A stretch of DNA of 64,000 nt from Gautieria morchelliformis (lineage: Eukaryota > Basidiomycota > Agaricomycetes > Gomphales > Gomphaceae). Both the position numbers and the translations under genes were made by a program. A model generated the notes under the pieces. It was not told the origin of the DNA. It searched no databases and saw only the letters and a list, made by a program, of their open reading frames with translations. Positions 1 through 64,000 of the stretch are shown in pieces (position 1 is the first letter of the stretch; every line of letters begins with the position of its first letter). The stretch covers positions 62,001 through 126,000 of the forward strand of contig WHVA01000220.1 in assembly GCA_015179125.1 (NCBI GenBank), read 5' to 3'.

Positions 1-1
1 G

Positions 2-262
2 CCATCAGAGGGAGAGTTGCCATTTGTGCTGCAAAGGAGGCAGTTTCCAGTGCGTTTGGCATTTGCAATGACTATCAACAAGTCTCAAGGACAGTCTTTG
101 GGTACGGTTGGGCTGGACCTGAGATATCCAGTGTTTGGACATGGTCAGTTGTATGTTGGTGTATCAAGAGGGACCAATTGGAACAGAGTGAAGGTCTTGC
201 TTGAGGAGGGTTTGGACACAACCAACATTGTATATAAAGATGTATTACTTAGAGCTCCTTGA
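2..262 (+). CDS. Helitron PIF1-type helicase, C-terminal end (partial, runs off window start)
   Basis: The open frame enters from the window edge, so the N-terminus is missing. The visible 86 or so residues hold the last helicase motifs of PIF1/Helitron enzymes: a [10 protein letters not shown] block (motif V) and a YVGVSRG block (motif VI). In Helitrons this domain is fused to a Rep nuclease and unwinds DNA during rolling-circle transposition. The stop is followed within 150 bp by a canonical Helitron 3' end, so this is the 3' part of an apparently autonomous Helitron. No frame break is visible in this short piece. Family assignment is firm; whether the whole element is intact cannot be judged. 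Confidence 0.9.
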
Positions 263-411
263 TTTTATTATATCCACTTCTCTTGATATGGTTTATGTGT
301 GTTACTTGATTTTACTTGATGCAAATTGGTTACTTTTATTTTCCCCAATGCACTTGACCTTACCGATGTGTTTGACCTACACCCCCGCGCGAAGCGCGGG
401 TACCCACCTAG
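263..411 (+). mobile_element. Helitron 3' terminus with hairpin and CTAG end
   Basis: A 7-bp stem with a GAA loop (CCCGCGC-GAA-GCGCGGG, 384-400) is followed 7 bases later by CTAG (408-411) and a T. This is the hallmark Helitron 3' end: a hairpin just upstream of CTRR, inserted before T. Upstream lies a subterminal repeat of the form TTGACCTTACCGATG, found before every other terminus of this family in the window. Confidence 0.9.
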
Positions 412-669
412 TTACACTATATGAAAACAGCTCGGTGGGTTGTGGGCGTTGAGCTTATGTCAGGTTTTAGGTCAGCCTTAGTCAGCTGGCCAATCGGACG
501 CGAGCGGCGCAGCCGCGAGCCAAGAACGCTGCGCAGCATGGTCACGTGACCCTTTGCGTTCCAAATTAGGTCAGCCGCGAGCATAGAACGCTGCACGGCG
601 GTCACGTGACCCGTTCGCGACCAGAGCGCGCATACGCGAGCGTGGTCCGTGCACGACACGCACGCGCGG

Positions 670-675
670 TATAAA
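670..675 (+). promoter_or_regulatory. TATA box in Helitron unit 1
   Basis: TATAAA lies about 260 bp into the unit. The same motif is at nearly the same distance in units 3 and 4. Conserved position suggests a genuine internal promoter, but no convincing downstream ORF is seen in unit 1. Confidence 0.5.
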
Positions 676-720
676 GGCCGAACGGTAAGGAGGGAATGCC
701 AGGAACCTGCCCAACCGGCG

Positions 721-865
721 ATTCCTCTGTCTGCTGTCTGCTATGTGCTCTGTCTGCTCTGTGCTCTGTCTGCTCTGTGCTCTGTGCTCTGTCAGCTGTC
801 TGCTCTGTGCTCTGGGTGCTGTCTGCTGTCTCCTCTGTCTGCTGTCTCCTCCTTTAGCTGGCTGC
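721..865 (+). repeat. CTGTCTGCT/CTCTGTG microsatellite-like tract
   Basis: Imperfect short repeats of ctgtctgctctgtgctctg. The apparent leucine/cysteine-rich ORF across it is a by-product of the repeat. Confidence 0.7.
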
Positions 866-1009
866 CTGTCTATTGCTTGGCTGGCTTTCTATTGGTAGGT
901 AATATCTTTTGTTTAATGCATTGCCATGTATTTTATTTTATTTGTGTTTGTAATTTTATTAGTTCGTTTTTTTTCATCATAGTATTGTCACATGTGCGTT
1001 ATATTTTGG

Positions 1010-1640
1010 TGATTTTTTTCGAAAATAGATTTAAATAACATCTAAAGACTGCTGAAAAAAATGTATTTTAATATCAATATTTTTCAGGTTTTTTTCGAAA
1101 ATAGGCATCAATAAGTTCCCTCTAAAATTAATGAGATTCTGCTTTTAAATGTGGTTTGTTTTATTGTTTTATTTACTGTAAAGCCACTTACCAGCCACTC
1201 CTCTCTGGCTATACTGGTGGCTGGCTTACTATGGCTTTGGCTGGGCTCTGGGTTTCTCTGTCAGGCTCAGGGCTTCTCTGGCTTTGGCTGGGGATTAATA
1301 ACAGCCTCTGCTTCAATGTACTGTACTTTTTTGACATTTTTTCGCAGATAGATGTCAATAAATTATCCTGACTTTGTGAAAATTGTCAGCTTAAATGTAC
1401 AGTGCATTTTTTTGACATTTTTCAAAAATAGATAATCTTGACTCTGCTAAAATTAATAACAACTTCAGCTTAAATGTACTGGACATTCATTTTGACATTT
1501 TTTGAAAAATAGATAATCCTGACTTTGCTAAAATTAATGACAGCAGCTGCTTAAATATGGCTTCCTTTACTATTTGTCTGTATATGTCACAAAATAGATA
1601 TTGATACATGTCCCTGAGTTTGTGAAAAGTAAATGATAAG
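1010..1640 (+). repeat. AT-rich tandem repeats (~80-110 bp) with a TTTTTTGACATTTTT core
   Basis: Several diverged copies of a block containing ttttttgacattttt(c/t)gcaaatagatatcaataa and a tail aacttaaatgtactgtaca. Related blocks occur at 6960-7440 (unit 3) and 9050-9500 (unit 4) in the same relative position, between the TATA box and the minisatellite, so they are a structural part of this Helitron family. Confidence 0.7.
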
Positions 1641-1678
1641 TAACAGCCTCTGCTTGCTTCACTTTGAAGCCCTTGGGG

Positions 1679-2817
1679 ATATGCTACACATGCCATTGGG
1701 ACATGCTATGCATGCTATACTTGAGGGGCATGCTACACACACTATGCATGGGGACACACACACTATGCATGGGGACACGCATGTTATGCATGGAGACATG
1801 GGGACACACACGCTATGCATGGGGATGTGCACACTATATGTGGGGACACACTATGCTTGGGGGACACGGTAAGAACAAGGACACACTACAGGGGAAAACA
1901 CTACAAACAAGGGACATTATACACATGCTATACTTGGGGGACAAGCTACAAACAAAGGACATGCTATGCACACTATACTTGAGGCAGATGCTACACACAC
2001 TACATGTAGGGACATGCTATGCATGGGGGACACACATGCTATAATTTAGGGACATGCTACGTTTGGGGACATGCTACAAACCAGGGACACGCTACACACA
2101 AAATACTTGAGGGATATGTTATGCATGTGGGACATGCCACACACACTGTACTTGGGGACATGCTGCATGTGGGGACACACTATGCTTGGGGGACGGGACA
2201 CACAGGCTATGCATGGGCACACGCACACTATGCATGGGGATGTGCACACTATATGTGGGGACACACTATGCTTGGGGGACATGGTACGAACAAGGGACGC
2301 ACTACAGGGGAAAACACTACAAACAAGGGACATTCTACCCATGCTATACTTGGGGGACACGCTACAAACAAAGGACATGCTATGCACACTATACTTGGGG
2401 GACATGTTATGCATTGGGGACACACTTTGCACACTATACTTGAGGGGGATGCTACACACACTATATGTAGGGACATGCTACACATGGGGGACACACATGC
2501 TATAATTTCGGGACATGCTACACACAAAATACTTGAGGGACATGTTATGCATGTGGGACATGCCATGCACACTGTACTGCATGTGGGGACACACTACATA
2601 TGGAGACATGCTACATGTGGAGACACACTATGCACACTATACTTGGGGACACACTACATGTGGGGACATGCCACATGTGAGGACATGCCACATGTGAGGA
2701 CATGCTACATGTGAGGATGCAATACGTGTGAGGACAGATAAAGTGTGAGTACACACTACAGGCAAGGACACACTACATGTGAGGACATGCTACATGTGAG
2801 GTAGGGGACATGAGACA
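1679..2817 (+). repeat. Large minisatellite (GGGACACRCTATGCATG type)
   Basis: More than 1.1 kb of imperfect ~17-nt repeats built on GGGGACACGCTAYRT. All frames appear partly open because a 17-nt period rotates the frame, giving spurious MHGDTH- or WGHTM-like peptides. The related arrays in units 2, 3 and 4 are about 700, 250 and 270 bp long, so copy number varies strongly between units. Confidence 0.85.
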
Positions 2818-2843
2818 TGGGAGAAATGTGTAGAGTCATTACC

Positions 2844-3523
2844 TGTTATGTATCAGGTTTGGATCTAAAAGGACTGCAGCTTCAACTTATATGTTGCACC
2901 CCCAACTATCATCCTAAGTATTTTGGAGATCTGAGATTGGAAGTTGGAAGAGGTTGAGTATTGTAACTGAAGTAGTAAGGGTTCAAGAATTGAGTTAAGT
3001 TGGATATGAGAAATCAAGTTGGAAGATGGAGGTCAGAGAGACAGAGGCCTTGCAGGTCTAAGAACTGGAGACAGTGCAAAGGGAGTCACGTATCAAAGTC
3101 GATTATCTGATTGCTGAACAGAGGCACACATGACTGGGTTTTATACAAAGAGCTGAGACAACATGTCAGAAGGTAGAGGTAAGCAATTCCAGTGCAAGCA
3201 AAAGTAACTAGGATAAATGGAGAAAGTAACTAATATGGAACAAGAGGAACTACAAGGGGGTGCCGGGTAGAACTAAGGACAATCAATAGGCAAAAGAACA
3301 AGGGGAATGTGGGTCTAATTGATAGTGGAACAAATGGATCTCCTGATGCTCCGGACTTGCTATGCTAAGGGTCAAGTAGGGAAGGATGGTGAATAGAGTC
3401 AAAAGGGGAAGTATGTGAATAGTAAAGAACAAGGGGATGAAAAGGTCAAAGTGTGGACGTTGCGGAATTGAGCCAGAGGAGGCATGGAGGTACCAGAGTT
3501 GGTCAAGCAGCATGGTCATAACA
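2844..3523. mobile_element. Solo LTR (LTR family 2) with TSD TTACC
   Basis: A 680-bp sequence begins TGTTATGTATC and ends GTCATAACA, and is flanked by the direct repeat TTACC (2839-2843 and 3524-3528). It aligns along its length with the solo LTR at 33740-34430, sharing blocks such as GCTTCAACTTATA and GGGTTTTATACAAAG. No internal retrotransposon sequence is present. Superfamily cannot be told from the LTR alone. Confidence 0.85.
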
Positions 3524-4269
3524 TTACCTGCCTTGATGTGTTACTTAGAGCTACTTTCAATCAATAAGATGAGTTTTACTTATCTGAAAGAAATTTTCTT
3601 ATCCGAATGTGTTTGACTTATCCCAAGGTTGATTTACCCAAGGCGTTTGACCTTACCGAGGCGTTTGACTTGCACCCCCGCGCGAAGCGCGGGTATCCAC
3701 CTAGTTACACTATATGAAAACAGCTCGGTGGGTTGTGGGCGTCGAGCTTATGTCAGGTTTTAGGTCAGCATTAGTCAGCTGGCCAATCGGATGTGAGCGG
3801 CGCAGCCACGAGCCAAGGACGCGAGTGGCGCAGCTGGCCCAAACCAGTTCATGCCGGGCTGCCGGTTTGCGCCAGTCTTCCAGCTCCAGCGCTCAATGCG
3901 GCTGTGCAGCGTTCTGGAGCACACGAGCGGTGCAGCCACGAGCTTATCAGCGGTTGACGCCGGTCTGCGCGCTCAAAGCAGCGCTGCACTGGCAGAACGC
4001 TGCGCAGCCGCTTTCACGCACTCCACCACCACCCTCCTCTCCTCTCTCCCCAGTAGATAGAATAAAATTGCGTGAGAGTGAATTAATAGATAGCCTATAT
4101 AGTGTAGACTACAAAAGATCTCTTCCCAAGGAGATCTCTGCTGTGAACTATTGGGGTTGACCTCTTCAGTGGGGCAGCTTTTTCTCTGCTAAGGAGCCAG
4201 GTAGTCATCCCAGGCTGCCTTAGAGGGAGCTACAATTGCATTGCAGTTCTCTTAGTGTTGACTTGCACT

Positions 4270-5430
4270 ACTGGTGGCTGAAGAAGACATCTCCCAGGAC
4301 CAGGACCAGGACCAGGACCATTTACTGGAATTATTCCAGTTGGATAGCCGAAGAAGACTTGGATATTTTCATCAATCAATTTCCCTGTCCCTTCCTTGGT
4401 ATGTATATATTTCTCTGTGGTCTGGTGTGAGCCATCTGACATTTATTTATTTTATTCTAAATAGAAATTAATAAATTCCCTTGACTTTGCTTAACAAACA
4501 ATTACCTGTCCCTTCCTGGGTATGTATGTATTTCTCGGTGGTCTGGTGTGAGCTGTCTGACATTTATTTAATTAGAAATTTATAAATTCCCCTGACTTTG
4601 CCCAAGAAAAATTAACAACAACAGCATCTGTTTGCAAATGTAAGTTGAATTCTGGTAGCTTGATTGTTCCTCTAAGCTTATACCTGCATTTCTCAGGTAT
4701 CCATCTACTCCAGAGAGAAATCGTCAGCAGGAGCATGAAAGGGCAAGGGAGGAGCAGGAGGGTCATATGACATCGCCCACTGATCGGAGAGCACGTGGGC
4801 TTGCTGCTGCTGCTGTCAGAGCTCAGGACCAGCCACCCCCTCCCCCACAGCCTTTTTCCATCCCTCACCCTCCTCCTAGAAGCAATGTTGCTGATCCTTT
4901 TCAACTACCTGTGGCCGGGCCATCACATCCTCCTATGCTTGCACCCTCTTCACGTCTGCCCATGCTGGCACCATCATCACGTCCTCCTAATCTCAGCCCT
5001 GGAGAGCAGGTGGCAGCCCTTCATGCTCAGTTAGCAGTTATCCCACCATTACAGCCCCTGAGAAGAAATAGGCCAGACCCTGTACAGCCAGCTCCATAGT
5101 AGGTTCAGCAGCCATTGCAGACTTGCATGCTCAGGCAGCTGCATTGCGGCCTTTGGGAAGGCACAGGCCTGCATCTGTACAACCAGCGCCTCCTCCTGTA
5201 GTAGGTTCTGCAGGAGTGGCAGCATTGCATGCTCAGGCCAATGCAATAAGACCAATGCCTCCACTACTCCCTGCGCTTTTGCGGCCTCTTCAGCGACTCC
5301 CTGCACCTCCTCAGCCTCCTCAGCGACTCCCTGCACCTCCTCAGCCTCCCCAGCCGTTCCCTGCACCTCCTCAGCCGCTCCCTGCACCTCCACAGCCTCT
5401 TCAGCCACTCCCTGCACGTCAACTGATACA
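4270..5430 (+). pseudogene. Spliced proline/alanine-rich coding remnant inside Helitron unit 2
   Basis: Exon-like sequence before a GTATGT donor at ~4399 encodes an acidic, Gln-rich stretch. A YAG acceptor near 4692 precedes an Arg/Glu-rich segment, then a long Pro-rich region with PPPPPQPF, GPSHPPML and repeated RLPAPPQPP blocks. The two halves (4767-5099 and 5123-5430) are separated by a stop and frame change. Between them the putative intron contains two ~115-bp repeats (4380-4490, 4497-4605). A charged then Pro-rich start could be the N-terminus of a Helitron protein or a captured gene; I do not recognise a family. It runs straight into the minisatellite, so it is truncated. Confidence 0.45.
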
Positions 5431-6125
5431 TGTCCCTGATATGTGTGAGGACACGCTACCTGTGGGGACATGCTATTACCTGTGGGGACACGTTACGTAT
5501 GGGGACACGCTACCTGTGAGGACACGTTACGTGTGAGGACACGCTACCTGTGGGGACATGTCACCTGTGAGGACACGTTACGTGTGAGGACACGCTACCT
5601 GTGGGGACACATAACCTGTGAGGACACGTTATGTGTGAGGACACGTTACGTGTGAGAACATGCTACCTGTGGGGACATGTTACCTGTGAGGACACATTAC
5701 GTGTGAGGACACGCTACCTGTGGGGACATGCTACCTGTGAGGACACATTATGTGTGGGGACATGCTACCTGTGAGGACACGTTACGTGTGGGGACACCTT
5801 TCGTGTAAGGACACGCTATCTGTGGGGACACGTTACATGTGAGGACACGTTATGTGTGGGACATGTTATGTGTGGAGTCACGCTACCTGTGAGGACACCT
5901 TACGTGTGGGGACACATTACATGTGAGGACATGCTACCTGTGGGGACACGCTACCTCTGGGGACATGCTACCTGTGAGGACACCTTACATATGGGGACAC
6001 ACTACCTGTGAGGACACGTTACGTGTGAGGACATGCTACCTGTTGGGACACGTTACGTGTGGAGACACGCTACCTGTGAGGACATGTTACGTGTGAGGAC
6101 ACATTATGTGTGAGGACATGCTATC
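5430..6125 (+). repeat. 17-bp minisatellite (GTGAGGACACGCTACCT)
   Basis: About 700 bp of a clear 17-nt period, alternating GTGAGGACACGTTACGT and GTGGGGACACGCTACCT variants. It is not a CRISPR: repeats are contiguous, with no unique spacers. Confidence 0.9.
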
Positions 6126-6457
6126 CAACTGCACTTTGGGTCTTCCCCCATTTCTGATTTTGGTATTGTTTTTGATTCTGTGAGAGTGTCACTGGAGGAT
6201 CAGCTGGCATATCAATATAACCACATTGTCAAAATTCAGGATCCCCAAGATCACTATTGGATCTATTTCACAATGCACAAGCTTTGAAACCTGTGGATTA
6301 TGACAATGGGCACAATCTTATAATATCTAATGATTCAGTCAAGACCATTACCACTTTCATGTCTAGAGTCGCTGGGAGGGCCATCCCAGAGGTCGAGAGA
6401 GAGCTCTGCATGTTTGGCTGTTCCATGGGTGCATACATGATTCATGATACTATATGA
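6126..6457 (+). pseudogene. Captured coding fragment in Helitron unit 2
   Basis: One frame reads HFGSSPISDFGIV followed by a segment with DPQDHYWIYFT. A second, shifted frame reads KPVDYDNGHNLIIS then DDSVKTITTFMSRVAG-like sequence to a stop at 6457. The same two pieces occur in units 3 and 4. Compared with unit 4, about 215 bp is missing between TTCACAATGCAC and AAGCTTTGAAAC. I do not recognise the parent gene. It is a degraded cargo or Helitron-encoded protein relic. Confidence 0.5.
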
Positions 6458-6779
6458 ACAGGGATATATTTGGCATGATGCTATTTACCCCAATGCACTT
6501 GACCTTACTGATGCATTTGACCTTACCGAGGCGTTTGACCTGCACCCCCGCGCGAAGTGCGGGTACCCACCTAGTCTAAGAGTTAAACGCGGGGGTGGGT
6601 GGCTGTGGGCGTTGGGCTTATGTCAGGTTTTAGGTCAGCATTGGTCAGCTGGCCAATCGGACGCAAGCCCTAGGCCCCTGGCCCAGGCCAGACCATTGAC
6701 GCTGCACAGCAGCGTTCCAGGTCACATGACCGGTTCACGCAACCATACGAGGGTGGTCCGTGCACGACCCTTCGCTTGG

Positions 6780-6785
6780 TATAAA
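6780..6785 (+). promoter_or_regulatory. TATA box in Helitron unit 3
   Basis: CGCTTGGTATAAAGAGAGCG, identical in unit 4 and positioned as in unit 1. Confidence 0.5.
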
Positions 6786-7440
6786 GAGAGCGATGCTGCA
6801 GAAGTGTACGCCCCACTGGTGTCTTTCTGTGTTCTGGCTGTACTGGTGGGCTTACTATTGCTTTGGCTTGGCTCTGGGTGTCTCTGGGTGTCTCTGGGCT
6901 TCTCTGGGCTTTTCTGCCTTTGGCTATGAATTGACACCAGCTTCTGCTTGAATGGCCTGTTTATTTTTTTGATATTTTTTCGCAAATAGCTATCAATAAA
7001 CCTAACTTGCTAACCTTAACAATAGCCAACTTACATATCCTGTACATTTTTCGGTATTTTTTCGCAAATAGACATCAATAAATGCAACTTGCTAACCTCA
7101 ATAACAGCCAACTTAAATATCCTTTACATTTTTTGACATTTCTTCGCAAATGGATATCAATAACTTCTTTGCTCAAGTTAATAACAACTTCTGTTTTAAT
7201 GTAGTGTGTTTTTTTTTATCTTTTGTTGAAAAATAAGTATAGATATCAATGAATCATCCTGACTTTGCTAAAATTAATACCAGCTTCAGGTTACATGTAC
7301 TGTACATTTTTTGACATTTTTTTAAAGGTAGATATCAATAAATTATCCGGGCTTTGCTGAAATTAATGACAACAGCTGCTTAAATGTGGTTTCTTTTGCT
7401 ATTTTATTTATGTCTATATATGTCACAAAATAGATACTGA

Positions 7441-7690
7441 TACATGTCCCTTATATGTGTGAGGACACGTTACGTGTGGGACATGTTATGTGTGGGGACA
7501 CGCTACCTGTGGGGACACGCTACCTGTGGGGACACGCTACCTGTGGGGACACGCTACCTGTGGGGACATGTTAAGTGTGGGGACAGGCTACCTGTGAGGA
7601 CACACTACCTGTGAGGACATGCTACCTGTGAGGACACGTTATGTGTGGGGACACACTACCTATGAGGACACACTATGTGTGAGGACATGC
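7441..7690 (+). repeat. 17-bp minisatellite, short array
   Basis: About 15 copies of GTGGGGACACGCTACCT and variants, same family as 5430-6125. Confidence 0.85.
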
Positions 7691-8519
7691 TATCCAACTG
7701 CACTTTGGGTCTTCCCCCACTTCTGATTTTGGTATTGTTTCTGGTTCTGTGAGAGTGTCACCGGAGGATCAGCTGGCATATCGATATAACTGTTGGCAAC
7801 TAGGGGCTATGGCAGGGAAGGTTCGGTAGAGTTCTTAGAAAGCTAGAATCAAATATACTCTCTCAGTGAATTTATTGTCACGGATGTATTAATACAGTAC
7901 CTAGAATCAAATATACTACATGATTTTCAGTCAACATGCTATGTAAATATGAAAGATACTACTCGCCTCTCTCAGTGAATTTATTGTCACTGAGAGAGGA
8001 GTGTAATCCTGTCTCAGAAGGCATATACTTGCACCCGGCCCTTTAGCGCCCAAGGGCTCGCGCGTCGAAGTCGTTTCAAACTCCGCTGGGTGCAGCCGCC
8101 TGTGAAAGTAGAAATAACAGAATGAAATGGAGAGATAGAGAGTGACTAGAAAATTTCGAAAATAAGCAGAGAAATGGATGCATGGTACAAGAACAGTATG
8201 AGAAAATATTGAAACACCACACAATAAATTGAATATATTATGCTTGATTTTGGTGCAGGAGCATAAATGCACCCAACAATAACCACATTGTCACAATTCA
8301 GGATCCCCAAGATCACTATTGGATCTATCTCACAACGCACAAGCTTTGAAACCTGTGGATTATGACAATAGGCCCAATCTTATAATCTCTGATGATTCAG
8401 TCAAGACCATTACCACTTTCATGTCTAGAGTTGCTGGGAGGGCCATCCCAGAGGTTGAGAGAGAGGTCTGCATGTTTGGCTTTTCCATGGGTGCGTACAT
8501 GATTCATTATACTATATGA
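7691..8519 (+). pseudogene. Captured coding fragment in unit 3, split by a solo LTR
   Basis: Homologous to 6126-6457. The first part (7691-7790) encodes the SSPISDFGIV segment. The second part (8284-8519) encodes the KPVDYDNRPNLIIS segment and ends in a stop. The copia solo LTR separates them. Unit 2 shows the uninterrupted version at about 6218-6230. Confidence 0.5.
7791..8278 (-). mobile_element. Solo LTR of the copia A/B family, TSD ATAAC
   Basis: This 488-bp LTR starts TGTTGGCAAC and ends CACCCAACA, with perfect 5-bp duplications ATAAC at 7786-7790 and 8279-8283. It is nearly identical to the LTRs of the full-length elements at 21463-26709 and 49814-54954. The homologous empty site is in unit 2 (atcaATATAACcacattg). 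It results from LTR-LTR recombination. Strand is given by analogy with the full elements. Confidence 0.95.
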
Positions 8520-8877
8520 ACAGGGATATATTTGGCATGATGCTATTTACCCCAATGCACTTGACCTTACTGATGCATTTGACCTTACCGAGGCGTTTGA
8601 CCTGCACCCCCGCGTGAAGTGTGGGTACCCACCTAGTCAAAAAGTGAAACACGCAGTTCAGGGTAGTTGTGGGCGCCGCTTATGTCATGATTGGTAAGCT
8701 TAGTCAGCTGACCAATTGCGAGCGAGCACCACTTACCAGTCCAATTGCGAGCGAGCGGCGCAGCCGCGAGCCCGGTCTGTTTAGGTCAGCCGCGAGCTAC
8801 AGCGCAGCAGCGTTCCAGGTCACGTGACCGGTTCGCGACCATACGTGAGGGTGGTCCATGCACGACCCTTCGCTTGG

Positions 8878-8883
8878 TATAAA
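8878..8883 (+). promoter_or_regulatory. TATA box in Helitron unit 4
   Basis: TATAAA in the same 20-bp context as unit 3 (CGCTTGGTATAAAGAGAGCG). Confidence 0.5.
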
Positions 8884-9529
8884 GAGAGCGATGCTGCAGA
8901 ACCGCACTACCCACTGGTGTCCTCCTGTGTTCTGGCTGTACTGGTGGGCTTACTATTGCTTTGGCTGGGGTCTTGGTGTCTTTCTGTGTGTCTCTGTGTG
9001 TCTCTGGGTTTCTTTGGCTGTGAATTGACACCAGCTTCTGCTTCAATGTCCTGTATATTTTTTGATATTTTTTCGCAAATAGCTATCAATACACCAACTT
9101 GCTAACCTTAATAATAGCCAACTTAAATATCCTGTACTTTTTTTGATATTTTTTCGCAAATAGACATCAATAAATCTAACTTCCTAAGCTTAATAACAGC
9201 CAACTTAAATATCCTGTACATTTTTTTGATATTTTTTCGCAAATAGATATCAATAACGTATTCTGACTTTGCTAAAGTTAATAACAACTTCTGTTTTAAT
9301 GTAGTGTGTTTTTTTTTTATCTGTTTTCAAAATATAAATATAGATCTCAATGAATTATCCTGACTTTGCTAAACTTAATACCAGCTTCAGCTTAAATGTA
9401 CTGTACATTTTTTTGACATTTTTTCCAAAGGTAGATATCTATAAATTATCCTGACTTTGCTAAAATTAATGACAACAGCTGCTTAAATGTGGTTTCTTTT
9501 GCTATTTATATGTCACAAAATAGATACTG

Positions 9530-9800
9530 ATACATGTCCCTGATATGTGTGAGGACACGTTATGTGTGGGGACACGTTACGTGTGAGGACACACTACCTG
9601 TGGGGACATGCTACCTGTGAGGACTATGGGTGAGGCCACGCTATGGGTGAGGACATGCTACGGGTGAGGACACGCTACAGGTGAGGACATGCCATGGGTG
9701 AGGACACGCTATGGGTGAGGACAAGCTATGGGTGAGGACATGCTATCTACTGAGGTTATTAGCAGTTCCTACATGTGAGGCCACGCTACGTGTGAGGACA
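9530..9800 (+). repeat. 17-bp minisatellite of unit 4
   Basis: Starts with the standard GTGAGGACACGTTATGT unit, then drifts to a GTGAGGACACGCTATGG variant. The array is followed by a duplicated segment reading CATGCTATCTACTGAGG. Confidence 0.8.
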
Positions 9801-9928
9801 TGCTATCTACTGAGGTTATTAGCTGTTCAGCCGCCTCTTTGGTCACCAGGAAAAACAGATCGCATAGATCTGACTTCGTACTATCCAGTCCTGGCATGTA
9901 TAGTGGTTAGCTCACATGAGTGTGAGCG

Positions 9929-10680
9929 ATGGGCACCCAGCCCTCAGCACTCCCTGATGGATCAACTGCCTTTATTGTCAAGCTTGGAACACCGATCAAT
10001 GAAGGCAACTTGGATGGGAGCGATAGGTGGCCTACAGCACCAACCGCAGTGGTGCAGATTAAACTGAGGACACCCATCACAAGAGAAGGAAATGTCCTGC
10101 CTATCATCACATCTGTCTGCCTTGGGACTCATGCTTGGGATTTACTCAACAACAACCAAGGAAGGGACAGAGCACATCAAATCCAACTGCATTTTGGGTC
10201 TTCCCCCATTTCTGATTTTGGTATTGTTTCTCACCGGAGGATCAGCTGGAATATCTATATAAAAGCATTGTCAAAATTAAGGATCCCCAAGGTCACTATT
10301 GGATCTATTTCACAATGCACAGGGGCAAGGAATTGCTACTGGAATGTAACATGTAAACTGTTCACTTTTGACATGTGTCTGGTGTGCATGGATTCCATTT
10401 TGATGAGTCCTTTCATGGTGGATTTCCTGATGGCATTCCTGCATGGTTCCAAGACAGTGCAGTGACTCCCAAAGTGGCATATCAACCATGGAATGGAGCC
10501 ACTTTTCTGTTCTTTGAGATGAAAGCCTTCTCAAAGCTTTGAAACCTGTGGATTATAACAATAGGCACAATCTTATAATATCTGATGATTCAGTCAAGAC
10601 CATTACCACTTTCATGTCTAGAGTTGCTGCGAGGACCATCACAGATGTAGAGAGGGAGGTCTGCATGTTCGCATCTGTGT
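9929..10680 (+). pseudogene. Longest captured coding fragment (unit 4)
   Basis: An open frame from 9929 encodes residues including ALPDGSTAFIVKLGTP, TPITREGNVLPIITSVCLGT and HFGSSPISDFGIV. After a frame break another frame reads GFHFDESFHGGFPDG, AWFQDSAVTPKVAYQPWNG and ATFLFFEMKA. A third reads KPVDYNNRHNLIIS. The parts are collinear with 6126-6457 and 7691-8519 but more complete. The composition looks genuinely coding. I cannot name the family; a host gene captured by an ancestral Helitron, or a lost Helitron ORF, would both fit. Confidence 0.45.
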
Positions 10681-11080
10681 ACGCACACTACACACCAGGG
10701 AACACCCTACGCATACTGGGTGCACTAGGAGAACCGCAGTGCAGGTTGCAGCGCAGAAACACTTTATCAAAGCTCCTCGAGGCCCTTAAGTTGGTATCCC
10801 TGCACCTTGGGAAACCCAGCTGATAATGAGGTGTATGACCCAGACCTTTATGAAGTAGATGATAGGTATATATGAACATCCAATATGGTGAAAATGCTTA
10901 TAATCATCACACCTTTTGAGGATATACACACAGGGAGCACATGACATAAAGGGAAACATGAGAAGAGGATATATTGTACATGATGCATTTTATTTACCCC
11001 AATGCATTTGACCTTACTGATGCATTTCACCTAAACCCCCGCGCGAAGCGCAGGTACCCACCTAGTGTTAACCTTAACTA

Positions 11081-11111
11081 ACCCGGTGCGAAACACGGGT
11101 CTATTGGCTAG
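11081..11111 (+). mobile_element. 3' terminus of a second Helitron family
   Basis: Stem ACCCG(G)TG-CGAAA-CACGGGT (11081-11100, one bulged G) followed by CTATTGG and CTAG (11108-11111) then T. It is only 15 bp beyond the CTAG of unit 4, so the array abuts or is nested near the tail of a different Helitron. The next base onward is copia LTR sequence. Confidence 0.75.
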
Positions 11112-11271
11112 TATACTAAATACGATGCTCTTATATTACTAATCATTCGAGCTGATGTTGTGCCGATGCCGTGCTGGTGCAACAGTATCCCGGAGTCGAG
11201 AGCGTTCTCGAACTCCCAGCTAAGTGCGTGCCGGTTCTTCCTTGGCCATGTCACCCTCCCACTTACTAACA
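11112..11271 (-). mobile_element. Truncated 3' LTR of a degenerate copia element (family 3)
   Basis: On the minus strand the LTR starts TGTTAGTAAGTGGG after a purine-rich tract and matches the plus-strand LTR at 42583. It stops at the Helitron CTAG|T junction at 11111/11112, so the outer Helitron seems to have inserted into this LTR. Confidence 0.7.
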
Positions 11272-13007
11272 CTCTCCATCAGCGAGAAGTCCCTTCTGCT
11301 AAATCATAATTTCCCTAGTAAATACCTATGTTGATGTAGATCTAGTCCCTTCGTGAATATATCTGCTATGTTCTCCTTCGTTGGTACGTATGTAAGTGTT
11401 GCCTCATGAGAGGCCACTTTCTCTCAGATGAAATGATATGCGACGTTGATGTGTTTAGTATGCACATGGTATGTTGCATCATGTGATAGTATGATGGCAC
11501 CTAAGTTGTCTGATTGAAGTGATGTAGGCTGATTTTGATCTATTCCTAGCTCCTCGATGAAGCGCCTTAGCCAGATCAGTTGCTTAGTGCCCTCAGTAAG
11601 TGCCATGTATTCGGCTTCCGTAGTAGATAACGTGATCGCCCATTGCTTCTTCGAGCTCCATGCAATGGCTCCCCCTCCTAGTATAGCTACATAGCCACTA
11701 ATAGACAGTGCATCGTTTCTATTAGCGTAGTCTGAGTCAACGAATATCTCGAGTTCGAGACCAGCGTCTCATTGGAAGGTTATGTCATCGTCACATGACC
11801 CTTTGAGGTACCTGAGCGCATGCTTGATTGCCGTCCAGTGCTCGGCTCCATAAGTAGTAGTGAATTGACTTAGGTGCTGCACGGTAAAAGCCAAATCGGG
11901 TCATGTGCTCAGTGCTGCATACATCAGCGATCCAATTGCTTTAGCGTAGGGTACTTCGGTAGTTGGACCCGTTGAGTCCATAGGTGTTGTGAGTTTGATC
12001 ATCTTGTGTAGGGGTGTAGATATGGAATGGGCTGTCGCCATGTTGAATCGATCGAGTATGACGTTGATGTAATGTCCTTGGGACATAGTTAGTGTTCCCT
12101 CCTCCCTATTCCTCTCAACCCTAATTCCCAAGATTTTCTTCATTTCTCCTAAATCTGTCATGGGGAATTTTCCATGAAGCTCCCCCTTGAGCTTAACCAT
12201 CCCTCCTTTGGAATCAGCAAATAATCCGAAGTCATCCACGTATACTGATATGACTTCAATTGAGTCCTTATCTTGTCTGATATAGGCACATTCATCGGCT
12301 GTGCTTTGATGAAAGCCGAGATTGAGTAGTAATCTGCATAAGCGCTGGTGCCAAGCTGGCCCCGATTGCTTGAGTCCGTAGAGCGCCCTGTGTATTCTTA
12401 GAACGTGTCCAGACCCATCATCAAAACCGTTGGGCTGGCGCATGTAGATCTCTTCATCTATAGTCGAATTGAGGTAAGCGCCTTTGACATCTATCATCTC
12501 GATTTCCCAATCGAGTGTATTTGCGATGGCTAATAAAACATGTAGATAATTGAACCTGACCACGGGTGATGTTATTTCATAGTAATCCATCCCTGGCCTT
12601 TGTGTGAACCCTTGAGCTACAACCCTCGCTTTGGCCTTATTGAATTGTCCATCCGGTTGCGTTTTGGCAGCGTATACCCATCCGCAACCAATGGCTACTT
12701 GTCCAGGTGGTAGTTCTGTTAATTCCCATGTTCCTAGTGTCTTATGTTGATCCATTTCAATTTCCATCGCTTTCTCCCAGATTGGCGCATCATCACGTGA
12801 TACCACCACTCTGTAATTCTCGGGTTCTGTAACGATTTCTTTCATTATGTAAGCTTGCTCGGTACAGCCCGAATCATTCAGTTTCCGATAATATGGCCTT
12901 TGAGTGGTACGTGAGCTCCGTCGAATCTTTGGAGCTGGCACCTGTTCAGGTGGATCAGGAACGGGCGTTGTCTGGGGTGATGACGTCTGTGGGGTAGATG
13001 GGACCAA
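11272..13007 (-). pseudogene. Degenerate Ty1/copia pol (RT and RNase H), family 3
   Basis: The largest frame (11901-13007) encodes the copia reverse transcriptase: KARVVAQGFTQRPGMDYYE, then KGAYLNSTIDEEIYMRQP, ALYGLKQSG, the YVDD active site in VISVYVDDFGLFA, and TDLGEMKKILGI. The RNase H region with STTEAEYMALTEGTKQ lies downstream (11424-11680). In-frame stops separate them: a TGA at 11898-11900 where the sister copy at 41.9 kb has an arginine codon, and another TGA just before the DAGLELEI block. Gag, protease and integrase are absent. The upstream end joins a different copia fragment at about 13010. Confidence 0.9.
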
Positions 13008-13011
13008 TCTG

Positions 13012-13310
13012 ATTGCCTCATGTAGATCTCCTCCTTCAGTTCCGAGTTGAGCTAAGCCCCCTTCACATCCATCATTTCAATCTCCCAATTCCTAGAGTTT
13101 ACAATAGCCAATAAGAGTCGTAATGAGTTGAAATTTACAATGGGTGATGTTATGTCGTAGTAGTCCATTCCTGGTCTTTGTGTGAACCCTTATGCTACCA
13201 CTTGCACCTTTCCCCTTTCGAATTCTCCATCCGGTTTTGTTTTCGCCACATATACCCATCGGCACCCAATGATATTGCGGTCTGGTGGCCCAGGCTGGCT
13301 CATACTTTTA
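13012..13310 (-). pseudogene. Second diverged copia RT fragment
   Basis: On the minus strand it reads GCRWVYVAKTKPDGEFERG, then GFTQRPGMDYYDITSP and NWEIEMMDVKGA, covering the start of the RT domain again. So it is a separate element rather than a continuation of the preceding pol. Two in-frame stops are present (one in VVA*GF, one in KGA*LN). It is truncated at both ends. Confidence 0.85.
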
Positions 13311-14376
13311 GTATGCTATATGTGATATCTGTCACAATTCCATTCCAACACATCTATTCACACTTCTCCTGTCTAACCCTCCCGATGTCACAATTCACAT
13401 GTGCCACTGATCATCAGCCTCTCCCCTCGAGTGCACACACATCCCCACGATATACCACAATGTCCCGTCGACCCATGAATGCATAGCCGACCCAGTGATC
13501 AGCAGATCCACCCCTGGACCCGGAGCCCGAGACGCGTCCATCCATGGAGTAGTTCGATGATTAATCCATCACGCACGAGATTTCCTTTTTACCCCTTCCA
13601 TCCCACACCTTCCTTCGAACAAACATATTCCAATTCTGATACCTTTTAATCACACACATTTCACATTCTCAACCACCACACATCAGACGTCCCTAATTAG
13701 AACAACATTCATTCCAACTCGCGTAGTACATACCCACCGCAGCATCCGGCACACCAAACCCCGAGCCACACACACACACCCATCCACACTCCTTGTCCTC
13801 TTATATCATAGCACGTCCCATACAATGGATAAATAGCTGCGCTGTACATCTCAATCGTCAGTCAATCGAACTCACCCATTTTACGCACAAGTTTTCGTTT
13901 CGAGACATATTCACCTGTGACATGCTTGCCTCACTGTGCATAAAGCTTGCGCAGTTTACTCTCTTCAAAATAAATCTTACACTCAATTCAACTTCACTTA
14001 GAAGTCTGAATCACATATCTGTTCAACTCCTTCCGTAGATACTCTTATTCTTTTACAATATCAATCCATGTTATTAAGGATACAACAACCGGGTTGAGCA
14101 GAAAACGTCTCCCGTGACATATTGGTTCAGGCACACTGTGAGTCGAGCCTGGGATAGATGATGTGCCACATTCCAGCCCCAGTACCAGCCCTTATAACCA
14201 AAACCCAGCCGGGAAAAATCAATACAAGGACTTCATTTTACCCTAACTTCAAGCGATGATCCTCAACTACAGACGCTACTTTGCAAATATGACCGCCGTT
14301 GTGTCATCAAGAACACTCTAAGCCAACTCCTTAAGGCCGAGCACCAGTTGTCAATAAGGTGCTGTTTTATTTTGTT
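13311..14376. other. No gene recognised
   Basis: AT-moderate sequence with only short, unconvincing ORFs. I see no repeat, TIR or LTR structure that I can support. Confidence 0.5.
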
Positions 14377-15521
14377 GTGTTGATAACAAGGGCCGTCTTA
14401 CTTTGGCAAGAGGAGATCGAGCATACTTATGTGCCTGAGGCGGAGTTCGCGTCGGAGGATGAAACCAAATGGAAACGTGTTAAGGCACTCAATTCCCTTG
14501 CAGGTTCGTTTTTGGTCTGAAGACTCAGCTGGGTGACCAGGAGTAGTGATGGGCACGGCCCGGCCCAGGCCGTGGCTTGGGCCAGGCCGAGCCCCCAAAA
14601 TCCCGAGCCGAGCCAGGCCCAAGCTGTTGGTGTTCCGGGCTTCCGGGCCTGGCTCGAGTTTTGACAAGCCCGAGCTTATCCCTGAAGCCACAGCCTTGTA
14701 GGCGCCCGCTGCCACCGCCGCCGCCCGGCGCTTCTCCTTCTCCTTCCGCCCCACCATCCGGCCTCCCACCAGTGCCTTGAAAATCCTGCCCCCACCCCCG
14801 CCGTCTCCTTCCTTCACCTGTACCCTGCAGCGAGAGCAGCGCGGTAGGGGCCTTGCTCCTCCGCATGCATGTGGGCATCTGCGTGGGGGTGGGCATGCAC
14901 ATGCGGCTGCATGTGCGCGTGCCTATGGGGCTGCAGGTGCGTGGGGGGGATGGGCTTGCTGGTTTGGCCGTGCCAGCGGTGGCAGCAGGTGGCGGTGCTG
15001 TTGTTGGATGTGCAACATACATGTTTATTCCCCACCAACAGGCCACGGCCCAAGCCGGGCTTAGCCCGAGCTGAGCCAGGCCTGCTGGTAAGGGCCTGGT
15101 TCAGGATTCGGGAAGCCCAAGCCCGGGCTTTAGGGCCAAGCCGGGCCCTGCCCATCACTAACCAGGAGGGTCTGGGAGAAGGTCACGGTTCGTCATCATG
15201 TATTTTATATGTGCCTTTGGCTCACGTTGTGCGTTCTGGATAGTTTGATGATGAGGACAAAAAGACTATTCTTGCTGCAGCCAAGGGCACAACACACTGG
15301 ATTGATGCCAATGTACAGAGTGCCCCCGCTGATGAGCTAGAAGAGAAGTTATCCGGTGTGTTACTATCCCGGAGACCCACCGTTTTCCTTATCGCAGAGG
15401 TCCAAGCCATTGTGACCCCAATTACATCGAACTTGTATGCCGATGGTGCTGGCCCACAATTGCATGGACCTGGAGAGGAAGATGGGAAGTTGAGGGAGGA
15501 CGATCGCACGATGAACTATAG
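14377..15521 (+). pseudogene. BiP/Kar2 (ER Hsp70) 3'-end pseudogene interrupted by a hAT MITE
   Basis: Pieces in order match the C-terminal lid of ER-type Hsp70: NKGRLT, then EAEFASEDETKWKRV and ALNSL, FVFGLKTQLGDQEGLG, an intron with GT..TAG borders, DDEDKKTILAAAKGTTHWID, DELEEKL, a second intron, EVQAIVTPITSNLYADGAG, an acidic tail, and finally the codons for HDEL and a TAG stop (15507-15521). HDEL is the ER retrieval signal of Kar2. The ATPase and most of the peptide-binding domain are absent, and at least two frame changes are needed, one near 14500 and one just before HDEL. The hAT element sits within the LGDQEG codons. Confidence 0.85.
14544..15160. mobile_element. Non-autonomous hAT element (MITE), 617 bp, TSD ACCAGGAG
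   Basis: The ends are inverted: TAGTGATGGGCACGGCCCGG at the left, and the reverse complement of the right end reads TAGTGATGGGCAGGGCCCGG. Perfect 8-bp duplications ACCAGGAG lie at 14536-14543 and 15161-15168, the hAT target size. Subterminal regions are packed with GGCCCAGGCC-type motifs, possible transposase-binding repeats. The GC-rich ORFs on both strands are not protein-like, and no transposase is present. Confidence 0.93.
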
Positions 15522-15722
15522 AGGCTACTACGACTTGGGCCTGAGGTGCAATAAGGTGTTGGGAACAATGGGGGGATGTACTTACCAACCCCTTCCCTGC
15601 ATCATTGTTCCCGTCCCATTATTGCACTCGAGGCCCAACCCCAACCCAGCCACGGACCTGGGGAGCAAGACGAGGAGTTGCCGGGGGACAGTCGCACTAT
15701 GAACTATAGAGGCTCCTATGAC
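15465..15722 (+). repeat. Duplicated BiP tail segment
   Basis: About 70 bp ending in the HDEL codons and the downstream ATAGAGGCTACTACGAC (15465-15535) is repeated at 15651-15722 at roughly 80% identity. The second copy carries codons for HYEL plus TAG (15695-15709), so the retention signal itself is duplicated and altered. Confidence 0.7.
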
Positions 15723-15974
15723 TTTCTCCCTTGTAGCATTTGTGGTAGACCTGTGCGATTCATGATCAAAATAGAAGTCGTGGTGACAAGGAGCTATAAA
15801 ATTTGTCGTCTACTTATTTCTAATAGTTGGCTGAAAAATCAAATGGATAAATGATGGCCACTGTATTTATGATTCGAGTTTTCTTGAATACTCACATACT
15901 TATAAGCCAGACAATGATGTTGCTTTCGAGCTGACAGCAATTTGAGTTGCTGTTGAAGGATACGTACCAGCACC

Positions 15975-17251
15975 TGTCCCTGTGCTGCTCGTACAGCCTC
16001 CTGACACGGCATATGTTGCGATACGCCCATGCTCTTGGCTGCTCCTGGACAAACTCCACTTCTCAACAGCGTTGGCGCGAGGTGTGAAAAGCAATTTGTG
16101 GACTCAAACTTGAAGCATATCCCCGTCTCCACTGTGAGTAGATGTCAGCAACTATCTAGTGTGCGTGGAGAGGAGCAAGAATTAAAGCTAAAAATAAAAT
16201 AAAAAGGATGGCAGATGGTGAGAACAATCCAGAACAGAAATTCTGAACACTCCTCCACAGAGTGCACATATGAAAGGGGTTGCGCCGTACAGCATGTCAG
16301 GAGTGGCGCTATTACCGGCACATAGAAACGACAGAAGCAGCAGCACAAAAGGCCATTAATGGAAACAGCCAGCGCCAAATTCCAATTGACAACAGAAGCA
16401 CGACAGACAGAAGCGCCGTCGCGGCAAGTTACCAAGAGAAGGAAAGAAGCAGGAAGTGACTTACGATGTAGAGGAACCTGAAGCCAAGGACATGTGGACG
16501 CCATGCGCAGGGCAGAATTCACTGAGAAATTTTAGGCGCCTTAGCTGATTATCCCCATTTCGTGCTCCCACACTTGTGCTATCCACTCTGGTCGTGACCT
16601 CCGTCGGCTGCTGCCCTGCTCAGTGCGTCAAATCTAACGATCATCAGCATGCGCGTTCATAATATAATGCTCATTGTGCATATGCTTGCAGGAGAAAGAA
16701 GACATGTGTGCAGCGTTGAGTTTGATATTATTATTTATATAAATTTGCGATTGGAGGTGGAATTTACCTTGCAAATGAAATGAAACATACCGTGATTAGG
16801 ATTGGCATGGTGAACAGGAGAGAGTGGGTGGATTCAAATCATTATGACATGAAATACAGGGACAAATATGGATATGAATATTAACCCGACGCCGGGAGAG
16901 GCAGAGAGGATATTAAGATGACGAGCATGACCCCTCTTCCTCGAAGGAGCTAAATATATAGCACACGAAGAGGATGGACGGGCGGTTGCTGCGATGAGGG
17001 CGGTTAGTGGATGGAGAATGGGCCCAGCGGGCTGGGAATGACAAAGATGCCTCACAGACTGCGGGAAGATCGACCCCTGACTCTTGGCCTAGAACCAGGT
17101 GGGGGAATCGAGCTGGGTGCTTTCTGGGTCTACGAACTCGCTGCCTGCAATATCGTCGTACAGTTTAGTCAACGCTGCACATCGTGATGGCGAAGAAGAA
17201 AGATGCTCACCTATTTCGAGGGAAGGGTTCACCATGGGGCCTGGGGCAGCC
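15975..17251 (-). repeat. Rep1 copy L (dispersed repeat), first part
   Basis: This segment is the reverse complement of 28060-29270 (copy R) over about 1.2 kb, with shared landmarks such as CTATCTAGTGTGCGTGGAGAG, GGCGCCTTAG and GCCCAGCGGGCTGGGAATGA. It continues after a TIR insertion at 20861-20960. It holds a conserved non-canonical frame (16834-17055 minus) also open in copy R, but I see no known protein. It may be a TE terminal region or a segmental duplication. Confidence 0.7.
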
Positions 17252-18013
17252 CACCTGTATAGCACCACTTACTAATCCAATTAGGCCCACACCCCACATG
17301 TGTGGTCTAGGCCTAACTAGACTCTTTTCTCATGGTGGGTCTATTCCGCCAATTATTCCGCGGAATGGACGTCAGGTCAGTGAGTAGCTTACTACTTCAG
17401 CTGGCGTCAGACCCTGTCGTCGACATGTGTGACTCATGTCATCCAGCGTCAGCCGACCTCAACACCAGAGCAACACGGCATCCAGCCCCAGAACCAGCCA
17501 TGGAACAATCAAACCGCTCTTGCTCGTCCTCAACGACGACGAGCAAGCCATATGTTTTGTATTTAACTATTTATACATAAATAAAATACCACAAATATGC
17601 TAAAAATGGACAAATCGAATATGAGGTCATTTCAACGTCTGTCTGCTGTGCTCATCATCGGACACGATGAGAAAGCCATATATATTGTATTAACTATTTA
17701 TGCATAAATAAAATACCATAAATATGTTAAAAATAAGGATAATTTGACTGTCAAGTTATTTTGACATTTATCTCACTCCTGGAGGCTCGTGATCGTTGTC
17801 GGGCACAATACCGCAAATATGCTAAAAATAAAGGCACTCTCGTGACGGCCAGGCCACTATCTTCATAAACAAATAGCTATGCATAAAAGATGGTCTGCTA
17901 AAAGGAGGGGAGCCCGTGCTGCTGTCCCCTTGCCCTTAGCTGCTGCTGTGCCCTTCACTGCCACTGCCACTTGCCCTTGCCCTTTTCTGCCGCTGCCGCT
18001 GGCCCCTTGCCCT
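17252..18013 (+). repeat. Left terminal inverted repeat of the Pack-type element
   Basis: Pairs with 20089-20860. It contains AT-rich blocks (ATAAATAAAATACCAcAAATATG, occurring twice) and ends in a simple repeat of GCCGCTGCCGCTGCCCCTTGCCCT. Confidence 0.88.
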
Positions 18014-18917
18014 CTTTGGCCCACCCACAATGGCAGCAACTGCGGAACGGGGGAGGTGACTGGTCGCACACTTTGAGGGTATCAGCTGCACATCGAACAG
18101 ATAAATAAAGCAGTCATATATTTACCTGTAGTGCAAGAATATATAGGAACGATTTGTTGGAAACCTTTAGAGAAAATATCTGGAATGTGTATGCTGATGG
18201 GACCAATCGATAGAATTGATAGAGGATGCTGAATAGAATGGACGTTGGGCCAGCAGGTAAGTAATTGATGTCTAGCCGGTGGAAAGCAAGCAACATCATA
18301 AATGACAACATTGAGGAGACAAGGGCCAACACGGTAATGAAAGACTTGAGACGTTACAGTGAGCAGGACCCTGCACGATCATAACATAACACAGTCATAC
18401 CGCGAACTTGACACTACCAAATTGCCTTTCAACGTTAACGGCCGAATTATATAAAATGAGTTCCATAAGAAGAAGGACACTGGATTTTGTGCAGGTGAAA
18501 TGCTGTGACAGCAGACAGCAGTACTGAAGCAAGTATGAATGAGGGAATGGTCCGCTGGTGCTGGTGATGTCATGAGAGGTGTGGGATCAGCTGTGCAGGC
18601 AGGAAATCATGAGCACAGTCGGACAGAATAGGTTAAAGCAACGCTGAGGACCTGCAGGTGGAAGTAGGGCTTGATGTCAAAGAGAGAGGACATGAGCGAC
18701 GCAACACCCAGTCCCATCATCATCCCTATATTATTGGTGAGATGTCAGGGTTTTGTAGACATTGACAGAGGGTCACCACCTTTTGATACTGGTGCGAGCT
18801 CAAACGACATACTGGGAGAGCACAATATAAGCAATAGTCACAGCTTGTCACACCTGGACACAGTATTGACTTTAACATAACGTTTTTAACATGATCATAC
18901 CTACGCTTGGCATTATC
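18014..18917. other. Interior of the Pack-type element beyond the zinc-knuckle ORF
   Basis: No long ORF. A minus-strand stretch around 18740-18800 reads MSFELAPVSKGGDPLSM then a stop, and may be a last exon of the zinc-knuckle gene reached through an intron starting at the GTATGA at ~18917. Confidence 0.4.
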
Positions 18918-19971
18918 CCGACCCCATTTACCTACGTTGTTGTCGGCAGAGAAGCCATACCCGTCGTCAAATTGGTCTGCTTTCTCCCACTCTCTCGGAG
19001 GTTGTTCAAACTTAGGAACAACATACGAGGATTATGCGAATTGTCCGCTGAGCTTGTTGAAAGAACCAAATGCTGAATATTCATTGGGCTGATCATGATT
19101 ATGCGAGGCGTCCTTGCAATCCTGATTTAATGTTTCGTCATGAGAAAGAAAGGCTAAACTATTGAATATAACTCACATCTCCAAGGTGTCCACTTTCTCC
19201 ACAATTGTAACACCAGTGATCATGCGCAATGTACCCTTCACCTCCATTATCAAAAGCGAGGTCATGCTTGGATTCTCTGTCAATTAAGACAGCCTCCCGA
19301 TCTTCAGCTGTTAAATATGTATAGATGCACCATAGAGAAGGACAGTTCTGAGCTTAAGATTAGGACATGAAGAATATAGGTGCCTGACATGCACGGACGG
19401 TTGCATGATGCTTCCACGAGCCACATCTCTCGCAATCTTCTCTGTTAAGTTGCTGCAAGCTCATATTTCCAAGATGTGGACAATCCTGGGAGAATCCTAC
19501 TGTGAATGGAATGTAGAAACATATCGACAGAAGCACCTTTGCTAGATGTCCTTTTGCTTTACAGTTCCAGCAATGACAGAGAATTGGACAACTCCCAGAT
19601 GAGTGCTCATTCCGGGCGCCGCAGGTGATACACTGACAAAGTTAAACATTCAAAGATAACGAACATGTTACCAGTAAGTCTCACAATCATGTTAGGGCAT
19701 CTCTTGAAGTCATGAAAGTATCTGGGAGCACCCTGATATTGGTTCCATTTGGCGTGAACATATAATGTGCCATCGGTATGGAACATACCACAGCATGGTC
19801 ATCATCCAGAAAATCAATCCCAGATGCATCCGAACTAGGTGACAGTTGAAGATCTTCGATAGGAAGAAGCTCAGACTCATGCGCAGATACGGTTACATGA
19901 GCTGGCAGGAGTAGAGCCCCCTCGGGAGGTTCGACAGGAGGCACAGCTGGAGGTTTGACCGCAGGTTCCAC
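18918..19971 (-). pseudogene. AIR1/AIR2-like CCHC zinc-knuckle protein gene, five introns, in-frame stop
   Basis: Minus-strand exons at about 19789-19971, 19685-19732, 19537-19632, 19399-19485, 19177-19347 and <=19121, joined by phase-0 introns of 51-56 bp, encode an Asp-rich lead and at least four CCHC knuckles: CITCGARNEHSSGSC, CWNCKAKGHLAKDC, CERCGSWKHHATNC and CYNCGESGHLGDDC. This order, with GGEGYIAHDHW before the last knuckle, is that of Air1/Air2 proteins, RNA-binding subunits of the nuclear TRAMP RNA-surveillance complex. A TAA at 19032-19034 interrupts the frame, yet coding-like sequence (EWEKADQFDDGYGFS) continues in the same frame afterwards, so it looks recently inactivated. No ATG is evident for the first exon. 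It lies wholly between the two TIRs. Confidence 0.82.
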
Positions 19972-20088
19972 TGGGATAGAGTACGCAGCAGTGCAGACAA
20001 GGAAAACGAGCCAGTAGTGAAGGGCAAGGGGGCAGCGGCAGCGGCAGCGAAGGGCAGGGGGGCAGTGGCAGCGGCAGTGGCAGCAGAG

Positions 20089-20860
20089 GGCAAGGGGCCA
20101 GCGGCAGCGGCAGCAAAGGGCAAGGGCAAAGTGGCAGCGGCAGTGAAGGGCACAGCAGCAGTGAAGGGCAAGGGGACAGCAGCATGGGCTCCCCTCCTTT
20201 TAGCAGACCATCTTTTATGCATAGCTATTTGTTTATGAAGATAGTGGCCTGGCCGTCACGAGAGTGCCTTTATTTTTAGCATATTTGCGGTATTGTGCCT
20301 GACAACGATCACGAGCCTCTGGGGGTGAGATAAATGTCGAAATTACTTGACAGTCAAATTATCCTTATTTTTAACATATTTATGGTATTTTATTTATGCA
20401 TAAATAGTTAAATACAATATATACGGCTTTCTCATCGTGTCCGATGATGAGCATGGAAGACAGACGTCGAAATGACCTCTCATATTCGATTTGTCCATTT
20501 TTAGCATATTTGTGGTATTTTATTTATGTATAAATAGTTAAATACAAAATATATGGCTTGCTCGTCGTCAACAATGACGAGCAAGAGTGGTTTTGATCGT
20601 TCCGTGGCTGGTTCCAGGGCTGGACGCCGTGTTGCTCCGGTGTTGAGGTCAGCTGACGCTGGATGACATGAGTCACACATGTCGACGACAGAGGTCCATA
20701 CCTGATGCCAGCTGAAGTAGTAAGCTACTCACTGACCTGACCTCCATTGCGCGGAATAATTGGCAGAATAGACCCACCACGAGAAAAGAGTCTAGTTAGG
20801 CCTAGACCACACATGTGGGGTGCGGGCCTAATTGGATTAGTAAGTGGTGCTATACAGGTG
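20089..20860 (-). repeat. Right terminal inverted repeat of the Pack-type element
   Basis: Inverted copy of 17252-18013. The inner GGCAGCGGCAGC simple repeat is expanded and continues to about 20026. Confidence 0.88.
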
Positions 20861-20960
20861 GGGCAGCCATGGTAGCGAGGAGGAACCCACTAACGAGTGA
20901 GGTGAAGATGACGTGCATGGTGAGTACTAGTCGAGTGACGGGCGGGTACGGTGCTGATGA
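20861..20960 (-). repeat. Rep1 copy L, second part
   Basis: Continues copy L after the insertion and matches the reverse complement of about 27995-28060, including TACTAGTCGAGTGACGGG. Homology then fades. Confidence 0.65.
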
Positions 20961-21457
20961 AGAGGGAGGGGATGACAGGCGGGTGTGCAATTGTCACCTG
21001 CGAAACTACAAGGGCAGCCAGGTTAAGTATTTCGCGAGTAGAGACCGTCACGAAGATACGTCGGGCCACAGCAGGATTTCAAAGCGCGGGTACACAAGTA
21101 TGTGGCGCGGGTCTGGTACTGCGACCATCCTCATCATCCAGATCATTGCTAGTGCTGCGGTCTGATACGGAGGTGCCTCTCCAAGCGACCGTGTGCCTGG
21201 GTCAGCTGGACGGTTCAGATAGAGGAAGTAGCAGTCCGACCAGGACGATGCGAGACAATGGGAGAGAACCTCAGATTCTAGGGGGATCGATAAGTTGGAG
21301 CCCAAGTGGCAAGCTTCGAAGACAAAGCAAGGGGAACAGGAAGGGGCCGGGCCGGTGCATCTGCATTCTTTGCGGTTCTTTCCTGTCACTCTTTCTCCCC
21401 ATGGTCCCTTTTGCATTTCCTTTGGTGTCCCTCTTTGGATTCTCTTTGCAATGCGTA
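20961..21457. other. No gene recognised
   Basis: Overlapping ORFs on both strands (20951-21475 plus, 21048-21416 minus) show no recognisable domain and no shared codon pattern. Confidence 0.4.
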
Positions 21458-21462
21458 TCTTA

Positions 21463-21950
21463 TGTTAGCAACTAGGGGCTATGGCAGGGAAGGTTCGGTA
21501 GAGTTCTTAGAAAGCTAGAATAAAATATACTCTCTCAGTGAATTATTGTCACTGATGTATTAATACAATACCTAGAATCAAATATACTACATGATTTTTA
21601 GTCAACATGCTATGTAAATATGAAAGATACTACTCGCCTCTCTCAGTGAATTTATTGTCACTGAGAGAGGAGTACAATCCTGTCTCAGAAGGCATATACA
21701 TGCACCCGGCCCTTTAGCGCCCAAGGGCTTGCACGTCGAAGTCATTTCAAACTCCGCTGGGTGCAGCCGCCTGTGAAAATAGAAATAACAGAATGGAATG
21801 GAGAGATAGGGAGTGACTAGAAAATTTCAAAAATAAGCAGAGAAATGGATGCATGGTACAAGAACAATGTGAGAAACAATTGGAAACACCACACAATAAA
21901 TTGAACATATTATGCTTGATTTTGGTGCAGGAGCATAAATGCACCCAACA
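21463..21950 (-). repeat. 3' LTR of copia element A
   Basis: 488 bp. It contains a strong inverted repeat, CCTCTCTCAGTGA, 8-nt loop, TCACTGAGAGAGG, at about 21636-21669 that could form a hairpin in the transcript. Confidence 0.95.
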
Positions 21951-21963
21951 CGCCCCCTCAAGC

Positions 21964-24900
21964 TTAATATATTCCGATTCTCTCGTTGAGGATTCTCACT
22001 CTAGGACTAGGAAGTCCTTTAGTGAGAAGATCGGCTAGCATGTATTCCGTTGGTAGGTACACAAGCTTAATTTCTTCATCTTCGACTATATCTCGGATGA
22101 AATATAATCTAATGTCGAAATGCTTCGTCCTCGTGTGTTGTTGAGTGCCATAGACAATGGCAATGGCTGATTGATTGTCTGAATAAAGTTTGATGGGACA
22201 ATTCAGCGGTTGGAATACTTCAGAAATAAAGTGGCGCATCCATAAGGCTTCTTTGCTCGCATGAGTCAGGGCAACGAATTCGGCTTCAGTTGATGATAGG
22301 GCTACGATGGATTGTTTTTGACAACTCCATGATACTGACCCTCCATCAATCTGAAAAATATAAGCCGAGTATGAGTGCCTGTGCTCTTGTGAAGCCCAAT
22401 CCGCATCTGAATACCCAATGAGGCCATCTCGATTTTTCCCAAGTGTCAATTTGTAGTCCATCGTGTCTTTTAGATATTTAAAGACACGTTTGACTGCATG
22501 CCAATGTATTGGACCTGGGTTTTCGAGGAATTGAGAAAGTAATGACACTGCGAATGCAATGTCCGGTCGAGTGGCTACTGCTGCCCACATCAATGATCCT
22601 ATCACTTGTCTGTATGGAATTCTTGACATCTTTTGTTTGTCTTCATCTGTGGAAGGGCATTGGTCCCTGGATAATTTAACGGCTGGGTCGAGAGGCGTTG
22701 AAAATGTTTTGGCATCATCCAGATTGAATTTTTTGATGATTTTCTGGATGTATGTGGCTTGTGATATTGCAATCGATTTGTTATTCCAATCTCTTTCAAT
22801 TTTGAGGTTCAAAAGCCAGTGAATCTCGCCTAGATCTTTCATACTGAAGATCTGGGCAAGATCATGCTTTACCCCATCGAGGATTGGTTGACTCTCAGCT
22901 GTGATAGTGAGGTCATCCACTGCCGTTGCAATAATCACATGCCCTCTCGGTCCACGTCTGCAAAATACAGCTCCATCCGAAGCTGATTTAGTGAATCCTA
23001 ACTTGAGAAATTCACCACTCAGACGTTTGTACCATTCCCTTCCAGACTGTTTGAGGCCGTAAAGTGCTTTCTTCAGCAGGAGGACATCATCTTTGTCTCC
23101 GGTCTCATATCCATACGGCTGTCTCATGTAAATAGGTTCTGGCAGTGTAGCATTCAAATACGCACTGTCAACATCCATTTGGTGAATAGGCCAGTTGTTC
23201 CTGGCAGCAATGGCACATATAATCCGTAAGGAAGTCATCCGAGCAACAGGTGCATAGGTTTCATTGTAGTCGACTCCAAAACTTTGTGTAAAGCCTTGGG
23301 CGACCATCCTCGATCTAGGTGTAATGGGTTCACCTTCTGGATTGCGTTTCCAGACGAATACCCATCTATTTCCGACAATATTTGCCCCAGGAGGTGGTTT
23401 AACCACTTCCCATACACCTTTGTCGAGTAGCACCTTGTACTCTTTATCCATCGATGCTTTCCACATAGGATCATTTAAGGCTTCATCTGCATTGCTAGGC
23501 TCGGTCTGATTCAAATCCGGCAGCACCTTATCTTTGTTTTGATCGGAGGTCGAAAGTGTACTGATGGCAAGGTTATAATCACTGATGCCGTCAGTGACAG
23601 AGGATAAATCTTGTTCGAATAATTTGTCTTGATGGTCCTCAATGTCCTCGTAAGCTAGTGTAGTGATATCTGCACCAGCATGTCTCTTAGCTTGAGATCT
23701 TGTTACGGGACCACTTGGGGCCGGCTGCACCTGCTGCTGATGGATCCTCTCGCTTCTCCTTGTTGGAGCAGCTTCTTTAGGTCTGACATCAACAGTCTGA
23801 CTGGGTTGCAGCTCTTCAAGACGTGCCTCTGGTTCATTATCGTCAATTTCCTCGATCTTTGCCTCCTCACTGACTAAGCGACTAGGCATAGGTGCTGGCG
23901 CCGAGATGGCCTGTATCACTTTTCTGGATGTAGGTAGCTGTGACTCTTCAATAGAAATGATTGGAGCTTTGCCCCCCTTCATCTCTGAGTCAAATATAAC
24001 ATTCCGCTCGACAGAAACCTTCTGAGAGTCAGGCCAGTAGATGCAGTGACCATGGCTCTGTCCAGAGATTCCTATCCACCGAGCTCTTTTGGCATGGGCT
24101 GCTAGTTTGTTTCCCTCTTTGACTTTAATGTAGACTTCAATTCCCCACATGTGTATGTCCTTCAGGTTCGGTTTCTCGTGATGGATCATTTCAAAAGGGG
24201 TTTTGTCTGGCAAAGCTCTTGTGTGTGTCCGATTCCAAAGATAGTTGGCGTGCAAAATTGCATGCCCCCATAGAGTCTTAGGAAGACTTGATTCCAATAG
24301 CATGGCACGAGCTCTTTCAACTAGAGTTCGGTTTAAACGTTCAGCAACACCATTTGACTCTGGGGTGTCGTGTACGGTTAACCGATGCTTCGTGCCTTGC
24401 TTGGCTAAATGCTGTTCAAATTCCGAGCTTGTGTATTCACCCCCTCTGTCGGAAACAAGTGCTTTGATGTGCATGTTCCTCTGTCGAAGCATCAAGGCCT
24501 CGTAGAGTTTGTATTTTGAAAATTCTTCCGATTTGTTTGCCATCAAATAGATAACCGATTCCCTTGAGTAGTCGTCGATGAAAGACACATAATAGGATTT
24601 CTTGTCAATTGTGGAGTGTCTCGCTGGTCCCCAGACATCAGAATAAATTCTGTCACCGAATTTTGATGATCGGCTTCTGGGTTCCTGAGGAAGTGATTTA
24701 CGTGCAATCTTCGCTTGAATGCACGCATTGCAAACAACCTTGTCGCCTTCTGAGCTCAATTCAATGCCTAATATCATGCCACGGTTGAGCAAATGCTGTA
24801 GGGACTTTTGTGAAATGTGCCCCATTTTCTGATGTATCTCCATGGCTGATGCGCATATATGTGCTTCGGCACTTGTGTGTTGTAAGTCAAATCGATATAA

Positions 24901-26214
24901 GCCATTCAGCTTCGGTGCTTGCATCAATATCCTGCCTTTACGATTGGATATTGTGCATTTCTGATCAGCTATTTGTGTGTTATAGCCTGCATCATCGCAC
25001 CGGCCGATCAAGATCAGGGTAACAGCCATTTTGGGTGCGTAGAACGTATCCTTCAATGTAATGTTCACAGTCTTATCTCCAACCTTGTTAGATAGCATGA
25101 GTGAGCCTGAACCTAAGGCATCAAAAGTGCCTTTGTTGGCTGCACGAATTGTGCGCGGCTGTGAGAATGGACTGTAATCCCTCAATAAATTCTTGTGAGG
25201 GGTCATATGTGCGGTTGTTCCAGTGTCGAGGATAAAAACAGTGTCCAGAGATAAACTACTCAAATTAGAGCAGTCGAAGTTGGCGAAAGCGGCTGGACTG
25301 CCACTCTCATCCTCCTCAGAGGACACTTCTTCAGCAATATTTGCCTTGGCTTTGCCCTTCTTCTTTTTGGCTTTGGCTTTCTTTTTCTGACGTGGCCCCT
25401 GGCCTTCTTTACCACCTCCTTTAGCCCAGCAACTCTCTATAGCATGTCCAGGCTTGTGGCAATTAGTGCATGTAGACACCTTCGGGTCTTTCCGGCCCTT
25501 CTGCCCTTTCGTAGATGAACCAATAAATGCCTGCTCTTCTTGTGAAATATTGAGGGTCTTTCTCCTGTCGTATTGAGCCTTTAGTACTCTGATAATCTCA
25601 TCAGGCACTAGGGGCATTCCACATTCTTCGAGCGACGTGGTAAGGACATTCATAACTGCCTCATAGGAGGGTGGAAGTGACACAAGGATGATATCGGTGA
25701 ACTCTCCTTCAGAAATTCTGGCTCCCATCTCATCGAGACGAGCATAGAGGTCTTGGGCCTTGTCCAAGTGATCTCTCAAGTCTCCATCCTCAGGACACCT
25801 CATACTGCGAAGCTGTCTCTGTAGGTTGGTGAGGACCATCTTGGGCTTTTTGGTCATCTCATTGACCAATGCATCCCAGACTTCTTTTGCGGTATGTCTC
25901 TTCTGTAGCATCAGAGCTAGTGACTCTGACACTGAGACGATTATTTGGGTTTTTGCCTGTCCTTCTCTGGCAAGATACTTCTCCAGCTTCTCCTCAGCCT
26001 TCTCTATCTGAGTTTCCTCAGCTTCTGTAAGAATATGGCCTGGGGGCATGACTGGAGGATCAGGAGGTCGAATGGCTCTCCCTTCTATATGCCTGAGTAG
26101 ATTTTTGGACTCAAAATAACTTGTGAGAGTAGCTCGCCACAGAGGCCAATTACTTCCATCTGTTGCAAGCTTCTCCACACCCAAAAGCTTCTGTGAAGTG
26201 TCTGCGGGGCCCAT
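21964..26214 (-). CDS. Copia gag-pol polyprotein, element A (intact, 1416 aa)
   Basis: A single ORF carries every copia domain in order. Gag is followed by a CCHC knuckle CTNCHKPGHAIESC. The protease active site is LDTGTTAHM. Integrase shows a zinc-binding H..H..CNAC block, then a DDE core with FIDDYSRESV, SDRGGEYTS and ESNGVAERLNRT. Reverse transcriptase has MVAQGFTQSFGVDYNET, MDVDSAYLNA, LYGLKQSGREW and the active-site block TAVDDLTI. RNase H has GYSDADWA, SSTEAEFVAL and TRTKHFDIR. I start at the ATG at 26214, the first in frame; it is only 6 nt inside the 5' LTR boundary, leaving no room for a separate primer-binding site. No frameshift or stop is present. Confidence 0.97.
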   Translation of the reverse strand: MGPADTSQKLLGVEKLATDGSNWPLWRATLTSYFESKNLLRHIEGRAIRPPDPPVMPPGHILTEAEETQIEKAEEKLEKYLAREGQAKTQIIVSVSESLALMLQKRHTAKEVWDALVNEMTKKPKMVLTNLQRQLRSMRCPEDGDLRDHLDKAQDLYARLDEMGARISEGEFTDIILVSLPPSYEAVMNVLTTSLEECGMPLVPDEIIRVLKAQYDRRKTLNISQEEQAFIGSSTKGQKGRKDPKVSTCTNCHKPGHAIESCWAKGGGKEGQGPRQKKKAKAKKKKGKAKANIAEEVSSEEDESGSPAAFANFDCSNLSSLSLDTVFILDTGTTAHMTPHKNLLRDYSPFSQPRTIRAANKGTFDALGSGSLMLSNKVGDKTVNITLKDTFYAPKMAVTLILIGRCDDAGYNTQIADQKCTISNRKGRILMQAPKLNGLYRFDLQHTSAEAHICASAMEIHQKMGHISQKSLQHLLNRGMILGIELSSEGDKVVCNACIQAKIARKSLPQEPRSRSSKFGDRIYSDVWGPARHSTIDKKSYYVSFIDDYSRESVIYLMANKSEEFSKYKLYEALMLRQRNMHIKALVSDRGGEYTSSEFEQHLAKQGTKHRLTVHDTPESNGVAERLNRTLVERARAMLLESSLPKTLWGHAILHANYLWNRTHTRALPDKTPFEMIHHEKPNLKDIHMWGIEVYIKVKEGNKLAAHAKRARWIGISGQSHGHCIYWPDSQKVSVERNVIFDSEMKGGKAPIISIEESQLPTSRKVIQAISAPAPMPSRLVSEEAKIEEIDDNEPEARLEELQPSQTVDVRPKEAAPTRRSERIHQQQVQPAPSGPVTRSQAKRHAGADITTLAYEDIEDHQDKLFEQDLSSVTDGISDYNLAISTLSTSDQNKDKVLPDLNQTEPSNADEALNDPMWKASMDKEYKVLLDKGVWEVVKPPPGANIVGNRWVFVWKRNPEGEPITPRSRMVAQGFTQSFGVDYNETYAPVARMTSLRIICAIAARNNWPIHQMDVDSAYLNATLPEPIYMRQPYGYETGDKDDVLLLKKALYGLKQSGREWYKRLSGEFLKLGFTKSASDGAVFCRRGPRGHVIIATAVDDLTITAESQPILDGVKHDLAQIFSMKDLGEIHWLLNLKIERDWNNKSIAISQATYIQKIIKKFNLDDAKTFSTPLDPAVKLSRDQCPSTDEDKQKMSRIPYRQVIGSLMWAAVATRPDIAFAVSLLSQFLENPGPIHWHAVKRVFKYLKDTMDYKLTLGKNRDGLIGYSDADWASQEHRHSYSAYIFQIDGGSVSWSCQKQSIVALSSTEAEFVALTHASKEALWMRHFISEVFQPLNCPIKLYSDNQSAIAIVYGTQQHTRTKHFDIRLYFIRDIVEDEEIKLVYLPTEYMLADLLTKGLPSPRVRILNERIGIY

Positions 26215-26220
26215 AACCCT

Positions 26221-26709
26221 TGTTAGCAACTAGGGGCTATGGCAGGGAAGGTTCGGTAGAGTTCTTAGAAAGCTAGAATCAAATATACTCTCTCAGTGAA
26301 TTTATTGTCACTGATGTATTAATACAATACCTAGAATCAAATATACTACATGATTTTTAGTCAACATGCTATGTAAATATGAAAGATACTACTCGCCTCT
26401 CTCAGTGAATTTATTGTCACTGAGAGAGGAGTACAATCCTGTCTCAGAAGGCATATACGTGCACCCGGCCCTTTAGCGCCCAAGGGCTTGCGTGTCGAAG
26501 TCATTTCAAACTCCGCTGGGTGCAGCCGCCTGTGAAAATAGAAATAACAGAATGGAATGGAGAGATAGGGAGTGACTAGAAAATTTCAAAAATAAGCAGA
26601 GAAATGGATGCATGGTACAAGAACAATGTGAGAAACAATTGGAAACACCACACAATAAATTGAACATATTATGCTTGATTTTGGTGCAGGAGCATAAATG
26701 CACCCAACA
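26221..26709 (-). repeat. 5' LTR of copia element A
   Basis: 489 bp, differing from the 3' LTR by a 1-bp indel and a few substitutions. Confidence 0.95.
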
Positions 26710-26714
26710 TCTTA

Positions 26715-27554
26715 TTCGGGTGTTGTTTTGTCGCGCCAATTCAACATGTGTGCGATGGCTGGTTGAGATGTGTTCCTTGGTGAGTCTTGACGCATGTCTC
26801 CAAGTTCAGGTATCGTCCAGCGCCACCTATGTGTTGCGCGACGGGAAGTTGTGCTGTGAATGTGCGCTACTCAGTGTGATAATCAGGACGTAACAGCAGA
26901 GTTCAGAGACATTTTGGGTCACCCTGCAGACGTGTATGACAGACTGAGCATCGACGCGATGCGAGTGTATTTGGAGACAAGCGTTGGTGGCGGTCTTCGC
27001 CATGAATGGTATGCGGACAAGTTGTGGAAGGGGGACTGAGTGTCAGTGATTCTTCTGAGCTCCATAGCCAAGCGACGGCCAACAAGCTAAGCGGTAAGCA
27101 ACGTTGTTCTGCTCCGGATGCGAGTCCGCATGGTCAAAGCGCTGAACACTTCAAGTAATGCAGGGTGAACGCACGCATATTATAGCACCATCGTACCTCG
27201 AGTGCATCCTGGTTCCTTATCTGGCGATGCCCACAGCCCTCAGCATACAATGTCTTCTCTATTCAACGCACACCCACCACCATAGCGCACACGGACGACA
27301 ATTGAGCTCAATGTTTCCTTTGTTCCATCAGTATCATCCTATGGCTTTCTTGTGGCTTGTATGTTGGTCCACCGCTTACGAGTCCCTATCAATAGGCGAT
27401 GCAGAATGCGTCGCGTTGGTTCAACTAGGACGTGAGCGGCGTGTGATGGTTTTGATTCAGGACTCCGCAGGCCGTCGTGCGCATGAACCGTCAGCCAGGA
27501 GAGGGTTGCAGCGTCCGCTGTGTAGTACTGTCGATGGCCTGCCTGCCCGTATAG
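26715..27554. other. No recognised gene; one 151-aa ORF (27158-27613, plus)
   Basis: The ORF lacks any domain I recognise and has a composition like non-coding GC-rich sequence. I do not call it a gene. Confidence 0.35.
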
Positions 27555-29270
27555 TGCCTGTGTGTCACAGAAGGTCATTTCAGGTTCACTTCAATATACT
27601 GACCCTTACATAATTCACCAGCGCTTACTAACAGTTACATTGCCACGTATGATGAATCGCAACCGTATCGAGGGTAATGCGGCACCGCGCGCTGCCGGGA
27701 GCCGAGAATAGAACCAGGGTGCTGGATTCGAAGATCAGAGCAAGCGCGCGCTTCTTGGGTTGCAAGCTTCGCGGCTTCTGCTTCCTACGCTGATGCGTGC
27801 CGTGTGGCGTGTGGTCTGGGCGCTTGACGTGAATCGAGCCTAAATAGGTATAGCCTATCAATCCATTTGATCGCCGATCGATCACTTCGATCACTTCGAT
27901 CATGATCACGAGCTAATTGCGGTACACACATGTCACCCATGCTATGCTCCATATATAAGGTAGTCGAGCGGCATTCGTCTGCGCCCTACCCACCCGTCAC
28001 TCGACTAGTACTCATTCACACCTCACTCGTTAGTCGGTTCCTCCTTGCTACCGTGGCTGCCGCTGCCCCTACGGTGAACCCTTCCCCCGAAGAATGTGCG
28101 CGTCTTTCTTCTTCGCCATCACCGCTGTGTGCAGCGTTCACTAAACTGCCCGTGATGATGTTGCAGGCAGCGAGTTCGTAGACCCGGACAGTACCCAGCT
28201 CGATGCCCCCAGCTGACTCTAAGCCGAGAGTCGGGGGTCTATATTCTCGCAGTCTGTGAGTCATCTTTGTCATTCCCAGCCCGCTGTGCCCGTTCTACAT
28301 CCATTAACCGCCCTCCCCGCACCAACCGCCCGTCCATCCTCTTCGTGTACTATATATTTAGCTCCTTCAAGGAAGAGGGGCCGTGCTCGTCATCTTCATA
28401 TCCTCTCTGCCTCTCCCGGCGCCAGGTTCGTATTCATATCCGTATTCGTCCCCGTATTTCATATCATAATGATTTGAACCCACACCCTCTCTCTCCCGTT
28501 CACCATTTCACTCCTAATCACTTTCGGTTTCATTTCATTCGCAAGGTAAATTCCACCTCCAATCGCAAATTTATATAAATATCAAAGTCAACTCCGCACA
28601 CATGTCTCCTTTCTTCTGCGAGCATACGCACAATGAGCATTATATAATGAACTGGCAAGATTGTGATATTCAGATTCGACACACTAAGCAGGGCAGCCGC
28701 AGATAGCGCACGGGTGGGAGCACGAAACGCGGGATGATTAGCTAAGGCGCCTAAAATTTCTCGGTGAATTCTGCCCTGCGCATGGCGGCCACGTGTCCCG
28801 AGCCTCCTTCGGCTTCGGGGTCCTGGGTACATCTTACGTCACTTCCTCGTTCTCTTGGTAACTTGGCGCTGCGGCGCTTCTGTCCCTGTCAAACGGAATT
28901 TGGCGCTGGTTGCTTCCATTAATTGCCTTTTCTGTCGCTATGTGCCGGTAATAGCTCCGCTCCTGACATGCTTTACGGCGCAACCCCTTTCATGTGCGCA
29001 CTCTGTGGAGGAACGTTCTGACTTTCTGTTCTAGATTTTTCTCGCCGTTTGCAATCCTTTTTTATATTTAGTTTTACTTCTTGCTCCTCTCCATGCACAC
29101 TAGATAGTTACAGACACCTACTCACAGTGGAGACGAGGATGCGCTTCAAGTTCGAGTCCACAAATTGCTTTTCACGCCTAGCGCCGACTCCGTTGAGAAG
29201 TGGAGTTTGGCCAAGAGCACGGTCGCATCGCAACATATGTCGTGTCAGGAGGCTGTACGAGCAACACAGG
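27555..29270 (+). repeat. Rep1 copy R
   Basis: The 27995-29270 part is the inverted partner of copy L. The 27555-27930 part is the inverted partner of 35660-36000. It has promoter-like TATATATTTAGC (about 28350), followed by a frame (28256-28477) also open in copy L. It preserves the uninterrupted sequence for both the Pack-type insertion (about 28055) and the two-gene transposon (about 28840). Nature unknown. Confidence 0.7.
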
Positions 29271-29709
29271 GACGAATGCGAGTGCTACATCGGGCATGTA
29301 TGAGGTACGGGAGATAAAGGAGGATGCGGGTGAGGACCGGATGGATGGATGGGCGGTGGTGGGGGCTAGACATGCACGCAGACGCCTGCCAGCGGATGGC
29401 CTCGCGAAGCACGCCCCCAACTACAGGCATTCACTGTTCAGCACCCTGCACAGTCCTCGAAAATTGAATGCATTCCAAGTGGGGAGATGGACGTAGTGCG
29501 GGCTATGGTCCATCCCACATTTCGTCGTTCAGGTGTTCGGTATTCATCGTCATTATGATAGAAAAGTGTCGGATATGTATCTAACATATGATACGTAGGG
29601 ACATTTGAGTGCGGAGCACTATGTGGACTTACGCAGCCACGCGCGCAACTACGTGGGCTACAGTAAACCACGGGACGTACCGTGCTGGTAGGCGCCGCTA
29701 CCAGAATTT

Positions 29710-29862
29710 CGGGTTTTCCGGATATACCAGCGCTTATAAACAGAAGCAGCCGAAAAGGCAATGAATGGAAGCACCCAGCGCCAAATTACGATTGACAACA
29801 GGGACAGAAGCGCCGCAGCGCCAAGTTAGCAAGAGAAGGGAACAAGCGAGGAATTGACTTAA
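29710..29862 (-). repeat. Rep1 copy M, left part
   Basis: Same orientation as copy L and matching 16330-16463 (CCAGCGCCAAATT, AAGCGCCGCAGCGCCAAG). It ends at the CTTAA target duplication of the transposon. Confidence 0.75.
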
Positions 29863-29888
29863 TACGGTGCGTGAGCACCGTCACCTCT
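29863..29888 (+). repeat. Left TIR of the two-gene transposon
   Basis: TACGGTGCGTGAGCACCG, then TCACCTCT. Pairs with 35562-35587. Confidence 0.85.
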
Positions 29889-29997
29889 AGATTGCACATC
29901 GGAGATTTTAGAATACAGAATTTATATACCTACAATCCACGTCTTGACCCTGTGCCCATGGGCGCTATAGTTACCGTTGTTATTGCTTCCGCCCATT

Positions 29998-31570
29998 ATG
30001 ACCACTAACCAGTATAATCGGAACCCTACAGGGAGGAACCAATACACGGAGTGTCGTGCGTGCACCATCCCCATACAACTATAATTGTACTAGTCTAAGT
30101 GAAAATCTACTGAAGCCGAGCCAAACGACGAGGTAATAAGCAATCACCTAATCGAATATCACCGTCGCGGCATCACAAGTGGAAAACAAATGAGCAGATT
30201 ACTTTGGGTCGAGCACCAGGTGAAAATAAGGTAAATAAACACTTTCTTCCTTTGAATAGCAACTCAGGACAATCAGTGGAACGACTGTAGATCGTCGGCA
30301 TGCAGTATTAGGACTCACTGCTTCCGGTGCAACAACTCGTGCTCTCCCAGAGACTGTAAAGCGGCAACTTGTTTTAGATCAAATGGCAAAGGATCCTACG
30401 CAGCGACGTGGGCCCAAACTTATCGTGGAGGCCATTGCTAGGAAGACTGGGAACCATTTAACTCAGTAAGTCAAATAGGTAGCTGTTTCGGTCTTGACTT
30501 ACGTTGACCGTTCAAGGGAGTATGTTAGGGATGAGATGCGGATCCAAGATCCACTAGGGTTTGAGCTTCGTGAACCTACCGCTAAGAAAATATCCCGGCA
30601 AGCGTTAGTTGTCCTTGGACCACATCATGAGTGGAGCGGGGACGGTCATGACAAACTATCAAAGATCGGGTTTCCGGTTTGGGCCCTTCGAGACGTGTGG
30701 TCAGGTAAATGGTTGGGAATCTGGGTGGTTCCCAATAATCGGTTGAAGCATGCCATCGCATATCTATATTTATCGTTGGTTGAAAGCCTCGGTGGTTCGT
30801 GACTTGTGAGACAGCGTAAACTTTGATATATTGCTTATTGGATATTAGGTATGCCAATTCAAACCACCACAGACTGTGGCAGCGAAACTATCACAGTTTT
30901 TGGCCTTGCACATGCAATGCGGTAGGTATTTATGACATGTTTTGTTGTGACCAACATATAAGTCTACTGATTTTTTAGGGAACATTTTTCACCGCAACTC
31001 TCTACTGATGAACTACCGGCACACAAGTTCCTTAAGTCTGTTCATAATACGACAATTGAACGGGGCTGGCTTCAGCTTCGGTTACAGTGGGGTGACAACA
31101 TAAAAATATTTTGGGAGGCTGGTGATGGTATATACAATCCCTCAAATCCATACCACTAGTTCGTCATCAATTATTCTATCTCTTAATTGGTGTACTAATA
31201 TGTTTCAAGTGAACTCGTCCAATGGCTGTCGCCTACAATGATTCAAAAGGAATTAGATGAGCTTCGAGATCGGTTCAACAATCATGTTGTGCGAAAGGTC
31301 AATGGGAAAGTTTTACCATCAGGTGTTTCCCCTAACATTGCATATGCATTACCTGACCAATACGGCGGTGAGAATCATCTTCAGCCCATTGACAAACTAG
31401 CGGCACAAGGGTTGATGGAAGCTATCGGTGGTAAGGAACTTATTCAGTTTGTGAGCAAAGAGTATGCTTCACGTGCAGCTGAGGTTTTTCATTCACTGGG
31501 TATTGAGAGACTCACGATGCAAAATGTATGGGTTATCTTCAAGGATATGTTGCCGCTGATGCATCCCTAA
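29998..31570 (+). CDS. DDE integrase-type transposase with several introns
   Basis: The coding pieces read through short introns: a helix-rich N-terminal part (about 30115-30470, including HLIEYHRRGITSGKQ and RQLVLDQMAKDPTQRRGP), then EYVRDEMRIQDPLGFELR, the catalytic core and the C-terminal half ending at 31570. The core has HHEWSGDGHDKL (first Asp at 30641), TTDCGSET (second Asp at 30872) and TTIERGW (Glu at 31058), the D-D-E pattern of retroviral-type integrases. Further conserved blocks are SGKWLGIWVVPNNRL and RDRFNNHVVRK. Introns: 30464-30522 (GTAAGT), after LGG (~30791), 30931-30978 and ~31157-31209. The ATG at 29998 is the first plausible one, but the exon 1/2 junction is unresolved. 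No stop breaks the core, so it may be functional. Confidence 0.8.
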
Positions 31571-31692
31571 TTCAAAAAAGAATTATTTTTTGCCATTCAG
31601 AATGAAGACAGAATGAACATTTAAATCTTCAACAATGGATGATTAAAGGAACCATAGTAAACTAGCGATGAAGAAACTATGCCATGGTAATT

Positions 31693-34600
31693 TTAAAGCT
31701 CCCACTGTCGGTGAAGATTCCGAGGCTTTATAGTCGGTAACACCTCCATTTGAGGGACAGCTATATCATTAAGTGGTGCCGGTACAACAACAACCTCTGT
31801 ATTGAGGCCCAACTTGCGACAGATTTTGTTGCATTTATGTTCCTTGAGAAACTGCAGAATTCCTGACCAGCCTTTGTCCCAGAAGCCCGATGAACCATCA
31901 AATCTAGTATAACAAATCAATAGTTTGCTGCAATGGAGAATAGCAACCTACGTGTGCGCTTGCCGGTCAAAAAGAACAACCCGGTTCTCTGAGTAAACAA
32001 AGCCTAACGATATGTTAAACATCATTCTGTGTTTATACCACGTGCACTTACCTTGAATGTCTACAAATACATACTCTCCCATGCTGTCAACAACTGTATG
32101 ATGGGCAAATGCGTCGATCCAGATCCCAAGATAATCACTATTTTCGCCGGTGTCTCCATTACCTGAAAATTTACATTCGGTGGCCCCAGGTTCAAGTAAC
32201 GGTACAGCCAGAAATACGTTCCATATTAGACTCTGGTTTGAGCGTTGCTCCGCAGGGAGATCAGGCAGTTTATCAACCAGCGTACCCAGGAATGCACCGT
32301 CAGCATTCCACTTCATCTCTTCAGATAGACATCAAGTACTGCTACAAGTAAAACAGATACACGTACCTGGAATATTTTTGGCACCATACTGCTGTGCACG
32401 TCGTATGAATGAGTCAAGGAAAAACTTTCCCCGTGCTAATAGCTTGAGTTCACATTTGAGGTCGTACTTATTCAGATATTCGGTATCGCTGTTCAAATTT
32501 TTCGACTGAAGTACAGCAAAACTGTCGCTCGCAACACGCCCCTGTGTGACAGTTAAAATAGAATAGGACATTGGTAGAGTGCTCACCATAAATGCAAATT
32601 TCGCATAGCCATATCCAAGGTATCCTTCTTCTCTCTTACCTGTATTGACGTATTTTCGCCAGTTCTTGGGAATCAAAATTGTTTTAATATCTATGCTGTC
32701 TTCCTTTTCCGTGACCTCCCCTTCCACATTGACAAGATAGGTTTCATGATAAAATGGGTACGTGTCGTATTCAATCTTGGGTGCACTAGCATTCCCACGA
32801 CCTGTACCTGATCGGCGCCGATATGCACTCACGTAGTGTTTTGCTGATGGGAGGGGTTCCTCTACTAGAATTAGTATAATACTATGTCTAAACTAAGAAC
32901 ATTTACCATGTGATATAAATGAAAGCTTGCGTTTGGATGAACGAGCCACTGAGCGCATGTGGAACGGTGGTATAGGCCTTGAGTCACATTCAATATCTTC
33001 ATCGGTCTTCAAAGTTTCAGCATCACTAGCCAAGAAAATATACATAAATATCACCTACAGTATCAGATTTTACTTCATAGAGACGCAGCTGCATCGTGAT
33101 ACATTTACCCTTGATGTCCTTGTCCGATAGCAAGCTGTCCTTCTCCAGCTTTTCATGCAGGGCTTGAACGGTGCAAAAAAGGTTAGGCTCGTCAATATCT
33201 AAGTAACTGCTCTCATGAACAGTCTTCGCAACTGCAAAAACCACTTTGTCTCTAGAAATGTACACACAGCGATTCAGTATTAGATAACACATGAATTGGT
33301 AGACAAATTTACCTCAAAAAGAACGGTTTTGGTGTGGGTTTATCAGCAATCGCAGCCTTATCATACACCTTTTCAGCATGTTTGAGAAGCCGATCTATCA
33401 TTTCAGTGGCAAGTGTTGTGGCAGTGAAACCTTCGACTACTGCTGGTATTTGAATCTTACCGTGATTGTGAGCAACTTACACAAAAATTCAGCACAAAAT
33501 AACCTACTTGACGAGGCTTACAACCTCCCTTCGACCTTACAGCCGGATAATACCAAATCGTTAGCTTAATGCCGATGGAGTCCATCTTGCTAAGGTTCCT
33601 CAAGGCTTGAGTTTTCTTCAGGATCTCACTACCTTTCTTGAGGCTTGGGTTCTGTGATCGTCTATTTAGACGATGGTCAGATGCAGAGCCCTCGTGCTCG
33701 GCAGTTCGCTTGAGAATATGGTTCATCACATCATCGCAGTGTTACGTATCGAGATTTCCACTAAGTCGGAACTGGAAAGGACAGCGGCTTCAACTTATAG
33801 GTTGCGCCCCCAATGAACTATCGTCCTAGGTATTTCGGAAATGAGCCGGAAGTCGGAAAGTACTGGACCAGAGGTTTGGTCGGAACTTGAGTCGGAACTG
33901 AGGCGGAAGGCGGAAGACGGAAGGCTGAGAGAGAGACTGAGATCTTGCTAGACTCGCTGTGCTAAGAACAGGAGATGGAGCGAAGGAAATCAAGTATCGA
34001 AGGTGATTATCTGATTACAGAATAACAGACATACATGAGGGGGTTTTATACAAAGCGCAGAGCAACAAGTAATGGTGTTGTACTAAGCAAATTCCGGAGG
34101 AAGCGGAAGTCGAGTACAATGTGTGGGAACTAACTAATTGGAACAATGGGACTACAAGGGGGGTTCAGGGTAAGGTAGAACAATGGCAAAGAACAAGGGG
34201 TCGGGAAAACATATCTGACAACGAACTACAAGGGTGACCGGATATATGGTTTTGATGAATGGCGAGGTAGATCCGGTGGGTCCGAGTAATAGAGTCGAAA
34301 GAACAAGGGAAATGTACAGGGGGCGGAATGGCGGAAATGTCGGAGGGGCGGAACGTGTGGCGGAACTATTGGAGAGGCGGAATGTATGGCGGAACTGAGG
34401 GTCGGAAGTCGGAAATGAACGGTCGTAACACGCAGCCTATGCAATATTGTGAGAAGAGGTTTAACAGTGATAGAGAATGACTCACCGCTGAAAAGTTGTG
34501 GCTCTATGGCGCAGTCAGTTGCAGATTCAGCCAGTAATACGCTGGACTTACCCTTTTCGGCATCTTCATTGCATTTACCGCATAACTTGGATTTCAGGAA

Positions 34601-34808
34601 TGGATAAACCACCCCGCACCCGAGGCACTGAGGAAGAACCTGTATGGATATGAGTAAAAGTAAAGATGATTCCAACATGATTACATACTTCAATTGCTTT
34701 GCGTTCGGTTTCAGACATTGCGGCCAGCAGTTTGTCACACTTCGCACATTGAAGTAGAATCAAGTCGAGGTGAGGGAACCTATTGGAACAACCTTGACAG
34801 TGAGTCAT
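31693..34808 (-). pseudogene. Alpha-type (MHCK/EF2K-like) protein kinase gene, disrupted by a solo LTR
   Basis: The start is the ATG at 34808. Exon 1 and 2 encode CxxC pairs (CQGCSNRF, CAKCDKLL, CLGCGVVYPFL, CGKCNED), probably a zinc-binding N-terminus. Later exons carry the kinase: YHETYLVNVEGEV, GKREEGYLGYGYAKFAFM, KCELKLLARGKFF, then AFAHHTVVDSMGEYVFVDIQG (metal-binding/catalytic block) and the C-terminal zinc motif GFWDKGWSG with EHKCNKICRKL. Alpha-kinases phosphorylate Ser/Thr and are expanded in Agaricomycetes. A 691-bp solo LTR with TSD CGCAG sits 6 bases inside the exon that follows PQLFSG, breaking the frame. Other introns have normal GT-AG borders, so the break is recent relative to the gene. 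It is cargo of the CTTAA-flanked transposon. Confidence 0.88.
33740..34430. mobile_element. Solo LTR (family 2) in an alpha-kinase exon, TSD CGCAG
   Basis: 691 bp, TGTTACGTATC..GTCGTAACA, flanked by CGCAG at 33735-33739 and 34431-34435. Homologous to 2844-3523 but with expanded GGCGGAA/GTCGGAA repeats. Confidence 0.93.
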
Positions 34809-34835
34809 TGCAGAACAACGAAAAGAAAAACACAC

Positions 34836-35561
34836 TCATACCAGTTTTATACCACGTAGCATAACTACGATCTGCCCAAGAGATGAGAGAAAATTCTAAG
34901 TGAGCCAATGCTCAGCACAATACATGCATTAGTGAGACTCACCGTCAATATATATACAGTTAAAACTTCATCGTTACCGCTAATAGTGTATTAAAACTTC
35001 GTTGTTGCCACTAACAGTGTATAACGGCTGAAACAACCAGTGCACTTCAGCTCAAACAAATTTATGTGAAAGAAAGAAAGATTACCGGGCCCATCGGGTT
35101 AAGCAGGAGGCTAGTCTAGACACAGAGTCTCCGTTGTATCAAATACAACACCGCTCCATTCCCTAAAATTTTACGACCATACTTGTATTCGCTGTTTCCC
35201 CCGTGATACGAGTTAACGTCAGCTCAAGTTCACTGTGATGGATCGCTCACACCGTACTTACAAAGAATTGGCCAAGTTCAACACATCGGCGTTTGATTAC
35301 CGGCCATTGTCAATAGCGGGATGTCTTCCAGTCTTTCAGCTTGCTGTAACAGTTAGGCGTTAGTTTTAATGAAACCATGAGAGTCATGGACATGGAGTCG
35401 ACGACAGTGCGGTCGACGACGGTCAGGAGTAGACTCGCCGTTTCCTTCGGACTTTGTGTCACGTGATGTGCTGAGTTAGGTTCTTTGGGCGCTTAAATAC
35501 ATGTGGATCACGAAACATGAATATTGGATCTTGACAATTGAAATCCTGCCCCTTGAATTTC
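34836..35561. other. Right subterminal region of the two-gene transposon
   Basis: No gene. A ~35-bp tandem duplication (TTAAAACTTCRTCGTTRCC, then CTAAYAGTGTATAA) lies at 34968-35035. A TIR-like motif GCTCACACCGTACTTA occurs at about 35246-35261, which may be a subterminal transposase-binding site or an older end. Confidence 0.5.
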
Positions 35562-35587
35562 AGAGGTGACGACGCTCACGCACCGTA
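35562..35587 (-). repeat. Right TIR of the two-gene transposon
   Basis: Reverse complement reads TACGGTGCGTGAGCGTCG, then TCACCTCT. Confidence 0.85.
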
Positions 35588-36000
35588 CTTAAGATGTAGC
35601 CAGGAACCCGAAGCCGAAGGAACAGATCAGGGTCGGGACACGTGGCCGCCAGCGGAGGACGCCGATGGGGATCGAAGTGATCGCTCGGTGATCAATCGGG
35701 CATCAAACGTATTGATCTATACCCATATAGGCTCGAGTCACGTCGAGCGCGCCGGTAGGCCACGCCACAAGGCACGCATCAGCGTAGGAAGCAGAAGGCC
35801 CGAAGCTTGCAACCCGATCAACACATCCCGCGAAGCGCGCGCTTGTTGCGATCTTCGAATCCAACCCTGTTTCTATTCTTGGCTCCCGGCAGCGCGCGGT
35901 GCCGCAGTACTCTCGATTCGCTTGCCACTCATCACACATGGCGGTGTAACGGTTAGTACGCACCGGCAAATTATGTAAGGGTCGATTTATTGAAGTGAAC
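35588..36000 (-). repeat. Rep1 copy M, right part (internally deleted)
   Basis: Continues copy M from GATGTAGCCAGG through CACGTGGCCGCC. It then jumps to sequence that is the reverse complement of 27555-27930, so relative to copy R about 850 bp is missing. Confidence 0.7.
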
Positions 36001-37283
36001 CTGAGCCTTCATGTGTGAGGAGTACTGACGATGGTTTACGAAAAAATTGATGGTGCTGACCTTCCATGACAGACATTGACAGACTCACGCTGGTGTGGGG
36101 GGGTAAGAGGCAGAATGGGAAGCGGCATGGAGAGAGACAGGAAGGAGAGGAGAACGAGGGAACAACAGTAAAGGTGGAGTTCCAAGAGGCAGACGGTACC
36201 AGTCCAGGCAGAACAAACTCACACACGCTACCAGGGGCCAAAAGTTGGAAGAGGGAACGATGGTGGAAGGTGGGCGAAGAGGCCCAGGACAGAGCTAATC
36301 TAGGGTCGGAGGATAGGAAGACTCTAGCAATATTTACGCACGGGAGCCACGATGACGTGTCGCATCACGACCGCGATCAGGCACGCGCCACGTGATCACG
36401 ATCGCGGAGTCAATTACGCCACGCGATCACGATCACGCCACACTCATCAATCTTTGCCCTGATCGGCGTGTCGGAAGTAGAGTGCTGAGCGCTCTCGGTA
36501 TATATCCACATACGCGCGGTGACCGACTCCTTACGCAGGTGCACCGTATCCCGCCGTCACTCGTACGGTGAACCGGCACCATACGCCGCCTCTCAGTACG
36601 ATGATACCATATCCTGGCTCTCACTACGGTGCACCTCCACCGTACGGCGCCCCCAGTAGCGCGACGATGATCTGCAAGACAGTCACGTGTTTACGGTGTC
36701 GGCCATGGGCTATGCTTGTCATATATATTTGATGCCCGTTATCTAGGGGCTTTCGACGCTTACTGGTACTGCACGTGTGAGGCTCATGGCGTAATCCAGG
36801 TGCACTGGCAGGAGATGAGGGCTGCCAACGCCACTGCTATTGCTACACGCATGGGTTATTCGATTCAGAGTTACCATTTCCGTGAATTTACGCCACATCT
36901 TGTTACAGTAATGGCTAGGACTGGCGGGGATCCATCCTACTGCGCTTGAGTTACATAAATACAAAGGTAAATTCGGGAGAACTACACCTTTGACGGCAGG
37001 TGGCGCAAGCCCAACGTCTGTCGGGGGTGGTCTGGCCTGTGCGAGTTCGCCTTACGTCCCGGCCGGGACATATAGGCGGACTGTGCTGTACCCGCCTTCA
37101 CAGAGGACGAGGGCCGCAAAGCTGGTATTTACTGCGCTGGAACAGAGGTGTGCGAAAGAGGCCCTTAGCAAATAACGCACTACACCTGACTCGCACATGA
37201 CCAAAAGGGGAGTTGCCGGCGTAAAAATGTGCGACGACGAACAACGAACCCGGACCCGAACCCTTTACGCACGGTAAAGCGAT
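36001..37283. other. No firmly recognised gene; possible small spliced ORF at 36570-36949
   Basis: A plus-strand stretch reads PYPGSHYGAPPPYGAPSS then CxxC-bearing residues (TVTCLRCRPWAM). After a possible short intron ending at TCTAG (36745) it reads AFDAYWYCTCEAHGVIQ. It could be a small gene but matches no family I know. 36350-36440 holds clustered GATCACGATCGCG palindromic repeats. Confidence 0.3.
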
Positions 37284-38790
37284 TCAGTCTTCGGGCGCAT
37301 GCTGGCACCCCCCGGGCAGTAAGAACTTGAACTTGTCCGCATTCCATATGAGGTTCTGCGGTAAGCCGACAGCACTCTGCGACCTGCTGGACTGGCCATA
37401 AAGACGAGTCTCGGAATGTGGCGTTGGGGATTACGCATCGGGATGCATCAGAGAGAGCGTGTCTTTGTACTGGATAATCGGTTGGCGGGGTCAGTTGGGT
37501 CGAGGACGTTTAAGTGAATACTTGGCAGGACGTACGGAATATGCCTGAAGGTCGAGATGATGATTGAGTGTTTTTTTTTTTTTCTTTTTTTTGTATCCAT
37601 TTTTATCTACTGAGTCGCATGAATGAGTGTTGAGTGCGTAGAACGGGAGTAACGACGGACCTCAGGCAACATGTTAAATATATCCGTACCCTCGCATGTC
37701 ACCTTCTGAATCCTCGCTGGAGAGAGAAGGGACCGATCTCCCCCAATACGATCGGCGTGCGAGAAACCTACGCGCAAACCACACAGAAGTACATTGATTG
37801 AATGCCAGCCAAAGTCACCACCGGGAACTGAAAAACCGCACCTTGCATTTCGTCACGAACTGGTGGATATACCTGAAACAATAACTGCAGCGCCCGTCAA
37901 CGTCAACGTCAGCCACCGGCGGCGGACGCAGCCGCAGCCGCAACCAGCCATGGGAGAAGCCGCGCACCTGCAATGCCACCCCGCATCCGCCAACACGACG
38001 TCCGTCGCCTTCGAATGCATGTAGAACTCGCGCGCTCCAGCTCCCCCAGCCGTACGGCCACTCAAACGAGTAGATGTAGTTGCGCATCTTGGGGTGCAGC
38101 CGCGACGGCGCCGCGCACGCTTTGATGAGCCGGAGGGGATGCGCGGCCGGGATCTCGTCCACGTCCGAGAAGACGACGAGCGGGCGCGCCTGCGCCTGCG
38201 CGGGGACATGCACGTTGATCAGCGCGGTCATCTCAGCTCGCTGGTCGCGCTCGACATCGAACGCCGTCTCCCCATGTGCGGGGACGCGCCCGCTGATGAG
38301 CTTATAGACGATCTTGCCGGCGAAGGCGTCGAAGCGGGCGCGGTTCTGCGAAAAGACGGGCGCCTTCGGGATGCCCGTGAACGGACCTATACGAGAGAGC
38401 AATGTTTGGTCAACGATCAACGAAAAAGGCACAAACGGCGATAAACATACGGTCGTTTGCGATGATGAAGAACCTGTCGACGACGGCGTCGAGCTCATGC
38501 ATCCGTATCTCGAGCAGGTCCAGCTCCGTGCTGAACAGCACCGCGTCCCACACCTCCGGCGCGCGCGCCCGGTCCCGAAGGGTCCAGCTGTGCAGCGCAC
38601 AGTGCTGTGCGTCGAACGTGCTGCCTTCCGCGTAGTAGTGGGGGACGACGCGCCGCGGGCCGTCGGGCGTGTCCCATAGTGGGCGGGAGCCGTAGGAGAT
38701 GGTGTTCCGGATCTGTTAGGCGTAGGTGTAGAGAAGGAAGAAGAGGGAGAGGGCGGCTGCGAAGGAGAGGAGTCGCCGATGCCGGCGATC
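37284..38790 (-). pseudogene. GT17 family glycosyltransferase gene with an in-frame stop
   Basis: Minus-strand pieces in order: a hydrophobic signal-anchor (LLSFAAALSLFFLLYTYA), a TAA at 38716-38718, then IRNTISYGSRPLWDTPDGP, FFIIANDRPFTGIPKAPVF, NRARFDAFAGKI, VVFSDVDEIPAAHPLRLI, MRNYIYSFEWPYGWGSW, VVLADAGWHCSYCFR, GFSHADRIG with IQKVTCEGTDIFNMLPE, and a last exon ending [11 protein letters not shown] plus TGA at 37284. These are the hallmarks of GT17 (N-acetylglucosaminyltransferase III-like) type II Golgi enzymes, including the DVDE metal-binding block. Introns lie at 38388-38448, in the WHC/SYC codons and at ~37770-37850. The start codon is unclear, and the TAA between anchor and catalytic domain in the same frame suggests a nonsense mutation (CAA to TAA would do it). 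Confidence 0.8.
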
Positions 38791-38909
38791 CAAGGGGAGA
38801 GAGAGAGATAGAGATGCGATACACGCCCGGCCAGTGACCGAACTCTGTTGACATCTGTGGGTGCGTCGGCTTCCAAGGCTGTGCGGCGTCGGCCGGCCCT
38901 TGCCATCAC

Positions 38910-39700
38910 AGTTGGCTTGAAGTGCGTGTCCCTAATCTCATATCATGTGTATAAATACTACAGTATATAGCATATGTACAGCGTGTACGCAACCGTTCTC
39001 TAATGCTTATATACTAGTACAAAAATATACTTGAATATTAAAGAATAAAACCACATGATTATTATCAGTGCTACTACTATAAAGCCGTACTACTTTGAGC
39101 CAGAGATACATTGCGAGAAAGAAGCGTCAGACTGTCATACCAAACTGCATATGTCCTTCGTGTGTTAACGTAGACAAACAGCTCAAGCATGGCCTGAGGC
39201 GCCCTCTGGATTTTCTCTCACCTGCACCCATGTTCTTCATTGAAAAACACTCCTCAACACCCCTTTCCAGTCACAGCCGTGGATATTCATGGAAAATTAT
39301 GGTGAGGTCGTGATTCACTCACAATGTGCAACGCCCTGACCATAATCACAAGAGTTTTCTATGGTGAAGACCTTGCTGGCGATCGAAGGTTCTGCAAGTT
39401 GGAGCCTTGGGTGGCCAGCAAGGTTTTCACCACAGCAGTCCCAGGAGAGTGGTACTGTAAGGCAACCCTGGCTGGTTGTGGAGATCACACTACCACACAA
39501 CTGACAAGGGGAAATCCAAAGTATGTATAAATGAACAGAGTATACAAGAGAGGGGATTCTCACCAGACAAGGGGAAATCCAAAGAGAAAAGTCTAAGGAC
39601 CCCCAATGTCAGCGAGCCCGTATTACTACGCTGCGCAGCCAGGGACAACACTTGGCACCCACCATCAACCCTGCATGCTCCTGACCTCCCTGACCCTTGA
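38910..39700. other. No gene recognised; small inverted repeat
   Basis: GGTGAAGACCTTGCTGGC (39363-39380) is inverted at 39413-39431 (GCCAGCAAGGTTTTCACC). A 17-bp direct repeat CAAGGGGAAATCCAAAG occurs at about 39507 and 39580. No coding sequence is supported. Confidence 0.4.
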
Positions 39701-41500
39701 TCGACCCTTGATGCCACCTATTACGTGAGTCGCTTGATTTCCGACACTGTTCCGAGAGTGGAAGTCGGAAATTGGAGTGGAACTGGCAAAGCGAACAGAA
39801 CTGGTGGAAGTTCTCCCAGAAGCGGAATCATTTCCAAAAGCGGAGGCGGAGATGGAATCGGAACTGGAAGCGGAGTTAGAAATGGAGTCGGAACTGGGCG
39901 TGGTGTCAGAACTGGAAATGGAAAACAGGGTGTCCCCTGACAGGTACGTCCCCATTGACAATTGGATGGACGTCGATGAAGAATGAGAAGTTTCCCCATT
40001 CCCTCTTGCCTTCTGACCAAGATCAAAGTGACCATATGGATGCTGATGATGAGGATGTCGACTGTTCCCTGGAGATTCTGAGGATATCGGTCATCTTGGA
40101 GATGCTCGATATGATGTCAGAGTCACATTGCTGATCTGGGAACAGCATTGCTGGTTTCCAATCGCATTGGTGATCAATAGATATAATCAATTAATGCACT
40201 CAAAGATGGTATCTAACTTCATTCAAAGTCCACAGGGCTTCATCAGGAAGTGTCACTGTGCGGCACATGGGAGCGACCATCAGTACACTTCCTGCTACCA
40301 GAGTTGAGGTGGAAACCACCCCTAGACCAATGCTCATGCACCGCTCTCGTCAAGCATTAGCAAATGCCACAGGCAATACAACTACTCAAAGATTTGAAGG
40401 CTTGAAAACCATCACACTGAGGGTACGCGAATACGAATTCTTGTCTTGTTGTGGCTTTCACCTTGTCCGCCAGCTTTTCCAAGAAAGGGGTACGCCCCTT
40501 GCAACCATCGTTCTAGGTTCATGGATGGTTTGGCATTCGCTAACCGCCCAGGCGAGAACAGGAGAGTCCCATTGTGAGCTTGAACTGCTCTCACACAAAG
40601 GCCTTCGGGCGGGGCATTGAGAATGTGGCAGAGATACCAGAATCCCCACAGCTGAGGCATGCTGCCACTCTGCCTCAGAGGCTGATCTAGCATGCTAGAT
40701 ACACAGTGGCTAAAAGCAGATCTTAGCAGACAGGGAGGAGCCAAAGTCCTCTTTCGAGTGCCACCACCAGCCGTGTCTTGGGGACATGCATTGCGTACCT
40801 GATAATTTTGACCACCCTGATGTCCACCCTTGAGAAGTGTTGACAACCCCCTCTCGAGGGGATCCACACCCTTGCCTTTATTTTCTTAGATGACGCCCCA
40901 GCTGGCCTAGCACGGTCTGTGCCTTTGTCATCCAAAACTGAACCATCCCTGCGGGTGACTCAGATCCCGACGATGAAACGCAAGGTCCTCATACATGTGA
41001 GACAGGAGAGAAGTGGGCTTGCCTCCTTTCTTACCATTGGAACAGGCCATCGGAACTTGGATCGTGGGTCTTGGGGCTTTATGGAAGAGTTGCTGTCTTC
41101 AGGCGGGCTGATACAACTACCATTCAGCCAGCTCATTGCCATGAAGAGAGAGAGGGTCAAGTAGAATGACACTAGGGATCTCTTGTTGTGGATGTCGTCG
41201 GGACAGCAAGGGTAGATCCGCTATTTCAGCGGTTCGCATCAATTGACCTTCCGGCGTGTTGAGGCAACAGGGAAGGTAGAAATGTTTTCGTGAGCAAGAC
41301 AAGGCACGGGGATATATGAGGAAGCATGGAGTGGAGCCAATCACCATCGGCAACGTCCAGGGTTCAGATCGACACTGGACCACCAAGAGCAAAAGAGTTG
41401 TCCTGATTGAAGTTTGCCTCTATGGCTTCGATGGCCAGTTGCTGCAACGCTGGTGGTGTTCCGTGGACTCCAAACATGGCTTCCGGTGGGGAATCATCGG
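39701..41500. other. Repetitive region with GGAAYTGGAA repeats; no supported gene
   Basis: 39750-39930 is built of GTCGGAAnTGGAnnGGAACTGG repeats, reminiscent of the repeat-rich part of LTR family 2. The plus-strand frame after it encodes an acidic run (DADDEDVD) that could be a gag remnant, but this is weak. 41340-41500 carries a duplicated ATCATCGGCAAC-type segment just before copia RT sequence begins. Confidence 0.35.
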
Positions 41501-42582
41501 CAACATTCAGTTGGCCTTGGCTTTCATCAAAGCACTGCTGATGAATGTGTCTATATCAGACAAGATAAGGACTCAATCAAAGTCATATCAGTATACGTGG
41601 ACAACTTCGGCTTATTTGCTAATTCCAAGGAAGGGATAATCAAGCTCAAGGGGGAGCTTCATGAAAAATTCCCTATGACCAGAATTCCCTATGACAGATT
41701 TAGGAGAAATGAAGAAAATTTTGGGAATTAGGATTGAGAGGAATAGAGAGGAGGGAATGCTAACTATGTCTCAGGGACATTACATCGATGTCATACTCGA
41801 TCAATTCAACATGGTGACAGCACATTCCATATCCACACCTTTACACAAGATGATCAAACTTGTTGCACACATAGACTCAACAGGTCCAACCATCAAAGTA
41901 CCCTATGCCAAGGTGATCAGCTCACTGATGTATGTGGCACTCAGTGCAAGGCCCGATTTAACTTTTACTGTACAGCATCTAAGTCAATTCACTACTACCT
42001 ATGGAGCCGAGCACTGGACGGCAATCAAACACATACTCAGGTACGTCAAGGGATCACATGATGATGGAATAACTTTCAACTAGGATGCCAGCCTCAATCT
42101 TGAAATATGTGTTGATTCAGACAATGCCAATAGGACTGATGCACTTTCTATTAGTGGTTATGTGGCTATACTAGCAGGGGGAGCTACTGCATGGAGCTCA
42201 AAGAAGCAGCAAACAATTGCACTATCTACTACGGAAGCCAAATACATGGCACTTACCGAGGGCACTAAACAACTGATTTGGTTAAGGTACTTCATTGAGG
42301 AGCTTGGAATAGGTCAAACTCAGGCTACGTCACTCCAATCAAATAATCTAGGTGCCATCACCTTATCACATGACGCAACATACACCACACGCATACCAAG
42401 CACATCAACATCGCTTATCACTTTATCCATGAGAAAGTGGCTTCTCATTAGGCAACACTTACATATGTCCCCATGAAGGAAAATGTAGCAGATATATTCA
42501 CCAAGGGATTGGACTTACACCAACATAAGTATCTAATGGGGAAATTAGGGTTCAAGGGAAAGGACTTCTCACTGAGGGGGAG
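41501..42582 (+). pseudogene. Degenerate Ty1/copia pol (RT end and RNase H), family 3
   Basis: Plus-strand counterpart of 11272-13007. Recognisable blocks: GFHQSTADECVYIRQDKDS, VISVYVDNFGLFA (the second catalytic Asp of YVDD is Asn here), TDLGEMKKILGIRIERN, HSISTPLHKM, then a TAG where the minus-strand copy has TGA, and the RNase H blocks AWSSKKQQTIALSTTEAKY and MALTEGTKQLIWLRYF. Frame changes are needed near 41690 and 42390. The 5' half of the element is absent. Confidence 0.9.
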
Positions 42583-42817
42583 TGTTAGTAATTGGGATGA
42601 TGAGTCAGCCAAGGATGAGCCGGCACACACATAGACAGATGTTTCAGAGCATTCTAGACTCCAGGATGCTGGTGCACTGCCACAGCATCAGCACAGCAAC
42701 AGCTCGAAGCAATTAGTAATAAAGAGTATCATATTTAGTATAAAAGCAGACAGATCTCAAGTAGATCATAATAAGATCATATTTATATTTCCTTCATTCT
42801 ACATGGTTAATCTGACA
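42583..42817 (+). mobile_element. 3' LTR of the degenerate family-3 copia
   Basis: It follows the purine tract CTGAGGGGGAG and begins TGTTAGTAATTGGG. A TATA-like TTAGTATAAAAGC is at ~42735. The end at TCTGACA is tentative because no second LTR or TSD is available. Confidence 0.65.
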
Positions 42818-43177
42818 CAGGAATGTTCTTGAAACCACCTGGAAGTCCAACCACTATGATACCAGGAGATGCAATGTATACATGTGTCAATGAGTGTTTG
42901 CCCTGGAAAACTCATGTGGCCTCTCTACATCGTGTCCACAATCTGCCATGCACAAACCGGCCGAGATCGAGCTTTGTGGACCCCTTCGCGATGACAGCAG
43001 TGTTTGCCGGCCACCACAAACCTACTTGGGACCAGGGTGCCATCCAGAATAAAAGCTCTGAGGGCGAGTTTAATAACCAGCCATTTTCTACCTGAGAGTC
43101 ATTTCGAAACCCCGGCACTGCAACTGTGCAAAGGATATTAGCAGATTTCGTCATGTTCCGACAAATCAAGGTAGCAG
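42818..43177. other. No gene recognised
   Basis: Short ORFs only, on both strands, between the copia LTR and the NLR stop. Confidence 0.4.
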
Positions 43178-46100
43178 CTACTGACTAGGTGCTTGACCTG
43201 CGAATGGTGCTGAAATGTACTCGACAGTGTCTGCATCCCACACACGGATCGTGCGGTCAAAAGACCCGGAAACTATGAGCTTGCCATCCTGCGAGAACGC
43301 CACCGACGTGACCTTGTCAGCGTGGCCTTTGAATGGTGCTGAAATGACCTCCCCGGTGTCTGCATCCCACACACGGATCGTCTTGTCATATGACCCGGAG
43401 ACGATGCGCTTGCCGTCCTGCGAGAACGCCACCGATGCAACGCAGTTTGTGTGGCCTTCGAACGGGGCTGAAATTACCTCACCAGTGTCTGTGTTCCACA
43501 CACGGATCGTTTTGTCATAAGACCCAGAGACGATGCGCTTGCCGTCCTGTGAGAACGCAACCGACGCGACCCAATGGGTGTGGCCTTCTAATAGTGCTGA
43601 AATTACCTCACCGGTGTCTACGTGCCACACACGGATCGTCTTGTCAAAAGACCCGGACACGATGCACTTGCCGTCCTGCGAGAACGCCACCGACGTGACG
43701 CAGTCGGTATGTCCTTCGAATGGTGCTGAAGTGACCTCCCTGGTGGCTGAGTTCCACACACGTATCGCGTTGTCATAAGACCCGGAGACGATGCGCTTGC
43801 CGTCCTGCGAGAACGCCACCGATGTGACCTTGTCAGTGTGGCCTTTGAATGGTGCTGAAACGACCTCCCCGGTCTCTGCATTCCATACACGGATCGTCTT
43901 GTCAAAAGACCCAGATACAATGTGCTTGCCATCCTGGGAGAACGCCACCGACGTGATGCAGTCGGTGTGGCCTCCTAATGGTGCTGAAATGGCCTTCCCG
44001 GTCTCCGCATTCCACACACGGATCATGTTGTCTGCCGACCCGGAGACGATGTGCTGTCCATCCTGCGAGAATGCCACCGACATGACCCCGTGGGTGGGGC
44101 CCTCGCAATGTGCTGAAATTACCTCACTGGTGTCTGCGTTCCACACACGAATCGTCTTGTCAAAAGACCCGGAGACGACACGCTGGGCGTTCTGCGAGAG
44201 CGCCACCGATGTGACGCAGTTGGTGTGGCCTTCGAACGGTGCTGAAATTACATCACCGGTGTCTTTGTTCCACACACGGATCGTCTTGTCATAAGATGCG
44301 GAGACAATGCGCTTGCCATCCTGCAAGAATGCCACCGATGTGACGCAGTCGGTGTGTCCTTTGAATGGTGATGAAATGACCTCCCCGGTGTCTGCATTCC
44401 ACACACAGATCGTGTTGTCTGCAGACCCGGAGACGATGTGCTTGCCGTCCTGCGAGAATGCCACCGACATGACCATGTCGGTGTGGCCTTTGAATGGTGC
44501 TGAAATGGCTTCCCCAGTGTCTGCATTCCACACACGGATGGTGTTGTCGTAAGATCCAGAGACGACACGCTTGCCGTCCTGCGAGAACGCCACCGACGCA
44601 ACGCAGTCTGAGTGGCCCTTGAACGGTGCTGAAATTACCTCACTGGTGTTGGCGTTCCACACGCGGATCGTCTTGTCATAAGACCCAGAGACGATGCGTG
44701 TTCCATCCCCAGATAACGCCACTGATGTGACGCAGTCAGTGTGGCCCTCGATTGGTGCTGAGATGACCTCCCCGGTGTCTGCATTCCACATACGGATCGT
44801 CTTGTCAAAAGACCCGGAGACGATGCGCTTGCCGTCCTGCGAGAATGCCACCGACGTGACCCAGTCGGTGTGGCCTTTGAATGGTGCTGAAATGGCCTCC
44901 CCGGTGTCTGCATTCCACACACGTATCGTGTTGTCTTCAGACCCAGAGTCGATGCGCTTGCCGTCCGGTGAAAATGCCACCGACCAGACGGACAAGGTAT
45001 GACCTACCGGAATGGTTTGAATAGGTGGCCACGTCATCGCTTTCCCGGTCTCGATGCGGAGTAATCGTGGAAATCGTGGAAGGTAAGTCTTCGACAGTTT
45101 CGACCTTTCAGGTGCAAACGGGAGTGCCGACAAATAAAGATGGGGAGCACTCTGCGAGATTACACTCCCAAAAGCAGCTACAAACTTCCCGGCATCCGTT
45201 GCGAATGCTGTAGTGCCATTATCCTGAAGATGATCAGACTCACGTCTGAGCTCGTCTATCAAGGCATACCACGTGCTCACCTGGCTCCAGACAATGATCG
45301 ATGAGAGTGCTGCGGATGCATCGAATACCTTCTTGATCAAACTCAAAACTTCTAGCCAGTAGAGTAGCTTGGTCTCTAAGAAATCCTTGACTTTTGCATC
45401 CATACCCGGTGTCCAGGTGGTGGCGTGAATATGGTCCGCCCAAAAATGGCAAGAGTACGAAAGTTGTGAGGTTATATACTTCTTCGTCTGTGTTGCCAAG
45501 TCGACAATATTGTCGTTACGCAGATGTGATGTTTCAAGCCGACAAATGTTGAAAAAAAATTCATCCTTCATCATGCGCAAACATGAGAGCGGAAGGCCAC
45601 CAAGATGCGTAGGTGTGTCAATGTAGTATGGTCCACTCCGGCTGTGATCTGTCAAGAAATCACGAAAAGAGGTGTGTAGCAGACTGATTGTGCCAGATTC
45701 TTGAGAAGGCAGGCTCAGCAGAGAACCCATAGGTCCAACTATATCATGAACCTCGGTACCCAAGTCGTCTTCCTTGCACAATTTCTGCAGGGCAGACATC
45801 GAGAGCGGTTCTCTGGTGGCAAGCATGCAGCCCATCACCAAGTGAAACCGATGCCTGCAGTCATCATCATCCGTCAAGTCATCGTCATCCATCAAGTCAT
45901 CGTCATCCCCGAATATCTGCTTGAGAACACTGAGATATAGCTGATCCAGCCCACTGAGGTTCTTGGCCAAAAGTCTCTGCAGTTGGTTAACAGGATCCTG
46001 ACCATACTTCCCATCTCCTTTGATAAAACGACAAGCCGTGGATGCCCATTGAAAGTGACCCTCTGCTTTCTGAACTAATAATCGACACCAGTCACTGTTA

Positions 46101-47872
46101 GGCCATTTACGCTTGAGGGACGTAATATGACCTAGTTGGTCTTTCACAAAGCGAGAGACGTCGTCGGCAGGGTTGGGGTCAATATCCTTTATGGACCTGG
46201 ACAGCACATGCTTCTTCCCAAGAAGGGCGTCCCGTATGTCTTTTTCAGCACGTGAAGTGATAAGAAGGCGGAGATTAGATGGCAGTTTTGCTGCTTCACC
46301 GCCGAGGACAGACAAGAGACCCTTGCGAGATTCCTCGTCTCCGCTCTCGTCCAATGCATCAATGACGATCACCGTCGGTCCAACGGCGGTTAGGCCCTGA
46401 GCGGGACCTAGAATGAACCTCTCGAACTGCATGCTAGGCACGAATGTGGTCCGAAGTTCTCACGTCTCCCGAACCACTTTCAATAACGATGCCTTGCGTT
46501 CCGGATCTAGATCAGCCAGACCACGAGCAATTGTGCTGAAGACATTTTTTGGGGAGCGTTCTGCCTGATGAGCGCGGTCAAAACAGTACGAAGATCCGAG
46601 ACGTTTGAGCCTGTCAAATCGTCGAGCGACCTCGTGAGCAACCGCAGATTTGCCAGCACCCGCGACATCGTTCAAGAAAAATATCCCGGGGGTGTCATTG
46701 CTGTCCTGGTTGACCCAATCGCAGATCTCCCCAACAACTTTCTTGTGAGTACCCTGCAGACAACCTTTTTTAGGATCGCAACCAGCTCCCGCTGCGTGGG
46801 GCATGTCATTAAGCTGAACTTCGCCAGCTGGTTGCAAGGTGTATTAGCCTCGGGAAAGGCCCCAAATCAAGAAACTCACAGAGGTTGCCGACGACATCCA
46901 GAACACGTAGTACAGTGATTTCAGTATGGATGACGGCATTTTCCTGTAATGCCAACCTGAGTTTGTTGAACGTGTCCTGGTATTGTTTGACCTTGCTGTC
47001 GACATCCGACACGAGATTCTTTGCGGTTCTTTTCCCTGAATAAAGATCATCAGCCATGGCATCCTGACACAATGGGTCCAACATACAGAAATTCTTGTTT
47101 TTGGCATAGTCGTGGATAAAATAACTACACTCTACTGTCTGATTCGTCAAGGATACGAGAATTGGCCTTTGCGATTCAACTTTCTTCAACGGCTCGGCCA
47201 AGTGGACGAATGTATAGGCGTCTCCCATGGTTTTCGTCAGCTCATTGATGCCATCGTCCCGGTCCTTCTGAGCGATGATCGTCTAGCCAGACATCAGCTA
47301 TGGTACTCAGCTGGTGCATGAGATAGATCTACCTTTGGCACACTAGACAAAATAGACCAAGCCATTTTCGTGTAAGGATGGACCTAGAATCGTGTATATG
47401 AGATGACCTGGGAGACCGCCGGCATTTGAACCATACCTTGGAGATACCATCCACGATCTCGGTAAACAGCTTGATCTTCTCCAAAAGTGGATCCCAAGCC
47501 GCCATTATTGGGATGACTGTATTATTGGTGGTGGAAATGATGCTGTCGACCACATTCCCTGCACCAATAATTCGGGACAGCGCGGGGTTCATATTATCGA
47601 GCACTGTCACTTTGCCGACTGCTTCGTTCAACTGGCCCTCCAGCGCCTCGTCGGACGTCCCGAAAGACGTGATGGTGAACTCTAGGACAGTCTGAACATC
47701 ATGCATGTTCCCGGCCTTATCGCATTTACGCAGTGTGCAAGGAACGGCCGCTGTGTTCGATGATTACGTCTGCACTCAGTCGTTGAGCGACAAGGACTGA
47801 CCTCCAGTTGCTCCTTCTGTAAGCAGTAACTCAATCCGTTCCTTCGCACCGCCAATGTACTCATCCCTAACA
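43178..47872 (-). pseudogene. NACHT-WD40 NLR (STAND) gene, 5'-truncated, with in-frame TGA
   Basis: Exons run from ~47872 down. A C2-like N-terminal remnant (FVRDEYIGGAKERIELLL, AVPCTLRKCDKAGN) comes first. A helical region follows (HPYTKMAWSILSSVPK, TIIAQKDRDDGINEL, TVECSYFI). Then NACHT: Walker A NDVAGAGKSAVAHEVA, Walker B TVIVIDALDES and sensor LRLLITSRAEKDI. Last is a WD40 domain of 14 repeats. Fungal NLRs of this design act in non-self recognition and programmed cell death, with the WD repeats as sensor. Defects: a TGA at 46460-46462 between Walker A and B in an otherwise continuous frame, and loss of the N-terminus where Helitron helicase sequence starts. The TGA lies in a GTGAGA..CTAG stretch, but a 30-nt intron would be too short. 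Confidence 0.9.
43199..45006 (-). repeat. Fourteen in-frame 129-bp WD40 repeats
   Basis: Each unit encodes 43 residues of the pattern GHTxxVTSVAFSQDGKRIVS then GSxDxTIRVWNADTGE. Repeats are nearly identical apart from a few positions, such as the residues after GHT (DC, NC, DW, DM, DK, HW) and after GS (YD, FD, AD). This high internal conservation is known from fungal HET/HNWD NLRs, in which repeats are reshuffled and recognition positions diversify. Confidence 0.93.
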
Positions 47873-49497
47873 AATGACTGTTGCCCTCTGCCTCTTACCA
47901 CTTGGAACTCATTCAAGAAACACTTCTCCCGTGACTTCCTACACAGCCAAGATGGCAACCATGACTTCGCAGACACCGCTGCTCTCTATGAATTATCCAA
48001 GTCCTTGGATGAACATGGAAAACAATTGTCTGACTTTGGTTTACCAGAACCACGTCTTCGTGGAAGTGAAATCCAACACGAACTCCTGCAATGGTCTGCA
48101 AATCCCAGTCTCCTCCACCACCGCTCCCAAATATGCCAGGCATCATTCAACTCTGAACAACAAAATATCTTTGCTGAAATAGAACATGCTGCAGACCCTA
48201 AAATGCCTTTACGATTATTCGTTGATGGACCCGCAGGTCGTGGTAAAACATTCCTGACCAACACTGTTTGTGATTCATGACGCAGCAAACAAGAATTGTA
48301 TTACCCACTGCTACTTCAGCTTTTGCGGCACAGGTTTATCCTGGCAGTAGGACAACACATGCTGCTTTTAAAGTCAGTGAAATTGGATTCCATTCTTTGG
48401 TATGAATGCTAACCTTTCTATCTCAAGGTTCCAGTCAATGAACTATGTGAATTCCTTTGTTCCCCTATTGAACCTGACGATTCGCGTGGACAACTATTAA
48501 AAGAAGCTTCCATCATCATTTGGGATGAAGCACCCATGGCAAACCGTGCTGTTCTCGCATGCGTCAATGACACCCTTCAACGTGTTATGCAAAACTCTCT
48601 TCCTTTTGGAGGAAAGATCATCATCCTTCTAGGTGATTTTCGTCAAACATGTCCTGTCGTCCGTAAAGGTTCAAAAATGGATGTTATTGATGCCTCAATC
48701 CGCAGTTCACCTCTGTGGAGAGACTTTGAAATCCGTTCATTGACAACTCCAATCCGTAATGCAGATGATCCTGATTTTGCTGCTGCTGTTGATCTCATAG
48801 GCAATGGCCCATCTTCCAAGGTTTTGTTGAATATCATTGAATGTATCTCAACTACATCAGATGTTGTCGACTTTGTCTTTCCTTCCCATATATTGGCTAA
48901 TGCAGCTCAATGCCTCACACATTCCATCCTTGCACCCACAAATGCTCAATGTGATATGTATAACTCCATATGCCTTCACTACTTGAACACTCCTGAACAC
49001 ACATATACCACAGCCGACTCTATTAAAGAACTGAAGACGCCAATGTCCTATCACCACAACCAATCCTTGACTATGTTGCCCGCCAAACTCCTCCTGGTTT
49101 GCCATGCCACTCCCTCTCCATCTGCCTAGGTGGTCTATATTGCATAATGCGCAACTTTTCCATTGCGCGTGGCTTGGTCAAGAACTGTAGAGTGGTTGTC
49201 ACTCACTTAGGAAAAAACCTCGTGACTGTCAACACCCTCCGTGTCCATGCAGGTCTAAACTACATTGACAATGAAAACATCCTCCTTCCTCGCATCACAT
49301 TCACCTCTTTGTTGCCCTCTACAGGCCACACTCTTCTCCGCAAGCAATTCCCTCTGTCACCTGCATATGTGACTACCTTCAATAGCTGTCAAGGTCTTAC
49401 CCTTGATCGTGTGGCCATAGATCTTTCCACTCCTGTTTTCTCCCATGGTCAACTGTACACCGCTTTGTCACGTGTGCGTCATAGAGATGATGTCTGA
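47873..49497 (+). pseudogene. Helitron-type PIF1 helicase relic
   Basis: It starts inside the protein, at a stretch containing SLDEHGKQLSDFGLPEP. It continues through Walker A FVDGPAGRGKTFLTN, a normal intron (48373-48427), the Walker B region IIIWDEAPMA, LLGDFRQTCPVV, the middle domain and the C-terminal FNSCQGLTLDRV and YTALSRVRH blocks. Frameshifts occur near 48280 and 49060. The Rep nuclease and everything upstream are missing, exactly where NLR sequence begins on the other strand. No hairpin-CTAG terminus was found after 49497. Confidence 0.88.
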
Positions 49498-49704
49498 GTT
49501 CACTTTCCATCAGGCAAGGACTTGCTGGAGTGAAGCGCAGGCCAGGCTTGTTGATGCAAATAGCGAATGTGAAAGCAGTATGGCGACGAATATTTTGGCA
49601 AGATATTCGCTGGTTCAGGAAGCCATTCGCTGGTTGAGGAGGTCATTCGCTGTGTGTTGGGGGATGATTCGCACAATAAACGAATCATGACACATACCCA
49701 CATA

Positions 49705-49813
49705 GTACACTGACTGGATACAGCGCAAGGTTGAAGGCAGATGTACGACGATCAGTTTCAATGACCACAGCACCCCGATGATGGAGATAGGGCACAGGAT
49801 GGACCAAGGATGT
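49705..49813 (+). pseudogene. LINE reverse transcriptase, 5' piece before copia B
   Basis: Encodes RKVEGRCTTISFNDHSTP and then MEIGHRMDQGC, the start of the conserved RT block that continues with LLSPIAYQFYN after the copia insertion. The piece begins abruptly near 49705. Confidence 0.75.
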
Positions 49814-50303
49814 TGTGGGCAACTAGGGGGCTATGGCAGGGAAGGTTCGGTAGAGTTCTTAGAAAGCTAGAATCAAATATACTCTCTCAGTGAATTTATT
49901 GTCACTGATGTATTAATACAATACCTAGAATCAAATATACTACATGATTTTCAGTCAACATGCTATGTAAATATGAAGAATACTACTCGCCTCTCTCAGT
50001 GAATTTATTGTCACTGAGAGAGGAGTGTAATCCTGTCTCAGAAGGCATATACTTGCACCCGGCCCTTTAGCGCCCAAGGGCTCGCGCGTCGAAGTCATTT
50101 CAAACTCCGCTGGGTGCAGCCGCCTGTGAAAGTAGAAATAACAGAATGAAATGGAGAGATAGAGAGTGACTGGAAAATTTCGAAAATAAACAGAGAAATG
50201 GATGCATGGTACAAGAACAATGTGAGAAACAATTGGAAACACCACACAATAAATTGAACATATTATGCTTGATTTTGGTGCAGGAGCATAAATGCACCCA
50301 ACA
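49814..50303 (-). repeat. 3' LTR of copia element B
   Basis: 490 bp, full length, with both copies of the CTCTCAGTGAATTTATTG direct repeat. A polypurine tract adjoins it at 50304. Confidence 0.95.
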
Positions 50304-50316
50304 CGCCCCCTCAAGC

Positions 50317-53300
50317 TTAATATATTCCGATTTTCTCGTTGAGGATTCTCACTCTAGGACTAGGAAGTCCTTTAGTGAGAAGATCGGCTAGCATGTGTTC
50401 CGTTGGTAGGTACACAAGCTTAATTTCTTCATCTTCGACTATATCTCGGATGAAATATAATCTAATGTCGAAATGCTTGGTCCTCGTGTGTTGTTGAGTG
50501 CCATAGACAATGGCAATGGCTGATTGATTGTCTGAATAAAGTTTGATGGGACAATTCAGCGGTTGGAATACTTCAGAAATAAAGTGGCGCATCCATAAGG
50601 CTTCTTTGCTCGCATGAGTCAGAGCAACGAATTCGGCTTCAGTTGATGATAGGGCTACTATGGATTGTTTTTGACAACTCCATGATACTGTCCCTCCATC
50701 AATCTGAAAAATATAAGCCGAGTATGAGTGCCTGTGCTCTTGAGAAGCCCAATCCGCATCTGAATACCCAATGAGGCCGTCTCGATTTTTCCCAAGTGTC
50801 AATTTGTAGTCCATCGTGCCTTTTAGATATTTAAAGACACGTTTGACTGCATGCCAATGTGTTGGACCTGGGTTTTCGAGGAATTGAGAAAGTAATGACA
50901 CTGCGAATGCAATGTCTGGTCGAGTGGCTACTGCTGCCCACATCAATGATCCTATCGCTTGTCTGTATGGAATTTTCGACATCTTCTGCTTGTCTTCGTC
51001 TATGGAAGGGCTTTGGTCTCTGGATAATTTAACGGCTGGGTCGAGAGGCGTGGAAAATGTTTTGGCATCATCCAGATTGAATTTTTTGATGATTTTCTGG
51101 ATGTATGTGGCTTGTGATATTGCAATCGATTTGTTATTCCAATCTCTTTCAATTTTGAGGTTCAAAAGCCAGTGAATCTCACCTAGATCTTTCATACTGA
51201 AGATCTGGGCAAGATCATGCTTTACCCCATCGAGGATTTGTTGACTCTCAGCTGTGATAGTGAGGTCATCTACTGCTGTCGCAATAATCGCATGCCCTCT
51301 CGGTCCACGTCTACAAAATACAGCTCCATCCGAAGCTGATTTAGTGAATCCTAACTTGAGAAATTCACCACTCAGACGTTTGTACCATTCCCTTCCAGAT
51401 TGTTTGAGGCCATAAAGTGCTTTCTTCAGCAGGAGGACATCATCTTTGTCTCCGGTCTCATATCCATACGGCTGTCTCATGTAAATAGGTTCTGGCAGTG
51501 TAGCATTCAAATACGCACTGTCCACATCCATTTGGTGAATAGGCCAGTTATTCCTGGCAGCAATGGCACATATAATCCGTAAGGAAGTCATCCGAGCAAC
51601 AGGTGCATAGGTTTCATTGTAGTCCACTCCAAAACTTTGTGTAAAGCCTTGGGCGACCATCCTCGATCTAGGTGTGATGGGTTCACCTTCTGGATTGCGT
51701 TTCCAGACGAATACCCATCTATTTCCGACAATATTTGCCCCAGGAGGTGGTTTAACCACTTCCCATACACCTTTGTCGAGTAGCACCTTATACTCTTTAT
51801 CCATCGATGCTTTCCACATAGGATCATTTAAGGCTTCATCTGCATTGCTAGGCTCGGTCTGATTTAAATCCGGCAGCACATTATCTTTGTTTTGATCAGA
51901 GGTCGAAAGTGTACTGATGGCAAGGTTATAATCACTGATGCCGTCAGTGACAGAGGATAAATCTTGTTCGAATAATTTGTCTTGATGGTCCTCAATGTCC
52001 TCGTAAGCTAGTGTAGTGATATCTGCACCAGCATGTCTCTTAGCTTGAGATCTTGTTACGGGACCACTTGGGGCCGGCTGCACCTGTTGTTGACGGATCC
52101 TTTCACTTCTCCTTATTGGAGCACCTTCTTTAGGTCTGACATCAACAGTCTGACTGGGTTGCAGCTCTTTCAGACGTTCCTCTGGTTCATCATCATCAAT
52201 TTCCTCGATCTTTGCCTCTTCGCTGACTAAGCGGCTAGGCATAGGTGCTGGCGCCGAGATGGCCTGTACCATTTTTCTGGACGTAGGTAGCTGTGACTCT
52301 TCAATAGAAATGATTGGAGCTTTGCCCCCCTTCATCTCTGAGTCAAATATAACATTCCGCTCGACAGAAACCTTCTGAGAGTCAGGCCAGTAGATGCAGT
52401 GACCATGGCTCTGTCCAGAGATTCCTATCCACCGAGCTCTTTTGGCACGGGCTGCTAGTTTGTTTCCCTCTTTGACTTTAACGTAGACTTCAATTCCCCA
52501 CACGTGTATGTCTTTCAGGTTCGGTTTCTCGTGATGGATCATTTCAAAAGGGGTTTTGTCTGGCAAAGCTCTTGTGTGTGTCCGATTCCTAAGATAGTTG
52601 GCGTGCAAAATTGCATGCCCCCATAGAGTCTTAGGAAGACTTGATTCCAATAGCATGGCACGAGCTCTTTCAACTAGAGTTCGGTTTAAACGTTCAGCAA
52701 CACCATTTGACTCTGGGGTGTCGTGCACGGTTAACCGATGCTTCGTGCCTTGCTTGGCTAAATGCTGTTCAAATTCTGAGCTTGTGTATTCGCCCCCTCT
52801 GTCGGAAACAAGTGCTTTGATGTGCATATTCCTCTGTCGAAGCATCAAGGCCTCGTAGAGTTTGTATTTTGAAAATGCTTCCGATTTGTTTGCCATCAAA
52901 TAGATAACCGATTCTCTTGAGTAGTCGTCAATGAAAGACACATAATAGGATTTCTTGTCAATTGTGGAGTGTCTCGCTGGTCCCCAGACATCAGAATAAA
53001 TTCTGTCCCCGAATTTTGATGATCGGCTTCTGGGTTCCTGAGGAAGTGATTTACGTGCAATCTTCGCCTGAATGCACGCATCGCAAACAACCTTGTCACC
53101 TTTTGAGCTCAATTCAATGCCTAATATCATGCCACGGTTGAGCAAGTGCTGTAGGGACTTTTGTGAAATGTGCCCCATTTTTTGATGTATTTCCATGGCT
53201 GATGCGCATACATGCGCTTCGGCACTTGTGTGTTGTAAATCAAATCGATATAAGCCATTCAGCTTCGGTGCTTGCATCAATATCCTGCCTTTACGATTGG

Positions 53301-54567
53301 ATATTGTGCATTTCTGATCAGCTATTTGTGTGTTATAGCCTGCATCATCGCACCGGCCGATCGAGATGAGGGTAACAGCCATTTTTGGCGCGTAGAACGT
53401 ATCCTTCAATGTAATGTTCACAGTCTTATCTCTAACCTTGTTAGATAGCATGAGTGAGCCTGAACCGAAGGCATCAAAAGTGCCTTTGTTGGCTGCACGA
53501 ATTGTGCGCGGCTGTGAGAATGGACTGTAATCCCTCAATAAATTCTTGTGAGGGGTCATATGTGCGGTTGTTCCAGTGTCGAGGATAACAACAGTGTCCA
53601 GAGATAAACTACTCAAATTAGAGCAGTCGAAGTTGGCGAAAGCGGCTGGACTGCCACTCTCATCCTCCTCAGAGGACACTTCTTCGGCAACATTCGCCTT
53701 GGCTTTGCCCTTCTTCTTTTTGGCTTTCGCTTTCTTCTTCTGACGTGGCCCCTGGCCTTCTTTACCACCTCCTTTAGCCCAGCAACTTTCTATAGCATGT
53801 CCAGGCTTGTGGCAATTAGTGCATGCAAGCACCTTCGGGTCTTTCCGGCCCTTCTGCCCTTTCGTAGATGAACCAATAAATGCCTGCTCTTCTTGTGAAA
53901 TATTGAGAGTCTTTCTCCTGTCGTATTGAGCCTTTAGTACTCTGATAATATCATCAGGCACTAAGGGCATTCCACATTCTTCGAGCGACGTGGTAAGGGC
54001 ATTCATAACTGCCTCATAGGAGGGTGGAAGTGATGCAAGGATAATGTCGGTGAACTCTCCTTCAGAAATTCTGGCTCCCATCTCATCGAGACGAGCATAG
54101 AGGTCTTGGGCCTTGTCCAAGTGATCTCTCAAGTCTCCATCCTCAGGACACCTCATACTGCGAAGCTGTCTCTGTAGGTTGGTGAGGACCATCTTGGGCT
54201 TTTTGGTCATCTCATTGACCAATGCATCCCAGACTTCTTTTGCGGTATGTCTCTTCTGTAGCATCAGAGCTAGTGACTCTGACACTGAGACGATTATTTG
54301 GGTTTTTGCCTGTCCTTCTCTGGCAAGATACTTCTCCAGCTTCTCCTCAGCCTTCTCTATCTGAGTTTCCTCAGCTTCTGTAAGAATATGGCCTGGGGGC
54401 ATGACTGGAGGATCAGGAGGTCGAATGGCTCTCCCTTCTATATGCCTGAGTAGATTTTTGGACTCAAAATAACTTGTGAGAGTAGCTCGCCACAGAGGCC
54501 AATTACTTCCATCTGTTGCAAGCTTCTCCACACCCAAAAGCTTCTGCGAAGTGTCTGCGGGGCCCAT
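50317..54567 (-). CDS. Copia gag-pol polyprotein, element B (intact, 1416 aa)
   Basis: Collinear with the element A protein, with scattered substitutions only. The gag knuckle is CTNCHKPGHAIESC, protease LDTGTTAHM, and the integrase zinc motif ends CDACIQAK, as expected (element A has CNAC). DDE core, RT (TAVDDLTI) and RNase H are all present. The start is the ATG at 54567, 6 nt inside the LTR edge. No disabling change is seen in the ORF, so it could supply proteins even though its own 5' LTR is shortened. Confidence 0.97.
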   Translation of the reverse strand: MGPADTSQKLLGVEKLATDGSNWPLWRATLTSYFESKNLLRHIEGRAIRPPDPPVMPPGHILTEAEETQIEKAEEKLEKYLAREGQAKTQIIVSVSESLALMLQKRHTAKEVWDALVNEMTKKPKMVLTNLQRQLRSMRCPEDGDLRDHLDKAQDLYARLDEMGARISEGEFTDIILASLPPSYEAVMNALTTSLEECGMPLVPDDIIRVLKAQYDRRKTLNISQEEQAFIGSSTKGQKGRKDPKVLACTNCHKPGHAIESCWAKGGGKEGQGPRQKKKAKAKKKKGKAKANVAEEVSSEEDESGSPAAFANFDCSNLSSLSLDTVVILDTGTTAHMTPHKNLLRDYSPFSQPRTIRAANKGTFDAFGSGSLMLSNKVRDKTVNITLKDTFYAPKMAVTLISIGRCDDAGYNTQIADQKCTISNRKGRILMQAPKLNGLYRFDLQHTSAEAHVCASAMEIHQKMGHISQKSLQHLLNRGMILGIELSSKGDKVVCDACIQAKIARKSLPQEPRSRSSKFGDRIYSDVWGPARHSTIDKKSYYVSFIDDYSRESVIYLMANKSEAFSKYKLYEALMLRQRNMHIKALVSDRGGEYTSSEFEQHLAKQGTKHRLTVHDTPESNGVAERLNRTLVERARAMLLESSLPKTLWGHAILHANYLRNRTHTRALPDKTPFEMIHHEKPNLKDIHVWGIEVYVKVKEGNKLAARAKRARWIGISGQSHGHCIYWPDSQKVSVERNVIFDSEMKGGKAPIISIEESQLPTSRKMVQAISAPAPMPSRLVSEEAKIEEIDDDEPEERLKELQPSQTVDVRPKEGAPIRRSERIRQQQVQPAPSGPVTRSQAKRHAGADITTLAYEDIEDHQDKLFEQDLSSVTDGISDYNLAISTLSTSDQNKDNVLPDLNQTEPSNADEALNDPMWKASMDKEYKVLLDKGVWEVVKPPPGANIVGNRWVFVWKRNPEGEPITPRSRMVAQGFTQSFGVDYNETYAPVARMTSLRIICAIAARNNWPIHQMDVDSAYLNATLPEPIYMRQPYGYETGDKDDVLLLKKALYGLKQSGREWYKRLSGEFLKLGFTKSASDGAVFCRRGPRGHAIIATAVDDLTITAESQQILDGVKHDLAQIFSMKDLGEIHWLLNLKIERDWNNKSIAISQATYIQKIIKKFNLDDAKTFSTPLDPAVKLSRDQSPSIDEDKQKMSKIPYRQAIGSLMWAAVATRPDIAFAVSLLSQFLENPGPTHWHAVKRVFKYLKGTMDYKLTLGKNRDGLIGYSDADWASQEHRHSYSAYIFQIDGGTVSWSCQKQSIVALSSTEAEFVALTHASKEALWMRHFISEVFQPLNCPIKLYSDNQSAIAIVYGTQQHTRTKHFDIRLYFIRDIVEDEEIKLVYLPTEHMLADLLTKGLPSPRVRILNEKIGIY

Positions 54568-54573
54568 AACCCT

Positions 54574-54954
54574 TGTGGGCAACTAGGGGGCTATGGCAGG
54601 GAAGGTTCGGTAGAGTTCTTAGAAAGCTAGAATCAAATATACTCTCTCAGTGAATTTATTGTCACTGAGAGAGGAGTGTAATCCTGTCTCAGAAGGCATA
54701 TACTTGCACCCGGCCCTTTAGTGCCCAAGGGCTCGCGCGTCGAAGTCATTTCAAACTCCGCTGGGTGCAGCCGCCTGTGAAAGTAGAAATAACAGAATGA
54801 AATGGAGAGATAGAGAGTGACTGGAAAATTTCGAAAATAAACAGAGAAATGGATGCATGGTACAAGAACAATGTGAGAAACAATTGGAAACACCACACAA
54901 TAAATTGAACATATTATGCTTGATTTTGGTGCAGGAGCATAAATGCACCCAACA
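54574..54954 (-). repeat. 5' LTR of copia element B with a 109-bp internal deletion
   Basis: The segment between two direct copies of CTCTCAGTGAATTTATTGTC is lost with one of the copies, consistent with slippage or recombination between them. The lost part includes the stretch with TGTATTAATACAATACC. Confidence 0.92.
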
Positions 54955-54959
54955 GATGT

Positions 54960-56877
54960 CTGCTGTCACCTATTGCGTACCAGTTTTACAACTCAGGCTT
55001 GCTCGAGGTGGTCAAGCGGAATAGAAAGGAGGACTGCGTCGGTTTCGTGGACGACACGAAGTTGCTCGCAGAAGGGGACAGCCTCCAGGAAGCCTTCGGC
55101 AAACTGGCGAATGTCATGACAAGAGGCGGGGGTGCACTAAGTTGGGCAGACGATCATGAGTGCCTCTTCGCTGTAGACAAGTTTGGGATAATGGGGTTGA
55201 CTAGAGAGCGGGAGAAAGACCCCACAGGAGCCAGGAAGACAAGGCCGGTCACCAGGCCGTCTATAACAATAGGGCAGCACACCATACAGCTGACAAGCGT
55301 GCACAAGTTCCTTGGGGTGATGCTCGATCAAGAACTGCGCTTCAAAGAGCATGTCAACTAAGCACTGGCAAAGGGCGACAAGTTTATCAACCAGTACAGG
55401 AGGCTGGCAAGGCCCTCTAAGGGAGTCGCAGCTAAGGATATGCACAGATACTACTTGGCGGTAGCCGTACCCAAACTCCTCTATGCTGCTGATATCTTCC
55501 TTATACCAGGCGCCAGGTGAAACAAGGGAACAAAGGGATATATACACAAGCTGGGATGAGTACAGCAACAGGCCGTGCTGTTCACAACTGGCGCCATGAG
55601 GACAACAGCCAATGACACACTAGACGCGCACACGAACCTCCTCCCCTTCCCCCTATTAGTCGCCAAGGTCATTCACAGAGCGGCAGTCCACATGGCCTGC
55701 CTCCCACACACACCCGCTTGCGGCCAAGGTACAGAAAGCGGCAAGAAGGTACATAAAGAGGCACAGGACCCCACTGCATGAGGCCATGCACGCCTTCGGC
55801 CCACAGCCAGAGCACATGGAGAAAATCAACCCGACCACAAAGGGGCCCAAATGGGAGCCAGCCTTCGAGTCTAGGATCCCGTCAAACAAGGACCAGGCCA
55901 TAGAGGAAGTCGAAACAGACCCAGCGGAGGTAAAGGTTCTCACAGATGGCTCATGTATCGACGGGGGAGTGGGCGTGGTGGCAGTCCTATACAGAGGGGG
56001 CATCGAAAGGCAGGCAGTGAGACTATACTTGGACACAGAGAGAGAACATCCCGTGTTCGAGGCTGAGCTAGTAGGGGCGGCGATGGGGGTGAAGCTCCTC
56101 AACGTAGAGAGAGCAAGCCGATACATGATCGCGATTGACAGCCAGGCAGCGATTCAGACAACGAGGCGTGAGAAGCAGATGTTGGGCCAGCATCTGGTGG
56201 ACACGCTCCACAGGCAGATAGAAGGGGTTGTGGAATAGTGAGGGGGCCCAAAGGTGGTCATGAGGTGGGTCCCAGGACACGAAGGGGTGGCGGGGAATGA
56301 GCGCGCAGATGAGGAGGCGAAGAAGGTGGCAGTGGGGGACTCCAGCGAAGTGCGCTTCATACCACTAGAATGCAGAGGAGACATCCCAAGGAGCAAAGCG
56401 GCGGAGATACAGTGGTATCACAAGGAGCTCAAGCGAGAGGCCAAGGAAATATTCACTAAGTCCCCGAGAGCTCGCATAGCGCACAGGATTGACCCATCTA
56501 TGCCCTCGACAGTGTTTGCGAAGCTCACAGCCAACATGCCACGTAGACACGCAGCACTGCTCGTGCATCTCAGGAGTGGACATGCACCTCTGAACAAGCA
56601 CTTAGCAAAGATAGGCAAGGAGGAGTCTCCTAGATGCCCGAAGTGCAGGTCAGCAGACGAGACTGTCGATCACTACCTATTCAGGTGCTCCAGATACCGA
56701 GAGCAGAGGAAAGAGCTGAGGAGGGAGATGCACAGAGTAGTGGACTCAGCGAGAACCCTCCTGACAAAGCTGAAGGCAATGGTGCCTTTATTCCAGTACA
56801 TTCACGGCATCGGGAGATTCATGAGGACTTACGGAGACCTGAGCCTGCCAGGAGAGGAGGAACAAGGGAGGCAATAG
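54960..56877 (+). pseudogene. LINE (non-LTR retrotransposon) RT end, RNase H and zinc knuckle; degenerate
   Basis: Continues the RT with FYNSGLLEVVKRNRKEDC and the active-site block GFVDDTKLLAEG, then HKFLGVMLDQELRFKEHV. RNase H follows with VLTDGSCIDGGVG, VFEAELVGAAMG, AIDSQAAIQ and VMRWVPGHEGVAGNERADE. A C-terminal CPKCRSADETVDHYLFRC knuckle completes the typical order of Tad/I-like fungal LINEs. In-frame stops lie after EHVN (55359), near 55520 and 55555, around 55778 and at 56236. The 5' part of RT and all of ORF1 and the endonuclease are absent. Confidence 0.9.
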
Positions 56878-56879
56878 AA

Positions 56880-58015
56880 GGAGACGAAGGATCATGTATC
56901 GAGCGACACACACACCCCAGCCCCACACAGGCACAGACATGCCCAGGGCCTTGCCCGCGGAGCACAAGCGGAGACTGATAGTTAAAGGACGCGTAGAACG
57001 ATCCTGTTGACTGGCGCTTTGTATGACCTGTCTTATATAGGGCTTTGCCCCAAAATTTTAGGAATAATAGATTAGATATATCAGAATTGATATATTTGAT
57101 GACTCAGGGAGTGGGAACTCTTCATGCACCCCTGTGCACGGTATATGCGCGAGCTGACTAAGCTCTGTGGGGCGAATGCGTCACTGATTGATGTAGGTCA
57201 CGTGACCGAGTCGAGGAAGAAACAGGTGAGAACAGAGGAACAAGAGGTCCGAAGCTTTCGCTTTCGGAACAGTACAGTGTAGCCAGTTGTAGTAGACTCT
57301 CAACAAAGAATTAGAGAAATCTATCAAGAAATAATCTCTGTAGCTATCAAACAATTCTACAGTTACTTCAGGAGGTGAAACAGCAATTCTGGATGGTTCT
57401 GGATAATATTCTGGATGTTTTGTTCATACATTTATGGTAGCTACTTATACTAAAATAGTATTGACTACCAGTGTTCAAGATAGTGATAGAATGGGTCAGG
57501 ATAATGTGGAAATGCTCCACAGGCTGCATACAGCTGTGGAGCAGGAACAATGATGGGGATACTTGTCCTACTGACAAGTATCTAAGCTGGGACCTTGGAG
57601 CAATGTACAAAGCCCCTTTCAACACGTAATACAGCTCGTAATCAGTGGAGCTGGTCAGGGGAATAGAATAGAATAGAAAACTTGTGTGTCCTGTGCTGTG
57701 TGCCTACAGCAGCCTTGGCAAGGCATTTGCCATCTCTGTACCTCTCTCCTGAGGTAGCTATTCAGTATGTCCATAGATAGGACAGTGTACTGTAATTTCC
57801 ATCGTGTCCGATGTCCCTGTATGGGACTATTAGTCCCATAGCAATATTTCTTCTGACCAGGGCCCAGGTGCCTGCTTTCCAGGGCAGGCACTGTTACTGG
57901 TGCATGGATTATTTCTCCCAGATGTTAGCTCAGTTAGACGATTGTATAGACCTTAGAATAATGTTTGATATAGCTATCCATTTATTCTAACACAAAAGAC
58001 AATAAATTGGATTAT
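56880..58015. other. LINE tail and an unidentified retroposon-like segment
   Basis: To about 57070 this looks like LINE 3' sequence. 57100-58015 has no ORF I can support; because it ends in a long A-tract it may be the 3' part of a second retroposon. Confidence 0.4.
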
Positions 58016-58040
58016 AAAAAAAAAAAAAAAAAAAAAAAAA
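58016..58040 (+). repeat. A(25) tract
   Basis: Twenty-five consecutive A after an AATAAA-like signal (GACAATAAATTGG at ~57999-58011), 15-20 bp upstream. This suggests a reverse-transcribed polyadenylated RNA end. Confidence 0.8.
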
Positions 58041-58973
58041 GTCTTCCAACAGTATCATCACGCTATATGATGTACCATCAGACTTTAGTGGCAAAGCATG
58101 GAGTCCCAACGGTAGCGAGCAGTCCGAGCCAAGGGTCAGTGCAACTTATGAAATTAAACCAGATATGCGCTCAACTACAAAGGAGTACCCTACAAGACCG
58201 TCTGGATCGAATATCCTGAAATAGAGCCCACCATGCGCAGTATAGGTGCTGCGCCGACCAAGAAAAACCCTGATGGGAGCCCTTGGTATACCATCCTGGT
58301 GATTGTAGATTCATCCCGCACTGCAACTTCCGGTGGCCCTACAGTTGTCTCAGACTCCTTCCACATTGCCGAATATCTCGACGAGACCTACTCAACCCCA
58401 TCCACGGGCCCCCTGTTTCCCCCGGGAACGAAGGCATTGCAACAGCTGTTCTATGACCACTTCTTTAAATATGTCTTGTTGCAAAGCGTCCCCATGGCGC
58501 TGCTGGAGGTGATCAAGCACTTGAACGAGGGCAGTCGTCCGTGAGTGGTATTATTATCGCAGAAATATTGGGATGGGCTTCCTTGACTGTCATTAAAGGT
58601 ATTGGAGACTCACCTGCGAACCTATTGTCGGCGGGAAACTTGAAGACGTCTGTTCTAAAGGCTCTGAGAAGTGGGATGGGGTGCGGGATGATTTAGAAAA
58701 AGGCTTGTGGATTGTTTGCGATTCGTAGCCTGTGGTCTTACCCTTCAACATCTAGCGTTTGGTGTTCTTGCAGCATTGCTGGATAAGAATGGAAAGGATG
58801 GGAACACGCTCGTTATGGGAACGCATCCGACATTCTCGGACTTTGTCATTGCTGCGTTCCTGGAAGCGTACTTCCTCCTTTTTCCCGAGAAATGGCAGAG
58901 AATACGCACTTGGAATGATGGAAGATGGGAGCGACTGATGGATGAGTGTGCGAAGTGGAGGAGCATACACTAA
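58041..58973 (+). CDS. Glutathione S-transferase (FuA-like), 5'-truncated
   Basis: Reads SIITLYDVPSDFSGKAWSP, YALNYKGVPYKTVWIEYPE, IEPTMRSIGAAPTKKN and SDSFHIAEYLDETY (thioredoxin-fold, GSH-binding half). After an intron (58543-58599) comes YWRLTCEPIVGGKLEDVC with KGSEKWDGVRDDLEKG. After another intron (~58707-58772) comes LVMGTHPTFSDFVIAAFLE and WNDGRWERLMDECAKW to the TAA at 58971-58973. This matches basidiomycete FuA-type GSTs, cytosolic enzymes that conjugate glutathione or bind wood-derived phenolics. No start codon precedes ITLYDVPS; the A-tract directly adjoins it, so the first exon was probably lost. The joint near SPNG (58110-58160) also reads poorly, so the gene may be dead. Confidence 0.82.
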
Positions 58974-59397
58974 GAAGATGAAAATAGGCTCGCTAGTCAC
59001 AACTAGTACGAAGGATCTATTGTGCTGGATTACACAATTGAAGTTGTCATTCGACATTTCCCATTCCAATTTTTCTCCATTGCTGGCAGATCCGGGTTCA
59101 GGTTGTATCTCCATAAACTTCGGTTAACTCTTCCGTGGAAGAGGTTTGGAGCAAAGTAGTACCTTGGATTCAGTGGAATTAGGTCTGGCGTGTATAGTCC
59201 TGCTGTACAAAGTATTCGAAACTAATGCCAAAACGTACCTACCCCGCTTCATTCGGGGTGCGCAGCCGCCGGCCCTTGTGAGTTCTAAAAGCGGCAGTGG
59301 CCCGTAAGCTCAACGAGCGTTTCACAAGAATACGAGGTACCGACATAAGAAATGTAATCTTCACTCTCGCACGCTTTGTACTCTTTCTACTGTTGCT
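58974..59397. other. No gene recognised
   Basis: Post-GST spacer. A CCCCGCTTCATTCGGGG hairpin at ~59241-59257 is the only structure noted. Confidence 0.4.
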
Positions 59398-59758
59398 CTA
59401 GGAAATCCAACAATAGAATGTATCAATCCCACCAACCGAGAGGAGAAACAGGACACACCGCAGTGAATCATCAAAATCCTCCAGCGCGTTTTCGAATATC
59501 TTCTCCTTCTCATACTTCTCCAGGAAAGCATTCAGCTTCCGTAGCCGGTCGTACTGGTCCAGCATGCCAGTGTGAAGAGCTGTTTCGGCGTTAGCAGAGT
59601 CGGTGGATTGATTAACCATACAAGATATATTCATAAGGCAGTAAAAGATAGATTCATACCGAAGCAATACTGGTATAGTTAGCCAACATCAGTCCGGGGA
59701 GCCAGGAAATGAAGGAGGCGAGCTGGCGTTCGTGGATGCGAAGGAGGGATTGGTAGAC
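59398..59758 (-). CDS. Unidentified spliced gene end
   Basis: Two coding-looking pieces on the minus strand: YQSLLRIHERQLASFISWLP (59660-59758), bounded by YAG and GTATGA, and LDQYDRLRKLNAFLEKYEKE with IFENALEDFDDSLRCVLFLL (59398-59579) ending in a stop. The amphipathic pattern suggests helices. The intron between them does not keep frame under the simplest junction, so this may be a relic. I do not recognise the family. Confidence 0.4.
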
Positions 59759-61430
59759 CTGGGGGTAGAGTTAAGGGCAGGTGAGGGCTGAAAGGAGAGA
59801 CAGACAAGAGGAGAGCGTTCTAAGTAGTAAGCGGAATGATGACAAGTCGAAAGCTGATCGAATCTATCCGAAGCAGTTCATAGACGATCTCGAGCGGCCC
59901 GCAACAACGCTACTAGTGCACCAACCCCCAACTCCGGTTTGACGAATAAGTTCATTAGAGTGTTTCATGCTTGTACTTTCATGGCAGTTCCTGAAAAAGC
60001 ACCAGAAACATGAATTGCAAGCACCGTCGGTCTTTACAACATTTTGGCAATGAGCAGTTTTTGCTGATGTGGGTCCATGTGGATACGATCGCTTCTCTGT
60101 GGCAATGCAGGCGGCAACGCTGTGCTCTCTACTCGATCGTAGCGGCGGCGGCTGTCGCCCCAGTCCCCGACTCTCTCCTAGTTTAAAAAAATTATTTTAG
60201 TCTTTCTGTGCATTGAATTGATGGCGGACCATTGTAAGACAGTAAAATACAAGTTACTCATACAGAGACGGTTCCTGAATGCAAAGTGAATAAGTAAGTC
60301 CAGCAGGTTTCTAACATGATTTTTTGCACCTCTTTCTTGGAACAGGGGTGGAGGTGGTGTCGCTGGGAGAGACTTTGTTGCAACTCTTGGTAGAAGATAT
60401 GGTAGGGAAAGCTTACCGGTAATGTTGTCATTCACTTTCTCGTTGTTTGTTTTGACCCCTTTGATTCAGTAGAACACGATTCCATTTTGCTAATTCCCCC
60501 TTCCTTAACATGACCTTTAACATGGTGATATGCCTCCTGGAGGTTCACCAAGCTAACCACACGTGAATTTTGATTGAGGTGATTGGATGGGTAGTGAGGC
60601 AGATGGTTTGGAGCGGTAATGGCCGCATCACTAGGTGTAGAGAGTGATGGGTGTGGTGAGTAGGAGAATAAGCGAACATGTTTCTGAGGACACACAATGC
60701 TCGAAACAGGAGGAGGTGTAGAGCTAGGATTTTAATCGGTGAGTTAGATCACCAGGTTATGACTTCATCTATATCTCGTCCACCTGAAAGGGCTACAGTA
60801 CGAGAACAGTTGGCGAAGTCACGAGGTCGTGACCATCTTCGTGTCACCCTTAGGATACTATCTGCCCACATGTAGTTCAGGATCTTCCTTGGTAAAGTTT
60901 ATGTATCCCCGGCAATGCCAAGCGTGAGAATGATGATGAGACGTATAGCGAGGTTGCACTGGAGATCATTGGTGGTGTTGTGTAGTATGAGGACCATTGA
61001 TTTTTCATGAGTACGACATCTGATTTGTTTTCCGTACCCATGACTTACCTCGGTGAGTCTGCGCTAGTATTTTGATTGTTTGTACGGGTTCCAGGCTATA
61101 TAGAAGTGTGGTAGGAAAGATTTTTTTTTTTTGGGCTACCACTGGAGGCATTGCTTTGAGGAAGGAGGGGGTGAAGTGACGCTGTTCTTAAGGTGATGAA
61201 CGGCGTGGGGTACAATGCAGACTACTGGACCGTTCGTGCATCCTTGATAGCAGATCGTCGTAGCAGAGACACCGCTCCCAATGTGTAATGGATATGGGAG
61301 ACGTGTAGGACTTGGGGAGCAGTGGAGGGAGTGGGTAGGAGCTGTGGGAGAGGCGAGGATGCCTGGGGAGGACGCATCACCGCCACCTACTTTCAATGAT
61401 AAAATGAGCGCACAAAGACCGTTATGGAGG
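59759..61430. other. No supported gene
   Basis: Only short ORFs. A T(14) run lies at about 61119-61132. The minus-strand 60432-60695 ORF reads VSLVNLQEAYHHVKGHVKEG, but without further support. Confidence 0.4.
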
Positions 61431-64000
61431 TTATAGGTTGGATACACGTTGATAGATATACAAATGAGCCTGAGAACCATTCATGGTGGTAAGAAATTGC
61501 AAGTCATCATCAATGATGTTGGGATCTACTGGCACACATAATCCTTGATGAGATTTTCCATCATGTGACCACCAAAAATTGTTATAGAAAAAGTGGCAAG
61601 TAAAATGGTTTTCCATTTTGTAAATGATACATTGTAACTGGTAATGGTTATCGACAGTTGCACGAATGTCGAGAGTTATACTTGGAGTTGGGTGAGGGAT
61701 GACATCAACAGATGTTTCAAACCATAAACAGCATGGTGATGCATACATACCAATAAACGATGAATGACAACGAATTGTCTCATGACAAGATAATAACAGA
61801 ATGTTGATCCAGTCTTGAATGCTTGCTTCAGATGCAGCAGGATTTAAATTAAGAACAGAAGCATACTGAAGCCATGATGCATTGAAGAATTGAGTAGGTA
61901 ACACAGTAGGAACATGATTTAATCCGACAGGCATCGAAGGTGAGAAGCATAACAAACAAGTGACAGAACGTGTTGATTCAGAGTGGACATATTCCAAAAT
62001 GTCTGATGCAGCTGTTGGGACTGGACCAATAGGGAATAAGGCATCGTTTTCATTAATCAATAGAGTGTACAATTGATCACGTATTGAATTAAAAATATTT
62101 ATATTTGAATCCCAGTGTTCTGGAAGTGAAGGTAATACTTCTGATAGCTTTTTACTTATAATTGTTTGGATGGACCATTCAGCTTTCCAAGATAGGGATC
62201 CATTGGAATATAATGCAAAAAGACACATTACAGTTGCATCATAAGCACATGACCATGTGGATGCATTCCAAACACAACCAGAGAAAGAATTTGGAAGACA
62301 ATCAATAGAGAACTTAGTATTTGCATTTCCCAAAGTTGGACAGTTGGTAGTTGATTTAGGAGGATGAATGTTTTCAAAAGATATATTTAATTTAGGTTGT
62401 GAAAGACCTTGTTCTCTTTCAATATCAGGAACATCTTTGAAATTACCATCAATAAACCCATACTTAACTAGAGTGTTATGTGCAAGGGAGTCTAATCGAG
62501 AATCCTCCATTTTCAATGAATATGACAAAGGTGTATTCAATTGTTGTTGCGTGATGGGACGTATGCTAGAAAAACCTGTACGTGACTGTGCTCTAGAAGC
62601 CTGTACATATGCAGCAAATCCTGATATGGATAAATCTGCCAACACTTTAGGAATTGTTTGACCCTGACAAGCATGGCTTGTTAATGCAAATGCAGGTTCA
62701 ATGGGTAGTTGATATCTTGTGATCTGTTTTTTAACTTTTAATTGTGAATTTTCTGGAAGTTCTGTTGTGAAACTCCATGTAATAGGCTCAATAGGAAAGT
62801 ATGAAGGTGGTAAACCATTGCATTGCACAATACTGTCGGGAAACTCAACTATTACAACTGTAGCATATGTAAAATCAGACGAACAATGTTTTGTTTCTAT
62901 ATGTCTAACAATGCCTTTGGAACCATTGGTTATTTTTAATTCAGTAGATAAATTACGACTACGTAAAATAATTGGCATTGAATTATACAATGGTATGAAA
63001 GGGGGAAGAGCACCATCTTTATTCATATGCGATACATTCATTTTTAACAAGGACTGCCGATGGGGGTCAGGAACAACGACACCATTAATGGTATCATGCA
63101 CAGCACATATTACCAATGATGGTCCACATGCTGAATTTGAAATTGTTACATCTTTCTGTATATTAATTGATGAATGTAACAAATTAGCCCAGACAATTGC
63201 AGTAGCTTCAATGTTTTCAGGTAAGCCCATGTCTATTCCCAAAGGAGTAGCATTACTTTTAATAACCCTTGAATTTAATAAGTCAACATCATTAATTGTA
63301 CACTTTCGCATTCTTAGATTGTTGACAGCTATAGCATACTCAGGATCAGATTGCATACGGTTTTGTTCAGTGAGCTCTACAACAGTATCTACGGATTTCC
63401 AAGCTAAACGTCCAAGTCGTTTACAGATTTCATTAGTAGTTGGCGTAAAGTGTTAGATATAGGTTGATATAAAGCCACCTCAGATACAGGTGGATGCTGA
63501 TGAAAATCACCAGCAAAAATAACGATCATTCCTCCAAACCATTCATCTGGACATTCTTTCGCAACACGTAGAGCATGGTCTAATTCAGATAGTAATTGAG
63601 CTCCAACAGATCCAATTTCATCAACAAACAAGACATCAACCGCTTTCCATTCTTGACGAGATGCACGAACTTTATTTAAATTTACAAGTATGGTATAATC
63701 TTCTGTATTCTCTCCGGGCGAACGATTAGTTTTACTTTTGTTTTGCCGCTTGACAGCAATGCCTAGTCCTTTATGAACTGTCATACCTCCAATTAGTTTT
63801 GCAACACCACCAGTAGGAGCTAAATATCTTATAGTAAATTCACATCCATAATAAGTCATCAACTCATTCAAAGCACCAACAACATGTGTTTTACCAGTCC
63901 CTCCAGGGCCTGTTAACAACATACGAAGTGGAGGAGGATGTTGAACATTACAGTGAGGTGGCATACGCTGTGAGCGCTCACGAAAAGAACGTAACTGTAA
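61431..64000 (-). CDS. PIF1-type helicase followed by a C19-peptidase-like region (partial, one frameshift)
   Basis: The frame enters from the window end. First part: Walker A LLTGPGGTGKTHVV, then GGVAKLIGGMTVHKGLG, Walker B VDVLFVDEIGSV and IFAGDFHQHPPV. A frameshift near 63430-63445 separates this from ICKRLGRLAWKSVDTVVELT and the long 61431-63356 ORF, which has IEPAFALTSHACQGQTIPKV (late helicase motifs) and YVQASRAQSRTGF. Beyond the helicase, ~270 residues include WSCAYDATVMCLFALYSNG and HFTCHFFYNNFWWSHDG, which look like the Cys-box and His-box of ubiquitin-specific (C19) peptidases. This resembles Helitron/PIF1 helicases with an added peptidase. The C19 assignment is inference from spacing and motifs. 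Confidence 0.75.

Follow-up and report, generated by a model that had tools for sequence, protein, structure and literature searches.

Does an alpha-kinase gene that sits opposite an integrase gene inside a transposon work for that transposon, or does it only travel with it? The question is raised by a locus of Gautieria morchelliformis, which we analyzed in a window of 64,000 nucleotides (assembly GCA_015179125.1, contig WHVA01000220.1, positions 62,001 to 126,000 of the forward strand). Alpha-kinases have been described as highly expanded in rust fungi (PMC4469406), and an expansion of the rust type looks like host signalling.

A preliminary description of the window had proposed a TIR transposon with ends matching at 24 of 26 positions and a 5-bp target site duplication (TSD), CTTAA; we confirmed this element at 29863-35587 (Table 1). 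Its left end reads TACGGTGCGTGAGC-AC-CGTCACCTCT from 29863, and the right end, on the other strand and ending at 35587, is identical but for GT at positions 15-16. The 26-bp end pattern occurs at 34 places in the 122-Mb genome when up to 3 mismatches are allowed, which is more than chance, as the reversed control pattern occurs at 0. The two supposedly unoccupied copies of the host repeat (near 16460 and 28840) are real, and the joined flanks of the element align with them across the junction at 80-82%. With inverted ends, TSDs, empty sites and several copies at independent sites, the element is a class II (DDE) TIR transposon. Reading frames and Pfam profiles bear out the proposed integrase (+) and alpha-kinase (-) as a convergent pair between the ends, with about 120 bp and no third gene between the two coding regions. 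The further claim that nothing else lies between the ends did not stand, as a 691-bp LTR-like insertion is also found inside.

Table 1. Features of the element and its surroundings, in window positions
Feature	Position	Strand	Basis or remark
Second host-repeat copy, site empty	16331..16490	+	Joined flanks match across junction, 80% over 164 bp
Host-repeat copy, site empty	28775..28932	-	Joined flanks match 28932-28775 across junction, 82% over 178 bp
Left TSD copy, CTTAA	29858..29862		Directly outside left end
Left TIR, integrase side, 26 bp	29863..29888	+	End comparison and genome pattern search
DDE integrase-type transposase gene	30013..31567	+	At least 7 coding stretches; PF24764; homology to P0007/P0012
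Integrase coding stretches 1-2	~30013-30062, ~30120-30228	+	Homology to P0007/P0012, borders approximate
Integrase coding stretches 3-7	30281-30463, 30518-30793, 30848-30919, 30977-31150, 31211-31567	+	
Alpha-kinase gene, N-terminal zinc-ribbon-like CxxC motifs	31696..34808	-	PF02816; splice borders approximate
Kinase coding stretches, 5' part	34808-34689, 34639-34553, ~34504-34484, 33735-33532, 33458-33312, 33250-33110	-	
Kinase coding stretches, 3' part	33006-32908, 32862-32587, 32541-32368, 32319-32053, 32004-31951, 31902-31696	-	
LTR-like insertion, 691 bp, TGTTACG..CGTAACA, TSD CGCAG	33740..34430		Just inside kinase coding stretch
Right TIR, kinase side, 26 bp	35562..35587	-	End comparison and genome pattern search
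Right TSD copy, CTTAA	35588..35592		Directly outside right end

The D-D-E residues of the window integrase lie in GDGHDK, TTDCGSE and NTTIERGW, and 0 stops occur in 354 codons across the five coding stretches checked. Against Pfam PF24764 (named "Integrase core domain") it scored E = 2.6e-4, under the profile cut-off, and its relatives P0007 and P0012 scored over it. For the kinase, one coding stretch of the window copy exceeded the PF02816 cut-off and the next matched under it; the whole kinase protein of another copy (C508) was over the cut-off, and the P0001 kinase reached 51 bits against a cut-off of 21.3. Eight residues (K492, G495, H515, D529, Q531, G532, H571 and C573) are invariant across six element kinases and P0006, although the element kinases in question are only 23-55% identical to P0001; the last C residue is S in P0001 and C in the window copy and most others. 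Several of the invariant residues fall within the part that aligns with MHCK A, and the element kinases keep residues that align with those serving catalysis and zinc binding in known alpha-kinases. By profile score and key residues, the element kinase is thus a member of the alpha-kinase family (PF02816), with putative activity. It has the C-lobe motifs DIQG, DPQ and H-x-C-N in common with the alpha-kinases MHCK A (3lkm, 4kuj), eEF2K and TRPM7. Sequence alignment with the alpha-kinases of known structure is confined to this lobe, at about residues 491-600 of P0001; further differences are the N-terminal CxxC motifs of the element kinases and the transposase next to them. The kinase of the window copy itself is probably broken, as the TG..CA insertion, missing in six other aligned copies of the family, splits a coding stretch; it also has DRQ in place of the DPQ of other copies.

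The preliminary description had suggested looking for the kinase opposite the integrase in independent copies. We did so for the window's TIR family, hereafter family A, and found both genes, convergent, in all 10 two-ended copies, which rejects the capture of a single gene in one copy. Exact 5-bp TSDs flank seven of these, a 4-bp TSD flanks one (C211) and none was found for two (C470 and C508). The copies lie on many contigs with different TSDs, which likewise argues against a kinase fixed at a single syntenic position outside any TIRs, a reading we rejected. Seven aligned copies, including a second copy on C332, are 97.0-98.3% identical, indicating that the spread of family A is recent. Among 14 one-ended places, 10 keep end pieces only and have no kinase; in these kinase-less places the integrase is gone too, or all but its start. 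Within the family, pN/pS is 0.64 for the kinase and 0.78 for the integrase, and stops or frameshifts interrupt several copies, the pattern that decay would leave.

The two-gene layout recurs in five further divergent families, B to F. Families A, B and C have TACGG..CCGTA at both ends, with TACGGTG at both ends common to B and C; families E and F have one TACGGTG end each, and the two stretches of family D (L040 and L041) yielded no such end. Protein searches found neither gene in 6 of 10 two-ended family-B copies; the short two-ended copies of that family measure about 2.2 kb. In families A, B and C, every two-ended copy showed either both genes or neither. Single genes do occur at one-ended family-C places: a kinase without an integrase match at C42, C43 and C47, and an integrase without a kinase match at C525. 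Among four family-B and family-C copies examined, the TSD is 6 bp in two, 5 bp in one and absent in one. A family-C element of 4,828 bp, carrying the two genes, is nested inside a family-D copy with the 6-bp TSD CTGGAC, and another family-D copy has the empty site (57/60 match). The claim that the kinase is a mobile, co-inherited partner of the transposase is therefore supported by family A and by families B to F.

We then compared the two genes between families. From A to B, pS is 0.75 for the integrase and 0.81 for the kinase (573 codons), with pN of 0.15 and 0.28, respectively; between families, synonymous sites are saturated and the kinase key residues are kept. Gene order and orientation of the pair are also kept across several families saturated at synonymous sites. 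Within family B (C365-C487), dN/dS is 0.37 for the integrase and 0.30 for the kinase, and the integrase and kinase trees of nine pairs agree in the splits that have 100% support. Judged from these comparisons of sequence, the kinase has long belonged to the transposon and is kept there by selection.

Across the genome, 53 of 75 alpha-kinase loci are convergent to an integrase of the element type within 15 kb. Of the 75, 29 came from a search with the kinase of the window, a query that favours element kinases; using the Pfam profile alone, the count is 30 of 46. The other 22 of the 75 comprise 2 divergent, 1 on the same strand and 19 without such an integrase within 15 kb. Nearly all convergent pairs (51 of 53) lie within 3.25 kb, at a median distance of 545 bp. 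Conversely, 26 of 82 integrase loci have no kinase within 15 kb, some of these being fragments or weak matches. The loci are not independent events, because some contig pairs (e.g., C105/C280, C365/C860 and C42/C43) may be assembly duplicates. Strong PF24764 integrases belong to other lineages, in which no kinase was seen (three loci read as open frames, 63 by coordinates). The proposal that partnership with a transposon explains the kinase expansion thus holds in this genome (53/75 loci), and we infer that element spread, not duplication of host signalling genes, gave most of its alpha-kinases. Word searches found few kinase homologues outside the genome: matches without the name Gautieria were 1 of 6 in one search and 3 of 12 in another. 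IMG/VR scans with the integrase and kinase proteins gave no confirmed relative.

Part of this arrangement is already in print. Kojima 2025 (PMC12730594) reports, in its available text, that TET+ IS3EU transposons of rusts (Pucciniales) and Tuber, including Tuber indicum, hold an alpha-kinase oppositely oriented to the transposase in one element, and our literature search, mostly without subscription papers and Repbase Reports, found alpha-kinase and transposon joined only there; the evidence for the pairing in other species is likewise that paper. The Pucciniales families have TAYGG..CCRTA termini, a pattern that the TACGG..CCGTA of family A fits; their TSD is 6 bp and their TIR exceeds 30 bp, in contrast to 5 and 26 bp in family A. 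The published rust and Tuber elements carry a TET/JBP gene between transposase and kinase, where our element has about 120 bp and no gene; a PF12851 (Tet_JBP) profile search of the genome gave 0 matches, with no positive-control match either. The host here belongs to the Agaricomycetes. The IS3EU/GingerRoot superfamily (PMC10045372) has TA..TA termini and a DDE transposase of the integrase kind, as here, with a TSD that is usually 6 bp, from which family A departs with 5 bp; the word kinase is absent from the available text of that paper. Styx of Zymoseptoria tritici (PMC10853768) is described as being of IS3EU origin, with a two-protein ancestor, a 6-bp TSD and a 36-bp TIR, and the text at hand names no alpha-kinase as its part. 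By its termini, its integrase-kind PF24764 domain and its DDE motifs, we class our element as IS3EU-like. What is new is a two-gene form in an Agaricomycete, the family with a 5-bp TSD, the counts, the selection and the account of this genome's kinase expansion.

Several explanations of the pairing can be weighed. The many loci of both gene families in this genome could make kinases and integrases mere neighbours, a chance or regional effect that we regard as already refuted: no kinase lies within 15 kb of any of the 63 loci listed for other integrase lineages, the neighbouring pairs are convergent in 53 of 56 cases, and the pair is bracketed by shared ends, often with TSDs. The kinase could instead be cargo, a host alpha-kinase picked up in the distant past that rides along, of use to the host or to neither. 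Alpha-kinases without a nearby integrase do exist, e.g., on C149, and the kinase protein changes faster than the integrase protein. However, families would be expected to lose cargo or to swap it among themselves, against which stand the agreement of the two trees in their splits with 100% support, the lack of single-gene two-ended copies in families A, B and C, and an N-terminal CxxC module present in kinases from five families (A, B, C, E and F) as well as in homologues from Ramaria and Punctularia; we consider cargo unlikely. Only the constancy of the pairing separates an accessory from cargo here.

The same conserved CxxC motifs would fit a second transposition protein whose main task is to bind DNA through a zinc ribbon, its kinase activity secondary or lost, and Nuwa families, which encode a Myb/SANT protein, offer a precedent (PMC12730594). 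The invariance of key alpha-kinase residues in such divergent kinases speaks against this reading, and it too seems improbable. We therefore favour, with high confidence, the reading that the window holds a copy of an IS3EU-like family whose autonomous form carries a tail-to-tail DDE transposase and alpha-kinase, that the kinase would be a working transposition accessory rather than cargo, and that element spread would have produced most alpha-kinases of this genome. Most likely, the kinase would act in the nucleus, where its zinc-ribbon-like module may hold it to element DNA, transposase or chromatin; it could then phosphorylate the transposase, host factors of chromatin, silencing or repair, or both, such that insertion succeeds.

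With 65-71% of kinase loci in one mushroom genome (30/46 or 53/75) convergent to an element-type transposase, the counts for such a gene family may in large part reflect transposon load. A wider reading, to which we give slightly less than an even chance, is that throughout a clade of fungal DNA transposons, transposition is under the control of a transposon-encoded alpha-kinase. The kinase would be a second, obligate function that phosphorylates transposase, chromatin or repair/silencing factors, and most mushroom and rust alpha-kinases would belong to transposons rather than to host signalling. The two-gene form makes kinase control of transposition testable. If true, an element-encoded protein kinase under selection would be an unusual layer of control for cut-and-paste transposition.

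We compared the element in the window with the preliminary description. Its inverted ends agree at 24 of 26 positions, with positions 15-16 as the two adjacent mismatches, and the 5-bp CTTAA duplication is present on either side, both as claimed. The host-repeat copies reported as unoccupied are genuine empty sites, because the flanks of the window copy, once joined, align to both of them across the junction. Two genes do lie between the ends, but a 691-bp LTR-like insertion, which splits a kinase coding stretch of the window copy, had been overlooked. Elsewhere in the window, a pair of direct repeats of about 380 bp that begin with TGTTAGC (21463-21842 and 26221-26601; 4.76 kb apart, 99% identity) resembles the LTRs of a young retrotransposon.

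The plus-strand gene has D-D-E residues within GDGHDK, TTDCGSE, and NTTIERGW, and its reading frame was open through the 354 codons of the five coding stretches examined. It yielded 260 homologous proteins (E <= 1e-3); among the 120 of these listed, the named homologues belong to genera that we take to be Agaricomycetes, Gautieria included. Relatives passed the Pfam cut-off for PF24764 (Integrase core domain), and the window copy fell under it. The minus-strand gene encodes an alpha-kinase: P0001, the annotated 618-aa kinase of the C508 copy, scored 51 bits (cut-off 21.3), and its C-lobe aligned with MHCK A and other alpha-kinases of known structure. About 120 bp separate the ends of the two coding regions.

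A search of all 1113 contigs (122 Mb) for the 26-bp end of this family, family A, with up to 3 mismatches allowed, found 34 places, compared with 0 for a reversed control pattern. Pairing by coordinates resulted in 10 two-ended copies and 14 one-ended places. The proposal that an alpha-kinase lies opposite the integrase in independent copies was borne out by tblastn, with both genes present and convergent in 10/10 two-ended copies. Exact 5-bp TSDs flanked seven of the ten (CTTAA, CAAAT, CCCGG, CGCGT, CCTGG, CGCAG, AATGC); C211 had a 4-bp TSD, and C470 and C508 had none. Seven aligned copies, six two-ended plus the second C332 copy, were 97.0-98.3% identical. Two of the one-ended places (the second C332 copy, C14) held both genes, and two more (C105, C280) a kinase and a piece of integrase. 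At C521 and C250b what is left is about 500 bp that includes the integrase start, and at C2, C178, C183, C270, C326 (two), C397, and C1003 just the terminal 58-421 bp of the element matched. An asymmetry recurs at TIR positions 15-16, where the integrase side reads AC in 8/10 copies and the kinase side GT in 9/10. On C332, two inverted element copies (L013, 220-9298) with mostly identical protein match values look like an inverted duplication.

Families B and C, two of the divergent families (B-F) in the same genome, have related ends and the gene layout of A: the B end TACGGTGCACGAGCGTCCTCAGGTCT occurred at 36 places and the C end TACGGTGCCCGAGCAGTRCCAGGTCT at 28, each with 0 for the reversed control in the genome search. 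One end of B/C type was seen for each of E and F. Family D is convergent too, its integrase 28-32% identical in tblastn stretches, and its element ends were looked for and not found. In four copies examined outside family A, TSDs were 6 bp in C487 (TGCGTG) and C366 (CTGGAC), 5 bp in C278a (GGGAT), and absent in C365. By coordinates, both genes were present in 10/10 two-ended copies of A, 4/10 of B, and 3/3 of C. Protein searches matched neither gene in the remaining 6/10 of B (five of 2.2-3.1 kb, one of 5.0 kb), and 0/23 two-ended copies across the three families carried a single gene. The short B copies are probably non-autonomous derivatives.

Positions of the window element, its insertion, and related copies in the genome
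Feature	Location	Details
Element in window	29863-35587	CTTAA immediately outside both ends
LTR-like insertion, 691 bp, in window	33740-34430	TGTTACG..CGTAACA; TG..CA ends; TSD CGCAG (5 bp)
Two-ended family-A copies	C211, C230, C250 (window), C311, C327, C332, C470, C508, C565, C637	
Short two-ended B, 2.2-3.1 kb	C125:168644-170841, C145:74757-76939, C162:120970-123142, C781:344895-347071, C240:139624-142763	No integrase or kinase match
Two-ended B, 5.0 kb	C892:79978-84985	No integrase or kinase match
One-ended family C	C42:8603-10560, C43:8513-10480, C47:257525-259491	Kinase, no integrase match
One-ended family C	C525:41859-42872	Integrase, no kinase match

At the scale of the genome, we gathered at least 75 kinase loci (46 by Pfam profile and 29 more with the window kinase), and integrase loci with the window integrase and a distant integrase as queries. 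Loci were typed by hand and figures cover the matches listed; some contigs may be duplicates, and the counts are therefore places, not independent events. Of 75 listed kinase loci, 53 had a convergent integrase within 15 kb (for 51 of them within 3.25 kb; the median distance was 545 bp), 2 had a divergent one, 1 had one on the same strand, and 19 had none in this range. For the 46 Pfam-profile loci the respective numbers were 30, 2, 1, and 13. Conversely, a kinase lay within 15 kb of 56 of the 82 listed integrase loci of the element type and was absent at 26, and it was found at 0/63 listed loci of other PF24764 integrases (150 of 565 candidates scored). Three non-convergent neighbor pairs (C194:133354-137468, C559:119499-122721, C147:33625-35823) are possibly other element types. 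An alpha-kinase gene on C149, for which the 4.3-kb stretch covered (L045, 42500-46800) showed no integrase, may belong to the host or be a copy left stranded.

Direct evidence for joint movement of both genes comes from C366, where a two-gene family-C element (L039, 2686-7513; TSD CTGGAC) sits inside a family-D copy; a D copy on C622 has the empty site for this insertion (57/60 bases). In comparisons across families, synonymous differences were saturated or close to it (pS 0.66-0.88), with pN at 0.28-0.46 (kinase) and 0.15-0.47 (integrase). Two closely related B copies, C365 and C487, gave dN/dS values of 0.37 for the integrase and 0.30 for the kinase; the pair C278 and C366, which differ by few changes, gave 0.58 and 0.52. 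Integrase and kinase trees (nine pairs) share their splits of 100% support: the B copies group together, and A and B fall on one side with C, D, E, and F on the other. They differ in the branching order inside B and inside C/E/F, and in where D is placed. The best-supported conflict, within B (66% in one tree vs 98% in the other), involves a stitched C487 integrase that includes a misread stretch. The alternative that the kinase is mere cargo is disfavored, as the partnership is constant and no exchange is visible.

Kojima 2025 (PMC12730594) assigns to IS3EU those fungal elements that end in TAYGG..CCRTA and have TSDs of 6 bp, and places a TET/JBP gene between oppositely oriented transposase and alpha-kinase genes in all TET+ IS3EU families. 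The kinase partnership is therefore already in print, stated there for TET+ families of rusts and Tuber. PMC10045372 gives IS3EU TA..TA ends and usually 6-bp TSDs. The ends of family A agree with IS3EU, whereas its TSD length differs and no TET gene intervenes between transposase and kinase; we thus call the window family an IS3EU-like variant. Within the portions of the searched literature available, Kojima 2025 was the only paper joining an alpha-kinase with a transposon.

The element fits a standard DDE cut-and-paste transposon with a second, selected protein. Six element kinases and P0006, a further kinase compared, all have K492, G495, H515, D529, Q531, G532, H571, and C573 unchanged. That catalytic residues have been retained is an argument for the importance of kinase activity. 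An N-terminal QCxGCGxVYP..CGxC module is common to the A, B, C, and E kinases; F has a related CxxC stretch, as do one Ramaria and one Punctularia homologue, and the module was absent from the family-D kinase pieces read. P0001 and P0127, kinases of families A and B, carry a KRK(L/V)S motif, which the Ramaria homologue has as well. Together, this zinc-ribbon-like module and motif suggest that the kinase may act in the nucleus, in contact with DNA or protein. Our best guesses for its putative phosphorylation targets would be the transposase itself, or chromatin, repair, or silencing factors.
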